From Nitrospirota bacterium (GTDB lineage: Bacteria > Nitrospirota > Thermodesulfovibrionia > Thermodesulfovibrionales > JdFR-85): a stretch of DNA of 46,255 nucleotides. The stretch lies in assembly GCA_015492645.1 (NCBI GenBank), contig WGER01000023.1, positions 1 to 46,255 on the forward strand, written 5' to 3'. A program made the translations under genes and the position numbers. The notes under the pieces were generated by a model, which had not been told where the DNA came from, did no database searches, and saw nothing but the letters and a program-made list of their open reading frames with translations. This document shows positions 1 to 46,255 of this stretch, piece by piece. The first letter of the stretch is position 1. Every line of letters begins with the position of its first letter.

Positions 1-167
1 GCCATATGGGGTGGATTTATACCAATCTCATTTTGTATATTTTATGATGGATTTGCCCAAAAAACTAAGGGGTTAGATCGGACCAACCCTGAAAGTAAAA
101 GATATGTATTGAACAGAAGGATTCAGTAAAAAGTAGATTTTTGATTCCAGAAACCAGGAGGGAAGAC
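1..167. other. Non-coding left edge upstream of comM
   Basis: AT-rich stretch with no convincing reading frame. The only clear signal is an AGGAGGG ribosome binding site at about 156-162 that serves the ATG at 168. I see no clear sigma-70 promoter and no gene end. Confidence 0.5.
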
Positions 168-1697
168 ATGCTTTCAAAGGTTCTCAGTGCAACCCTGATG
201 GGGATTGAGGCATATCCGGTTGAGGTGGAGGTGGATATTACGCCCAAAGGGCTTCCCCATTTCTGCATGGTTGGACTTCCAGATACCACTGTGAAGGAGA
301 GTCGGGACAGAGTAAAGGCCGCACTCAAAAATTCGGGATTCATCTTCCCACTAAAGCAGATCACAGTTAACCTCGCCCCTGCAGATCTCAAGAAAGAGGG
401 CTCATCCTTTGATCTGCCCATAGCGGTGGGTATCCTCGCCTCAGAAGGGGTCTTCTCTCAGGATATCCTCAGAGAATACATGATTACAGGTGAACTCTCC
501 CTGGACGGCAGGCTCAAACCTGTAAAAGGGGCGCTATCGATAGCAATGACAGCAAGAAGACTCGGGATGAGGGGTATAGTGCTGCCAAAGGAGAGCGCGC
601 CTGAGGCTGCTGTGGTGGAGGGGGTTTCGGTCTACGGAATGGACCATATAGTGGAGGTGGTTGAGTTCCTGCAGGGTGTGAGGGAGGTGGATTCATTGAG
701 GATAGACCTGAAGGAACTCCTTGACAGTGCCTCGGTATATGATGAGAACTTCTCTGAGATAAAGGGACAGGAACATGCGAAGAGGGCCCTGGAGGTGGCT
801 GCTGCTGGAGGACATAACATCCTGATGATCGGCCCTCCCGGGGCAGGTAAGACCATGCTGGCAAGGCGTTTGAGGACCATTCTGCCAAGAATGAGTTTTG
901 AGGAGGCCCTTGAGACCACCAGGATACACAGTGTAGCCGGGACCCTATCAGGACAACCACTTCTGGCGACCAGACCTTTCAGGACGCCCCATCATACCAT
1001 CTCTGATGTGGCCCTGATCGGGGGTGGACAGTATCCACGTCCAGGAGAGGTCTCCCTCTCCCATAACGGGGTACTCTTTCTGGATGAACTGCCTGAGTTC
1101 AAAAGGAATGTCCTTGAGGTCCTGAGACAGCCTCTTGAGGACGGAGAGGTAACCGTTTCGAGGGCCACCGCCTCAATCACCTTTCCCGCCACATTTATGC
1201 TTGTTGCAGCAATGAACCCCTGCCCCTGTGGGTACCTCGGTGATGAAAGGCATCAGTGCACCTGTACCCCAGGCCAGATCCAGAGGTACAGGAGGAGGGT
1301 CTCAGGGCCACTGCTGGACAGGATAGACATCCATATTGAGGTCCCTGCCGTCAACTACAGAGAACTCTCCTCAGAGCACTCAGGTGAGCCATCAGAAACC
1401 ATAAGACAGAGGGTGGAGAGGGCCAGACGGATCCAGATAGAGAGGCTCCATGGAGAGGGGATCTACTGTAACGGCCAGATGAGAACCAGGCATCTGAAGA
1501 AGTACTGCCGGTTAAAGACCGAGGCAAAGACGATCCTTGAAAAAGCGATGCATAAAATGTCCCTGAGTGCCAGGGCCTATACCAGGATACTGAAGGTGGC
1601 ACGAACAATTGCAGATCTGGAGGGCTCTGAACAGATCGAATCACATCATGTCTCAGAGGCAGTTCAGTACAGGATGCTTGACAGAGGGGTGTTTTAG
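168..1697 (+). CDS. comM: YifB/ComM-family Mg-chelatase-like AAA+ ATPase
   Basis: An ATPase of the YifB/ComM family. ComM acts as a helicase in branch migration during natural transformation; in many bacteria the role is unproven. The N-terminal domain (about residues 1-170) is of the Lon-protease-like ChlI type. The Mg-chelatase AAA core follows, with Walker A GPPGAGKT (about residues 222-229) and Walker [11 protein letters not shown] Cys-rich insert ([17 protein letters not shown]) and the C-terminal Mg_chelatase_C domain complete it. About 509 residues is the usual family length. I chose the ATG at 168 because an AGGAGGG site sits 5 nt upstream; the frame is open for nine more codons upstream to 141 but without a ribosome binding site. 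It stands alone and is followed by a miniature mobile element. Confidence 0.95.
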
Positions 1698-1716
1698 TGG
1701 TTTTTTTAGTTTTTTT

Positions 1717-1894
1717 CACATCTATCCAAAACAGGATTGAGGCACAGGCGGTATGCCAAAAAACAGAGGTCAGAAGTCTGAAGTCAGAGGTCAGAAAACT
1801 AAGGAAGATTCCGACTTCTGACCTCTGATATCCGACCTCTGCTATTCGGCACACCGCCTGTGTATACTATCGGAGGTTATTTTGGACTGCAGTG
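1717..1894 (+). mobile_element. 178-bp MITE-like element, copy 1
   Basis: A non-coding element about 92% identical (by eye) to the reverse complement of 36966-37142. The ends are imperfect inverted repeats: CACATCTATCCAAAACAG on the left against CACTGCAGTCCAAAATAA read inward from the right. The centre is a large palindrome built from TCAGAGGTCAGAAGTC-type units. It is flanked by AGTTTTTTT (1708-1716) and AGTTTTTTA (1895-1903), a near-perfect 9-bp target duplication. No transposase is encoded, so it would have to be moved in trans. It lies just after comM and could also fold as a terminator. Confidence 0.8.
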
Positions 1895-1910
1895 AGTTTT
1901 TTATACACCC

Positions 1911-2921
1911 TCATGGATGTCTTAAAAGTTCTAAAAGTGGTATCAACTCCTTAAGTTCATGGACTGACACAGAGGAGTGCCATTTACCGAGGATCTTTGC
2001 GATAAAAATCACTCCAAAGAACAATCCTACAATACTAAAGACAAATACAAAGGGATTTATCTTCTTAGGACCAAAGGATACCCCAAGGGCCTCTTCCCTT
2101 GGACAATGACTTATACAGGTGAGACATCCCGTACACTCAGGAGATCTGACAGAATCGAGTTTATCCACGGGAAGCCAATATGGACAGTGTTTCGAGCATA
2201 ATCCACAGTTGGTACAGTGTTCCCTGTATCTCTTTATTCTTAAAAGACCAGCAGAGCCAATCAGTCCAAGAAGAGCGCCGTAGGGGCAGAGATAGCGACA
2301 CCAAAAATTCTTATATAAAAACGTTAGCACAAAAAGAGACAGCAGAACTATGGCAGTCAGTGTGGACATATCGGTAAAGAATTTGAGAAGTTTTATATCG
2401 GCAACCTTCCAGTAAGGGGTCTGCAGAAATGCCATAATCTGGTGGGAATTCATTTTATAAACTATCACATAAACAAAAAATCCCATTAAGAGATACTTTA
2501 TTGATCGGAGAGGGTAATCAATAAAGGATGGTAAACGGTAATTTTTCCCAATACTCCATTTCCCCAGTCGGGAAATCGCCTCTGAAGTTGTACCTACAGG
2601 ACATATCCATCCGCAGAAAGACTTTCTCAGAAAGGCAAGACCGAGAGAGCCAATGAAAATAACGAGTGCAGCAGGATGAACTGGATCAAAGACTCCTGTT
2701 GTAAGCCAGAGTTTTAAAGCCATAAAGGCACCAATGGGCATAAATCCTTCAATAGAAGGAGGCCTTTCGACAGATGGGATAATACCCTTTTCAAGGGCAT
2801 CTACAAATAGATAGAATTTGTAGCCGGCGTAAAGGACTATAAAAAATATCACCCATTGGATGAAGTACCTCGTCTTCCTGAGATAAGAGCCATATCTTCT
2901 CATATATAAATTGTGAAGCAT
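1911..2921 (-). CDS. NapH/CcoG-like membrane polyferredoxin
   Basis: An inner-membrane 4Fe-4S protein related to NapH, CcoG and the C-terminal part of NosR. It has several transmembrane segments (for example the FIQWVIFFIVLYAGY region and AALVIFIGSLGLAF). Two membrane-edge CxxxCP motifs are visible, CGWICPVG and CRYLCPYG, followed by two ferredoxin-type clusters, CTNCGLCSKHCP and CTGCLTCISHCP, on the cytoplasmic side. Family members pass electrons between quinol and periplasmic partners or help copper/cytochrome assembly. The start is uncertain: ATG 2921 has only a weak GTGAG upstream, ATG 2903 has no site, and a TTG at 3020 also fits the open frame. The gene is isolated, so its partner is unknown. 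Confidence 0.85.
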   Translation of the reverse strand: MLHNLYMRRYGSYLRKTRYFIQWVIFFIVLYAGYKFYLFVDALEKGIIPSVERPPSIEGFMPIGAFMALKLWLTTGVFDPVHPAALVIFIGSLGLAFLRKSFCGWICPVGTTSEAISRLGKWSIGKNYRLPSFIDYPLRSIKYLLMGFFVYVIVYKMNSHQIMAFLQTPYWKVADIKLLKFFTDMSTLTAIVLLSLFVLTFLYKNFWCRYLCPYGALLGLIGSAGLLRIKRYREHCTNCGLCSKHCPYWLPVDKLDSVRSPECTGCLTCISHCPREEALGVSFGPKKINPFVFVFSIVGLFFGVIFIAKILGKWHSSVSVHELKELIPLLELLRHP

Positions 2922-3118
2922 CTCACATGGAAGTATTCTATGATCTGCATCATTATATTGTGGTAAAGCCCTCTGAAATCTGGATCTTTCGGCAACACAG
3001 GTGCCTTTTAATCTAATCAACAGATTGCCATCTAACTTTTGGGCAAAACTGTAATAAGTGGCCGGACCGCCTGAAAAGCAGCCATTTCTCTCGGCAATTT
3101 AGGGTCTAATGCTGAATC

Positions 3119-3148
3119 TTGACATCTCCATCCAATCTAAACTATATT
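3119..3148 (+). promoter_or_regulatory. Sigma-70 promoter of tRNA-Val
   Basis: A perfect -35 TTGACA (3119-3124), 18-nt spacer and -10 TATATT (3143-3148, 5 of 6). The implied start is near 3155, five bases before the tRNA. Confidence 0.65.
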
Positions 3149-3159
3149 AATTCCAAAAA

Positions 3160-3234
3160 AGGCGCGTAGCTCAGTGGGAGAGCGCTACCTTGACGCGGTA
3201 GAGGTCAGGGGTTCGATACCCCTCGCGCCTACCA
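3160..3234 (+). tRNA. tRNA-Val (anticodon GAC)
   Basis: A full cloverleaf. The 7-bp acceptor pairs AGGCGCG with CGCGCCT. The D arm is GCTCAGTGGGAGAGC. The anticodon stem CTACC/GGTAG encloses loop TTGACGC, giving anticodon GAC (3192-3194), which reads GUC/GUU valine codons. The T arm is AGGGG-TTCGATA-CCCCT. The discriminator is A and the CCA tail (3232-3234) is encoded. Confidence 0.95.
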
Positions 3235-3561
3235 TAGGTTCCTTCCCTGCAACTCAGATGATAGAATGTGAAAAGAGGGTCTGAGTTACTGAAAGACTGA
3301 TATTGCAACACCCGTGCTGTCCTCAATGCAACAACCCTCACCCACCTGAATTTACCGTCAGGCTTTTGGTCAAAAACTATAGTAAGCGGTAGTCCCTGCC
3401 GTAAAAACAATATTATTTAACGGCAAACCTAACTAACGCCGCTTCCTTGACAAAATAGAGTCCTTAAAATTATCATTGAAGATGTTTTATCTCCAGTTAA
3501 GGAAATGCCTTTTCCTTAGAGAAGATCCTGATAACGGATGAAGGACCATTGATAATTCACT
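3235..3561 (+). promoter_or_regulatory. Intergenic region between tRNA-Val and iorA with promoter
   Basis: No gene is seen in these 327 bases. An 8-bp inverted repeat (AACTCAGA 3251-3258 with TCTGAGTT 3280-3287) follows the tRNA. A strong sigma-70 promoter candidate has -35 TTGACA at 3447-3452, an 18-nt spacer and -10 TATCAT at 3471-3476. It would start transcription near 3483, about 80 nt before iorA. The iorA ribosome binding site is poor: AAGGA lies about 16 nt from the ATG. Confidence 0.6.
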
Positions 3562-5346
3562 ATGAGATTCAGAGACTTGAATAGAAAACTCCTCCTGTCC
3601 GGCAACGAGGCAATAGCACTGGGGGCCTATGAGGCATCAGTAAGAGTGGCCACCGCCTATCCTGGGACCCCTTCCACCGAAATCCTTGAGGCCCTCACTC
3701 AGTATGAGGATATCTACACCGAGTGGTCAGTGAACGAAAAGGTTGCACTTGAGGTCTCACTCGGTGCAAGCATTGGAGGGGTAAGAGCGATGTCATCCAT
3801 GAAACACGTGGGGCTGAATGTTGCAGCAGACCCGCTTTTTACAGCAGCATACACGGGCATAAGAGGTGGACTGGTTATTGTGACTGCTGATGACCCTGAG
3901 ATGCACAGTTCTCAGAACGCACAGGACAACCGCAACTATGCACCTTTTGCAAGGGTGCCGATGTTAGAGCCATCAGACCCCCAGGAGGCAAAGGAGTTCA
4001 CAAAACTCGCCTTTTCAATCAGCGAGACCTTTGATATACCTGTCCTGGTGAGAACCACCACAAGGCTCTCCCATGTTTCAGGTATTGTCATACCATCATC
4101 AAGACGTCAGAGACCCAGGGTGAGGCCCTCTATAGAAAGGATGCCCCAAAAGTTTGTGATGCTTCCCGTACATGCACGTCAGAGACGTCAGGCCCTTGAA
4201 GACAGACTCAGCAGACTCAGGGAGTTCTCCGAGACCTTCAAGGGGCACCGGATACATAGGGGTTCCAGAGAGATAGGCATAATAACCTCAGGTGTCTCAT
4301 ACAACTATGTGATGGAGGCCCTGCCAGAGGCATCTGTCCTGAAACTCGGTCTCATATATCCCCTGCCTGAGACCCTGATCAGGAGATTTGCCAGTCGGGT
4401 AAGAAGGCTCTATGTGGTTGAAGAACTGGACCCCTATCTGGAGACCCAGATTAAGGCGATGGGCATAGACTGTACAGGAAAGGAGATAATACCGTCTCAG
4501 GGCGAACTCAACCCTGCAAAAGTGAGGAGTGCCATAACAGGCAAAAACAGAAAGGTCTTTCCATCAGTGGAGGTCCCGAAGAGACCACCTGTGCTCTGCC
4601 CGGGATGCCCCCACAGGGGCATATTCTATGCCATATCAAGGCTCGGGGTCTTTGTATCAGGTGATATAGGCTGCTACACCCTGGCAGCACTTCCGCCCCT
4701 CAGAGCGATGGATACCTGCGTATGTATGGGGGCATCCATAGGGATGGGTTTCGGAATAGAAAAGGGGCTCGGGAGAAAGGCCCACGGAAAGGTGGTCTCT
4801 GTGATAGGTGAATCCACATTCATCCACTCAGGTATCACTCACATAGTAAATATGGTTTACAATGGAAGCACCTCAACAGTGGTAATACTTGACAACCGTG
4901 TCACAGCAATGACCGGTCACCAGCCAAACCCCGTAACGGGTTTGACTGCCAAAGGTGAACCTACAGTGGAACTGGACTTAGAGGCATTACTAAGAGGTAT
5001 AGGGGTTGAACATGTCCATGTCATAAATCCTCATGACATAGAGGATGCCTATCGTGTACTGAAGAGAGAACTGAAAAGGAAGGCCCTCTCGGTAGTCATC
5101 TCAAAGGCACCCTGCGCCCTTTTGCCAGAGGTGAGAAAGGCGAAGAGGCCGGCCTATGAGGTGATATCTGAGGAGTGCAGGGGTTGCAGGGCCTGTCTGA
5201 AGATAGGCTGTCCTGCCATCTGGTGGGTTCCAGAGGACAATAAAAAGAAGGGAAAGGCCCGGATACAGGCATACCTATGCAACGGGTGTGGTGAATGTGA
5301 GGCCCTCTGCAGATTCGGGGCGATTGTGGTCAGTGATGCCAGATGA
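3562..5346 (+). CDS. iorA: Indolepyruvate ferredoxin oxidoreductase, alpha subunit
   Basis: The large subunit of the TPP-dependent enzyme that oxidatively decarboxylates aryl-pyruvates (indolepyruvate, phenylpyruvate) to aryl-acetyl-CoA with ferredoxin as acceptor; in anaerobes it may run in reverse. The N-terminal pyrimidine-binding domain begins with LLSGNEAIALGAYEA and AYPGTPSTE. The TPP-binding half has CPGCPHRG and GDIGCYTL. The C-terminus carries two [4Fe-4S] motifs, CRGCRACLKIGCP and CNGCGECEALCRFG. At 594 residues it is full length. It overlaps iorB by 11 nt, so the subunits are translationally coupled. Confidence 0.95.
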   Translation: MRFRDLNRKLLLSGNEAIALGAYEASVRVATAYPGTPSTEILEALTQYEDIYTEWSVNEKVALEVSLGASIGGVRAMSSMKHVGLNVAADPLFTAAYTGIRGGLVIVTADDPEMHSSQNAQDNRNYAPFARVPMLEPSDPQEAKEFTKLAFSISETFDIPVLVRTTTRLSHVSGIVIPSSRRQRPRVRPSIERMPQKFVMLPVHARQRRQALEDRLSRLREFSETFKGHRIHRGSREIGIITSGVSYNYVMEALPEASVLKLGLIYPLPETLIRRFASRVRRLYVVEELDPYLETQIKAMGIDCTGKEIIPSQGELNPAKVRSAITGKNRKVFPSVEVPKRPPVLCPGCPHRGIFYAISRLGVFVSGDIGCYTLAALPPLRAMDTCVCMGASIGMGFGIEKGLGRKAHGKVVSVIGESTFIHSGITHIVNMVYNGSTSTVVILDNRVTAMTGHQPNPVTGLTAKGEPTVELDLEALLRGIGVEHVHVINPHDIEDAYRVLKRELKRKALSVVISKAPCALLPEVRKAKRPAYEVISEECRGCRACLKIGCPAIWWVPEDNKKKGKARIQAYLCNGCGECEALCRFGAIVVSDAR

Positions 5347-5923
5347 GATAAAAAACATACTCTTCTGCGGTGTCGGGGGGCAGGGGATCCTTCTCTGTTC
5401 AGAGGTGGTGGCCTATGCCCTGATGCAGGAGGGTTATGACATAAAGAAGTCAGAGGTCCATGGAATGGCACAGAGGGGTGGTGCTGTGGAGGCCTATCTC
5501 AGGTATGGCAGCAGGGTATACTCACCCCTGGTTGAGCCCGGTTCAGTAGATTTCGTGGTAGGACTTGAGTTGATGGAACCTCTCAGATACACCAGTCTTT
5601 ATAGCGAAAAAACAAAGGTAATTCTGAACACCCAGAAGGTTCCAACCATCGGGATAAGCACGGGCATTGAGACCTATCCTGAGAATCCGGTAGGCACCCT
5701 CAGGGGCCTCGGTCTTGAGGTCTATCCTGTTGATGCCTTTGAGATATGCACCGAACTGGGAGAACCCAGGGCTGTGAATATGGTAATGGTCGGTGCACTC
5801 TCCTGGTTTCTGCCTGTGAAGGTGAGAACAGTAGAAGAGGTGATCCGATGGAGGCTGCCTGAGAAACTGCACCGTGTAAACCTCAGGGCCTTCCGGGAAG
5901 GCAGAAGGGCACTAAGAAAATAA
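5336..5923 (+). CDS. iorB: Indolepyruvate ferredoxin oxidoreductase, beta subunit
   Basis: The small subunit of the same enzyme, a pyruvate:ferredoxin oxidoreductase gamma-type domain. It opens with the family signature ILFCGVGGQGILL and has SEVHGMAQRGGAV at about residues 40-52. I chose the ATG at 5336 because the signature begins within a few residues of it; an in-frame upstream extension to 5288 would lie wholly inside iorA. The protein has 195 residues, typical for IorB. paaK follows 18 nt downstream. Confidence 0.94.
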   Translation: MPDEIKNILFCGVGGQGILLCSEVVAYALMQEGYDIKKSEVHGMAQRGGAVEAYLRYGSRVYSPLVEPGSVDFVVGLELMEPLRYTSLYSEKTKVILNTQKVPTIGISTGIETYPENPVGTLRGLGLEVYPVDAFEICTELGEPRAVNMVMVGALSWFLPVKVRTVEEVIRWRLPEKLHRVNLRAFREGRRALRK

Positions 5924-5941
5924 CATATACGGGAGGCAGTC

Positions 5942-7243
5942 ATGATCTGGAATGAAGAGTTTGAGACACTACCGAGAGAGGCCCTGGAGGCCCTTCAGGG
6001 CAGGAGGTTGAGGGATCTCGTGGAGAGGGTCTATGTGACTGTTCCACCCTACAGGAAGAAGATGCAGGAGGCTGGTGTAAGGCCAGAGGACATAAAAGGA
6101 CTGGATGACCTGAAGAGACTCCCCTTCACCACCAAGGATGACCTCAGAGACAACTACCCCTTCGGGATGTTTGCAGTGCCCCTTGAGAGGGTTGTGAGGG
6201 TGCATGCATCCTCAGGCACAACAGGTAAACCCACTGTGGTGGGATATACAAGAAGGGACATAGAAACCTGGGCAGAGTTGATGGCAAGGACACTTACTGC
6301 TGCTGGTGTCCACAGGGGCGATGTAGTTCACAATGCCTACGGGTATGGACTCTTTACAGGGGGGCTGGGGTTCCACTATGGCGCGGAAAGGATAGGGGCA
6401 ACGGTGATACCCATCTCCGGTGGTAATACCAAGCGTCAGATCATGATCATGAAAGATTTTGGCTCCACTGTTCTCACCTGCACACCCTCCTATGCCCTAA
6501 ACATCGCAGAGGTGATGGAAGAGATGGGGCTTAGGCCCTCTGATCTGAGACTGAGGGTTGGGATATTCGGTGCAGAGCCCTGGAGTGAGAGGATGAGACA
6601 GGAGATAGAGAAGAAACTCCAGATTGATGCGATAGATATCTATGGTCTGAGTGAGATAATAGGACCCGGGGTCTCTGTGGAATGTATAGAGAAGAAGCAT
6701 GGACTTCACATCTTTGAAGACCACTTTATACCGGAGATAATCAACCCTGACACAGGAGAGGTGCTCCCCTATGGAGAGGAAGGTGAACTGGTCTTCACCA
6801 CCCTCACAAAAGAGGCATTCCCTGTAATACGGTACCGGACAAGGGACATCACCCGTCTGATACCCGAACCCTGTATCTGCGGAAGGACCTTCGTCAGGAT
6901 GGAGAAGGTGACCGGCAGAACAGACGATATGCTGATTATAAGGGGGGTAAATGTCTTCCCCTCTCAGATTGAACATGTGCTGATGAGTGTTGAGGGGGTG
7001 GAACCCCACTATCAGATAATAGTTGACCGTGAAGGGGCCCTTGACGTGATGGAGGTCCAGGTGGAGGTATCAGAAGAGATATTCTCAGATGAGATAAAGG
7101 TCCTTGAAGGGCTCCAGAAGAGGATCGAACAGGAGTTGAAAGACGCCCTTGCGGTCTCATGCCGTGTGAAACTGGTGGAACCAAAGACCATACAGCGTTC
7201 TGAGGGCAAGGCAAAGAGGGTTATAGACAGGAGAAAGATTTAA
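5942..7243 (+). CDS. paaK: Phenylacetate-CoA ligase
   Basis: An AMP-forming ligase of the PaaK family that activates phenylacetate or related aryl-acetates to the CoA thioester. The adenylation P-loop is [14 protein letters not shown] (about residue 90), followed by the [10 protein letters not shown] motif and the PaaK C-terminal domain ([20 protein letters not shown]). At 433 residues it is full length. GGGAGG lies just upstream of the ATG. Its place between IOR and an ACT protein is common in anaerobes. There it either salvages aryl acids for amino-acid synthesis (IOR in reverse) or takes part in aromatic amino-acid fermentation; the sequence does not decide which. Confidence 0.94.
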
Positions 7244-7253
7244 GGAGGGCAAG

Positions 7254-7685
7254 ATGAAACTTGAGCAGATATCCATCTTTCTGGAGAACAAGTCGGGACG
7301 CCTTGCAGAGGTGACCAGGATACTTGCAGAGGCCGGAATAAATATCCGGGCACTGTCCCTTGCAGACACTGCTGACTTTGGCATCCTGAGACTGATCGTA
7401 AACGACACTGACAGGGCAAAGGAGGTCTTGAAGAAAAACGGCTTTACTGTGGGAAAGACAGAGGTCCTTGGAGTAGAAGTCCCTGACAGACCGGGTGGCC
7501 TCGCAGGGATCCTGGAGATTTTAGCCAGAGAGGATATCAATGTGGAGTATATGTATGCCTTTGTCCAGAAGTCTGCAGACAGTGCGATAATTATCTTTAG
7601 ATTTGATGAACTCGACCGTGCTATAGAGGCACTCACAAGAGGCGGGGTCAGGATACTGAAGGGAGAAGAGATATACTCACTTTAG
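7254..7685 (+). CDS. Tandem ACT-domain protein
   Basis: A 143-residue protein made of two ACT domains: about residues 1-65 (starting [20 protein letters not shown]) and 70-140 ([17 protein letters not shown]). ACT pairs bind amino acids allosterically. Stand-alone proteins of this COG4747-type family often lie next to paaK and iorAB, so it probably senses an aromatic amino acid for this module; that is an inference. An AAGGAGGGCAAG ribosome binding site precedes the ATG, 10 nt after paaK. Confidence 0.88.
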
Positions 7686-7700
7686 GGCCAGTTTGGCCTT
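7684..7700 (+). promoter_or_regulatory. Small intercistronic hairpin
   Basis: AGGGCCA-GTT-TGGCCTT can form a 7-bp stem between the ACT gene and the binding-protein gene. No U tract follows, so it is more likely an mRNA processing or stability element than a terminator. Confidence 0.35.
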
Positions 7701-7723
7701 GAAAAACCTGAAGGAGGTGTCAG

Positions 7724-8878
7724 ATGAGAACAAGACTGATTATCTTTGCAGTCCTTTTGCTGTTTCTTGGTCTCATATCTGTTCCGAAGGAGACCCATGC
7801 AGCCAGTGATGAAATCAAGATAGGCGCAATCCTCGCGGTGACAGGACCGGCATCATTTCTTGGTGCACCAGAGGCAAATACCCTCAAGATGCTTGCTGAG
7901 GAGGTCAACTCCAAAGGGGGCATCAATGGCAGAAAGATCAAACTCATCATCAAGGACTCAGGGGCGAATCCAGAGAAGGCGATCTCCTTTGCGAAACAAC
8001 TCATAGAGGAGGAGAGGGTCTTTGCGATTATAGGGCCATCAACGAGTGGAGAAACCCTAAAGATAAAGAGCATCTGTGAGAAGGGCAGGACTATCTGCAT
8101 ATCCTGTGCTGCTGCAGAGAAGATCGTGAATCCGGTTGCAAAATACGTCTTCAAGACACCCCAGAAGGACAGTTTTGCCGCAAGAAAGATATTTATGCAG
8201 ATGCAGAAAATGGGGATCAAGAGGATCGGTGTTGTTGTGGGCAATACCGGTTTTGGTAAGGCAGGGAAGGCACAACTCGAAAAACTCGCCCCTGAGTATG
8301 GGATACAGATAGTAATAAGTGAGGTCTATGATAAGAAGGCAACAGACCTTACACCGCTGGTCACAAAACTGAAGGCAAAGGGCGTGGAGGCAGTGGTTAA
8401 CTGGTCAATAGTGCCTGCCCAGTCAATCATTGCAAAGAATATGAGACAGGTAGGACTGAATGTCCCCCTCTTCCAGAGTCATGGTTTTGGAAATATAAAG
8501 TACGTGAAGGCCGCTGGTGCCGCAGCAGAGGGTATAATCTTTCCTGCTGGAAGGCTCCTTGTTGCAGAACAACTGCCGGATGACCACCCTCAGAAGGCGG
8601 TCCTCATGAAGTACAAGAGGGACTATGAATCAAGATTCAAGGAGGAGGCAAGCACATTCGGTGGACACGCCTATGACGCCTTTATGATCCTTGTCGAGGC
8701 AATCAAGAAGGCAGGGTTTGACAGGGAAAGGGTCCGCGATGCGATTGAAAATATGAAGGGCTTTGTTGGCACAGGCGGGATATTCAACTTCAGCCCGGAG
8801 GACCACAACGGACTTGACATAGACTCCTTCGAGATGCTCACAGTGAAAAATGGAAGGTTCGTTCTCTTAGAGCAGTAA
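7724..8878 (+). CDS. LivK-like ABC transporter substrate-binding protein
   Basis: A periplasmic binding protein of the branched-chain amino acid / aromatic compound class (Peripla_BP_6). A Sec signal peptide (about residues 1-26, ending THA) precedes the mature start EIKIGAILAVTGPASFLG. The two-lobed fold is covered in full (384 residues), including GPSTSGETL and FGGHAYDAF. AAGGAGG precedes the ATG. No permease or ATPase genes (livHMGF) follow, so the rest of the transporter must be elsewhere. Its position suggests an aryl acid or aromatic amino acid as ligand. Confidence 0.9.
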   Translation: MRTRLIIFAVLLLFLGLISVPKETHAASDEIKIGAILAVTGPASFLGAPEANTLKMLAEEVNSKGGINGRKIKLIIKDSGANPEKAISFAKQLIEEERVFAIIGPSTSGETLKIKSICEKGRTICISCAAAEKIVNPVAKYVFKTPQKDSFAARKIFMQMQKMGIKRIGVVVGNTGFGKAGKAQLEKLAPEYGIQIVISEVYDKKATDLTPLVTKLKAKGVEAVVNWSIVPAQSIIAKNMRQVGLNVPLFQSHGFGNIKYVKAAGAAAEGIIFPAGRLLVAEQLPDDHPQKAVLMKYKRDYESRFKEEASTFGGHAYDAFMILVEAIKKAGFDRERVRDAIENMKGFVGTGGIFNFSPEDHNGLDIDSFEMLTVKNGRFVLLEQ

Positions 8879-8927
8879 TGGCACAAAGAGTCCGCCTCCC
8901 TTTAATCCTTGAGGGTTTTCCATTTGT

Positions 8928-8954
8928 AGGGAAGAGGGGAAATCCCCCTTCCCT
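8928..8954 (+). terminator. Probable terminator of the ior-paaK operon
   Basis: A GC-rich hairpin of 11 bp with one bulged A: AGGGAAG(A)GGGG, loop AAAT, CCCCCTTCCCT. It begins 50 nt after the LivK-like stop codon. The following sequence is only weakly U-rich. Confidence 0.5.
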
Positions 8955-9293
8955 CTAAATCCTTATAGCAAGCAGAATATCTAAATTTCTCCAACTGAAT
9001 GCAACACCCAAAAACTCATCTGCCACGGTTGTACTCCATCCATCCTCCTGCTCCTCCTGCACATCGACCCAGATTAGACCTTCAGCAGGTCAGAAGTGAG
9101 AGGGTGTGACACCCATGTCATATGTGACAACTTCGTCACAGCACACGCATCCTTAGACAATTAAGAGAAATGACAAAGGTCAACTGAGACAGATCTGTCA
9201 CAGGACACCCATCAGATAAAAATTTATCTTTATTTTTCAATTAATTTGCTCCTGGCAGGGATTTTGAATGCAACCCCAGAGAAAGGGGAAGGT
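8955..9293 (+). promoter_or_regulatory. Regulatory region of the CRP/FNR regulator with four dyads
   Basis: No gene is seen here. Four palindromes with TGAC-type half-sites cluster: TGTGAC-ACCCAT-GTCATA (9105-9122), TGTGAC-AACTTC-GTCACA (perfect, 9123-9140), TGAC-AAAG-GTCA (9171-9182) and TGAGAC-AGATCT-GTCACA (9185-9202). Three have 6-nt centres and one has the 4-nt centre shared with the other boxes in the window. AT-rich DNA that could hold a -10 (TATCTT, 9225-9230) follows. This is consistent with autoregulation plus control by a second CRP-type protein. Confidence 0.65.
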
Positions 9294-10007
9294 ATGAGAG
9301 AGGAGATTTACGCCTATCTGAGTCGACTGTATTGTCTGTCTGTTCTACCGGAGGAAGGCCTGAGCAGACTTGCCAGGGTAGCAAGGACAAAGGTACTTGT
9401 TCGTGGTGAGTTGCTGTTTAATGAAGGGGAGGAGGTGGAGTGTATCTATATCCTCTATACCGGTTCAATCAGACTCTTTAAAACCTCATCAGAGGGCAGA
9501 GAACTGGTGGTCAAACTTGTCAGGGAAGGCGAACTCCTTGGATGTGAGGTCCTCTTCAGGGAACCGAGACACATGATGAGTGCTGTTTCGGAGGAGGTTT
9601 CTGAGGTGATTGTCCTGCCCAGAGATGTCTTCAGAGAGGTCTACCTGAAAGAGATGGGAGATGCGGGTGTGAGGTTGCTTGAATCATTGAGTTCCTGCAT
9701 AAGGGAGATGGTCTCTCTGGTGGAAGACCTTGCCTTCAAAGATGTGGAGATGAGGGTTCTGAACAAACTCTACGAAATCGCCATCTCTAAGGCTGAGGGT
9801 CAGAGGGTGTTCCTCTGCCTTACACACCAGGATATAGCATCAATGGTAGGCTCTGTGAGGGAGGTGGTCTCAAGGACAATGTCGAGGCTGAAGAGGAGAG
9901 GGGTTATAGTGGACAGTACTGTGAAGGGTTTCAGGGTTGACCTCTTCAGATTGGAGGAGGCCATCCTGGAAAGAGAGTCGTCCGTAGGGACAATAAAGGC
10001 ACTGTGA
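9294..10007 (+). CDS. CRP/FNR-family transcriptional regulator (DNR/NnrR-like)
   Basis: A 237-residue regulator with an N-terminal cyclic-nucleotide-binding-like beta-roll (EVECIYILYTGSIRLFKTSSEGRELVVKLV) and a long dimer helix. The C-terminal winged helix has LTHQDIASMVGSVREVVSRTMSRL. The recognition helix reads R189-E190-V-V-S193-R194. In CRP the RExxxR pattern reads GTGA half-sites, which fits the GTGAC boxes of this window. No FNR-type N-terminal cysteine cluster is visible, so [4Fe-4S] sensing is unlikely; NO or heme sensing as in DNR is possible but unproven. I chose the ATG at 9294 because AAGGGGAAGG lies just upstream; a TTG at 9246 is in frame but has no site. Its stop codon lies inside the next operator. 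Confidence 0.9.
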   Translation: MREEIYAYLSRLYCLSVLPEEGLSRLARVARTKVLVRGELLFNEGEEVECIYILYTGSIRLFKTSSEGRELVVKLVREGELLGCEVLFREPRHMMSAVSEEVSEVIVLPRDVFREVYLKEMGDAGVRLLESLSSCIREMVSLVEDLAFKDVEMRVLNKLYEIAISKAEGQRVFLCLTHQDIASMVGSVREVVSRTMSRLKRRGVIVDSTVKGFRVDLFRLEEAILERESSVGTIKAL

Positions 10008-10017
10008 CAAAAGTTAC
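10004..10017 (+). promoter_or_regulatory. GTGAC-N4-GTTAC operator, cytochrome/NrfD operon
   Basis: The palindrome GTGAC-AAAA-GTTAC is centred at 10010.5. The A of the next ATG is at 10052, exactly 41.5 nt away. A -10-like TATAAA lies at 10038-10043. The spacing fits class-II activation of a leaderless or nearly leaderless mRNA. Confidence 0.75.
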
Positions 10018-10051
10018 TGCCCACCTGTTGATAGATTTATAAAATCTACTT

Positions 10052-10555
10052 ATGATTTCCCTGTTCCTTTATATGCTCCTTCTTCTCTTCCTCCCCTTCA
10101 ATGCAGTTGCTGGAGTGGTTACTGAACCACCTCCGATATTCAGATCTGAGAATTATCCCTGCTCCACCTGTCATGAGGCGATGAGTCCCAACATAGAAAG
10201 GAGGCCCCTGCAGTACCACCAGGAGATTGATATCTCAGCCCATGCCGAGGATCTCTTCTGGTGTCTGAACTGCCATGACATGGAAGAAAGGGATAAACTG
10301 AGACTGATAAATGGCGAAAAGGTCGGTTTTGAGGAGGTCTACAGACTCTGTGGACAGTGTCACGGCAGTATCTATAAAGACTGGACGGCAGGGACACATG
10401 GTAAGAGGATGGGATACTGGAATGGAAGGAAGAGGTATCTGCTCTGCACCCACTGTCATAATCCCCATCGACCCAGGTTCATGCCCATCACACCAGAACC
10501 TCCACCACTCAGGCCAGAGGAGACACTATGGAAAAAGATCAGAGCAGAGGGCTGA
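10052..10555 (+). CDS. Periplasmic tetraheme cytochrome c
   Basis: A 167-residue exported cytochrome with a Sec signal peptide (about residues 1-20, ending AVAG) and four CxxCH heme sites: CSTCH, CLNCH, CGQCH and CTHCH. No ribosome binding site precedes the ATG, in line with a leaderless transcript from the promoter described above. It is first in an operon with an Fe-S protein and an NrfD subunit. It is probably the periplasmic electron acceptor of that quinol-oxidising complex. It overlaps the next gene by 28 nt. The exact partner (nitrous oxide, nitrite or another acceptor) cannot be told from the sequence. Confidence 0.9.
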   Translation: MISLFLYMLLLLFLPFNAVAGVVTEPPPIFRSENYPCSTCHEAMSPNIERRPLQYHQEIDISAHAEDLFWCLNCHDMEERDKLRLINGEKVGFEEVYRLCGQCHGSIYKDWTAGTHGKRMGYWNGRKRYLLCTHCHNPHRPRFMPITPEPPPLRPEETLWKKIRAEG

Positions 10556-11421
10556 TCTCAAGAAGGGACTTTCTGAGGATGACCGCTCTTGGTATCGCCG
10601 CCCTTTCAGGTGGTGGATGTGGTGATTTATGGCGAGATCGTTTTCAGGAGATGTCGCCTGAAGAGATACAGGACCTCCTGAAGAGGTGGGAGGAGAGGTA
10701 TAAGAAGAGGTATGGTGTGGATATCAGGGTTAAGGCAACGGGACCAATGGAGGGAGTCCTTTTCGGGTATGCCCTCGACCTTTCCAGATGTATAGGCTGT
10801 CGGCGGTGTGTCTATGCCTGCGTGAGGGAGAACAATCCCTCAAGGGATGTACAGATTCAGTGGATCAGGGTCCTGAGGCTGAAGAAGGGGGAGTTCAGAC
10901 TGGAAGACTCTGAACATTACTACAATCCAGAGAGCGTGCCAGAGGAGGGGTATTTCTACATGCCTGTTCAATGCCAGCAATGTGAGAGGCCTCCCTGTGT
11001 AAAGGTCTGTCCAGTGAAGGCCACCTGGAAGGAGCCTGATGGTATCATAGTTGTTGATTATGACTGGTGTATTGGCTGCAGGACCTGCATGGCAGCCTGC
11101 CCCTACAGGGCGAGGAAGTTTAACTGGCGTGAACCTGCGCTTCCAAAAGAGGAGATAAATCCAGATACCCACTATCTCGGTAACAGGCCCAGGGTGAAGG
11201 GCGTGGTGGAAAAATGTACCTTCTGTATCCAGAGGACCAGAGAGGGGAGGTATCCTGCCTGTGTGGAGGCCTGTCCTGTAGGGGCGAGGAAGTTCGGGAA
11301 TCTTCTCGATCCTGGCAGCGAGATCAGATACATACTGGAGAACTTCAGGGTCTTCAGGCTGAAGGAGGAACTCAACACTGAGCCCAAGTTCTTCTACTTC
11401 TTCTCCTTAGGCTGGGCATAG
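10528..11421 (+). CDS. Tat-exported four-cluster Fe-S protein (HybA/NrfC/DsrO type)
   Basis: A 297-residue electron-transfer subunit. The Tat motif SRRDFLRM is followed by a short hydrophobic stretch and a possible lipobox (SGGGC), so it is probably anchored on the periplasmic face. Four [4Fe-4S] cysteine groups are visible: CIGCRRCVYAC, CQQCERPPCVKVCP, CIGCRTCMAACP and CTFCIQRTREGRYPACVEACP. Such proteins link an NrfD-type quinol-binding subunit to a periplasmic cytochrome or reductase, here the tetraheme protein upstream. GAGGAG lies just before the ATG. Confidence 0.92.
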   Translation: MEKDQSRGLISRRDFLRMTALGIAALSGGGCGDLWRDRFQEMSPEEIQDLLKRWEERYKKRYGVDIRVKATGPMEGVLFGYALDLSRCIGCRRCVYACVRENNPSRDVQIQWIRVLRLKKGEFRLEDSEHYYNPESVPEEGYFYMPVQCQQCERPPCVKVCPVKATWKEPDGIIVVDYDWCIGCRTCMAACPYRARKFNWREPALPKEEINPDTHYLGNRPRVKGVVEKCTFCIQRTREGRYPACVEACPVGARKFGNLLDPGSEIRYILENFRVFRLKEELNTEPKFFYFFSLGWA

Positions 11422-11427
11422 AGGTAT

Positions 11428-13122
11428 TTGCACAAGTATGGAGGTACCCGTTTGAGGGAATTTATAAGAGGAATGTTTAATGTGATGTTCAGGGGTGGCA
11501 GGTGGTTCTACCTCTGGATGGGGCTGCTCACCCTCTTGCTGGCTTTAGGGGTTGTCGGTTATATCATCCAGATGAGATATGGTCTTGTGATAACAAACAT
11601 GAGGGAACAGGTCTCCTGGGGCTTTTATATCTCCAATTTTACATTCTTAGTTGGTGTTGCCGCGGCTGCTGTGCTCTTAGTAATACCGGCCTACCTGTAC
11701 CACTTCAAGGCCATCAAGAAGATCGTGGTCTTTGGAGAACTCCTTGCCATCACGGCAGTGGTTATGGCGATGCTCTTCGTCTTTGTGGATCTCGGCAGGC
11801 CCTTCAGACTCTGGCATATATTCCCACTCTGGGGCTCCCCCAACTTCCCCAGGTCAATCCTTGCCTGGGACTTTCTTGTCCTGAGTGGATACCTCTTTCT
11901 GAACCTCTTTGCTGTGGTTTATATCGGTTATACAAGATACATGGGCAAGCACCCTGACAGGAGGATAATCATCCCCCTGGTAATGCTCTCCATCCCCTGG
12001 GCCGTCGCTGTCCATACAGTGACCGCCTTTGTGTACAACGGGATGGGTGCAAGGCCCTTCTGGAATGCATCCATTCTTGCTCCAAGGTTTCTCGCCTCTG
12101 CCTTCTGTTCAGGACCGGCCCTTATGTTGATAATATTTCAGGTGCTCAGGAAGGTAACGGAGTTTGAGATCCAGGACAAGGCGATCTTCAAGATTGCAGA
12201 GATGATAGCCTATGCAATGGGTATAAACCTCTTTCTGATGCTTGCAGAGATATACAAGGAGTACTATACTGCCACTGAACACCTCACACCCATGAAATAT
12301 CTTTACTTTGGACTCGATGGACACGGAAGGCTCGTGCCATGGATATGGACAGCAATGGTCTTTAACACAGCAGGCTTTTTCCTTTTTCTCATCCCGAAGA
12401 CCAGAAAGAACTTCCTCACCCTCAACCTCGGGTGTCTACTTATATTTCTGGGAGTATGGATTGAAAAGGGGATAGGGCTGATCCTGCCCGGTTTTATCCC
12501 TGACACCTTAGGCGAGGTCTATGAGTACATGCCCTCGGGGTATGAGGTGATGGTATCTCTCGGGATCCTGGGTGCAGGGGGAATCCTCTATACCCTCCTT
12601 GTAAGGACCGCTATAGCAATTGATACCGGTAGACTGAGACACCCAGAGGCACCTGCTCTGACGCATGAAGAGGAAGAAGGGCCCCTGGCAAGGGACATCA
12701 TGACAAAGAGGGTGATATCTGTTACACCTGAGACACCTGTGGAAGAGATCGGCAGACTCCTGGTGGCGAACAGGATAAGCGGTGTTCCTGTAGTGGATTC
12801 AGATGGGAGGGTGATAGGGGTGGTCTCTGAATCAGACATAATCTTCAGGGAGGTCTATGAAGAGCCCCACCTCTTTGAGAGAGTGGCGAGTATAGTGCTT
12901 CCGCCAGAGTACAGGGCCATGAAGAAGACAGGTGCCTATGCAAGGGACATCATGACCACTCCACCCATAACAGCAGTAGAGACCACCCCGCTCAGGGAAC
13001 TGGTGAGTATTATAACTGAGAAAAAGATCAAGAGAATTATTATTGTAAATGAGAGGGAAGAGCCGGTCGGGGTGGTCTCAAGGATAGATATAGTGAAGGC
13101 CTTAGAGAATATCTCGCTCTAA
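11428..13122 (+). CDS. NrfD/PsrC-family membrane subunit fused to a CBS-domain pair
   Basis: A 564-residue protein. Residues about 1-405 form an NrfD/PsrC-type quinone-interacting membrane subunit with roughly ten hydrophobic helices (for example GLLTLLLALGVVGYII and GVAAAAVLLVIPAYLY). Residues about 418-475 and 503-562 are two CBS domains (ARDIMTKRVISVTPETPVEEI and ARDIMTTPPITAVETTPL), ending VSRIDIVKALE. CBS pairs bind adenine nucleotides, so quinol oxidation may be tuned by energy charge; that is an inference. The start is a TTG at 11428 after AGAGGT; a TTG at 11452 after GGAGGT is an equally good alternative. The last 21 nt overlap the convergent gene. Confidence 0.92.
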   Translation: MHKYGGTRLREFIRGMFNVMFRGGRWFYLWMGLLTLLLALGVVGYIIQMRYGLVITNMREQVSWGFYISNFTFLVGVAAAAVLLVIPAYLYHFKAIKKIVVFGELLAITAVVMAMLFVFVDLGRPFRLWHIFPLWGSPNFPRSILAWDFLVLSGYLFLNLFAVVYIGYTRYMGKHPDRRIIIPLVMLSIPWAVAVHTVTAFVYNGMGARPFWNASILAPRFLASAFCSGPALMLIIFQVLRKVTEFEIQDKAIFKIAEMIAYAMGINLFLMLAEIYKEYYTATEHLTPMKYLYFGLDGHGRLVPWIWTAMVFNTAGFFLFLIPKTRKNFLTLNLGCLLIFLGVWIEKGIGLILPGFIPDTLGEVYEYMPSGYEVMVSLGILGAGGILYTLLVRTAIAIDTGRLRHPEAPALTHEEEEGPLARDIMTKRVISVTPETPVEEIGRLLVANRISGVPVVDSDGRVIGVVSESDIIFREVYEEPHLFERVASIVLPPEYRAMKKTGAYARDIMTTPPITAVETTPLRELVSIITEKKIKRIIIVNEREEPVGVVSRIDIVKALENISL

Positions 13123-13416
13123 GACCAGATACAGGCACAACTCCCCCTCGTCTGAGAACCCGAATTCCACCCTCCTCTTTACCATCATTGAAACATCCTC
13201 TGCAATCTCTTTCAGTTTCCTCATAACGCTCTCCATATCCTCATGTTCGATATCAAAGAGTTCAAGGAGTTCAATGATCTCCTGAGGGTCAGAGGTCATG
13301 TAGGACTCAAGGACTACCCTCCCTCTGGCACCATTTGTCCTGCTGAGGGCCTGAGAGATCTGATGTTGCAACCTCTCAAGGCAGACCCCGTAGAGTTTCA
13401 ATCCTTCAAACTGCAT
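13102..13416 (-). CDS. Small conserved-looking protein of unknown function
   Basis: I do not recognise this 104-residue protein. It is soluble, acidic and mainly helical by composition (QEIIELLELFDIEHEDMESVMRKLKEIAEDV), with a strand-like C-terminus (ELCLYLVLERDIL) and one Cys. The gene looks real: AGGAGG lies 6 nt before the ATG. A shared GTGAC-N4-GTTAC box at 13482-13495 sits at class-II distance from a -10-like CATACT on this strand. Its tail overlaps the end of the NrfD-CBS gene. It is probably part of the same regulon as the divergent radical SAM gene. Confidence 0.7.
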   Translation of the reverse strand: MQFEGLKLYGVCLERLQHQISQALSRTNGARGRVVLESYMTSDPQEIIELLELFDIEHEDMESVMRKLKEIAEDVSMMVKRRVEFGFSDEGELCLYLVLERDIL

Positions 13417-13481
13417 GCCCTTCCTCCTATAAGATTTATTTATTTTTTTATTAGTATGTTATATCTATCAACTCTAACTCA

Positions 13482-13495
13482 GTGACAAAAGTTAC
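13482..13495 (+). promoter_or_regulatory. GTGAC-N4-GTTAC operator, radical SAM gene (and divergent gene)
   Basis: GTGAC-AAAA-GTTAC is centred at 13488.5, again exactly 41.5 nt before the A of the ATG at 13530, with AATAAA near -12. Being palindromic, it could also serve the minus-strand gene starting at 13416. Confidence 0.75.
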
Positions 13496-13529
13496 TGCAA
13501 TCTTCAGGGTCTGTGAATAAAATTTCTCT

Positions 13530-14726
13530 ATGGACGGATTGCCCTATATCGTGTCGTGGAACCTGACCAGAAGATGTAACCTCAGTTGTCCTCACTGTTA
13601 TATAGATGCAACCACCGGTGATTCTGGCGAACTCACACCCGAAGAGGCAAGGTTCGTTATTGATGAACTCACCTATCTGAACCGGAGTCTGATGCTTGTG
13701 CTTTCAGGGGGTGAGCCGCTACTTCGGGATGACCTGCTGGATATCGTAAAGTATGCCTCCGAGGCAGGGTTTATAGTGGTGATGGGGTCCAATGGCACAC
13801 TGCTTGGAGAAGACGCACTTCTCGCACTTAAGACCGCAGGCCTTATGGGCCTTGGCATCAGTATTGATTCTCTGAGCCCTGATGACCATGATTCCTTCAG
13901 GGGTACTGAGGGTGCCTGGTATGCCTCTGTTGAGGCGCTCAGGAAGGCGGTACAGATGGGCATAGAGACCCAGATGGATGTGACCCTGAGGGATGACAAC
14001 TGGCAGGACATAGAGGGATTCGTAGAGTTGGGGGTTAAACTCGGTGTAAAAGCGGTTAACTTCTTCTTTCTTGTCTGTACAGGCAGGGCAATGAGATCAC
14101 AGATATCGGTTAAGCACTACGAGGAGGCCATCCACAGGATAGCCGATCTGATCCTGAGGGAGAGGAGAACTATGGTGAGGGCAAGGTGTGCCCCTCATGT
14201 CTACAGGTTTCTGCATAAAAGGGGTTTCAGGCTTCCCGCAGGCACCAGGGGTTGTCTTGCAGGTATTTCATACATGAGGATAGACCCTGAGGGGAATGTC
14301 ACTCCCTGTCCATATATGTCTGTGGTGGTGGGCAATCTGCGGCAGGCATCGCTGAGACAGATATGGGAAGGCTCAGAGATACTGAGAAGGCTAAGAAATG
14401 GTCCCTCTGGGGGAAGGTGTGGCAGGTGTGAGTATACAGAGGTCTGCGGTGGATGCAGGGCAAGGGCCTATGGGGAAACCGGGGATATCTTCGGAGATGA
14501 CAGCCTCTGCAGTTATGAGCCATCCTCGAAGGAGAGGGTCCTGCCTGATGAAGAGGGTGAATTCAGTATCCCGTGGCAGCCTAAGGCAAAAGAGAGGTTG
14601 AAGAGGGTACCCGCCTTTATGAGGAGGATGGTGATAAGGGTGATTGAGGAGAAAGCGAAGGAGAAGGGACAGAAAGAGGTGACCTCAGGTCTTATAGATG
14701 AGGTGAAATCACGAATGAAGAAGTGA
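13530..14726 (+). CDS. Radical SAM/SPASM protein with PCP-reductase-like tail (AhbD/NirJ type)
   Basis: A 398-residue radical SAM enzyme. The cluster motif CNLSCPHCY begins near residue 16, followed by SGGEPLL. A SPASM-like Cys set is visible (GCLAGISY, PCPYMSV, CGRCEYTEVCGGCRA). The last about 45 residues (KERLKRVPAFMRRMVIRVIEEKAKEKG) resemble the small domain found at the end of protochlorophyllide reductase B subunits. The closest known roles are the heme and heme d1 enzymes AhbD and NirJ, so tetrapyrrole side-chain modification is the best guess. The operator and context tie it to the nitrogen-oxide regulon. No ribosome binding site precedes the ATG, as expected for a leaderless mRNA. Its TGA lies inside the next operator. 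Confidence 0.88.
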   Translation: MDGLPYIVSWNLTRRCNLSCPHCYIDATTGDSGELTPEEARFVIDELTYLNRSLMLVLSGGEPLLRDDLLDIVKYASEAGFIVVMGSNGTLLGEDALLALKTAGLMGLGISIDSLSPDDHDSFRGTEGAWYASVEALRKAVQMGIETQMDVTLRDDNWQDIEGFVELGVKLGVKAVNFFFLVCTGRAMRSQISVKHYEEAIHRIADLILRERRTMVRARCAPHVYRFLHKRGFRLPAGTRGCLAGISYMRIDPEGNVTPCPYMSVVVGNLRQASLRQIWEGSEILRRLRNGPSGGRCGRCEYTEVCGGCRARAYGETGDIFGDDSLCSYEPSSKERVLPDEEGEFSIPWQPKAKERLKRVPAFMRRMVIRVIEEKAKEKGQKEVTSGLIDEVKSRMKK

Positions 14727-14736
14727 CAAAAGTTAC
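14723..14736 (+). promoter_or_regulatory. GTGAC-N4-GTTAC operator of the nos operon
   Basis: GTGAC-AAAA-GTTAC is centred at 14729.5. A TAATAAT stretch (14762-14768) can serve as the -10, placing the start near 14771-14774. The operator overlaps the stop codon of the radical SAM gene. Confidence 0.75.
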
Positions 14737-14770
14737 TGCATCTGAAGACCATCACCTGATCTAATAATAG

Positions 14771-14787
14771 GGGAGACGTGGTCTCCC
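14771..14787 (+). promoter_or_regulatory. Perfect hairpin at the predicted 5' end of the nos mRNA
   Basis: GGGAGAC-GTG-GTCTCCC is a perfect 7-bp stem with a 3-nt loop. Its first base is 41.5 nt downstream of the operator centre, i.e. the predicted +1. A 5'-terminal stem of this kind would protect the mRNA from end-dependent decay. Confidence 0.55.
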
Positions 14788-14812
14788 GCAACATTAAGGA
14801 GGAGGTAGAGGC

Positions 14813-14875
14813 ATGAGGGAAAAGGAAAATGAGAGGACAATTCAATCAGAGAGTGTCAAACACAAAAGACCCTAA
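14813..14875 (+). CDS. 20-codon leader ORF of the nos operon
   Basis: An ATG at 14813 follows a very strong ribosome binding site (AAGGAGGAGGT) and opens a 20-residue hydrophilic peptide ending HKRP before TAA. The diheme cytochrome gene begins 14 nt after the stop with its own AAAGGAGG. The peptide has no recognised motif. It may be a real small protein or a translational leader that couples ribosomes to the first nos gene. Confidence 0.45.
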   Translation: MREKENERTIQSESVKHKRP

Positions 14876-14889
14876 AAAAGGAGGACGAC

Positions 14890-15696
14890 ATGGATGGAAA
14901 AAAGCAAAGGAGAGGTCTTTGGTTAGTGGGTATGATACTCTGTGTGATGGTCCTTTTATCCCTTTATGGGGTATCAGAGGCAGCAGACGAAGAGATACTT
15001 GAACTGGGCAAGAAGGTCTATATGAGCCGGTGTGTGATATGCCATGGTCCAAAGGGTGACGGTAAAGGCCTGGTGGGTATAATCCACAGGGTCCAGAGAA
15101 GAGGTATAGTAGTCAATGTCTACCCAAGGGATTTTACAGCAGGTGTCTTTAAGTTTCGTACCACTCCTACAGGTTGCCTGCCCACAGATGAGGACCTCCT
15201 CAGGGTGGTCACAATAGGCATACCCAGGTCCTACATGCCATCACAGGCAGACCTTCCTCTTGAGCAGAGAAAGGCGGTGATTGAGTACATCAAGACCTTC
15301 TCACCGAGGTGGGAGGAAGAGGAACCCTGTGATCCGATACCGGTGAAGAGGCCTGAGTGGGTAGGATGCCCTGAGTCTGTGGCAAAGGGCAAGCAGTTGT
15401 GGAAGAAGATGAAGTGCTGGGAGTGTCATGGATGGGAAGGAAAGGGTGACGGCCCCAAGGCGGACAAACTGAAGGATGACTGGGGTGATCCAATACTGCC
15501 CTTTGATTTCACCACAGGGGCGACAAAGATGGGCTTTGCTCCTGAAAACATATACACCGCCTACACTACAGGTCTGGATGGAACAGGTATGCCCTCCTAC
15601 GAGGATTCAATGACAGAGGAGGAGAGGTGGCACCTCGTGTCGTACACACTCAAGTTGATGAACAGGCTCGATGATGTTGAGAAGAAATGTAAATAA
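14890..15696 (+). CDS. Exported diheme cytochrome c of the nos operon
   Basis: A 268-residue protein with a Sec signal peptide or N-terminal anchor (about residues 10-31, ending VSEA). Two class-I cytochrome c domains carry CVICHGPKGDGKG and CWECHGWEGKGDGP. It lies 15 nt upstream of nosZ with strong ribosome binding sites on both genes, so it is a likely direct electron donor to N2O reductase. Its two-domain layout matches the N-terminal half of the 29509-30927 protein (RDFTAGVFKFRTTPTG against RDFTLGAYKFRSTPTG), so the two are paralogues. Confidence 0.92.
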   Translation: MDGKKQRRGLWLVGMILCVMVLLSLYGVSEAADEEILELGKKVYMSRCVICHGPKGDGKGLVGIIHRVQRRGIVVNVYPRDFTAGVFKFRTTPTGCLPTDEDLLRVVTIGIPRSYMPSQADLPLEQRKAVIEYIKTFSPRWEEEEPCDPIPVKRPEWVGCPESVAKGKQLWKKMKCWECHGWEGKGDGPKADKLKDDWGDPILPFDFTTGATKMGFAPENIYTAYTTGLDGTGMPSYEDSMTEEERWHLVSYTLKLMNRLDDVEKKCK

Positions 15697-15711
15697 ATCT
15701 TTGGAGGAGGT

Positions 15712-17571
15712 ATGAAAATGTCAGAAAAGAAGAGCACTGATAAGAAGGGTTTAAAGAGAAGGGATTTTCTGAAGATTGCAGGTGCAGTGGGTGTTGCTGC
15801 AGGTACAGGTGTGATACTGCCGAAGGAGAAGATATTTGCCCGTTCCAGTAAGGCGAAGCCGGGGCATCTCAGTAACGAGGTGAAGCCAGGGGAACTGGAT
15901 GACTACTATGGCTTCTGGTCAGGAGGTCACTCGGGAGAGGTGAGGATCATCGGTGTTCCATCGATGAGGGAGATAAAGAGGATCCCTGTGTTTAATATGG
16001 ATGTGGCTACTGGATGGGGAATAACCAATGAGAGCAAGAAACTCTTGAGAGGCAGGTACACGGGGGACACCCACCATGTCCACGGTTCCTACAAAAATGG
16101 CACCTATGATGGAAGATACCTCTTTGTCAATGACAAACTGAACAACAGGGTGGCAAGAATCAGGATCGACTACATGGAGGTTGATGCGATTGTGGATATT
16201 CCGAATGCACAGGGCATCCATGGGCTATTCCCCCAGAGGTATCCCAAGACGGAATGGGTTGTTGCCAATTCAGAGTTTCAGGTACCCATACCGAATGACG
16301 AGACAAATGTGACCGCCTTTAACAACCCTCAGGAGTACTATGGACTGCACACAATAATTGATGCAGAGAGGATGAGTATCGTATGTCAGGTCCTTGTGGA
16401 TGAGAACATGGACCTTGCTGCCACAGACTACAAGGGCAAGTATTCCATGGCGACCTCCTACAACTCTGAAAAGGGTGTGACCATTTCAGAGATGCTCGCC
16501 AGTGACTATGACTATCTGTTGATATTCCACTGGGGCAGGATCAAGGAGGCCCTCAAGAAGGGCAACTACAAGTGGATCAGTGGTGTAAAGGTGATTGATG
16601 GAAGAAAGGGTCATTCTGACATAGTGCTCAGGATACCGGTCCCGAAGAACCCCCACGGTGTGAATGTGTCACCCGATGGCAAGTACGCGATCTGTTCGGG
16701 CAAGGTATCACCCACCTGCACTGTGGTGGACCTCGATCTGGTGGACCTCGCCTTTGAGGGGAAGATAAAACCAGAGGAGTGTATTGTTGCACAGCCTGAG
16801 ATCGGACTTGGACCGCTTCACACCACCTTTGATGGCAGGGGCAATGCCTACACCTCTGTATTCATAGACAGCACAAATGTGAAGTGGAACATCCAGAAGG
16901 CGATTGAGGCAGAGAAGAAGGGGCCAGAAGAGAAGAAAAAGAAGGAGTATATAGTAGATGTGCTTGATATACACTACCAGGTCGGCCACATCATGGCATC
17001 GATGGCAGAGACGAAGGAGGCAGACGGTAAGTGGCTCGTTTCACTGAACAAGTTCTCCAAGGACAGGTTTATAAATGCAGGCCCTTATAAAATTGAAAAT
17101 GACCAGTTGGTTGACATCAGTGGTGAAAAACTGAGACTTGTCCACGACAGCCCTGCCTATGCAGAGCCCCACGACTGCATCATTGTCAGGCGCGACATCA
17201 TCGAGCCCCATGTGAAGGACAGGGTAGAGATGTTTGAACACCCTCTGGCAGTGGTGGAGAGCAGTGTTGAGAGGAAGGGGAATCATGTAATAATCAGGAT
17301 GACCTCCACCGCACCTGTTTACGGACTCCAGGAGGTGAGGCTCAAGAAGGGTGATAAGGTTACCCTGATCGTCACAAACCACGATGAGATATCTGACCTG
17401 AGTCACGGAGTGGCAATATCCAACTACAACATCAACTTCGTTATTGCCCCCTTCCAGACGAAATCGGTTACCTTCACAGCAGACAAGGCTGGGGTCTTCT
17501 GGGTCTACTGCACCAATTTCTGCCATGCCCTGCACTTAGAGATGAGAATGCGGCTGATAGTGGAGCCATAA
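15712..17571 (+). CDS. nosZ: Nitrous oxide reductase NosZ
   Basis: The periplasmic multicopper enzyme that reduces N2O to N2. A Tat signal (KRRDFLKIAG) opens the chain. CuZ-site histidines are visible in DTHHVHGS, QGIHGL, HWGR, PHGVN, GPLHT, YQVGH and EPHD. The C-terminal cupredoxin domain has the CuA motif C600-x3-C604-x3-H608-x2-M611 (CTNFCHALHLEM). The overall pattern and the gene neighbours (NosD, split NosR, bd-like and c-type cytochromes) point to the atypical clade II type, although that group often uses Sec export. At 619 residues it is full length. GGAGGAGGT abuts the ATG at 15712; the ATG at 15718 is also possible. Confidence 0.97.
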   Translation: MKMSEKKSTDKKGLKRRDFLKIAGAVGVAAGTGVILPKEKIFARSSKAKPGHLSNEVKPGELDDYYGFWSGGHSGEVRIIGVPSMREIKRIPVFNMDVATGWGITNESKKLLRGRYTGDTHHVHGSYKNGTYDGRYLFVNDKLNNRVARIRIDYMEVDAIVDIPNAQGIHGLFPQRYPKTEWVVANSEFQVPIPNDETNVTAFNNPQEYYGLHTIIDAERMSIVCQVLVDENMDLAATDYKGKYSMATSYNSEKGVTISEMLASDYDYLLIFHWGRIKEALKKGNYKWISGVKVIDGRKGHSDIVLRIPVPKNPHGVNVSPDGKYAICSGKVSPTCTVVDLDLVDLAFEGKIKPEECIVAQPEIGLGPLHTTFDGRGNAYTSVFIDSTNVKWNIQKAIEAEKKGPEEKKKKEYIVDVLDIHYQVGHIMASMAETKEADGKWLVSLNKFSKDRFINAGPYKIENDQLVDISGEKLRLVHDSPAYAEPHDCIIVRRDIIEPHVKDRVEMFEHPLAVVESSVERKGNHVIIRMTSTAPVYGLQEVRLKKGDKVTLIVTNHDEISDLSHGVAISNYNINFVIAPFQTKSVTFTADKAGVFWVYCTNFCHALHLEMRMRLIVEP

Positions 17572-17577
17572 TAAATG

Positions 17578-17601
17578 CTGGGCGGGCTCCTGCCCGCCCA
17601 G
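17578..17601 (+). promoter_or_regulatory. Strong hairpin between nosZ and the NosR-like gene
   Basis: CTGGGCGGGC-TCCT-GCCCGCCCAG is a perfect 10-bp GC-rich stem seven bases after the nosZ stop. The next bases on the coding strand are A-rich, not U-rich, so an intrinsic terminator is unlikely. An RNA stabiliser that raises nosZ expression over downstream genes is more plausible. Confidence 0.6.
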
Positions 17602-17624
17602 AAAAAACAAAAGGGAGAACGTTA

Positions 17625-18689
17625 ATGAGGGTTTTCAAGATCTTGATTGTCTTTATATTGGTATCATCTTTTGCTTATGCCCAGTGGGAGTTCTTTGAAC
17701 ACCGTTATAAGTACGAACTCTCAGATGTCCTGAAGGCGGACAGATTCGTGAAAAAGGATGGCTACTGGGAGGGCTACAGTGGTGACAGACTGGTGGGTTA
17801 TGTCTTTCTATCAAAGGACTGGACAAAGGATCTGGTGGGTTACTCTGGAAAACATATGGAGACCCTGATTGGTATGGACACTCAGGGCAGACTCACCGGA
17901 GTAAAGGTGATATACCATTCAGAGCCGATAGTGTTGATAGGGCTCAAGGAAGACAACTACAAGAGATTTATCAAGCAGTATCCAGGCAAGAGTATCCTGA
18001 CACCCCTGAGGGTGGGTAGAGAGGTATCCATGGACGCAATCACAGGTGCCACTGTGACTGCGGTGGTTCAGAATGCCATAATTACAGGCAGTGCCAGAAA
18101 GGTAGCCACGAAGGTGGGCCTCTTGGAGACAGAAGAGGTGGTGAAGAGAAGGATCAGCCAGCAGTACATGAGGCTCAACTGGGCGGAACTAATACAGACA
18201 GGTGCTATAGGAGTGCTGAAGGTCGAGTACAAGGACCTCGGTCTTGAAGGTAAAGGGGACTACATTGAGGTATATTTTGGTCTTCTGGACCCTCCAACTG
18301 TGGGCAGGAATATCCTCGGGAACAAGAGATACAGTGAACTCAGGGGAAGACTCAAGCAAGGTGAGTCAGCCCTTTTTGTTGTAGCAAGGGGAGAGGGCTC
18401 CTTCAAGGGATCAGGTTATGCAAGGGGTGGAGTGTTTGACAGGTTTAATATCGAACAGGGTGAAAGGGTGTTTGTATTCAGGGACAGGGACTACAGGATA
18501 CTCACAGAAGTGAAGGCCTCTGGTGCGCCTGACATCAAAGAGGGTGGTGTCTTTGTGATAAGAGGTGAGGAGTTCGATCCAACAAGGCCCTTCAAGTTCA
18601 ACCTGATACTGCCATACAGGGTAGGTGCAAAGAAGTTATTCAAGTCATTCACAGTCGAGTATAGATTGCCGGAGTCACTGCTGGAGTGA
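17625..18689 (+). CDS. nosR: NosR N-terminal half: periplasmic FMN-binding protein
   Basis: A 354-residue exported protein with a signal peptide (about residues 1-19, ending AYA). Its FMN-binding domain has the flavinylation motif D137-AITGAT143-V, where the last Thr of TGAT would carry FMN. The rest matches the periplasmic part of NosR, ending exactly where the membrane helices of NosR would begin. The remaining half is encoded 3 nt downstream. NosR feeds electrons to NosZ and helps keep it active. The gene is therefore a split NosR, not a truncation. Confidence 0.88.
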   Translation: MRVFKILIVFILVSSFAYAQWEFFEHRYKYELSDVLKADRFVKKDGYWEGYSGDRLVGYVFLSKDWTKDLVGYSGKHMETLIGMDTQGRLTGVKVIYHSEPIVLIGLKEDNYKRFIKQYPGKSILTPLRVGREVSMDAITGATVTAVVQNAIITGSARKVATKVGLLETEEVVKRRISQQYMRLNWAELIQTGAIGVLKVEYKDLGLEGKGDYIEVYFGLLDPPTVGRNILGNKRYSELRGRLKQGESALFVVARGEGSFKGSGYARGGVFDRFNIEQGERVFVFRDRDYRILTEVKASGAPDIKEGGVFVIRGEEFDPTRPFKFNLILPYRVGAKKLFKSFTVEYRLPESLLE

Positions 18690-18692
18690 GAG

Positions 18693-20894
18693 ATGCCTGA
18701 GGCACTGTGGATACAGATGTGGAAGATGAAGGCCCTCCATGTGGTTGCCTTTACCTGCTTCATAGTGTTGCTCCTGTTGTTAGCGGTGCTGAAGGACCCC
18801 CTCAGCAAGCGGAGGAGGTTGCTCAACGCCGTCCGTTATGCCGCCCTTCTGATCAGTTTTGTCTATGTGGGGCTGTTCCTGAAGGCACAACCAACCACTA
18901 CCAATATAGTAATTGTGGCAAATCAATTAAAGTCACTGAAGTTTTCCATTGGACTGTACCTGATGGAGCCCTTCATCTTCCTGTCCTTTGTCTTTATCAT
19001 TGTTACGATTGTCTTCTGGGGAAGGGGTGTATTCTGTGGATGGCTCTGTCCCTATGGAGCGATGCTGGAACTGTTAAACAAACTATACAGTATGGTCTCT
19101 AAAAAGAGGTTTGAACCGGGAGAATCTGTCCACAGGAGGCTATATTATGTAAAATACACTGTCTTTCTTATTATCCTGGCTGTCTCTTTCTTCAGTTTCA
19201 TTCTATCGGAGTATCTCACAGAGGTGGAACCCTTTAGGACCTTTGTCCTGAAGATGAAGAGACAGTGGTATTTTAATCTGTATTTCCTCTTGATCAGCCT
19301 CCTTTCAGTACTCACCTACAGGGCCTTCTGCAGATACCTCTGCCCCCTCGGCGGTGCCATCGGGATACCTGCACTGCTCAGGGTAATCCCGCTGGTGAAG
19401 TTGAAGAGACATCACCTCTGCGGCACGTGCAGGATCTGTGAGAGACAGTGTCCCTATGGGGCGATAAATCGGGACGGGAGCATAAGGACTGAGGAGTGTC
19501 TGTACTGCCTGGAATGTCAGATGAACTACTGGGATAAAAGGGTATGTCCTGCCCTTAAGAAAGAACAGACCAGACCAAAGATCCTGCTCGTAGCCGCCTC
19601 TCTGCTACTGTTTGTGTGGTTGTTCCCCTCCTTCTCATGGGCAGAGACCATAGTTGTGGGTGACAGATACCCGAGCATCTCCGAGGCCCTCAGATTTGCC
19701 AGAGATGGTGATACAGTGGAGGTCCTGCCGGGCACATACAGGGAGAGGTTTATTATTGACAAGTCGATCTATCTGAAGGGGATAAACAGACCCAGAATTA
19801 TTGCTGAAAGGGGAAATATCATTGAGGTGAAGGCCACTGGAGTTGTTATCGAGGGCTTTGAATTCAGTTACACTGGCAGAGACCTCGGAAGAACAGACAC
19901 AGTGGTCTACATCCATAAGGGCTCAAAGGGGGTGGTGGTGAGAGACAACAGGATGGAGGGTGTGATGTTTGGTGTGTGGAATGTTGAAGGCTCTGACATA
20001 GCAATAGTGGGTAATGTGGTGACAGGCAGAAAGGAACTTGAGAGGGAGAGAAGGGGCAACTGTATCAATCTCACAGGCTCTACAAGGGCCAATGTAATGG
20101 ATAACAACCTTGATTACTGTCGTGACGGAATTTATATGGAGGTCTGTCATGATTCAAAGGTTACAGGGAATGAGATACGCCACTCCCGTTACTCCATTCA
20201 CACCATGTGGGTTGACAGAGGAGAGTTCAACAACAACCGCGCGATTGGCAACTTGGTCGGCCTCGCCATAATGTATACAAAGCATTCAGAGGTGAAGGGC
20301 AACATTGCTGCAGGGAATCAGACCCATGGGCTTCTCTTTCTGCAGGCGGTCAGGACCGATATATCAGACAATATAGTGATAGGAAACACCAAGGGTATCT
20401 TCCTATACAACTCCGTTCTGAATCGAGTCACTTCAAACTTGGTGATGAATAATCAGGTGGGCATCCATAACTGGGGAGGGTCTGAGGAGAACGAGATCAC
20501 AATGAACAGTTTTATCAACAACGAAATCCAGACGAAGTTTGTCTATACAAGGAACCAGTACTGGGATGGCAATTACTGGAGTGACTACTTGGGATGGGAT
20601 ATGACAGGGGATGGCATTGGAGACACACCCTATGAGTCCAACACAGTGGTTGATCATATCCTCTGGAGATACCCGATCCTGAAGGTCCTTTATGCAAGTG
20701 TGTCCCTGCAGATGCTCTGGCTGATTGATAAGCAGTTTCCTGTGCTGGATGTACCAAAGATGATAGACAGGAGACCCTATATGCAACCCTTCCATCCCGA
20801 CTGGAAGGCCCTTGCCCTCAGATATCCCTACAGGCCTGAGAGGTACTATGGAGAGATCCAGAAACTGCCTCATCTGCCAGGAGGGGTGTTCTGA
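18693..20894 (+). CDS. nosD: NosR C-terminal half fused to NosD
   Basis: A 733-residue fusion. Residues about 1-290 are the membrane/ferredoxin half of NosR (NapH-like), with several helices, CGWLCPYG (from about residue 114), CRYLCPLGG and cytoplasmic clusters of CGTCRICERQCP and CLYCLECQ type. A helix at about 296-316 (ILLVAASLLLFVWLF) leads the chain back across the membrane. From about residue 318 follows NosD, a beta-helix of carbohydrate-binding/CASH repeats (ETIVVGDRYPSISEAL onward) needed for CuZ assembly. Usually NosD is a separate secreted protein; here the NosR helix replaces its signal peptide. It overlaps nosF by one base. Confidence 0.92.
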   Translation: MPEALWIQMWKMKALHVVAFTCFIVLLLLLAVLKDPLSKRRRLLNAVRYAALLISFVYVGLFLKAQPTTTNIVIVANQLKSLKFSIGLYLMEPFIFLSFVFIIVTIVFWGRGVFCGWLCPYGAMLELLNKLYSMVSKKRFEPGESVHRRLYYVKYTVFLIILAVSFFSFILSEYLTEVEPFRTFVLKMKRQWYFNLYFLLISLLSVLTYRAFCRYLCPLGGAIGIPALLRVIPLVKLKRHHLCGTCRICERQCPYGAINRDGSIRTEECLYCLECQMNYWDKRVCPALKKEQTRPKILLVAASLLLFVWLFPSFSWAETIVVGDRYPSISEALRFARDGDTVEVLPGTYRERFIIDKSIYLKGINRPRIIAERGNIIEVKATGVVIEGFEFSYTGRDLGRTDTVVYIHKGSKGVVVRDNRMEGVMFGVWNVEGSDIAIVGNVVTGRKELERERRGNCINLTGSTRANVMDNNLDYCRDGIYMEVCHDSKVTGNEIRHSRYSIHTMWVDRGEFNNNRAIGNLVGLAIMYTKHSEVKGNIAAGNQTHGLLFLQAVRTDISDNIVIGNTKGIFLYNSVLNRVTSNLVMNNQVGIHNWGGSEENEITMNSFINNEIQTKFVYTRNQYWDGNYWSDYLGWDMTGDGIGDTPYESNTVVDHILWRYPILKVLYASVSLQMLWLIDKQFPVLDVPKMIDRRPYMQPFHPDWKALALRYPYRPERYYGEIQKLPHLPGGVF

Positions 20895-21781
20895 TGTTTG
20901 TACTGGATGGGGTCACAAAGTACTACAGGGATGTGAGGGGTGTAGAAGAGATCTCTCTCACTATCAGGCAGGGGGAATTCCTCGGACTGGTGGGGCCAAA
21001 TGGCTCTGGCAAATCGACTCTTTTAAAGATAATGCTCGGCCTTCTGAGGCCCAACTCAGGCAGGATACTCTTCAATGGTGAACCGGTGGATGACAGGGGA
21101 TGGAGAGAACTCAGAAGGAGGATCGGATATATGCCGGAGAGGATCTCCTTTTACGATAACCTGACAGGCCTTGAGACCCTCAGATTATTCGCAAGGATAA
21201 AGGGGTGTGAGGTGGATGAGACGGTCAAGCGGTTATTACCAGGGGATGCCCTCCGCAGAAGGGTTGGTGGATACTCAAAGGGCATGAGACAGAGACTCAA
21301 CCTCGCCCAGGCGCTCATGGGTACACCGGATATCCTTGTGCTCGATGAACCAACCTCAGGGCTTGACCCCTCAGGCAGACTGGAGTTCTACAGTCTCATT
21401 GAAGAGATAAGAGAACAGAGGGTCCTTACTGTGGTGCTCTCCACTCACCTGCTCGCAGAGGTGGAGGAGAGGGTTGACAGGGTTGTGATCATGAGGGATG
21501 GCAGGATCAAGGCAGAAGGTAGCATTACAGAGTTGTACAAGAGGTTGAACCTGCCATTGAAGGTGTATATCACCGTAAAGGGCCGGGACACTGTCCTGGA
21601 AGACCTGCTCAGACTTGAAGGTGCAAGGGGATTACTGTACAAAAACGGTTATCTGATTGCTGAGGTCCCTCCGGAAAGGAAGATGAGTTTGCTCGGACTG
21701 TTGATGGAAAAGAGGGAGAGATTTGAAGACATTGAGATAACAGAGCCTTCACTCGAGGAGGTGTTCTTTGGTATTCACTGA
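20894..21781 (+). CDS. nosF: ABC transporter ATPase NosF
   Basis: The cytoplasmic ATPase of the NosDFY maturation system, which supports copper/sulfur-site assembly in NosZ. Walker A is GPNGSGKST (about residue 36), the signature region is YSKGMRQRLNLAQAL, Walker B is ILVLDEPTSGLDP, and the H-loop lies in LSTHLLAEVE. It has 295 residues, normal for the family. It is coupled to the upstream fusion gene by an ATGA-type overlap and overlaps nosY by 14 nt. Confidence 0.95.
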   Translation: MFVLDGVTKYYRDVRGVEEISLTIRQGEFLGLVGPNGSGKSTLLKIMLGLLRPNSGRILFNGEPVDDRGWRELRRRIGYMPERISFYDNLTGLETLRLFARIKGCEVDETVKRLLPGDALRRRVGGYSKGMRQRLNLAQALMGTPDILVLDEPTSGLDPSGRLEFYSLIEEIREQRVLTVVLSTHLLAEVEERVDRVVIMRDGRIKAEGSITELYKRLNLPLKVYITVKGRDTVLEDLLRLEGARGLLYKNGYLIAEVPPERKMSLLGLLMEKRERFEDIEITEPSLEEVFFGIH

Positions 21782-22595
21782 GGCAACAAGAGCGATGGCA
21801 TGGAAGGAACTGACTGACAAGATGAGGAACAGATGGGTCCTTCTGGTGGCCTTCACCTTTCTGCTTTTTACACTGATGATAGCCTATTTCGGGGCAGCAC
21901 CTGCTGGTGTGACTGGATTCAGGAGGATGGAAACCACCCTTGCAAGCCTTACCAGTCTTGTCTCCTTCTTTATACCACTGATGGCCCTCACCCTTGGTGG
22001 TGGAATTATAGCAGACGAGAGGGAGAGAGGCACCCTGGAACTGTTACTCGCCTCGCCCATGTCTGCAACGGAATTTATAGTTGGGAAGTTTCTCGGGCTC
22101 CTTGTTGCCATGACTCTGGCTGTTACCGTTGGGGTTGGTGCTGGAGCAGGCCTGCTCAGTATTAAGACAGGGGTTGAGGGCATGCTAACCTTTGTCAGGT
22201 TTCTGGTGAACTGTATCATCCTGGGGCTGATCTTTCTGAGTATATCACTCTTTGTCTCTGTGCTTCTTTACGAAAGGTCCAGGGTTGTGGCCTTCACAGT
22301 GCTTATCTGGCTTTTTTACACCATCCTCTATGACCTTGGAGTGATAGGGATTGTTCTTATTACAAAGGGAGAGATCGGCATGGGTCCCTTCACCGCCCTT
22401 TTGCTACTGAATCCAGTGGATGTATTCAGGCTCCTCAACTTCTTGGGTATAGGGGAGTTCAGGCTGATCCTTGGCCTTACTGCGGTGGAATTCCCTGAGT
22501 TTATTAACACCACATTTCTGTTAGGGGTGAGCCTGGTATGGCTGGGGGTGCCCATATTAGGGACCCTACTGCTCTTCAGAAGGAGATATCAATGA
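21768..22595 (+). CDS. nosY: ABC transporter permease NosY
   Basis: A 275-residue membrane protein with about six hydrophobic helices and the ABC-2 permease coupling motif IIADERERGTLELLLASPMS. It is the permease partner of NosF. The frame opens with a TTG at 21768 inside the nosF end, with GAGGAGG about 7 nt upstream. The gene order D-F-Y is the standard one for nos clusters. Confidence 0.93.
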   Translation: MVFTEATRAMAWKELTDKMRNRWVLLVAFTFLLFTLMIAYFGAAPAGVTGFRRMETTLASLTSLVSFFIPLMALTLGGGIIADERERGTLELLLASPMSATEFIVGKFLGLLVAMTLAVTVGVGAGAGLLSIKTGVEGMLTFVRFLVNCIILGLIFLSISLFVSVLLYERSRVVAFTVLIWLFYTILYDLGVIGIVLITKGEIGMGPFTALLLLNPVDVFRLLNFLGIGEFRLILGLTAVEFPEFINTTFLLGVSLVWLGVPILGTLLLFRRRYQ

Positions 22596-22617
22596 GTTAT
22601 AGAAAGGAGGACCGACA

Positions 22618-24060
22618 ATGAGAAGACTTTTGGTTGCCCTTTTGTTACTCTTTCCTCTCCTTGCTCATGCCTATGAGGCAGGAGAGGTCAGAGGTGCTGC
22701 CACAGTGAAGGGTGTGGTCATCTACTCAGGGAGACCACCCCAGGATGAAAGAATAATAGTTGACAGGGACAGGGGGGTCTGTGGTTCAAGTCAATCTGCT
22801 GGAAAGTATCTACTGAAGGGGAAGAGGGTACAGAATGTGGTGGTATGGCTTGAAGGAGTGGAGAGGGGGAAACCAGTCCCTGAGTCTGAGGTGAAACTCA
22901 CCATCTCTACCTGCAGGGTGAGGCCACTTGTTAGTGTGGGATTTGTCGGAGGAGTATACAGAATAGTAAACGAGGACCCGATCCTTCATACTGTACAGTT
23001 GAAACTCGGCCTTGAGTATCACAAACTCGTCTCTGATAGACCCCTTGATAAAGGTGTAACCATCTACAACCTGGCACTGCCGAGGAAGGGGATGGAGATA
23101 ACCAGGCCGATAAAGAGATTCCACAGGCTTACAGAGAAGACCGGCATTGTGAGGGTCACCTCTAATACCCATCCATGGATGAGGGCCTATATCTTCGTCT
23201 TTGACCATCCCTATGCCACAGTGACAAACCCCGACGGAGAGTTCGTGATAGGAGATATCCCCCCCGGGGATTACATCTTGAAAGTATGGCATGAAGGATT
23301 CGGCACAAAGGAGATCAGGGTGAACCTCCGTGCCTCAGAAACGGAAGAACTGGAGATTGACCTTGGTGGGGGTACACCCTCAGCAGGATTTCCCGAGGTG
23401 AGATTCGATTTTGGCAGGATCGAGTTGGGCGAGAGGGTCTCGCACGATTTCAGGGTCTTAAATGAAGGTGACGGGATGCTCAGGATCGTGGATCTGATAC
23501 CTGCTTGAAGGCTCTGTACCTCTGTCTCTGCCAGTTCGGCAGAGATACCTCCTGGTGGAGAGGCCCTGGTTACCATCACCTATGACTCAGGGGCTGACCC
23601 TGTGGTGAAGCCCGGAGAGAGGGTCCTCAAGAGTGTGGAGGTCTGGACAAATGACCCGGAAAGGAGGATGGTGATTCTCGCCCTTCAGGGTGAGGTGGCC
23701 TCTAAGGAAGAGGCCCGGTCTGGGGATGACAGAGTGGCCGAGGTGGTCTTCAAAGAAACCACCTTCGACTTCGGTACAGTGGACGAAGGTACAGAAGTCA
23801 GACACAGGTTCTTCTTCACCAACAGAGGAGATGCCCCTTTGAAGATCGAAGAGATAGTGTCTTCCTGAAAGAGGGCAACCAGGGCCTCTGCCAGTTCGGC
23901 AGAGATACCTCCTGGTGGGGATGGTTATATTGAGGTGGTGGTGGACACCAGAGGGATGGAAGGCAGGATCAGCAAGTCCTTTGAAGTAAAAACGAACGAT
24001 CCAGTAAATGGTTCAGTGATACTCACAGTCTATGGAGTGGTGAAAGGAGATGCTCAGTAG
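22618..24060 (+). CDS. Candidate selenoprotein: cupredoxin-like plus two DUF1573 domains, TGA codons 297 and 417
   Basis: One frame of 480 codons with two internal TGA codons (23506-23508 and 23866-23868) and a final TAG. A Sec signal peptide (ending AHA) leads a domain shared with the 25593 gene (CGSSQ, NLALPRK, HPWMRAY, IPPGDY, WHEGF). Then come two DUF1573 domains (VRFDFGRIELGERV and TTFDFGTVDEGTEV). The family has an SCGCT motif after the first half of each domain; here the first Cys is TGA (IPA-U-RLCT and VSS-U-KRAT). Typical DUF1573 sequence continues in frame after both (EIPPGG, WTNDP, KTNDP). Each TGA is followed by the same hairpin. The frame overlaps the next ATG by 11 nt. A gene caller would stop at 23508. 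Confidence 0.8.
23523..23547 (+). promoter_or_regulatory. SECIS-like hairpin 1
   Basis: A 10-bp stem (23523-23532 with 23538-23547, one G-U pair) has apical loop AGTTC with G at loop position 2. The core TCTGCC-AGTTC-GGCAGA starts 18 nt after the TGA at 23506-23508. This matches the general bacterial SECIS layout of an apical-loop G about 16-37 nt downstream of UGA. Confidence 0.7.
23886..23904 (+). promoter_or_regulatory. SECIS-like hairpin 2
   Basis: The same core TCTGCC-AGTTC-GGCAGA (23887-23903), extended by one C-G pair, starts 18 nt after the TGA at 23866-23868. Sequence identity with hairpin 1 runs about 32 nt, well above the similarity of the rest of the two domains. Confidence 0.7.
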
Positions 24061-25051
24061 AAGAGATTTTATAAGGACGGTCCTTATCTGTGGTGGAGCA
24101 ATTTTCCTCAAAAGCGGTGTTGTCCTCTCCTCCGGATTAAAGGACACAGAGGTGAAGGCGGTGACACTGGACATCACTTATACGACAGAGATACTGAGAC
24201 CTCCAAAGAGGAGAGGAGTTCAGATATGGATACCCCTGCCGCGGACAGACCTTGAACAGGAAGTCTCATCCCTGAAAGTGACCTCTCCTTATGAGTACAG
24301 GATTGGAGAGGCTGGTCCAAACAGGATGCTCCATCTGAAGACGGATGAAGTGAAAGAGGGAGACAGGATCACTATGGTGTTCAGATTGAAGAGAGTGGCC
24401 TCTGGGACCACTATTGAACCTGAGGAGGACCCACAGCAGCACCTCAGGCCCTCAGAGTGGGAGAGATGGGACAGGACTGTGGCCGAATTTGTAGAGAGGG
24501 TTGCTGGTAAGGAGAAGGACCCCCTGAAGGTTGGCAGACTCCTCTATGACGCGATTATCGACAGGAGTAAATACCTCCATGAGGTCTGTGGCAGAGGGGT
24601 TGCCACCCTGTTTCTTGAAGAAAAGGTGGGCAGATGTGATGAGTTCCATGCACTGTTCAGGAGTGCACTTATGTACAGGGGTATACCTGCCAGGTGGGAG
24701 CAGGGTATAGCCTTCCCCTACCCGTCTGAGATAAAAAAGAGGGGTGAGTTTGAAGCGGACTGTATTAACGCCCATAGTTGGGTGAGGTTCTACTTAGGTG
24801 ATGGGAGGTGGTTCCCTGTGGACCTGTCCGAGGCGAAGAGAAGGCCAGACCTTAGAGAATACTACTTTGGGAGACTTGTCCCTAACCGTATGAAGGTCTC
24901 AAGTGGCAGAGGGTTGGTGCTCAACCCGCCACAGAAAGGGATAATAAACACCTTTGCCTATACCTATATAGAGGCAGGAGGGCTACCGGTCATCTATGGA
25001 CACAACTACAGAAATACCATTAATTACAAACTGCTGGCCATGGAGGTATAG
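24050..25051 (+). CDS. Exported transglutaminase-like protein
   Basis: A 333-residue protein with a Tat-like start (SRRDFIRT and a hydrophobic stretch). It has a transglutaminase/protease-like core: Cys in VGRCDEFHALF, His in INAHSWVRFY and Asp in FPVDLSEA form the expected catalytic triad. The substrate is unknown. The ATG lies inside the end of the upstream selenoprotein frame, and a thioredoxin-like gene follows at once. This links it to a periplasmic maturation or thiol-redox role in the nos cluster, by context only. Confidence 0.85.
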   Translation: MLSRRDFIRTVLICGGAIFLKSGVVLSSGLKDTEVKAVTLDITYTTEILRPPKRRGVQIWIPLPRTDLEQEVSSLKVTSPYEYRIGEAGPNRMLHLKTDEVKEGDRITMVFRLKRVASGTTIEPEEDPQQHLRPSEWERWDRTVAEFVERVAGKEKDPLKVGRLLYDAIIDRSKYLHEVCGRGVATLFLEEKVGRCDEFHALFRSALMYRGIPARWEQGIAFPYPSEIKKRGEFEADCINAHSWVRFYLGDGRWFPVDLSEAKRRPDLREYYFGRLVPNRMKVSSGRGLVLNPPQKGIINTFAYTYIEAGGLPVIYGHNYRNTINYKLLAMEV

Positions 25052-25052
25052 G

Positions 25053-25550
25053 ATGCTGAGATGGTTAACAATGGTGCTATGGCTTTTTGTGATCATTGTT
25101 CCTGAGGGCCATGCCTCTGAGAAATCTCCACTGGTGGGCAGGCCTGTGCCAACCTTCAAATTACCTGATGAAAATAACAAACTGGTGGATTTCGGGACCC
25201 TGATAGACAGGCCCACCATCATCTATTTTACGCATAATTCATGTCATTACTGCACCCAGATTATAGCGCTCCTGAAGAGGGCAAAGGCGAAGTTTGGAGA
25301 CAGTATAAGGGTGATAGGGATCAATGTGATGGCAGAGGACAACAAACTTGTGAGGGCCTACAAGGAGGAACTGGGGTTTATCTTCCCCATGTTTGCTGGT
25401 AACCGTTACGAAGTATTAAAGACCTACAGAATTAACTATGTACCGGTGCTGGTCTTTGTTGACGCAAAGAGGATTATAAGAAGGGTGGTGGGACACTATA
25501 TACATGAACCCGTGCTCCACAGGTATATAAGGGAGATAATCGAGAAGTAA
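25053..25550 (+). CDS. TlpA-like periplasmic thioredoxin
   Basis: A 165-residue exported thioredoxin-fold protein. The signal peptide or anchor (LTMVLWLFVIIV) is followed by LVGRPVPTFKLPDENNKLVDF, the redox motif CHYC and the cis-Pro region (NYVPVLVFVD). Proteins of the TlpA/ResA class reduce Cys or Sec in the periplasm, for cytochrome c or CuA assembly. I chose the ATG at 25053 because GGAGGT is 6 nt upstream; the longer frame from 24996 lies inside the previous gene. A natural partner would be the DUF1573 selenoprotein two genes upstream. Confidence 0.88.
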   Translation: MLRWLTMVLWLFVIIVPEGHASEKSPLVGRPVPTFKLPDENNKLVDFGTLIDRPTIIYFTHNSCHYCTQIIALLKRAKAKFGDSIRVIGINVMAEDNKLVRAYKEELGFIFPMFAGNRYEVLKTYRINYVPVLVFVDAKRIIRRVVGHYIHEPVLHRYIREIIEK

Positions 25551-25592
25551 GGGGTCTTTGTCCCCGCAAAATAAAAGACAAGGAGGTATAAG

Positions 25593-26390
25593 ATGAAGAG
25601 GTTGATTTTCGCGACATTGATTCTCTGTCTGCTCTGGCCCATCGGTTCAGAGGCGAAGAGAGTGAGGTATAAGGTGGTGGAGGTGAAGAACGGTGGCACG
25701 ATTAAGGGAGTGGTGAAGGCATCCAAGAAGGTTCCTGATCCTGTGTTGCCAATAAAGGTAAAACCAAAACCTGACCCGAAGGAGACGGAACTGGAGAAAA
25801 AGACCTGTGGTTCCAGTCAACCTGCCAAGATGTATGTCTTTTCTCCTGACCTCGGGGTAAAAAATGTCCTTGTGATTGTAGAGGATGTGAAGGAGGGTAA
25901 GGCCCCTCCCAAGAAGGACCTGGAGATTGACAATATAAAGTGCCGCTTTGACCCACTCGTGGGAATCGCCTATAAGGGATCAAAGTTCATCATCAAGAAC
26001 AGTGACCCTATATTCCACAACACATCCCTCGGGAAACTCCTCACAAGAGGCAGGAGGAGGACTGTTTATAACCTTGCCCTCCCGAAGAAGGACCAGGTAA
26101 TCAGAAAACCTGTGAGAGTGACAGGACTGGTTGATGTGAAGTGTGACGCCCATCCCTGGATGAGGGCCTATGTGTATGCCTCCAGACACCCCTATGTGGC
26201 TATTACTGATGATGGGGGGAGTTTTGAAATAAGGGATCTCCCCCCTGGCAGATACAGGGTGAGGTTCTGGCACGAGGGGTTTGAGGAGGTGGTGAAGAAT
26301 GTAGAGGTGAAGGCAGGTGGAGTGACAGAGGTGAAGGTGACTTTCACAAAGACGAGAAAACCTGCCTTTTTGGCCGGGCTTGGTCTATAA
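25593..26390 (+). CDS. Exported cupredoxin-like / carboxypeptidase-regulatory-like protein
   Basis: A 265-residue secreted protein with a signal peptide (about residues 1-21). It is a clear paralogue of the N-terminal domain of the 22618 protein, sharing TCGSSQ, NLALPKK, HPWMRAYVY, LPPGRYRVRFWHEGF and the same layout. Here the potential metal site is intact, with Cys in VKCDAHPWM plus an upstream His (DPIFHN). The copy at 22618 has VTSNTHPWM and so lacks this Cys. Copper binding is a reasonable inference. AAGGAGG precedes the ATG. Confidence 0.8.
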   Translation: MKRLIFATLILCLLWPIGSEAKRVRYKVVEVKNGGTIKGVVKASKKVPDPVLPIKVKPKPDPKETELEKKTCGSSQPAKMYVFSPDLGVKNVLVIVEDVKEGKAPPKKDLEIDNIKCRFDPLVGIAYKGSKFIIKNSDPIFHNTSLGKLLTRGRRRTVYNLALPKKDQVIRKPVRVTGLVDVKCDAHPWMRAYVYASRHPYVAITDDGGSFEIRDLPPGRYRVRFWHEGFEEVVKNVEVKAGGVTEVKVTFTKTRKPAFLAGLGL

Positions 26391-26435
26391 ACTGAGGGAG
26401 GGGATACCCCTCCCTGTAGAAAGGAGGTAGGTGGG

Positions 26436-28181
26436 TTGGCTGAAAAGGATATAAAGAAGGGAGTGCTGAAGGGACTCTTAAAGTTGACCCTGATTCTGGG
26501 TGCAGGTTTTCTCCTCTTAGGGATACTGGGCAGGATACTGCCCTCTCCAACAGAGGATGGATACAGGTTCTTTCCGGTGATAGGTAGCAGGGTATGGGTC
26601 TGGATAGTTGCCCAGTTACACCTGAACTTTGCAGCCTTTGTCCTCGGTGTTCCCATATTTGCAGTGACCATGGAGTTCCTTGGCTGGAGAAGAAAAGATG
26701 AAAGGCTCGACAGGATAGCCTATGACTTCACCAAACTCTTCACCCTTGCCTACACACTTACTGCTGTTATGGGAGCGGTATTGATGGTGAGTCTGCCCAT
26801 ACTCTACCCGAAGTTCATTCAACATCTGATGAAGGTCCTCGGACCTACATGGTGGGCCTATATACTCTTTATGTACGGTGAGGTGTTTGTCTGTTATTAC
26901 TACTTCTACTCATGGCACAGGATGAAGGACAGGAAGGGATTGCATGTGCTTCTTGGTGTACTCCTCAATGTGATGGGGACGATACTGTTGCTCATAACCA
27001 GTTCCTGGGTTGGTTACATGACCACACCAGCAGGGGTGACAGAAACAGGTGAACTGGTGAACCGTTGGCAGGCGATAAAGACCTACATGTGGATCCCCCT
27101 GTCACTGCACAGACTTGTTGCCAATGTGGTTTTTGGTGCAGGTATTGCCGCAGCCTATGCCGCCTTCAGGTTCATCACAGCAACAACCCCGGAAGAGAAG
27201 GCCTATTATGACTGGATGGGCTACACCTCGGCCATGATAGCCATCGGGTTCTCCCTGATACTGCCAGGGATTGGTTACCTCCTTGGGGTCGAGATATACG
27301 CCTTTAATGAGCAGATGGGGATTCAGTTGATGGGAGGCTTCTATGCATGGCTCTGGGTGATGCAGGCGATTCTCATAGGAGCGATACTGTTCTTTATAAA
27401 CTACTACCTCTGGATCTCACTTAACAAGATGCCGGGTGGGGAGAGGTATTTCAGGTATGTGAAGTTCCTGTTTATCGTTGTCCTGCTCGGATATGCCATA
27501 TGGTTGACACCCCACAGTGTTGCATTGAGTCTTGAGGAGGCGAGACGTATAGGCTCCTATCATCCTGTGTTGGGGAAACTGGGTGTTATGGCCTCGAAGA
27601 ACACCGCCGTAATAATCTCCTACATGGCGACCTTCATCAGTTTTGCCATCTTCAGGATGAGCAACAAGGAGCCCACCGTCTCATGGGCCTCAATGGGTAA
27701 GTGGTTGAGGGTATTGATAATAGTGGCATCCACAGGGGTTGTCCTCTTTCTGGGTGTATACAGTTACATGGTCCCTTCAGTTACAAGGGTGAAGGTGCTG
27801 TCACCCATTCAGTTCGGTGTCTTCCTGCTGTCCATTCTTGCCCTTTATATACTGGACAGCAGGATGTTCAAAGGGGCAAGGGTGATAGGAGAGCCGAGGT
27901 GGGGACAGATGCCAGAAAGGTCCCAGTATGCCCTTATAGGGATCACTGTCACCTTCACCTGGTTGATGGGAATGATGGGTTATATGCGTTCAGGTGGCAG
28001 ACAGTACTGGCATGTCTACGGGATACTGAAGGACACCAGTCCAGATGCCTACCTGCCTGCCCATGGTGTCGCCTCAGTAATAGTAACACTCGTAACCCTT
28101 CTGTTCTTCCTGATGGTCGCCTTCGTCTTCTGGAGTGTGATGAAACTTGAGATGATCGCAGAACAGAGGAGGGCAAAATGA
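26436..28181 (+). CDS. Cytochrome bd-like oxidase subunit I homologue
   Basis: A 581-residue polytopic membrane protein with about 14 hydrophobic segments. It resembles the divergent bd-like quinol oxidases known from Nitrospira, with conserved His in QLHLNFAAFVLGVP, SLHRLVANVVFG and LTPHSVALS. No subunit II gene is adjacent; three cytochrome c genes follow instead. This suggests quinol oxidation coupled to c-type cytochromes, or reduction of O2 or NO. The sequence alone does not decide. The start is TTG at 26436 after AAGGAGGT. The stop overlaps the next ATG (ATGA). Confidence 0.8.
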   Translation: MAEKDIKKGVLKGLLKLTLILGAGFLLLGILGRILPSPTEDGYRFFPVIGSRVWVWIVAQLHLNFAAFVLGVPIFAVTMEFLGWRRKDERLDRIAYDFTKLFTLAYTLTAVMGAVLMVSLPILYPKFIQHLMKVLGPTWWAYILFMYGEVFVCYYYFYSWHRMKDRKGLHVLLGVLLNVMGTILLLITSSWVGYMTTPAGVTETGELVNRWQAIKTYMWIPLSLHRLVANVVFGAGIAAAYAAFRFITATTPEEKAYYDWMGYTSAMIAIGFSLILPGIGYLLGVEIYAFNEQMGIQLMGGFYAWLWVMQAILIGAILFFINYYLWISLNKMPGGERYFRYVKFLFIVVLLGYAIWLTPHSVALSLEEARRIGSYHPVLGKLGVMASKNTAVIISYMATFISFAIFRMSNKEPTVSWASMGKWLRVLIIVASTGVVLFLGVYSYMVPSVTRVKVLSPIQFGVFLLSILALYILDSRMFKGARVIGEPRWGQMPERSQYALIGITVTFTWLMGMMGYMRSGGRQYWHVYGILKDTSPDAYLPAHGVASVIVTLVTLLFFLMVAFVFWSVMKLEMIAEQRRAK

Positions 28182-28693
28182 AGACTGGTGTGATCAAACT
28201 GCTTATAGTTGTACTTGGGATAAACATCTTCTTTGCATATATAGGGCTGTATTTTCTCCCTCAATCTGAGTCAAGGCCTCCAAAGGAATTAAAACTGGCC
28301 CCCGGTGTTTCACAGGATGATCTGGTCTTACTCGGTGAGGAGATTGTATTCGGTAAGGGGCAGTGCATGGTATGTCACCCTATGAAGCCAGAGACAGGCA
28401 TGAGGGCACCTGCCATAGCAACCATTGGGGCGGATATGAAGAAGGAGGCAGAGAAGAGAGGGATCCCCTACGAGGAGTATCTCTTTATAGCACTTGTGGC
28501 ACCTTCAAAATACGTGGCTGAGGGCTATGACGATATCATGCCACCGGTGCATAAACCTCCTACTTCGCTGAATGAGGGCGAGTTGATAGCAGTAGCAGCC
28601 TACCTGCAGAGCAGGGGTGGCACAGTGACAGTGAAGTATCCTGATTCTCTGGAACAACTCAGGGAAATCATCCGTAGAGAAGGAGGTTCATAA
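28178..28693 (+). CDS. Membrane-anchored monoheme cytochrome c
   Basis: A 171-residue protein with an N-terminal anchor helix (IKLLIVVLGINIFFAYIGLYFL) and one heme site, CMVCHPM. A Met-Pro (DIMPP) near residue 128 is a plausible sixth-ligand region. It is translationally coupled to the bd-like gene, so it is probably a fixed subunit or direct redox partner of that protein. Confidence 0.88.
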   Translation: MKTGVIKLLIVVLGINIFFAYIGLYFLPQSESRPPKELKLAPGVSQDDLVLLGEEIVFGKGQCMVCHPMKPETGMRAPAIATIGADMKKEAEKRGIPYEEYLFIALVAPSKYVAEGYDDIMPPVHKPPTSLNEGELIAVAAYLQSRGGTVTVKYPDSLEQLREIIRREGGS

Positions 28694-29499
28694 TGACAGA
28701 GATCTACATAGGGGTATTTCTGCTCGGCATCCTGATATCCCTTCTCGCATGGTATAAGAGGTCTCCCTTTTTCAACTTCATAGGGATCCAGATCGCAGTT
28801 TACGGCTTTCTGAAGGGATTGGCCCTGTTTATACCACCCCTGCCATCGCAGGTGGTGGTGATGTATATGGCCATGTCTGTATTCGCCTTCTTCATATACT
28901 TCTCCATAAGAGAGGAGACCTTCAGGGCATTTCTTGCTCCGATAAAGTCTGTGCTGGCCGACAGGGACAAGGTGCTGTACAGGGTGGTGATCGTATTTAT
29001 TGGTCTCCCCCTCCTTGCTGCCTATATCACATATGCGAAGGTGAGGCCCTCCTTTGAGCCACCGGTGTCTGCAAGGATAGTGCATCCTGAGCCGCCTACA
29101 GAGATAGACTTCAGGGGAAAGAAGATCCAGATACTCGGACTTGAGAACCCCCTCAGGAAGGATACTGACAGAATGAAGGACTATCTTGAGGAGGGGAAAA
29201 AGATATACTATCAGAACTGCTTCTTCTGCCACGGGGACGACCTTGATGGGAAGGGCCACTTTGCAGAGGCCTTCAACCCTCCACCGCTGCCATTCAGGGG
29301 TACAGATACGATAGCGCAACTGCCAGAGTCCTTTGTCTTCTGGAGGATAGCCAAGGGATGGACGGGACTACCACCTGGCTCAAGGCCATGGGATTCTGCT
29401 ATGCCTGCCTTCGAGGATATACTCACAGAGGATGAGATCTGGAAGGTGATTCTCTTTATTTATGAAGCATCTGGTAATAAACCGAGGACTTGGGAATAG
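28693..29499 (+). CDS. Membrane protein with C-terminal cytochrome c domain
   Basis: A 268-residue protein with three or four N-terminal helices (IYIGVFLLGILISLLAW, VVMYMAMSVFAFFIYF, VVIVFIGLPLLAAYI) and a periplasmic cytochrome c domain with CFFCHGDDLDGKG and a likely Met ligand in AMPAFEDIL. It overlaps the previous gene by one base and continues the bd-like/cytochrome module. Confidence 0.87.
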   Translation: MTEIYIGVFLLGILISLLAWYKRSPFFNFIGIQIAVYGFLKGLALFIPPLPSQVVVMYMAMSVFAFFIYFSIREETFRAFLAPIKSVLADRDKVLYRVVIVFIGLPLLAAYITYAKVRPSFEPPVSARIVHPEPPTEIDFRGKKIQILGLENPLRKDTDRMKDYLEEGKKIYYQNCFFCHGDDLDGKGHFAEAFNPPPLPFRGTDTIAQLPESFVFWRIAKGWTGLPPGSRPWDSAMPAFEDILTEDEIWKVILFIYEASGNKPRTWE

Positions 29500-29508
29500 G
29501 AGGTCAGA

Positions 29509-30927
29509 ATGTGGATGTTAATAGTGATTCTGTTCATCTGTATCATACCACATCACCTGTATGCCCAGGAAGAGATGGGCAAAAAGATATATGAGCAGTG
29601 GTGTGCGCAGTGCCATGGGTACGAGGGTGATGGTGAGGGATATGCGAAGGACTACACGTTTCCAAAACCGAGAGACTTCACACTCGGGGCCTACAAATTC
29701 AGGAGCACACCCACAGGGGAGCCACCCACCACTGACGACCTTGTGAGGGTTATAAAGAACGGCAATCCAGGTACGTCCATGCCTGCGTGGAAGAGGTTAA
29801 CTGATGAGGAGGCGAGGGCAGTGGCAGAGTATCTGAAGGAGTTTGCACCCGATGTATTTGAATATGAACCTGAGCCCATAGAGATAACACCACCACCCTA
29901 TTCCGAGGAACTGGTAAAGAAGGGCAAGGAACTCTTCAGGGTTGCGAAGTGTGTGGAGTGTCACGGTCTTGAAGGCAGGGGTAACGGTAAGAAGGGGTGG
30001 GAGGAGAACTTCCGTGATGACTGGGGTAACAGGATCTACCCTGCGAACTATACCTACCCATGGGAACTGAGGAATGGCTCTGATGTCAGGGATATCTACA
30101 GGACTATCACCACTGGGCTGAACGGTACACCCATGACCTCCTATCAGGATTCTCTGAGTGATGAAGAGAGATGGGCACTCGCTTACTTTATCAAGTCACT
30201 TCAACTGGACAGACGCCTGGGTATCTCTCTCACCATACGGAAGACAGAGGCGATCCCTCAGTCACTGGAGGACCCCCTCTGGGATACCCTGGAATACCTG
30301 GACCTGCCCATGGGAGGACAGGTGATATTTGAACCGAGAGAGTTTACTCCAGTGATAACAAATGTGAGGGTGAGGGGAGTGTATACCCAGGACGAGGTGG
30401 GTATCCTCCTTGAATGGGTAGACAAGCGGCCGAACAGGGGTGACGATGGGCTCCCACCGGATGGAATAAGAATTCAGTTCCCCCAAAAACTGACCGAGAC
30501 AGGTAATCCCTATTTCTTTATGGGTGACAGGAGACATCCAGTAAATCTCTGGTGGTGGAAGGCATCTACCTCACAGGCAAAGGAATATGTGGCGAAGGGT
30601 CCGGGCAACATCTTTGAGCAAGACAACCAGGATGTAAGGGCCGTGGGTGAATATAAGGAGGGTCTTTACAGGGTCCTCTTTATAAGAAGACTCTCCACAG
30701 AAGACACTGAGGACATCGCCTTCATCCCTGGAAGGTTTATACCCTTTGCTGTACAGGCCTTTGATGGAAGAGAGGAAGAAGAGGGATTGAAGTGTGCACT
30801 GTCGGCATGGTACTATCTCATGCTGGAACCACAGACACCTCTCAAGGTCTACATACTGCCACCGGTAGTAGGGCTACTGGTCTTCGGGATAGGTTATGGA
30901 CTGCACAGGAAGATGAGAGGAGAATAA
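29509..30927 (+). CDS. Diheme cytochrome c with NxrC/ethylbenzene-dehydrogenase-type heme domain
   Basis: A 472-residue exported protein. A signal peptide (ending LYA) is followed by two cytochrome c domains (CAQCHGYEGDGEG and CVECHGLEGRGNG) and then a domain of about 200 residues resembling the heme-b-binding gamma subunits of ethylbenzene dehydrogenase and NxrC (GGQVIFEPREFTPVITNVRVRGVYTQ, LLEWVDKR). A C-terminal helix anchors it. The N-terminal half is a paralogue of the 14890 diheme cytochrome. It probably collects electrons from the bd-like module and passes them to periplasmic reductases. GGAGGT precedes the ATG. Confidence 0.85.
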   Translation: MWMLIVILFICIIPHHLYAQEEMGKKIYEQWCAQCHGYEGDGEGYAKDYTFPKPRDFTLGAYKFRSTPTGEPPTTDDLVRVIKNGNPGTSMPAWKRLTDEEARAVAEYLKEFAPDVFEYEPEPIEITPPPYSEELVKKGKELFRVAKCVECHGLEGRGNGKKGWEENFRDDWGNRIYPANYTYPWELRNGSDVRDIYRTITTGLNGTPMTSYQDSLSDEERWALAYFIKSLQLDRRLGISLTIRKTEAIPQSLEDPLWDTLEYLDLPMGGQVIFEPREFTPVITNVRVRGVYTQDEVGILLEWVDKRPNRGDDGLPPDGIRIQFPQKLTETGNPYFFMGDRRHPVNLWWWKASTSQAKEYVAKGPGNIFEQDNQDVRAVGEYKEGLYRVLFIRRLSTEDTEDIAFIPGRFIPFAVQAFDGREEEEGLKCALSAWYYLMLEPQTPLKVYILPPVVGLLVFGIGYGLHRKMRGE

Positions 30928-31012
30928 ATTCTTGCCATTCAATGATAGAGGACCTGAGCCGAAGATGGCCGGTGTCTATGAAACAGGACAACGCTGTTGT
31001 GGTCTGAACTCA

Positions 31013-31028
31013 GGCATTAAAGAATGCC
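31013..31028 (+). promoter_or_regulatory. Small hairpin upstream of nosL
   Basis: GGCATT-AAAG-AATGCC is a perfect 6-bp stem in the 130-nt gap before nosL. There is no U tract. No other gene is seen in the gap. Confidence 0.3.
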
Positions 31029-31057
31029 AGTGTGAGAGGTCAGTGAGAGGAATTTAA

Positions 31058-31552
31058 ATGTTTGCTCCTGCGGGTAGATACTACAGTCTGATCATTTGTA
31101 TTATGATTCTTTCTCTTCTGGGTTGTGAGAAAGAAACAGAGGTGAAGCCACCACCTGTTGAGTTTACAGATACAGACAGTTGCGCCCTCTGTGGGATGTT
31201 GATAATGGAGTATCCAGGACCGAAGGCCCAGATACACTACAGAAACGGGCGAGTGGACAGATTCTGCAGTGTCCAGGAAATGATGAGTTTTTACTTACAA
31301 CCTGACCGGCCGAAGGATATAGTGGCTATTTATGTAACCGATATGAAGAGGGCTGACTGGAAAAGGCCCAGGAATGCATGGATAGATGCAGAAGGGGCAT
31401 TCTATGTCTATGGTGCGAGTATTTCAGGGGCAATGGGAAACGAACTCGTCCCTTTCTCTGATAGGCCATCTGCAGAGGCATTCATAGCCAGATATGGAGG
31501 CAAGGTTATACGTTTCCACGAGATAAACATGCAGATGCTGGAGCCACGATGA
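31058..31552 (+). CDS. nosL: NosL-family copper lipoprotein 1
   Basis: A 164-residue lipoprotein (lipobox LLGC) of the NosL family, which delivers Cu(I) for NosZ. The metal motif DSCALCGM and the conserved FCSVQEMM region are present, followed by the NosL fold (AWIDAEGAFYVYGASISGAMGNELVPFSD). GAGAGGAA precedes the ATG. The stop overlaps the next start. Confidence 0.92.
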   Translation: MFAPAGRYYSLIICIMILSLLGCEKETEVKPPPVEFTDTDSCALCGMLIMEYPGPKAQIHYRNGRVDRFCSVQEMMSFYLQPDRPKDIVAIYVTDMKRADWKRPRNAWIDAEGAFYVYGASISGAMGNELVPFSDRPSAEAFIARYGGKVIRFHEINMQMLEPR

Positions 31553-31830
31553 GAGTTACAGGAATCCTTATCGTGGTACTTGCATTGACTGCCCTTGTTT
31601 TATGTCTAATAGATCCTCTGATGTCGGATATCCCTGAAGGAGTGAAGGGGTTCCAGAGGCTTACAGCAGGATTTGGTCTCGGTTCTGCAGTCAATGCTCG
31701 CTGGGGATACAATTATTTTGACCCGAGGCTGGAGAGGATTGAGGAGACGAACCTATTTCCCATTCCCGGTGGTTATCCCTATAACCCTGCAAGGGGGTCA
31801 TCTCTTAGTGAATTCACCGAGGTATATTAG
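31549..31830 (+). CDS. Small membrane-anchored protein of unknown function
   Basis: A 93-residue protein with one N-terminal helix (VTGILIVVLALTALVLCLI) and a Pro/Gly-rich periplasmic tail (FDPRLERIEETNLFPIPGGYPYNPARG). I do not recognise a domain. It sits between two NosL genes and overlaps both, so it most likely belongs to the same copper-delivery machinery. Confidence 0.7.
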   Translation: MRVTGILIVVLALTALVLCLIDPLMSDIPEGVKGFQRLTAGFGLGSAVNARWGYNYFDPRLERIEETNLFPIPGGYPYNPARGSSLSEFTEVY

Positions 31831-32299
31831 TATTTTTATACTGTTGCTCTTCTTGGGGTGTCAGGCGGGTGAAGATACATTCCCCATAAAGCATCCTATT
31901 GAAAATCCTCCGAGGTTTACCGAGCATAAGAGGTGTGACAACTGCGGGATGGACCGCAACAGATTTGCCAGGACCAGGTATGTATTTGATACTGATAAGG
32001 GGAGGTTCTACACATGCTCCATAGCCTGTCTGGTGATACTTGTCAAGAAAAAGTCAGTAAAACCGCGGAACATAAAGGTTGCAGTGTATCTTAATCCAAC
32101 AGAGATGATCGATGCAGAGAAGGCCCACTATGTGATAGGCTCAAAGGCAAAGGGTACAATGACAAGGATAAGCAAGATAGCATTTTCAGATAGAGAGAGT
32201 GCCGAGAGGTTTATTCAGAGGTATGGTGGCAGACTGGCCACCTTTCAGGAGGCATATAAGGAGGCAGAAGAAGAGTTGATGAAGGAGTTAAAACAATGA
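31808..32299 (+). CDS. NosL-family lipoprotein 2
   Basis: About 163 residues from a GTG at 31808 after AAGGGGGT. The lipobox is LFLGC, the motif KRCDNCGMDR replaces DSCALCGM, and the C-terminal half aligns with nosL 1 (DAEKAHYVIGSKAKGTM, AFSDRESAERFIQRYGG). It is a diverged second NosL, perhaps handing copper to the adjacent ABC system. It overlaps its neighbours at both ends. Confidence 0.88.
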   Translation: MNSPRYISIFILLLFLGCQAGEDTFPIKHPIENPPRFTEHKRCDNCGMDRNRFARTRYVFDTDKGRFYTCSIACLVILVKKKSVKPRNIKVAVYLNPTEMIDAEKAHYVIGSKAKGTMTRISKIAFSDRESAERFIQRYGGRLATFQEAYKEAEEELMKELKQ

Positions 32300-33465
32300 A
32301 GCACCTTGAAATCCTTCTCATCTCTATGAAGAATCTCCTGAGGCATCCCAGCAGGACAACCATTGTTGTCTTCTGTCTGGTTGTTATACTCACCCCTTTT
32401 ATCACTGCCCTGGCAATGCTGGAAGGGGTACGGGGAGATGCCCTGGTCTCTGTAGAGGAGGGTGCAGACCTTTATGTCACAATGGATATGTACGGAAGAA
32501 ATGGAATTATCCCTCAGGAGGTAGCAGATGAGATTGAATCTATTGATGGTGTGAGAAAGGCGGTACCAAGGGTGATAAGCAGGATATATGTGGAGGGTAA
32601 ACTGGCAGTCCTCCTCGGACTGCCCCGGGAGGAGATACAGACAGCAGGAAAGATAATGGAGGGGGCTTTACCGTCAGAGGGCGAGGTCGTGGTCGGAAGG
32701 GGCCTTGCTCAGGCACTTCAACTCAAGGTGGGTAGCAACCTCAGCCTTGGGGTAAGAGTTATCGCAATTGTACAGCACAGCCCTCAGATAATGAAGAGGG
32801 TCTTCAGGGTATCTGGCATCTTTCACCCAGATACATCCATATGGAGTTCGGACCTGATACTCATCAGTCTTCAGGATGCGATAGATATATACGAGATGGA
32901 GGGTTTTGTCTCTGACATAGCAGTATTTGTAGAGCCAGGGAGGGTTACAGAGGTGGCAGAGAAGATACAGCAGATGAATGCCTATTTCAGGATCCAGTCT
33001 AAATCCCTAACAAGGCAGTATGTGAAGAGGGCCTACAGCAGAAAGGGTGGGGTGTTTACCCTCCTGTACATCTTCGCTCTTGTACTCGCAATACCAGTCA
33101 TGGCCCTCGTATCCGGGGTTGGACTCAGAGAGAGGAAGAGGGAGGTAGGTATACTGAAGGCAACTGGATGGTCTACAGAAGAGGTCCTCCAGATGGTCCT
33201 CTACGAGAATTGTATAATTGCCCTGCTGGCCTCTTCTATCTCTGTACTTACATCTTACATCTGGCTAAAGGTGCTCAATGGTGCCTTCCTTATTCAGGTC
33301 TTTATAGCAGAGATTACACATATAGCACCCTTCAGGATCCCTTCCAGATTTGGATTTGACACGATGTTCCTGGCCCTTACTGTATGTCTGGGTGTTACCC
33401 TTGTGGGAAGCCTCTATACCACCTGGAGGACCGCTGTTACCCCACCTCAAGAGGTGCTCCGTTGA
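32296..33465 (+). CDS. FtsX/MacB-type ABC permease
   Basis: A 389-residue permease. It has one N-terminal helix (TTIVVFCLVVILTPFITALAML), a periplasmic domain of about 210 residues and three C-terminal helices with LRERKREVGILKATGWSTEEV, the standard FtsX/LolE/MacB layout. It is coupled by overlaps to NosL 2 and to its own ATPase. In this position it probably moves copper-carrying lipoproteins or other cluster substrates. Confidence 0.9.
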   Translation: MKHLEILLISMKNLLRHPSRTTIVVFCLVVILTPFITALAMLEGVRGDALVSVEEGADLYVTMDMYGRNGIIPQEVADEIESIDGVRKAVPRVISRIYVEGKLAVLLGLPREEIQTAGKIMEGALPSEGEVVVGRGLAQALQLKVGSNLSLGVRVIAIVQHSPQIMKRVFRVSGIFHPDTSIWSSDLILISLQDAIDIYEMEGFVSDIAVFVEPGRVTEVAEKIQQMNAYFRIQSKSLTRQYVKRAYSRKGGVFTLLYIFALVLAIPVMALVSGVGLRERKREVGILKATGWSTEEVLQMVLYENCIIALLASSISVLTSYIWLKVLNGAFLIQVFIAEITHIAPFRIPSRFGFDTMFLALTVCLGVTLVGSLYTTWRTAVTPPQEVLR

Positions 33466-34139
33466 GTTACATAAGATGTGAGAAGATCTGTAAATCCTTC
33501 AGACTGAGCAGACATGAGGTGATAGAGGCCCTCAGAGATGTTAGTCTGGGTATTGAGAGGGGGAGTATGGTCCTGATTACAGGGCCTTCAGGTTCTGGTA
33601 AGACCACCCTCCTCAGTATACTCGGCACCATAGAGAGACCGAGTAAGGGCCGCCTGTTTATAGGAGACAGAGAGGTGAACAGACTTTCAGATAGTGCCAT
33701 CACACGTCTCAGGAGATCAACCATAGGTATTGTCTTTCAGGAGTTTAACCTTATTCCAAGACTCTCTGCCTGGGAGAATGTCTCCTATCCCTTAGTGCCC
33801 TTAGGAGTGGGGCATAGAGAGAGGAGAAGAAGGGCCTTAGAGGTACTCGAACTCGTAGGTCTGAGCAATCGGTGCCACCATACGCCAGAACAGTTAAGTG
33901 GAGGAGAGAAACAGAGGGTGGCTATAGCAAGGGCGATCATTCATGAACCTGAGATACTGCTCCTGGACGAACCCACCTCGAATATAGACAGAGAGACGGC
34001 CCTTTTAGTGTTGAAACTCCTGACAGAGATGAAGACCTCTGGGAGGACAATAATCCTGTCATCCCATGATGGTGACCTCATAACAGAGGTGGACAGGACC
34101 TTCAGACTCGAGGAGGGGAAACTGGTGGATGGTTCTTAA
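33462..34139 (+). CDS. LolD/MacB-type ABC ATPase
   Basis: A 225-residue ATPase with Walker A GPSGSGKTT, signature LSGGEKQRVAIARA, Walker B ILLLDEPTSNID and a switch His in LSSHDGDL. I chose a TTG at 33462 that overlaps the permease stop, because the ATPase fold begins directly after it (SYIRCEKICKSF); the longer frame to 33384 lies inside the permease. It forms one transporter with the gene upstream. Confidence 0.9.
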   Translation: MSYIRCEKICKSFRLSRHEVIEALRDVSLGIERGSMVLITGPSGSGKTTLLSILGTIERPSKGRLFIGDREVNRLSDSAITRLRRSTIGIVFQEFNLIPRLSAWENVSYPLVPLGVGHRERRRRALEVLELVGLSNRCHHTPEQLSGGEKQRVAIARAIIHEPEILLLDEPTSNIDRETALLVLKLLTEMKTSGRTIILSSHDGDLITEVDRTFRLEEGKLVDGS

Positions 34140-35109
34140 TGTATACACCATTGTTAACATCTTCGTAAGCCTACTCCTTGGTGGCATTTCTCTGTACCTA
34201 ACAGTAGAATCTGTAAGGTTTGCTTTAAGGAGGTCTTCCGGGCCTGAGGTCCAGCAGAGATTCTATCTCACCTTTCACCTTGCACAGGTCTTTCTCCTCA
34301 TAGAGGCCCTCAACTGGCCTCTATTTTATATCACCCTTCAGAGTCTTGTGCCGTATATAGAGGGTGCGATGTGTATATATGGTGTTACCCAGGCAAGACA
34401 ACCCCTTTCCACGGTGATCCAGTTATACAGACCCCTTGTATTCTTTTTAGTTATAGGATGGTTTCTCCTCCACAGACTGGATACAAAGACGGAGAGTGGC
34501 CCTCTTGCAAGGAGAAAGACGATTTTACTTATGGTTGTAGGACCTTTGGTCCTGATTGACAGTGTGTTGATGCTCTACTATATCACTGGATTCAGGGTTG
34601 AGGTGGATGTGGCCTGTTGCACCACTGTTTTTGATCTTCAGGTTAGAAAGACAGAGTCCCTTTCAAAGGCCATCCTTGGTGAAGGTTACAGGAGGGTGCT
34701 TCCCTATATCTACTTGGTCAGTAATGGGTTCTTCTGTCTCTTACTATGGGTCTGCTACAAGAAGGCATACCAGAGGAGTATCCCCTTCTGGCTTTCTGCT
34801 ACGACTGTATTTGCGATTTTTAATGCAGGAGTAACAATAACAGGTTATTTTGAGTTTATATCACCAAGGGTTGTTGGTATAGAAGATCACCACTGTATAT
34901 ACTGCATGTGGAAGTATTCACCCCTGAGTGCTTTATCCACTGCATTTTTTGTGTCTTCCACATTGATGCCTGGCTGGGCCCTCCTTCTGAGGGTCCTGGG
35001 CAATAAAGAAGAGACCTCCTCACTCCTGCCAGGTATGACAAGGAGACTCTCCTTTGGAGGCATAATACTTCTCGTACTATCCCTGCTACTTCAGATCCTT
35101 GTGACATAG
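34129..35109 (+). CDS. Polytopic membrane protein with Cys/His motifs, unknown
   Basis: A 326-residue protein with about eight hydrophobic helices. I do not recognise the family. Two sites facing outside the helices are rich in possible metal ligands: DVACCTTVFD (about residue 160) and EDHHCIYCMWKY (about residue 250). As the last gene of the nosL-ABC unit, it could be a copper or heme handling protein; that is context only. Its stop codon lies inside the operator for the next gene. Confidence 0.75.
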   Translation: MVLNVYTIVNIFVSLLLGGISLYLTVESVRFALRRSSGPEVQQRFYLTFHLAQVFLLIEALNWPLFYITLQSLVPYIEGAMCIYGVTQARQPLSTVIQLYRPLVFFLVIGWFLLHRLDTKTESGPLARRKTILLMVVGPLVLIDSVLMLYYITGFRVEVDVACCTTVFDLQVRKTESLSKAILGEGYRRVLPYIYLVSNGFFCLLLWVCYKKAYQRSIPFWLSATTVFAIFNAGVTITGYFEFISPRVVGIEDHHCIYCMWKYSPLSALSTAFFVSSTLMPGWALLLRVLGNKEETSSLLPGMTRRLSFGGIILLVLSLLLQILVT

Positions 35110-35114
35110 GTTAC
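35101..35114 (+). promoter_or_regulatory. GTGAC-N4-GTTAC operator, sensor kinase gene
   Basis: GTGAC-ATAG-GTTAC is centred at 35107.5, 44.5 nt before the ATG at 35152. It overlaps the stop of the upstream gene. The implied start at 35149 would leave a leader of about three bases. Confidence 0.6.
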
Positions 35115-35151
35115 AGACAGGGGCAGGAAAAACATTTTACTTTTGAGAAAA

Positions 35152-36888
35152 ATGGACAAATTAAAGAGGTCATTCCAGAGCCTGCAGTGTAAGGTCCTCA
35201 GTACCTTGTTGTTGGGTGTTGCCCTCGGCGTGGCCTCACTGCTCTATGTCGAGATTACCACATCTCAGAGGGAGATCAGGGAAGACATAGAATCCACCCT
35301 CAGGCTTACCACCTCTGTTATCTACTCCATACTGGAAGAAACAATGGCAAAGGGACGGATGGAAGAGGTCCCACTGCAGTTGACCCATCTCATAAGCAAC
35401 CCTTTTATCACCCGCGTCAGATTGCTTGACACCAACGAGACACCAAGATTTGAGGCTGAAAGACCCGTAAAAGATATAAAGATGATAACTGAAGTAAGAA
35501 AGCCAATAACTCCAAAGGAGGTGTGTAAGAGGTGTCATGGGCCTGTACCTTTAATCGGCTATCTTGAGGTGGGTTTTGATATGAGCAGGGCACAAAAGAG
35601 GCTCAGGGACGAGATGGTACGTCATATCGGACTCTACGGGGCTATGATGGTGGTGGTATTCTCTTTTATATATCTCACCCTCAGAAGGGGTATATTCAGC
35701 AGACTGGATATACTGAGCAGGGCGATGGAGCGGTTTGGAAGAGGTGAATTAGAGCAGAAGATAGAGGTTAAGGGGAGAGATGAACTCTCCAGGATCTCTG
35801 AGGTCTTTAACACAATGGCATCAAATATATCCCTTTTAAATAGGAACCTAATAAGAGTAGCCGAGTTTTCAGTGGGCATCTCACTGGTTGAAAGTGAGAT
35901 TGAAGCGATTGGTAAGACACTGGAATTTCTTACAGATGTCTTTAAAAATGCCAGTGTTAGACTGGTAGTGGATGGCAGGATATACGAAACAACAGGGGTG
36001 AAAGGAATAAAGAGGTCATCCGTCTTAAAGAGAGACCTTCTGGTGGACAGAAGAGTGGTGGGATATCTGGAGATTAATTTCTCAAGCACTCCTGCAGGGT
36101 ACGAAGAGAAAATTACTGATCTCATTTCTTCCATTGTATCCACAACCCTTGAGAGGATAAGGCATCAAGAGGAAGTAAATAGGTTGAATGAACAGTTATT
36201 ACACCTTGAGAGGCTCACCACAGCAGGCACAATGGTAGGCTCCCTGGTCCATGAGATAAACAACCCGTTGAGTGTGATAAATGGTGCTGCTGAGATGATT
36301 GCAGAGATGGAGGATAGTGAGAAGGTAAAGGAATATTCTCAGGCGATACAGGATGCAGCAAAGAGGATTGAGAGGTATATAAATGATATGCTTGTCTTTG
36401 TTGGAAATAGGAAGGTTCAATCGGATGTTTTAGACCTGAGGGATGTCGTCAGGACAGCCCTGAGATTGAAGGAATTCGAACTCAAGAGAAAAAACATCAG
36501 AGTTGACCTCCAATTGCCTGAGTATCCTCTACCTGTTAAGGGTGTAGTACACCAGTTGGAACAGGTCCTTCTTAATCTCATAAACAATGCCGAATATGCG
36601 ATGTATAAGTATAGAGGAGAAGGTGACCTTGTGATTGAGGCGGATAGGAAAGATGAACAGGTGATGGTAGCAGTGAAGGACAACGGCCCTGGAATCTCAG
36701 AGGATGTTCTTGAGAGGATATTCGATTCATTCTTTACCACAAAGCCTCCTGGTGAGGGGACAGGGCTCGGCCTGTCCATTGTCCGGAACATAGTCGAAGA
36801 ACACGGTGGAAAGATCGAAGTTGAGAGTGAGGAGGGTAAGGGTACAGTGTTTACAATTCTCTTGCCATCAATAAACGGACATAATTAA
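35152..36888 (+). CDS. Sensor histidine kinase with periplasmic heme-c motif
   Basis: A 578-residue membrane kinase. Helix 1 is at about residues 15-30, followed by a periplasmic sensor of about 130 residues containing C125-KR-C128-H129, a heme c attachment motif. Helix 2 (MMVVVFSFIYLTL) precedes HAMP, a GAF-like region, the HisKA motif SLVHEINNPLS and HATPase_c (NLINNAEYA, DNGPGIS, GEGTGLGLS). The ATG at 35152 is preferred to the TTG at 35143 because the operator spacing places transcription near 35149. No response regulator is adjacent, so its partner is unknown. It probably senses redox state, O2 or NO. Confidence 0.9.
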   Translation: MDKLKRSFQSLQCKVLSTLLLGVALGVASLLYVEITTSQREIREDIESTLRLTTSVIYSILEETMAKGRMEEVPLQLTHLISNPFITRVRLLDTNETPRFEAERPVKDIKMITEVRKPITPKEVCKRCHGPVPLIGYLEVGFDMSRAQKRLRDEMVRHIGLYGAMMVVVFSFIYLTLRRGIFSRLDILSRAMERFGRGELEQKIEVKGRDELSRISEVFNTMASNISLLNRNLIRVAEFSVGISLVESEIEAIGKTLEFLTDVFKNASVRLVVDGRIYETTGVKGIKRSSVLKRDLLVDRRVVGYLEINFSSTPAGYEEKITDLISSIVSTTLERIRHQEEVNRLNEQLLHLERLTTAGTMVGSLVHEINNPLSVINGAAEMIAEMEDSEKVKEYSQAIQDAAKRIERYINDMLVFVGNRKVQSDVLDLRDVVRTALRLKEFELKRKNIRVDLQLPEYPLPVKGVVHQLEQVLLNLINNAEYAMYKYRGEGDLVIEADRKDEQVMVAVKDNGPGISEDVLERIFDSFFTTKPPGEGTGLGLSIVRNIVEEHGGKIEVESEEGKGTVFTILLPSINGHN

Positions 36889-36965
36889 ATGGGGCTACAT
36901 CGAAAACCGGACTCCTCCTCAGCCTCCACCTGCCGGGGAAGACCGCTTTACTTTATGTTAGTAAT

Positions 36966-37142
36966 CACTGCTGTCCAAAATAGCCTCCGATAGTATACAC
37001 AGGGCGGTGAGCCGAATAGTAGAGGTCGGATATCAGAGGTCAGAAGTCGATTTTTCCTTAGTCTTCTGACCTTGACTTCAGACTTCTGGCCTATGTTTTT
37101 TGACATACCGCCTGTGCCTCAATCCTGTTTTGGACAGATGTG
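36966..37142 (-). mobile_element. MITE-like element, copy 2
   Basis: A 177-bp copy in the opposite orientation to 1717-1894. It is flanked by a perfect 9-bp direct repeat GTTAGTAAT (36957-36965 and 37143-37151), which marks it as a transposed unit. The ends CACTGCTGTCCAAAATAG and CACATCTGTCCAAAACAG match at 15 of 18 positions as inverted repeats. No coding frame is inside. It lies in the 366-base gap between the kinase and the stress-protein gene; no gene is seen in the rest of that gap. Confidence 0.85.
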
Positions 37143-37206
37143 GTTAGTAATACATATCTCTGCCAGGTCTCATAAAAAAGAAATCTATCTTTAAGAGCCT
37201 GAAGGT

Positions 37207-37220
37207 GTAACTTTTGTCAC
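37207..37220 (+). promoter_or_regulatory. GTGAC-N4-GTTAC operator (inverted), stress-protein gene
   Basis: GTAAC-TTTT-GTCAC is centred at 37213.5, exactly 41.5 nt before the A of the ATG at 37255. A good -10, TATACT, lies at 37243-37248, which puts +1 on that A. This is the clearest case for a leaderless mRNA in the window. Confidence 0.78.
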
Positions 37221-37254
37221 TGAGGTGTTCCTCAGGGACAGGTATACTATAAGC

Positions 37255-38337
37255 ATGAATGAGTTCAGGAAGATTGTCCTCTGTTACGATAATGCTGAAC
37301 AGTCCATGTGGGCAGCAGATGTTGTCTCTGAGATCGCCAGGGCCTTCAATAGCACGGTGGTTGCTGTCCATGGCTACAATGCCGGGATGCATGATGGTGC
37401 CTTCAGGATAATGGAACCGGTGCTTCCTCAGCAATACCAGCAGGAGGAGATACTACGGAGACAGAGACAACTGCACGATGGCCTGATAAGAATGGGAATG
37501 GAGAAGATATCTCTTTCTTATCTGAAACCATTGCAGGAGTTATTCCAGACAGAGGGGATAGACTTTGTCCCGAAGGTGAGAGAGGGGAAGAATTTTGTGG
37601 TCATAAATGAGATAATAGAAGGGGAGAACCCCTCTCTGGTGGTTATGGGCAGTGCCGGTTTCAATGCTAACAGACATGGATTCATCGGCAGTGTCTGTCT
37701 GAGAGTACTCAGGGCCAATGACAGGGATTTTATCATCCTGAAGAGGCCTCTCAACCTTAATTCAGGCAACACACTGAGGATGGTTGTCTGCCTTGATGGG
37801 AGCAACTCTGCCCTGGGTGCCCTTGAGAGGGCATGGCTGCTTGCTCAGGAATTTCAATCAGAGATACATCTCCTCTATGTCTATGACTCAATACTCCATA
37901 AAGAGGTGTTTTCAAAATTGAAGGACGCTGTATTAAGCAGAGAGGGTTTCAGATTTAACAGGAAAGAACAGGAAAGGCTCCATGATGAGTTTATTGACAG
38001 GGGTCTTGAGAGGGTAGGATGGATGGTGATTGAAAGGGCTGAAAAGGAGGTTTTATCAAGATGTGCCCCTGTGGGGCTCAGCCTTGTTGCGGGTTTTGGA
38101 CCGGTTGAAGGAAACAGACAACCACCTGTAGTGAAGAAGGTGCTGGAGGGGCCTGTCTACAAAACAATCTGTGATTATCTCATGGAAATAGATGCTGATT
38201 TAGTCTTTGTCGGAAGGACGGGTAGGCACTATACATATGGTATTGATATAGGCTCTGTAACAGAGAATGTCCTCAGGTTTTCATCCTGTAGCGTATACAT
38301 CTCAAGACATATGGAGTTTCAGGGATGGAAGATTTAA
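37255..38337 (+). CDS. Tandem universal stress protein (UspA-like)
   Basis: About 360 residues with two Usp domains: FRKIVLCYDNAEQSMWAADV to VVMGSAGFNANRHGFIGSVCLRVLR, then LRMVVCLDGSNSALGALERA to LVFVGRTGRHYTYGIDIGSVTENVLR. The ATP-binding G-x2-G-x9-G(S) pattern is partly kept in both. The ATG at 37255 is chosen from the promoter geometry; no ribosome binding site exists and the frame is open 10 codons further upstream. Being under the GTGAC box, it should be induced together with the nos cluster. It overlaps the next gene by 13 nt. Confidence 0.88.
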   Translation: MNEFRKIVLCYDNAEQSMWAADVVSEIARAFNSTVVAVHGYNAGMHDGAFRIMEPVLPQQYQQEEILRRQRQLHDGLIRMGMEKISLSYLKPLQELFQTEGIDFVPKVREGKNFVVINEIIEGENPSLVVMGSAGFNANRHGFIGSVCLRVLRANDRDFIILKRPLNLNSGNTLRMVVCLDGSNSALGALERAWLLAQEFQSEIHLLYVYDSILHKEVFSKLKDAVLSREGFRFNRKEQERLHDEFIDRGLERVGWMVIERAEKEVLSRCAPVGLSLVAGFGPVEGNRQPPVVKKVLEGPVYKTICDYLMEIDADLVFVGRTGRHYTYGIDIGSVTENVLRFSSCSVYISRHMEFQGWKI

Positions 38338-38984
38338 CGCAAAGGGCATCTATACCCGGGGTCTTTCTACAGTGGCTCGCCTCCTCCAGGCTTGATTTCC
38401 TGGAAGGTATGTTACAGGGCAAACCCCTCCGTTACTTCTCGGCTCATCTGCCTGTTATGGCCACATGGAATGAAAACGACAGATTCCCGGTAAACCTCAC
38501 TGTAAAGGGCATAGGTCTGGTTCCTAAGGATGATATCATTCAGGACTATATCGATCTCTTTGAGTCACTTAGTGCCGAGGCAAGGATGAGAGATTGGAAA
38601 GATAGCCTGATGAAGAGGGTTGAGGCGATGAAGACCCTTTACAGTGATGTGGAGAACTTTAACGCCTCTGTACTTGGAGGACTTGAGATCTTTGAAGGCA
38701 CAGCCTTCAGGAACCTTGTTGCCAACCCCTATGCAGGTCTGCTTTATGTGGGGATGATGAGAGATGAAGAGAGCATCCAGTATATCAGTTTTCAGATTAA
38801 TGGTTATGTGGAGATATTGAAGAATGACAGCATATACTATCGGTATCTACTGGCAGCAAGGAGGCTCTTTGAGTTTGACAGGTTTCACCTCTACCAACCT
38901 GACTATCCCTACGGGTATCTCATCCATGTACAGGAGGTGAGGGACAAAACCCCCTGGTCGCGAGCCGATAGTAGATGGAAGTAA
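38325..38984 (+). CDS. Unknown 219-residue soluble protein
   Basis: I do not recognise a family. There is no signal peptide or membrane helix. The chain is rich in aromatic residues toward the C-terminus (YYRYLLAARRLFEFDRFHLYQPDYPYGYLIH) and has helical stretches such as AEARMRDWKDSLMKRVEAMK. It is translationally coupled to the stress protein, which suggests a shared stress or respiration-related role. The frame ends in an inverted repeat (38983-38990 with 39008-39015). Confidence 0.72.
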   Translation: MEDLTQRASIPGVFLQWLASSRLDFLEGMLQGKPLRYFSAHLPVMATWNENDRFPVNLTVKGIGLVPKDDIIQDYIDLFESLSAEARMRDWKDSLMKRVEAMKTLYSDVENFNASVLGGLEIFEGTAFRNLVANPYAGLLYVGMMRDEESIQYISFQINGYVEILKNDSIYYRYLLAARRLFEFDRFHLYQPDYPYGYLIHVQEVRDKTPWSRADSRWK

Positions 38985-39162
38985 CGAAGTAACCACATCT
39001 TTTTTTAACTTCGTTGATATACTGGTCAATCAAGACATCAAGACAGATAGGGAGACTCAAGCATCTACTCATAAGCAGACTGTTCGGTTAATTTCATGTA
39101 AAAGTGGATTCCCTTACAATGTGGTCATTCTCTTTCGATCTGTAGCCGATTAACTCCTTTCT

Positions 39163-39666
39163 TTAAAACCCTTTAAACCTTTCCCCCTGTATGCCACATA
39201 TCGGGCATCTTTCAGGAGGTTTGCCCACCACGGTATGTCCACATACAGGACAGATGTAAATCTCCCCTATCTCAATATCCTTACCACTCTTTACTGCTTC
39301 CTTTGCCTCTGCATACAGTGCTGAGTGAATCTTCTCTGCCTCCAGGGCATACCTCATTGATGTTGCTGCCTGTTTTTCTTCCTGTAGTTCAGCCACTGTC
39401 TTGAAGGCAGGATACATCTCCTGGACTTCATAGTCTTCGCCCTGTATTGCTACTTCAAGGTTTTCCTCTGTCAGGTTCACCCCGTTAAGGGCCCTTAGAT
39501 GATTAGCGGCATGGACCCTTTCTGCATAGGCGATTGCCCTGAAAAGGCGTGCAATGTTGGAAAACCCTTCCTCTTCGGCCTTATCGGCAAAGATGAGATA
39601 CTTCATGTGAGCCTGGCTCTCCCCCGAAAAGGCAGACTTAAGGTTCTCTTTTGTCATTACACGCAT
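39163..39666 (-). CDS. rbr: Rubrerythrin
   Basis: A 167-residue peroxide-detoxifying protein of anaerobes. The N-terminal ferritin-like diiron domain carries Glu/His ligands in FSGESQAHMKY, AIAYAERVHAANH and ALEAEKIHSALY. The C-terminal rubredoxin domain has CPVCGHTVVGKPPERCPICG. I chose the ATG at 39666 because AAGGAGG lies 5 nt upstream; an ATG at 39657 also fits. It follows the bacterioferritin gene by about 10 nt in one operon. Confidence 0.95.
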   Translation of the reverse strand: MRVMTKENLKSAFSGESQAHMKYLIFADKAEEEGFSNIARLFRAIAYAERVHAANHLRALNGVNLTEENLEVAIQGEDYEVQEMYPAFKTVAELQEEKQAATSMRYALEAEKIHSALYAEAKEAVKSGKDIEIGEIYICPVCGHTVVGKPPERCPICGIQGERFKGF

Positions 39667-39676
39667 ATGGGCCTCC

Positions 39677-40147
39677 TTATTCCCCAACTTGAGTTGATAG
39701 AAATACCTGAAGCCCCATCTGACCTATCTGCTCCAGCAGTTCCTCAATCTCGTCTATGTGTCTGTCCTCATCCATAAGTATCTCCTCCAGTATCTGACGG
39801 GTTGCCGAGTCTCCAACCTCCCAGGCCAACTTTATCGCTTTGTTGTAGTTCTCCACAGCCATCTTTTCTGCACTCAGGTCGTTCTGCAGTTGCTTGGGTA
39901 TCTCCTTACCGATATGCATCTGTCTGAGATTTGATACAATGGGAATGCCTTCCAGAAAGAGTATCCTTTCAATCAGTCTTTCAGCGTGTTTCATCTCTGT
40001 AAATGCCCTTTTCTCAACAACGTTGTGGAGTTTCTTGTACCCCCATGACTCACAGAGTTCAGCATGGACCATGTACTGACTGATGGCTGTGAGTTCGTCG
40101 GCAAGGAGTGAATTGAGGGCCTCAGTGAGTCTTTCATCACCCTTCAT
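39677..40147 (-). CDS. bfr: Bacterioferritin
   Basis: A 156-residue four-helix ferritin-family protein with the bacterioferritin order of diiron ligands: LADELTAISQYMVHAE, KRAFTEMKHAERL, LSAEKMAVENYNKA and LMDEDRHIDEIEELL. The usual heme-binding Met near position 52 of Bfr is not obvious, so whether it binds heme is open. The ATG at 40147 has AGGAGG at ideal spacing. A perfect consensus promoter lies about 30 nt upstream. Iron storage and peroxide defence together with rubrerythrin are likely. Confidence 0.92.
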   Translation of the reverse strand: MKGDERLTEALNSLLADELTAISQYMVHAELCESWGYKKLHNVVEKRAFTEMKHAERLIERILFLEGIPIVSNLRQMHIGKEIPKQLQNDLSAEKMAVENYNKAIKLAWEVGDSATRQILEEILMDEDRHIDEIEELLEQIGQMGLQVFLSTQVGE

Positions 40148-40176
40148 AATCACCTCCTTAAATCCAAAGTTAAAAA

Positions 40177-40205
40177 ATTATAACTTATAATTTTTTTATT
40201 GTCAA
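40177..40205 (-). promoter_or_regulatory. Perfect consensus sigma-70 promoter of bfr-rbr
   Basis: On the minus strand: TTGACA (40205-40200), a spacer of exactly 17 nt and TATAAT (40182-40177). The implied start is near 40170, leaving a short leader before the bfr ribosome binding site. Confidence 0.85.
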
Positions 40206-40273
40206 CAACGTCTGTCGCAAAAGCACATCTCTATTGGCAATTCTGGGACTATTCAGAACACTGAAGTATTTGT

Positions 40274-40279
40274 TATTAT
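40274..40279 (+). promoter_or_regulatory. Possible -10 of a leaderless kinase mRNA
   Basis: TATTAT at 40274-40279 sits so that the +1 would fall on the A of the ATG at 40286. No ribosome binding site and no GTGAC box are present. The -35 region is poor. Confidence 0.35.
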
Positions 40280-40285
40280 TTTTTT

Positions 40286-42334
40286 ATGAGATTCAATATC
40301 CTCTTTATAGTATTCCTCCTCGTCTTCACCAGTGTGATAGTAACCCTCAATGTCTTCTTCCTTCAGAACTACGAAGCAGAGATGGCGATGCAGTTCAGCC
40401 AGCAACAACTGATTATCGCAAACACCGTAGCCGATTCATTAAAGAACCACCTCGAAAGGTTAAAAAGAGAAAGTATGGCCCTGGCAACCCTGCTTGCAAG
40501 AAGGGGGCTACACAGAGAGGGCATTCAGGAATACGTGAGTTATGCCCTTACTGAACTGGAGGAGGGGATGACTGTAGACCTCATCATCCTGGATGAGAGG
40601 GGAATCGTATATTCAACCTCTGATAGGGCCAGACTGCTCCTGAAGAAATTGGAGGGACAACAATACACCCTTTCAAAAGACCTCCAGATCAACTATCCGA
40701 TAGACAGTGAGAGATACCTCTATTACATTGTTCCAATAAAGAGAAGAAACGCTGTAATTGGCAACATATTACTCTTTGTATCTGTGGATGACCTGAATGA
40801 GAGATTTCTGTCGCCTATAAAGTCTGGAGAAAAGGGGTATGCGTGGATGATGGACTCCTCTGGCACCCTGATATACCATCCCACACAGCCTGAGATGGTG
40901 GGCAGGAACATCTTCAAGGCCGACCAGAGGTGTTTTAAATGCCACACCTCCTTTAACACAGAAAAGGATATTCTTAACGCAAAGGAACTCGGCTTCAGCA
41001 CATATATAGCACCCTATGGTGAGGATAAACTCATTGCCTTCTCCAGAGTCGCCCTTGAAGGACTCAACTGGATAGTTTGTGTCTCCATGCCCTATTCAGA
41101 GGTCACATCAAGTATTCAGCGGAGTGCCAGATTACACTCTCTGATGGTCCTCACAATCCTGGCAATAACGGTCACTGGTGCAGTGATAATGATAGTGATT
41201 AACAGGGAAAGGGTGAAGGCCGAAGAGAAGGCAAAGTACATGGAGAAGATTAGAGAATATGCCGAAGAACTGGAAAATATAGTAAAGGAGAGGACAAAAG
41301 AACTCCAGGAGGAGAAGGAGAAACTCGATGCGATTGTCAGTTCAGTAAATGCAGGTATCGGTATATTCAATGAGGAGGGAAAGGCTGTATGGTTAAACAG
41401 GGTGATGCAGGAGTGGCTCTCTGAGGACAAGTTGAAAGACCTCAACCTCAAAACCCTTTATGGCAATACCGGTTATCCAGAGGGGCCCTGTGCAGCAGTG
41501 GTTGACAACAAGGTGATTCAGGAGGTCCTCTATCTTGACCTCGGCAGAAAGAAGGGTTACTTCCAGGTCTCTGCGACCCCATTGAAGACATCTGACGGCA
41601 GATGCAATCTACTTCTTTTGTTTCAGGATATCACTGAACTGAAACTTGCAGAGCAGCAATTGATGCAGTCAGAGAAACTGGCTGCCCTGGCCAGGCTCTC
41701 TGCAGGTGTTGCCCATGAGATAGGTAACCCCCTCACATCCATATCATCATATATCCAGATACTGCAGGAGATGGATTTTGACGAGTTTACCAAGGATGCC
41801 ATAAATACCATGGCAAGACACATCCAGAGGATATCAAACATCGTAAGACAGATGTCCAGTTTTTCCAAGACCCGTCCAGAAGAGATCAAACCAGTGGAGA
41901 TACCGGTGCTGATCCAGAGCACCCTTGAACTGATAAAATACGACAAGAGGATGAAGAACGTTCAGGTTGAGGTAAATGTACAGCAAGACCTGCCCCAGGT
42001 GGTGGCAGACGAAAACCAGTTAGAACAGGTGTTTATTAATCTTGGCCTCAATGCACTTGATGCAATGCCGGAAGGTGGCAGGCTCAGTATAGAGGCAAAA
42101 AGGCTTAACTCAGAGGTGGAGATCGCCTTCTCAGACACAGGAATTGGCATACCTGAAGAACACCTTAACCGAATATTTGACCCCTTCTTCACAACAAAGG
42201 ACAAGGGGACAGGGCTGGGACTGGCCGTTAGTTATAGCATTGTGAGGAGTTTCGGTGGTAATATATTAGTAGAGTCCACCCCAGGGAGGGGTACAACATT
42301 CAGGGTGAGGTTACCGGCTTATGAAAAGAGATAA
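40286..42334 (+). CDS. Sensor histidine kinase with Cache domain and heme-c motif
   Basis: A 682-residue membrane kinase. Helix 1 (ILFIVFLLVFTSVIVTL) and helix 2 (SLMVLTILAITVTGAVIMIVI, about residues 287-307) flank a large periplasmic double-Cache-like sensor. Near its end lies C216-FK-C219-H220, a heme c attachment motif. A coiled coil, a PAS-type domain (VSSVNAGIGIFNEEG), HisKA (GVAHEIGNPLTS) and HATPase_c (NLGLNALDAMP, DTGIGIPE, GTGLGLAVS) follow. It overlaps its cognate regulator by 14 nt. A heme-based gas or redox sensor is the best reading. Confidence 0.92.
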   Translation: MRFNILFIVFLLVFTSVIVTLNVFFLQNYEAEMAMQFSQQQLIIANTVADSLKNHLERLKRESMALATLLARRGLHREGIQEYVSYALTELEEGMTVDLIILDERGIVYSTSDRARLLLKKLEGQQYTLSKDLQINYPIDSERYLYYIVPIKRRNAVIGNILLFVSVDDLNERFLSPIKSGEKGYAWMMDSSGTLIYHPTQPEMVGRNIFKADQRCFKCHTSFNTEKDILNAKELGFSTYIAPYGEDKLIAFSRVALEGLNWIVCVSMPYSEVTSSIQRSARLHSLMVLTILAITVTGAVIMIVINRERVKAEEKAKYMEKIREYAEELENIVKERTKELQEEKEKLDAIVSSVNAGIGIFNEEGKAVWLNRVMQEWLSEDKLKDLNLKTLYGNTGYPEGPCAAVVDNKVIQEVLYLDLGRKKGYFQVSATPLKTSDGRCNLLLLFQDITELKLAEQQLMQSEKLAALARLSAGVAHEIGNPLTSISSYIQILQEMDFDEFTKDAINTMARHIQRISNIVRQMSSFSKTRPEEIKPVEIPVLIQSTLELIKYDKRMKNVQVEVNVQQDLPQVVADENQLEQVFINLGLNALDAMPEGGRLSIEAKRLNSEVEIAFSDTGIGIPEEHLNRIFDPFFTTKDKGTGLGLAVSYSIVRSFGGNILVESTPGRGTTFRVRLPAYEKR

Positions 42335-43673
42335 ACCTTCCATACTCGTTGTCGATGATGAGAGGGATATCTGCAGGGCCCTGCAGTTTTTACTGAGCAG
42401 AGACGGCTACGAGGTGGATACCGCCCTCAGTGGAGAGGAGGCCCTGAAAAAGATACAAAAGGAAAACTACGACCTCGTCCTCACAGACCTGAAGATGGAA
42501 GGGATGGACGGTATCCAGTTACTGGAGAGGACAAAGGAGATCTCGCCATCTACCTCAGTTATAATCATGACCGCCTATGCCAGTGTGGACAACGCCGTCG
42601 AGGCGATGAAGAAAGGTGCATCAGACTACATAGTCAAGCCCTTTGTAAATGAGGATGTAAAACTCCGTATAAGAAAGACCCTGGAACACAAGAAACTCCA
42701 GATGGAGAATATAGCCCTCAGGAGACAACTCAGCCAGCAGTTTGGATGCCGTGACGTAGTGGCAGAGTCACCACAGATGCAGAGGATTTTCGAGACCCTG
42801 GAACAGGTAATCCCTACATCCAGTAATATCCTGCTCCGTGGCGAGAGTGGCACCGGTAAGGGTCTGATTGCTGAGATCATACATTGTAACAGCCCCCGAA
42901 GGGACAAACCCTTTATGTCTATAAACTGCTCTGCAATCCCCGAACAACTACTTGAGAGCGAACTCTTTGGATACCGCAAGGGGGCCTTCACAGGCGCGGT
43001 AACCGATAAGACGGGTCTTATTGTCCTTGCAGATGGAGGCACTCTCTTCCTGGACGAGATAGGAGATATGCCCCTTTCACTTCAGGCAAAACTACTGAAG
43101 GTTATTGAGAGTGGTGAGGTCTTCCCACTGGGAGATACAAAGCCCAGGCATGTCGACATAAGAATCATTGCGGCAACCAACAAGAACCTGGAAGAGATGA
43201 TGAGGGAGGGCACATTCCGTGAAGACCTCTACTACAGACTGAATGTGATCGAGATCCTCATACCCCCTCTTAGAGAGAGGAAAGATGACATACCACCCCT
43301 TGTAATGCATTTTATAAGGAAATTTAGTGAACAGAACAAAAAGCCGGTAAAGAATATAGACGACAGGGCGATGAAGGCCCTCCTTGAGTATCCCTGGTAT
43401 GGTAATGTGAGGGAACTGAGCAATGTTATAGAACGGGCTGTGGTTCTCTGTAAAACAGATACAATAACCCTTGAAGACCTTCCAGAGAAGGTGAGACACC
43501 CCTCAACAGTCTCATCCACCACACTGAAGGATACCCTTTCTGAGTTTGAGAGGAAGGTGATACTGGAAAGGCTCAATCAATACAACTGGAACAAGGAGCA
43601 GACTGCACATAGTCTCGGGATCGACCTTGCAACCCTGTACAGAAAGATGAAGAAACTGGGGATCGAGATGTAA
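42321..43673 (+). CDS. NtrC-family sigma-54-dependent response regulator
   Basis: A 450-residue regulator. The receiver domain (about residues 1-120) has acidic DDERD, phosphoacceptor Asp in VLTDLKMEGMDG, and conserved Thr and Lys (MTAYAS, VKPF). The AAA+ domain has Walker A GESGTGKG, the sigma-54 contact loop GAFTGA and Walker B GGTLFLDEIGD. The C-terminal Fis-type helix-turn-helix is NWNKEQTAHSLGIDLATLYRKMKKLG. It pairs with the kinase upstream. Its targets are unknown; I did not identify a -24/-12 promoter in the window. Confidence 0.95.
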   Translation: MKRDKPSILVVDDERDICRALQFLLSRDGYEVDTALSGEEALKKIQKENYDLVLTDLKMEGMDGIQLLERTKEISPSTSVIIMTAYASVDNAVEAMKKGASDYIVKPFVNEDVKLRIRKTLEHKKLQMENIALRRQLSQQFGCRDVVAESPQMQRIFETLEQVIPTSSNILLRGESGTGKGLIAEIIHCNSPRRDKPFMSINCSAIPEQLLESELFGYRKGAFTGAVTDKTGLIVLADGGTLFLDEIGDMPLSLQAKLLKVIESGEVFPLGDTKPRHVDIRIIAATNKNLEEMMREGTFREDLYYRLNVIEILIPPLRERKDDIPPLVMHFIRKFSEQNKKPVKNIDDRAMKALLEYPWYGNVRELSNVIERAVVLCKTDTITLEDLPEKVRHPSTVSSTTLKDTLSEFERKVILERLNQYNWNKEQTAHSLGIDLATLYRKMKKLGIEM

Positions 43674-43697
43674 GGGGACAAAGCCCCTTACATCTCG
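43664..43697. terminator. Perfect stem shared by two convergent stop codons
   Basis: CGAGATGTAAGGGG (43664-43677) is a perfect inverted repeat of CCCCTTACATCTCG (43684-43697), with loop ACAAAG: a 14-bp stem. It contains the stop codon of the response regulator on one arm and of the hexaheme cytochrome on the other, so both proteins end in Glu-Met. It is probably a bidirectional terminator, though without strong U tracts. Confidence 0.65.
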
Positions 43698-44197
43698 TGA
43701 CACCTCTGACACTCGGATGAAGCAAAGGCCATGCCTCCATTATGGCACTTACCGCAGGCCTTCCCCATCTGTATCTCTACCATAGTTATCCGTTTGCTGT
43801 TCAGTTTCATTGGAAAGAGATCAGGATGGCATTCCCTGCACCCGAACATCCCTGAATGTAACCGGTGATCAAAACTCGCAGGCATGGAGGTGAGGGAGAG
43901 TTGCATCCTGGTGAGGTTGTGACAGTTGTTGCAGGTCTCAACCACCAGTTTTGCCTCCCTGTGCCCGCGGATGATGTGGCACTGGGTACAATGGAGCCCC
44001 ATCGCCCTGTGTCCATCGTGGGGAAAGGCACTGTTAAACTTCTCAAAGGAGTGACACTGGAAACAGGTCAACCCGCTGAGGTCTTTCTTCACACCCACCT
44101 CTTCCTGGACCGTTCTGCTCTGGACATCTCTCGTTACATCCTGACACCCCAGAAGGGGAAGAATCAGCAGCAATACAAGACAAAAGCCCCTCATCAT
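43688..44197 (-). CDS. Hexaheme cytochrome c lipoprotein
   Basis: A 169-residue exported protein with a lipobox (LLGC) and six CxxCH motifs: CFQCH, CTQCH, CNNCH, CRECH, CGKCH and CQRCH. Additional His residues (HDGHR, HRLH) can serve as distal ligands. It overlaps the cytochrome b gene by 4 nt and is third in the operon. It probably receives electrons from that membrane protein. Confidence 0.92.
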   Translation of the reverse strand: MMRGFCLVLLLILPLLGCQDVTRDVQSRTVQEEVGVKKDLSGLTCFQCHSFEKFNSAFPHDGHRAMGLHCTQCHIIRGHREAKLVVETCNNCHNLTRMQLSLTSMPASFDHRLHSGMFGCRECHPDLFPMKLNSKRITMVEIQMGKACGKCHNGGMAFASSECQRCHEM

Positions 44198-44937
44198 TTC
44201 CCCTCACCTTCCTGCTCTTTTAACATCAATTCATACTCAAGGGGGTGCTTATGTTTCAACTCCTTAAGAGATATCCTGCCTGTAAGCCATACCCAACTCA
44301 TCGGGAATGTCTCGGGCTTCAGATGTTCGTTGTAAAAGTGCCAGAAGAGTATAAACACTATCGCCAGTAGTGCCTCATCACTGTGCATCACCGCGACCAA
44401 CTGCCAGAACCATCCTGTTGCCCAGGAGGGGACAAAATAACTCGCCTGTATCGGAAATGCGAGACAGAGACCGGAAAGCCCTATCACAAACATCCCCCAG
44501 AAGACCGCCCAGTAGTCAAACTTCTGGGCATAGGTGAATCTACCGAACTTGGGTTTCGTCTTTGAGATACCGAGAAAGTACAGGAAGTTATGCACCACAT
44601 CCACCACATCCTTTGGCAGCGGAATCACTGTTGTCTCCTTCCTTATTTTCATCTTTCCTGTAAGTAACAGGTACCCGAGATACAGGACATGGAAGATGAA
44701 GTCAAGGATCATCGTCACGCCAGCAACCCTATGAATGATTCCCGCCACTTTGGGACCACCCCATATCCTGATCCACCAACTTGAAACATCCTTGAGTTCT
44801 GCATATTTAAGCCCCCAGCCCGTGAAGGCAAGCAGCAGAAAGGTGGTAAACATCACTATATGCTGAATTCTGAAGATTATGTTAAACCTTTCCACCTCCT
44901 GTGTCTCATCAAGAGGAGAGTTCTTCTGACTCAGCAT
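44194..44937 (-). CDS. Formate-dehydrogenase-gamma-type cytochrome b
   Basis: A 247-residue membrane protein of the di-heme cytochrome b561/Ni-Fe hydrogenase family, with four or five helices and His candidates in RIQHIVMFTTF, IIHRVAGVT, FIFHVLYLG, AVMHSDEAL and LFWHFYNEHL. Such proteins link the quinone pool to multiheme cytochromes. Its start overlaps the end of the heptaheme gene by 29 nt. Confidence 0.9.
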   Translation of the reverse strand: MLSQKNSPLDETQEVERFNIIFRIQHIVMFTTFLLLAFTGWGLKYAELKDVSSWWIRIWGGPKVAGIIHRVAGVTMILDFIFHVLYLGYLLLTGKMKIRKETTVIPLPKDVVDVVHNFLYFLGISKTKPKFGRFTYAQKFDYWAVFWGMFVIGLSGLCLAFPIQASYFVPSWATGWFWQLVAVMHSDEALLAIVFILFWHFYNEHLKPETFPMSWVWLTGRISLKELKHKHPLEYELMLKEQEGEGK

Positions 44938-45853
44938 GCTCCACCTCCTTCTTCTTTCTAAAGAATGTATCTCTTATGTCAGAGTATGCCTCAAGCAATA
45001 CATGTGTCACTGTGAAGGCTATGACTGAAATGGTCAGGATTATTAACCCCTTTTCTGCATAGTGGGGTATTGGACCTGGCTCCTGATGTGTAATTGCTGC
45101 CACAAACTTCTCATTAGCACCCTTATGACAGTTTCCACAGGTCTTGATCTTGTTGGTACCGAATACAGGAGAGGTCGGGTCATCCTTCGTCTTTATCGCA
45201 TGGGCACCATGGCAGTTCACACAGGTCGGTGCCTTGGTGTGCCCAAGGAGGTGTTTCTTTCCGTGAAAACTCTCAAAGTAACTCTTCATAACATTTGCCT
45301 CTATACCATACTTCTCTGCCAGTTCGGGACTACCGTGGCAGTTGCCACAGGTCTCCACCACCTTGAACTGGCTGACTGCAGAGGCATCATCCTCCGAACT
45401 TACAATATAATGGGCAGAGCCATGACAGTCAATACAGAAGGCACCATCAGTGCTCTGCTTTTCTGTTATGTTCCTGCCGTGAACACTGCTGAGGACATCT
45501 TCATAGACCTCCTGGTGGCAGTTGTAGCAGGCAACAAGGGCTACAGGGTCAACCTTCGCCTTCAGCGAGACCTTCTCCATTATCGGTCTCAGTTCTTCTG
45601 GAACCTCTCCGGAAGGAGGCTGGTGTGGGTTTTCTTGAAACCTTAGATGGCAGTCAGTACAGGAGAGAAAACCGTGGACAGACTTCTCAAACCTCTCTCC
45701 ATCCACATTCAATTCTATCTGTTTGCCCTGATACTCGATTGTTCCAACCATGTTGTTGTGACAGACTATACAGGTTGCCTTGGTATCACCAGAGGAAAAA
45801 GTGGGGAGTGAAAAAAGGGAGACGACCAGAAGCATAAAAAGCCACTTTCGCAT
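44909..45853 (-). CDS. Membrane-anchored heptaheme cytochrome c
   Basis: A 314-residue protein with a signal peptide (LFMLLVVSLFSLPTFSSG), seven CxxCH sites (CIVCH, CTDCH, CYNCH, CIDCH, CGNCH, CVNCH, CGNCH) and a C-terminal helix (GLIILTISVIAFTVTHVLL). Repeated SVHG and FHGKKH motifs supply further His ligands. I chose the ATG at 45853 because GGAGAGGTG is just upstream; the frame extends 12 codons further without a site. With cytochrome b and the hexaheme protein it forms a quinone:periplasm electron conduit. Confidence 0.92.
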   Translation of the reverse strand: MRKWLFMLLVVSLFSLPTFSSGDTKATCIVCHNNMVGTIEYQGKQIELNVDGERFEKSVHGFLSCTDCHLRFQENPHQPPSGEVPEELRPIMEKVSLKAKVDPVALVACYNCHQEVYEDVLSSVHGRNITEKQSTDGAFCIDCHGSAHYIVSSEDDASAVSQFKVVETCGNCHGSPELAEKYGIEANVMKSYFESFHGKKHLLGHTKAPTCVNCHGAHAIKTKDDPTSPVFGTNKIKTCGNCHKGANEKFVAAITHQEPGPIPHYAEKGLIILTISVIAFTVTHVLLEAYSDIRDTFFRKKKEVEHAESEELSS

Positions 45854-45920
45854 CTTTACACCTCTCCTTCTTTTTATTTTTTCTGCCAAGCCTCTCTGGC
45901 CAGAAGAATAAAGAGAGAGA

Positions 45921-45939
45921 TAAGGGGAGAACCCCCTTA
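45921..45939 (-). terminator. Hairpin at the end of the small membrane-protein gene
   Basis: TAAGGGG-AGAAC-CCCCTTA (plus-strand view) is a 7-bp perfect stem that includes the stop codon of the gene at 45937. A pyrimidine-rich stretch follows on the minus strand. Possible attenuator before the cytochrome operon. Confidence 0.45.
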
Positions 45940-46245
45940 CCTCTTCACAGTAGCCTCCGCCTCTTCTGGCCTCGGCCTGGCAGCAGTGCTCACCGCATCA
46001 ACCACATAGGCAAGTGCCGTGCCCAGTACTGCACCCACAACAATACTCACAGATGCGGTGCAGAACAACCCGAGCAGTGTGCCTATCACTATCAGAACCC
46101 TTGTAAGTATGTTCGGTTCAAGCGGCCCACCAAACAGATGACTCAGCAGCACCACCGTCGCATAACTGCCAAAGTAGAACCCCGGCATTATCCCGAAGAT
46201 CAGGAATAGAATTCCCCCTACCACTGCTCCCATCTTCCTGCCCAA
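45937..46245 (-). CDS. Small glycine-rich membrane protein, possibly 5'-truncated by the window edge
   Basis: About 102 residues with three hydrophobic segments (GAVVGGILFLIFGIMPGFYFG, VLIVIGTLLGLFCTASVSIVV, GAVLGTALAYVVDAV) and a charged C-terminus. I do not recognise a family. A TTG at 46245 and an ATG at 46233 (after AGGA) are possible starts, but the frame stays open to the window edge, so the true start may lie outside. It is upstream of the heptaheme operon on the same strand. Confidence 0.6.
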   Translation of the reverse strand: MGRKMGAVVGGILFLIFGIMPGFYFGSYATVVLLSHLFGGPLEPNILTRVLIVIGTLLGLFCTASVSIVVGAVLGTALAYVVDAVSTAARPRPEEAEATVKR

Positions 46246-46255
46246 TGAAAGTGCC

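Follow-up and report, generated by a model that had tools for sequence, protein, structure and literature searches.

A gene encoding a predicted double selenoprotein of the DUF1573 family was found inside the nitrous-oxide reductase (nos) cluster of a Nitrospirota bacterium, at positions 22618-24060 of the forward strand of the window, that is, of the whole analysed stretch of 46,255 nucleotides. The product is almost certainly an exported selenoprotein with selenocysteine (Sec) inserted at both UGA codons, each of which has an in-frame SECIS hairpin of its own to direct the insertion. The gene and its parts are the following.

22618..24060 (+), gene of the double-Sec DUF1573 selenoprotein, 480 aa with Sec at 297 and 417, delimited by the reading frame and by orthologues with both TGAs
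22618..22671 (+), probable N-terminal signal peptide MRRLLVALLLLFPLLAHA, recognized by reading the sequence
22672..23367 (+), N-terminal beta-rich module (N-module) with a CarboxypepD_reg-like end (Pfam), a paralogue of 25593-26390
23377..23697 (+), DUF1573 domain 1 with a UxxC motif (Pfam, NCBIfam)
23506..23508 (+), TGA at codon 297, read as Sec297
23526..23544 (+), SECIS-like hairpin 1, CUCUGCC-AGUUC-GGCAGAG, loop 24 nt after the UGA
23743..24039 (+), DUF1573 domain 2 with a UxxA motif (Pfam, NCBIfam)
23866..23868 (+), TGA at codon 417, read as Sec417
23886..23904 (+), SECIS-like hairpin 2, the same 19-nt stem-loop as hairpin 1, loop 24 nt after the UGA

An earlier sequence-only reading had described here one 480-codon frame with exactly two TGA codons, which overlaps the next ATG, and both points hold. 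The frame is closed by TAG and contains two internal stops, both of them TGA, with no TAA or TAG, while the remaining two forward frames of the same region contain 31 and 26 stops. A strong AAGGAGG ribosome site precedes the ATG, and the terminal TAG overlaps the ATG of the following gene (24050) by 11 nt. The same reading had placed both TGAs at the first Cys of SCGCT motifs in DUF1573 domains. Each codon does fall within such a domain, but the expected SUGCT was rejected as the motif of this protein, because the sequence is A-U-R-L-C-T in domain 1 (UxxC, exceeding CGC by one residue) and S-U-K-R-A-T in domain 2 (UxxA, with Ala replacing the second Cys).

Conservation of both codons and of the coding sequence around them supports Sec at positions 297 and 417, as had been proposed. 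In five relatives from the same family (G003, G004, G006, G011 and G013; 59-61% identity) both TGA codons are conserved in position, with no further internal stop. Relatives with a single domain keep the first TGA, which was found in 17 genomes overall. Identity by codon position is 0.74/0.79/0.43 before TGA 1, 0.76/0.77/0.45 between the TGAs and 0.79/0.81/0.51 after TGA 2; since this pattern is unchanged beyond both codons, purifying selection on the protein continues past each of them. A search of the genome of the window for the Sec machinery, suggested by the earlier reading, revealed all its components, namely tRNA-Sec(UCA), carrying a TCA anticodon in the gene, SelA, SelB and SelD. Both this search and the comparison with relatives, either of which could have refuted that reading, turned out to support it. 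In the order to which this bacterium belongs, 154 of 176 genomes gave a selA match, and the only UxxC genomes without one are G099 and G107, two incomplete MAGs where the TGA gene is present. Neither the phylum sample nor the scan of genome contigs yielded a UxxC-branch orthologue with Cys, so the Sec/Cys pair test speaks for the UGC branch only, where Cys homologues were found (SCGCT in G443 and NCSCA in G103).

Each TGA is followed by a hairpin with an AGUUC loop and a 7 bp stem, having an energy of -11.2 kcal/mol when folded alone; none of 200 shuffled sequences was as stable. In relatives that are one residue shorter, the loop begins 21 nt after the UGA, and the AGUUC loop was found at fixed spacing in 20 nos-type sites (GGUUC in one of them). 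In these 20 sites 96.4% of stem cells are paired, in comparison with 34-49% when the partner strand is slid, and three pairs are changed on both sides; in 14 UGC-type sites the corresponding values are 93.9% and six pairs, all these counts being obtained on sequences that are related to one another and lie in a coding region. The hairpins agree with every rule (loop, G, spacing and energy) of the bacterial SECIS (bSECIS) model used as a reference (PMC13188914). No Rfam family was matched in a search with the hairpin. The good conservation of the peptide SASSAEI probably results in part from the SECIS element.

It is very improbable that the TGAs are ordinary stops, the product being a 296-residue N-module protein and the remainder a decaying remnant. 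The standard code does end the frame at codon 296, as in the ORF list, and the N-module stands alone in some relatives (G018, G110, G309, G321 and G428), but conservation of both TGAs in six genomes without any other internal stop, unchanged codon-position constraint downstream, a covarying hairpin 3' of each TGA and the full Sec machinery contradict this reading. A sequencing error or a pseudogene was rejected too, because six genomes share both codons and the coding constraint is unchanged. That this genome reads TGA as one of the ordinary amino acids, to which the in-frame TGAs here and in selD (whose own TGA lies in an AGU motif) could point, is hardly credible in view of tRNA-Sec, SelA, SelB and the hairpins 3' of the DUF1573 TGA codons, and a change of the genetic code was rejected because TGA terminates genes of the same cluster, such as the N-terminal part of nosR (18689) and nosL (31552).

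The protein passes the Pfam gathering score of DUF1573 (PF07610) with 116.7 bits against 26.1, in two stretches, and as a whole the cut-off of NCBIfam NF041425 with 140.7 bits against 100, also with two matched stretches. The AlphaFold model has a mean pLDDT of 69.6, the DUF1573 domains being modelled well and the N-module poorly; the placement of the two Sec residues relative to each other is not usable. Foldseek searches with this model gave generic Ig-like proteins only, and neither AlphaFold nor Foldseek predicted a thioredoxin or peroxidase fold for DUF1573.

Selenoproteins of this family are already known. OS_HP2, which is pfam07610 with a UxC motif, was described from marine data (PMC2398784; Zhang and Gladyshev 2007-2008), and DUF1573 selenoproteins are listed with one Sec and the motif UGC (PMC9312934, PMC13188914). 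The protein under discussion shares with OS_HP2 (NF041425) the DUF1573 Ig-like domain in which Sec replaces the initial Cys of the CGC site. It differs from the known members, with their one Sec and UGC, in having two domains, two Sec residues and the motifs UxxC and UxxA, on account of which it was filed as a variant branch of NF041425. This branch, found in nos clusters, also adds an N-terminal module or, in relatives, a fusion with SCO, as well as a fixed place in these clusters. Two Sec residues per protein are known from the multi-Sec bacterial selenoproteins MbdU, MduS and the UxxU metal-binding protein (PMC13188914), but these belong to unrelated families, and DUF1573 is listed in the same source with one Sec. 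Thus, of the earlier suggestion that a two-Sec DUF1573 protein is undescribed, the part concerning the double-Sec branch stands: in the searched literature the double-Sec, UxxC/UxxA, SCO-replacing and nos-locked DUF1573 branch appears to be undescribed. The DUF1573 family itself is not new; the nos-linked branch with UxxC and UxxA/S is.

In this Nitrospirota class TGA was found in 108 of 111 DUF1573 domains (E up to 1e-14), weaker Cys forms being under-counted because the E threshold favours close relatives. Many of these Sec proteins are single domains or fusions with c-type cytochromes. The genome of the window itself has a second DUF1573 selenoprotein (contig C31, 7354-7650), with SUGCT, an AGUUC hairpin and a C-terminal c-type cytochrome, which has many relatives throughout the class. 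Another DUF1573 selenoprotein (L171, in G118) carries an extra TGA at an unexpected site (NAUDKEL), where a sequencing error or decay is likely. A branch with 100/100 support divides the tree built from 48 domains into one group with every UxxC and UxxA/S domain and another with every UGC domain. The second domains of the double-Sec proteins form one clade (100/98) inside the nos branch, and domain 2 therefore looks like a duplication that took place there. The relatives that carry names in the collection belong to Nitrospirota and are for the most part MAGs from hydrothermal vents and groundwater and Candidatus Magnetominusculus.

The position of the gene inside a nos cluster, stated earlier, was established from its neighbours, with NosZ, NosR, NosD, NosF and NosY encoded upstream and NosL downstream.

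15712..17571 (+), nosZ, TAT-type nitrous-oxide reductase (NCBIfam TIGR04244, E 6e-254), with the CuA motif CTNFCHALHLEM near the C-terminus
17625..18689 (+), N-terminal part of nosR, with a TGA stop (NF046105 positions 41-372)
18693..20894 (+), C-terminal part of nosR fused to nosD (NF046105, TIGR04247)
20894..21781 (+), nosF-like ABC ATPase (Pfam)
21768..22595 (+), nosY-like ABC-2 permease (Pfam)
24050..25051 (+), transglutaminase-core protein (Pfam PF01841, synteny), co-lost with the Sec domain
24996..25550 (+), TlpA/ResA-type thioredoxin with CHYC (Pfam, synteny), co-lost with the Sec domain
25593..26390 (+), N-module paralogue with CDAHPWM, cupredoxin-like (homology, Pfam)
31058..31552 (+), nosL copper chaperone (Pfam PF05573)

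The order of genes is cytochrome c - nosZ - nosR - nosD - nosF - nosY - slot - transglutaminase - TlpA - N-module paralogue - ... - nosL, the slot being occupied here by the selenoprotein gene. The fused NosR ferredoxin part and NosD (18693-20894) are separate in some relatives. The transglutaminase-core protein carries a Tat-like SRRDF motif and what looks like a Cys-His-Asp triad, and its gene adjoins that of TlpA in nos clusters. The product of 26436-28181 shows a weak match to cytochrome bd subunit I; it is conserved at 75-87% across nos clusters, being missing from some, and together with the cytochromes at 28178-30927 it is probably a quinol-cytochrome module.

Distribution of the UxxC domain follows that of the reductase. 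Among the 176 genomes of the order, it is present in 16 of 19 that possess a close NosZ, whereas the other 157 lack it; conversely, 16 of 16 UxxC genomes have this NosZ, and the position in the operon is identical. Three NosZ genomes are without the domain: in G098 the cluster is cut by the end of a contig, and from G018 and G110 the domain has apparently been lost. In the latter two the Sec domain, the transglutaminase and TlpA are absent together; since they retain nosZ, the Sec domain is not strictly needed.

Four types of slot were distinguished in related clusters. In the first, which occurs in sister lineages, there is an N-module gene and a separate SCO1-like gene, without DUF1573 (L086, L087, G321, G309 and G428). 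The second contains an SCO-DUF1573 fusion with Sec (G372, G043 and G071; Pfam SCO1-SenC 66-73 bits, DUF1573 68-71 bits), accompanied by an N-module gene in G372 and G043. The third has the N-module fused to one Sec domain, with no SCO (G007, G030, G041, G059, G099, G100, G106 and G107), and the fourth, the N-module with two Sec domains, is represented by the window and its five relatives. Four successive events could have produced this series: a state with an N-module gene plus a separate SCO gene would come first, SCO would then be fused to a Sec-DUF1573 domain, SCO would be lost with fusion of the Sec domain to the N-module, and finally the Sec domain would be duplicated to give UxxC plus UxxA.

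The SCO-like proteins of the slot align with ScoI of Bradyrhizobium (PDB 4WBJ) and keep CxxxC, their copper-binding His being changed to Tyr or Phe. SCO1/SenC proteins (PF02630, ScoI of Bradyrhizobium) share the operon slot with our protein in related nos clusters, and three genomes have them joined to this Sec domain in one protein. The window selenoprotein is nevertheless without an SCO or thioredoxin domain: Pfam found no SCO domain in it, and the CxxxC thioredoxin fold with a distal His, characteristic of SCO1/SenC, is absent; it would be a functional analogue and not a homologue. No true SCO was found in the genome of the window, and a paralogue elsewhere in this genome was rejected, since both weak PF02630 matches are WCPPC thioredoxins. 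PCuAC is present in this genome (contig C1, 53132-53431); with its relatives, it was found in five of six two-Sec genomes and in none of the searched nos genomes with a single Sec or SCO-Sec.

The position of the gene in the slot where related bacteria keep SCO suggests that selenium helps to assemble N2O reductase. In Paracoccus, NosZ is assisted by SCO and PCuAC homologues when copper is scarce, in Thermus SCO was proposed as a reductase of CuA cysteines, and in Bradyrhizobium TlpA reduces ScoI and the CuA subunit CoxB (PMC7558416, PMC6696091). From these data, the CuA motif of NosZ and the neighbouring TlpA with its CHYC, we infer a relay from TlpA to Sec-DUF1573 and further to the CuA cysteines of NosZ, the Sec protein taking the place of SCO. 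The adjacent TlpA-type thioredoxin would keep the Sec-DUF1573 protein reduced, and the latter would reduce or protect both CuA cysteines, or an intermediate carrier, so that copper may be inserted. In our opinion, the chances are evenly balanced that the protein is a periplasmic selenol/thiol partner of TlpA acting in place of SCO in NosZ maturation, with the CuA cysteines as the likely target. That the SCO relatives no longer have the copper-binding His favours redox chemistry over copper carriage. The absence of a resolving Cys in domain 2 (UxxA/S), unusual for a simple dithiol-type reductase, counts against a redox partner; the lone Sec417 could pair with Sec297 or with a substrate. The broader view, that NosZ of Nitrospirota is matured via a selenium-dependent route, where Sec-DUF1573 replaced SCO and two Sec residues work as a pair, one of them without a partner Cys, is put forward more tentatively and falls somewhat short of an even chance.

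The main rival to the redox role is that of a Cu(I) metallochaperone, rather unlikely in our estimation, in which Sec and Cys of the Ig-like domains together with the N-module would bind copper and pass it to NosZ, as SCO and Cox11 do. It would explain the SCO position and the SCO fusions, and the N-module paralogue bears a cupredoxin-like CDAHPWM. The predicted Ig-like fold of DUF1573 also recalls two-Cys Cox11, which is likewise periplasmic and Ig-like, has two chalcogen residues and takes part in copper-site assembly (PMC7558416), but a sequence relation to it is not established and Cox11 serves CuB of the aa3 oxidase. Against a chaperone speak the missing copper His of the SCO-like partners, the motif SNTHPWM in the N-module of the selenoprotein, where the Cys of CDAHPWM is gone, and the presence of NosL for CuZ and of PCuAC. 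Less probable still is some other nos-linked redox role, whether as a peroxidase or nitrosative-stress scavenger guarding NosZ or in electron transfer among the cytochromes of the cluster. Sec within the redox-type UxxC motif, the fusion of the UGC paralogue of this genome to a c-type cytochrome and the cytochrome c genes of the cluster are consistent with it, but fusion to SCO, its replacement and the joint loss with TlpA indicate a part in thiol/copper maturation, and a scavenging peroxidase is at variance with the fold predictions for DUF1573.

Concerning the suggestion that the protein is a new component of N2O respiration, its link with nos is well supported by neighbourhood and co-occurrence, and its biochemical role is a proposed one. 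No paper joining DUF1573 with N2O reductase was found in the literature searched, and the present data give a first genomic link of selenium with N2O respiration. They also offer a candidate function for DUF1573, a large family of unknown role, in thiol/selenol redox reactions or copper handling beside SCO and TlpA. Automatic annotation terminated at UGA, with an ORF ending at residue 296, hides the likely active part of this nos accessory protein. N2O reductase is the enzyme that destroys the greenhouse gas N2O; if the proposed role is true, the final step of denitrification requires not only copper but also selenium, whose supply could set a limit to N2O consumption in Nitrospirota of the subsurface and of vents and in magnetotactic ones.

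Follow-up and report, generated by a model that had tools for sequence, protein, structure and literature searches.

The OS_HP2 / DUF1573 family (PF07610) is tabulated as a selenoprotein family with the motif UxC in PMC2398784; the motif is given as UGC in the selenoprotein tables of PMC9312934 and PMC13188914, the latter a 2026 table that enters the family with one Sec. For bacterial SECIS (bSECIS) elements, the consensus as excerpted from PMC13188914 comprises a loop of 3–9 nt, a stem of 4–16 bp, a G within the first two loop positions, a UGA-to-loop distance of 16–37 nt and a minimum free energy (MFE) of ≤ −7.5 kcal/mol. For nitrous-oxide reductase (NosZ), an excerpt of PMC7558416 has SCO/SenC and PCuAC serving the CuA site and NosL serving CuZ, and TlpA reducing CuA cysteines in oxidase.

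Here we describe a gene with two in-frame UGAs, each followed by a hairpin, from a window of 46,255 nucleotides, by which we mean the whole stretch of Nitrospirota DNA that was analysed. Its ATG-to-TAG frame is open once the two UGAs count as residues, and its predicted product is 480 aa long with both decoded as Sec. The gene and its parts are as follows.

22618–24060, + strand: predicted selenoprotein gene (ATG at 22618, in-frame UGAs at 23506 and 23866, TAG at 24058–24060)
23143–23364, + strand: carboxypeptidase regulatory-like domain (PF13620), residues 176–249, N-terminal to the DUF1573 domains
23392–23697, + strand: DUF1573 / OS_HP2 domain 1, motif PA-U-R-L-C-T (UxxC)
23506–23508, + strand: UGA 1, predicted Sec 297, same column in 6/6 two-UGA genomes
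23752–24045, + strand: DUF1573 / OS_HP2 domain 2, motif SS-U-K-R-A-T (lone Sec)
23866–23868, + strand: UGA 2, predicted Sec 417, same column in 6/6 two-UGA genomes

A two-domain protein encoded across two UGAs

The window protein scores 140.7 bits over two stretches against NF041425 (OS_HP2_seleno; cut-off 100), with 77.6 and 58.5 bits for the single domains, each under that cut-off. Together with the UGA at the Cys position, this score places it in the OS_HP2 / DUF1573 family. It departs from the published U-G-C (UxC), one-Sec motif in having URLC and UKRA and two Sec, and is thus a variant of the family. Of 97 aligned residues, 44 are identical in the two domains, and the Sec of domain 2 is not accompanied by a second Cys. 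In a structure model (mean pLDDT 74.9; DUF1573 parts mostly 75–91), each domain has an ASH/PapD-like Ig fold, with its Sec at a turn between two strands. A fold search matched the DUF1573 domains to ASH/PapD/HYDIN-like domains, and Cox11 was absent among the matches listed; 2qsv aligned over both domains (Z 14.5) with an rmsd of 11.9, so its domain arrangement differs from that of the window protein. For the two-domain part, phmmer found no match at E ≤ 0.1 among PDB sequences, and in a plasmid collection the best 20 of 40 records matched the N-terminal domain only.

Under the standard code the frame terminates at 23508, and the UGAs could be ordinary stops that leave three separate frames or a decaying gene, with the repeat around them due to chance or a recent duplication. 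Against this, domain homology and purifying selection span both UGAs, which are aligned and conserved in all six two-domain genomes (G000, G003, G004, G006, G011 and G013). Among these six, third-position differences (0.51–0.62) exceed second-position differences (0.23–0.24) before, between and after the UGAs, so all three parts are coding. The genome also encodes a complete Sec machinery, and relatives carry Cys at the same position; ordinary stops are scarcely a tenable explanation. A TAA within the relative L021, considered as an internal stop, was rejected as such and is the final stop of that locus.

The machinery comprises SelA (633 bits), SelB (386 bits) and SelD, all over cut-off, and a tRNA-Sec with anticodon UCA on contig C91; the set by which a selenoprotein-encoding genome is recognised (SelA, SelB, SelD and tRNA-Sec) is complete. 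Four of the five tRNA-Sec matches over cut-off were rejected as Cys or Ser tRNAs, leaving the one on C91.

Two further genes of the host genome have selenoprotein features. Its selD (L107:1400–2500, minus strand) is a selenoprotein gene as well, having a UGA followed by a short-loop hairpin, GGUCC-GUU-GGACC, whose GUU is the same as that in the DUF1573 loops. A second DUF1573 selenoprotein, on contig C31 of G000 (L133:7039–7749, minus strand), has a single U-G-C domain and, after it, a cytochrome-c-like region containing two CxxCH motifs.

Hairpins downstream of both UGAs

The sequence TCTGCCAGTTCGGCAGA begins at 23527 and 23887, 18 nt past each UGA, and the hairpin letters at both UGAs are TCTGCC-AGTTC-GGCAGA. 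The hairpins lie within a longer repeat.

23523–23547, + strand: bSECIS 1 (predicted), stem 23523–23532 / 23538–23547 (10 bp), loop AGUUC 23533–23537, UGA-to-loop 24 nt
23526–23561, + strand: 36-nt repeat copy 1, 35/36 identical to copy 2
23886–23904, + strand: bSECIS 2 (predicted), stem 23886–23892 / 23898–23904 (7 bp), loop AGUUC 23893–23897, UGA-to-loop 24 nt
23886–23921, + strand: 36-nt repeat copy 2, one base different from copy 1

A sequence-only reading of this DNA had proposed a SECIS-like hairpin exactly 18 nt past both TGAs, with G at loop position 2 and about 32 nt of identity between the sites. The spacing and the loop hold as described (position 2 of AGTTC is G and position 3 is U at both sites), and the identity is larger, at 35 of 36 nt. 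With up to two mismatches allowed, the window contains the hairpin 17-mer in these two places only; shuffling gives 0.02 expected occurrences.

Both sites agree with the bSECIS consensus on every count. Both hairpins have a 5-nt loop within the 3–9 nt range and upper stems (10 and 7 bp) within 4–16 bp; the AGUUC loop has a G among its first two positions, followed by U (G or U in the consensus); the distance of 24 nt falls within 16–37 nt; and the MFE over 45 nt is −16.3 and −17.0 kcal/mol, below the −7.5 kcal/mol limit. RNA folding forms the hairpin at site 1 (−21.5 kcal/mol, z −2.35 versus dinucleotide shuffles) and at site 2 (−21.2 kcal/mol, z −0.95, by itself no better than the shuffles), and the two sites do not share a more extended fold. 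By sequence evidence, both are predicted to function as bacterial SECIS elements.

Conservation of the hairpin among relatives

The protein sequence of this segment is conserved, and the hairpin could simply follow from the motif SASSAEIPPGG and codon bias without serving any function as RNA; consistent with this, its letters are equally alike within and between genomes. When codons were resampled with the protein fixed (2,000 samples), stems as long as those observed seldom arose, in 0.2% of samples at site 1 (10 bp) and 1.1% at site 2 (7 bp). Several relatives did not pass this synonymous-codon null, as such stems were not rare in them.

We surveyed 61 genomes, matched the protein in 45 and took 59 DUF1573 domain rows, comprising 52 UGA domains (after removal of two duplicates) and five with Cys. 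An AGUUC-like loop lies 21 or 24 nt past the UGA in 52/52 UGA domains. The equal UGA-to-hairpin distance claimed for the two sites thus stands in the window and fails as a universal rule, since the second site has 21 nt instead of 24 in two of the six two-UGA genomes (L019 and L020). The elements form two classes: in that of the window (20 sequences) the stem closes a 5-nt loop, and in the single-domain U-G-C class (32 sequences) the loop closed by the stem is mostly 6 nt long. Six of the 52 elements (L037, L040, L056, L058, L064 and L068) have under six contiguous pairs at the site.

Compensatory pairs in the stem had been put forward as a check, and both classes contain them. The 5-nt-loop class has 95.7% of its cells paired (27–45% in slid controls), with two-sided changes that keep pairing at five of seven pairs and 11 such cells versus 2.3 on shuffling (0/500). 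The 6-nt-loop class is likewise 94.8% paired, with two-sided changes at five of seven pairs and 38 cells versus 13.5 (0/500). With the window excluded, 13 relatives were used to build a covariance model, which returned the two window sites as its top two matches in the 2.43-Mb genome (E = 7.8e-15 and 1.4e-13); the third match, at E = 0.27, was 12 orders of magnitude behind.

The sequence-only reading had also named a finding that would count against it, namely relatives with Cys codons that keep the hairpin equally well. From a phylum sample of 245 genomes, 74 of them matching at 1e-8, we took 30 loci. Mean stem length at the site is 5.8 bp in the 19 UGA loci (mean −13.0 kcal/mol) versus 2.6 bp in the 11 Cys loci (mean −4.9 kcal/mol), a difference that favours SECIS function, with the Cys controls mostly from another family or paralogues rather than the nearest orthologues of the window gene. 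Six Cys loci of family f26 have nearly the same peptide (SCGCTAALVS.. or SCGCTAAIVS..); AGTTC is still present in four of the six, and the site stem is ≤4 bp in all six. The five Cys paralogues among the 59 domain rows have no SECIS element.

The by-product explanation is very unlikely on these data. Compensatory changes occur in two classes that differ in both loop length and amino acids (VVSSDH, MASSSH, SASSAE), the stem is lost in Cys relatives with the same SS motif, and most UGA relatives are free of stem-disrupting synonymous changes. The compensatory changes, the synonymous-codon null and the stem-less Cys relatives support the proposed selection on RNA structure beyond protein.

Origin of the likeness between the two copies

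As the sequence-only reading had noted, the likeness of the two domains in DNA is concentrated at the hairpin. In codons +7 to +19 past the UGA, identical residues use the same codon in 10 of 11 cases, versus 5/15 before the UGA and 7/16 further downstream. That reading suggested that the element can be copied as a cassette together with its UGA, and both the 35/36 identity of the window copies and within-genome homogenisation beside the hairpin accord with such copying.

Comparison across the six two-UGA genomes upholds only the local homogenisation. The 19-nt hairpin is as alike within genomes (0.91) as between them (0.91), and family-wide constraint therefore explains its likeness. The spacer from UGA to hairpin shows no homogenisation (0.43 within versus 0.44 between; P = 0.67), and the flanks have no within-genome excess. 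Across about 24 nt just 3′ of the hairpin, identity is 0.72 within genomes versus 0.64 between them, the true pairing being the best of 720 permutations (P = 1/720, 0.0014); this P value is at the floor for six genomes and comes from many overlapping windows. Third positions alone give P = 0.008.

In the protein tree, all second domains form one clade (support 0.95), and all first domains form another with the single domain of G007 (support 0.97), so the duplication is older than the six genomes. Both UGAs are, on this sequence comparison, better explained by one old whole-domain duplication than by cassette copying, which we consider improbable given the separate clades, the unhomogenised spacer and the lack of within-genome excess in the hairpin. 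The homogenised stretches are the following.

23545–23568, + strand: stretch 3′ of hairpin 1, homogenised within genomes with 23905–23928; probable local conversion tract
23905–23928, + strand: stretch 3′ of hairpin 2, partner of 23545–23568

The pattern suggests that these stretches were homogenised by local gene conversion. Their likeness might instead reflect selection, either for an RNA element that extends past the hairpin or for a protein surface common to both domains, as the stretch encodes a conserved turn (PPGG) and the third-position excess reaches P = 0.008 only. We regard selection as the rather less likely cause: codons there differ among genomes yet match internally, with no such match in the flanks, and the two sites have no extended common fold.

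Gene neighbourhood and distribution

The gene sits in a nos cluster with the following neighbours.

15712–17571, + strand: nosZ, nitrous-oxide reductase (TIGR04244, 844 bits; cut-off 625)
18693–20894, + strand: C-terminal part of NosR fused to NosD, a single reading frame of 733 aa
20894–22595, + strand: nosF and nosY, directly upstream of the predicted selenoprotein gene (ABC_tran, ABC2_membrane_2; named from context)
24050–25051, + strand: transglutaminase-like gene, directly downstream
25035–25550, + strand: ResA/TlpA-like thioredoxin
31058–32299, + strand: two NosL-type copper chaperone genes

The N-terminal part of NosR is encoded by a separate gene upstream of the NosR–NosD fusion. Between the predicted selenoprotein gene and the NosL genes, positions 26436–30927 hold a cytochrome-bd-like subunit, cytochromes c and an ethylbenzene-dehydrogenase-type haem domain, a block kept in several relatives.

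The order nosZ-R-D-F-Y-[selenoprotein]-transglutaminase-ResA is kept in relatives, including ‘Candidatus Magnetobacterium casense’ (L086). The nos-linked UxxC form occurs in 16 of 176 genomes of the order (G041 among them), and all 16 fall within the 20 NosZ genomes. The NosZ genomes without it are G018 and G110, which keep the N-terminal domain and have no DUF1573 domain, G098, where the locus is cut by a contig end, and G002, whose NosZ is low-scoring. In the nos cluster of G018 (L132), the DUF1573 domain and the transglutaminase-like and ResA-like genes are missing together; the DUF1573 domain is likewise missing in G110 (L116).

In two of the 16 genomes (L083:7382–8299 and L084:5505–6425), one ORF encodes an SCO1-SenC domain followed by a DUF1573 Sec domain, and this fusion occupies the nos-cluster place of the window's two-Sec protein. 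A lone SCO1-SenC protein holds that place in L082.

Proposed mechanism and role

We are highly confident in a reading in which SelB binds both hairpins as SECIS elements, the UGAs are read as Sec to yield one 480-aa two-Sec protein, and domain duplication and conversion shaped the repeat. The genome's SelB, carrying Sec-tRNA, would bind each hairpin, and both UGAs would be read as selenocysteine. The product would probably be exported and would carry two Ig-like domains of the OS_HP2/DUF1573 family, each bearing a Sec. Domain 2 would have arisen when a whole domain was duplicated, UGA and SECIS included. The hairpin would since have been preserved by constraint acting jointly on the protein (SASSAEI) and the RNA, and the ~24 nt immediately 3′ of the hairpin would have been homogenised by occasional local gene conversion.

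Gene neighbourhood, the SCO1 fusion and the known roles of SCO, NosL and TlpA lead us to propose, tentatively, that the protein acts in the periplasm during NosZ maturation, as a selenol/thiol redox factor or a copper relay, with the ResA-like thioredoxin, NosL and elsewhere SCO1 as putative partners. The joint absence seen in the G018 cluster hints that the DUF1573 domain and the transglutaminase-like and ResA-like proteins may work together. A more specific version, which we offer as speculation, makes the two-Sec protein a dedicated selenium-dependent NosZ maturation factor: its UxxC and lone-Sec domains, together with the ResA-like thioredoxin, would shuttle electrons or Cu(I) to NosZ, and a conversion tract some tens of bases long would keep its SECIS copies alike. 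If so, selenium supply would be tied to N2O respiration in Nitrospirota, including the magnetotactic Magnetobacterium. Should the proposed role be right, the removal of N2O by these bacteria would be limited by selenium as a nutrient.

The two-Sec architecture, with a SECIS for each UGA within 360 nt, makes tandem decoding concretely testable, and the comparison of UGA with Cys hairpins serves as a clean natural test of the constraint on SECIS elements. For DUF1573, an orphan selenoprotein domain, the nosZ cluster and the fusion to a CuA chaperone are the first specific context found in the open-licence PMC literature, where we found no paper linking nitrous oxide reductase with DUF1573, itself a weak form of absence. 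What appears to be new is the presence of two Sec in one protein, the U-x-x-C domain 1, the lone-Sec domain 2 and the tie to the nosZ cluster.

Comparison with known systems

Like the E. coli fdhF-type bSECIS, the window hairpins are stem-loops directly past the UGA, with a small apical loop opening with G then U, 24 nt from the UGA. Unlike it, they occur as two near-identical copies within one reading frame, and their AGUUC loop is common to nearly all DUF1573 UGA genes examined in the phylum. SCO1/SenC and TlpA/ResA, as they figure in CuA assembly in the excerpt of PMC7558416, share the NosZ neighbourhood, and SCO1-SenC itself is the fusion partner of the Sec domain in L083 and L084; the window's DUF1573 domains have a predicted ASH/PapD-like Ig fold, unlike the thioredoxin fold of SCO1/SenC and TlpA/ResA. 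The published OS_HP2 / DUF1573 proteins contain the same domain, with Sec replacing the first Cys of CGC, whereas the window protein has two Sec, in U-R-L-C and U-K-R-A, a fusion to a carboxypeptidase-regulatory-like domain and a place in a nos cluster.
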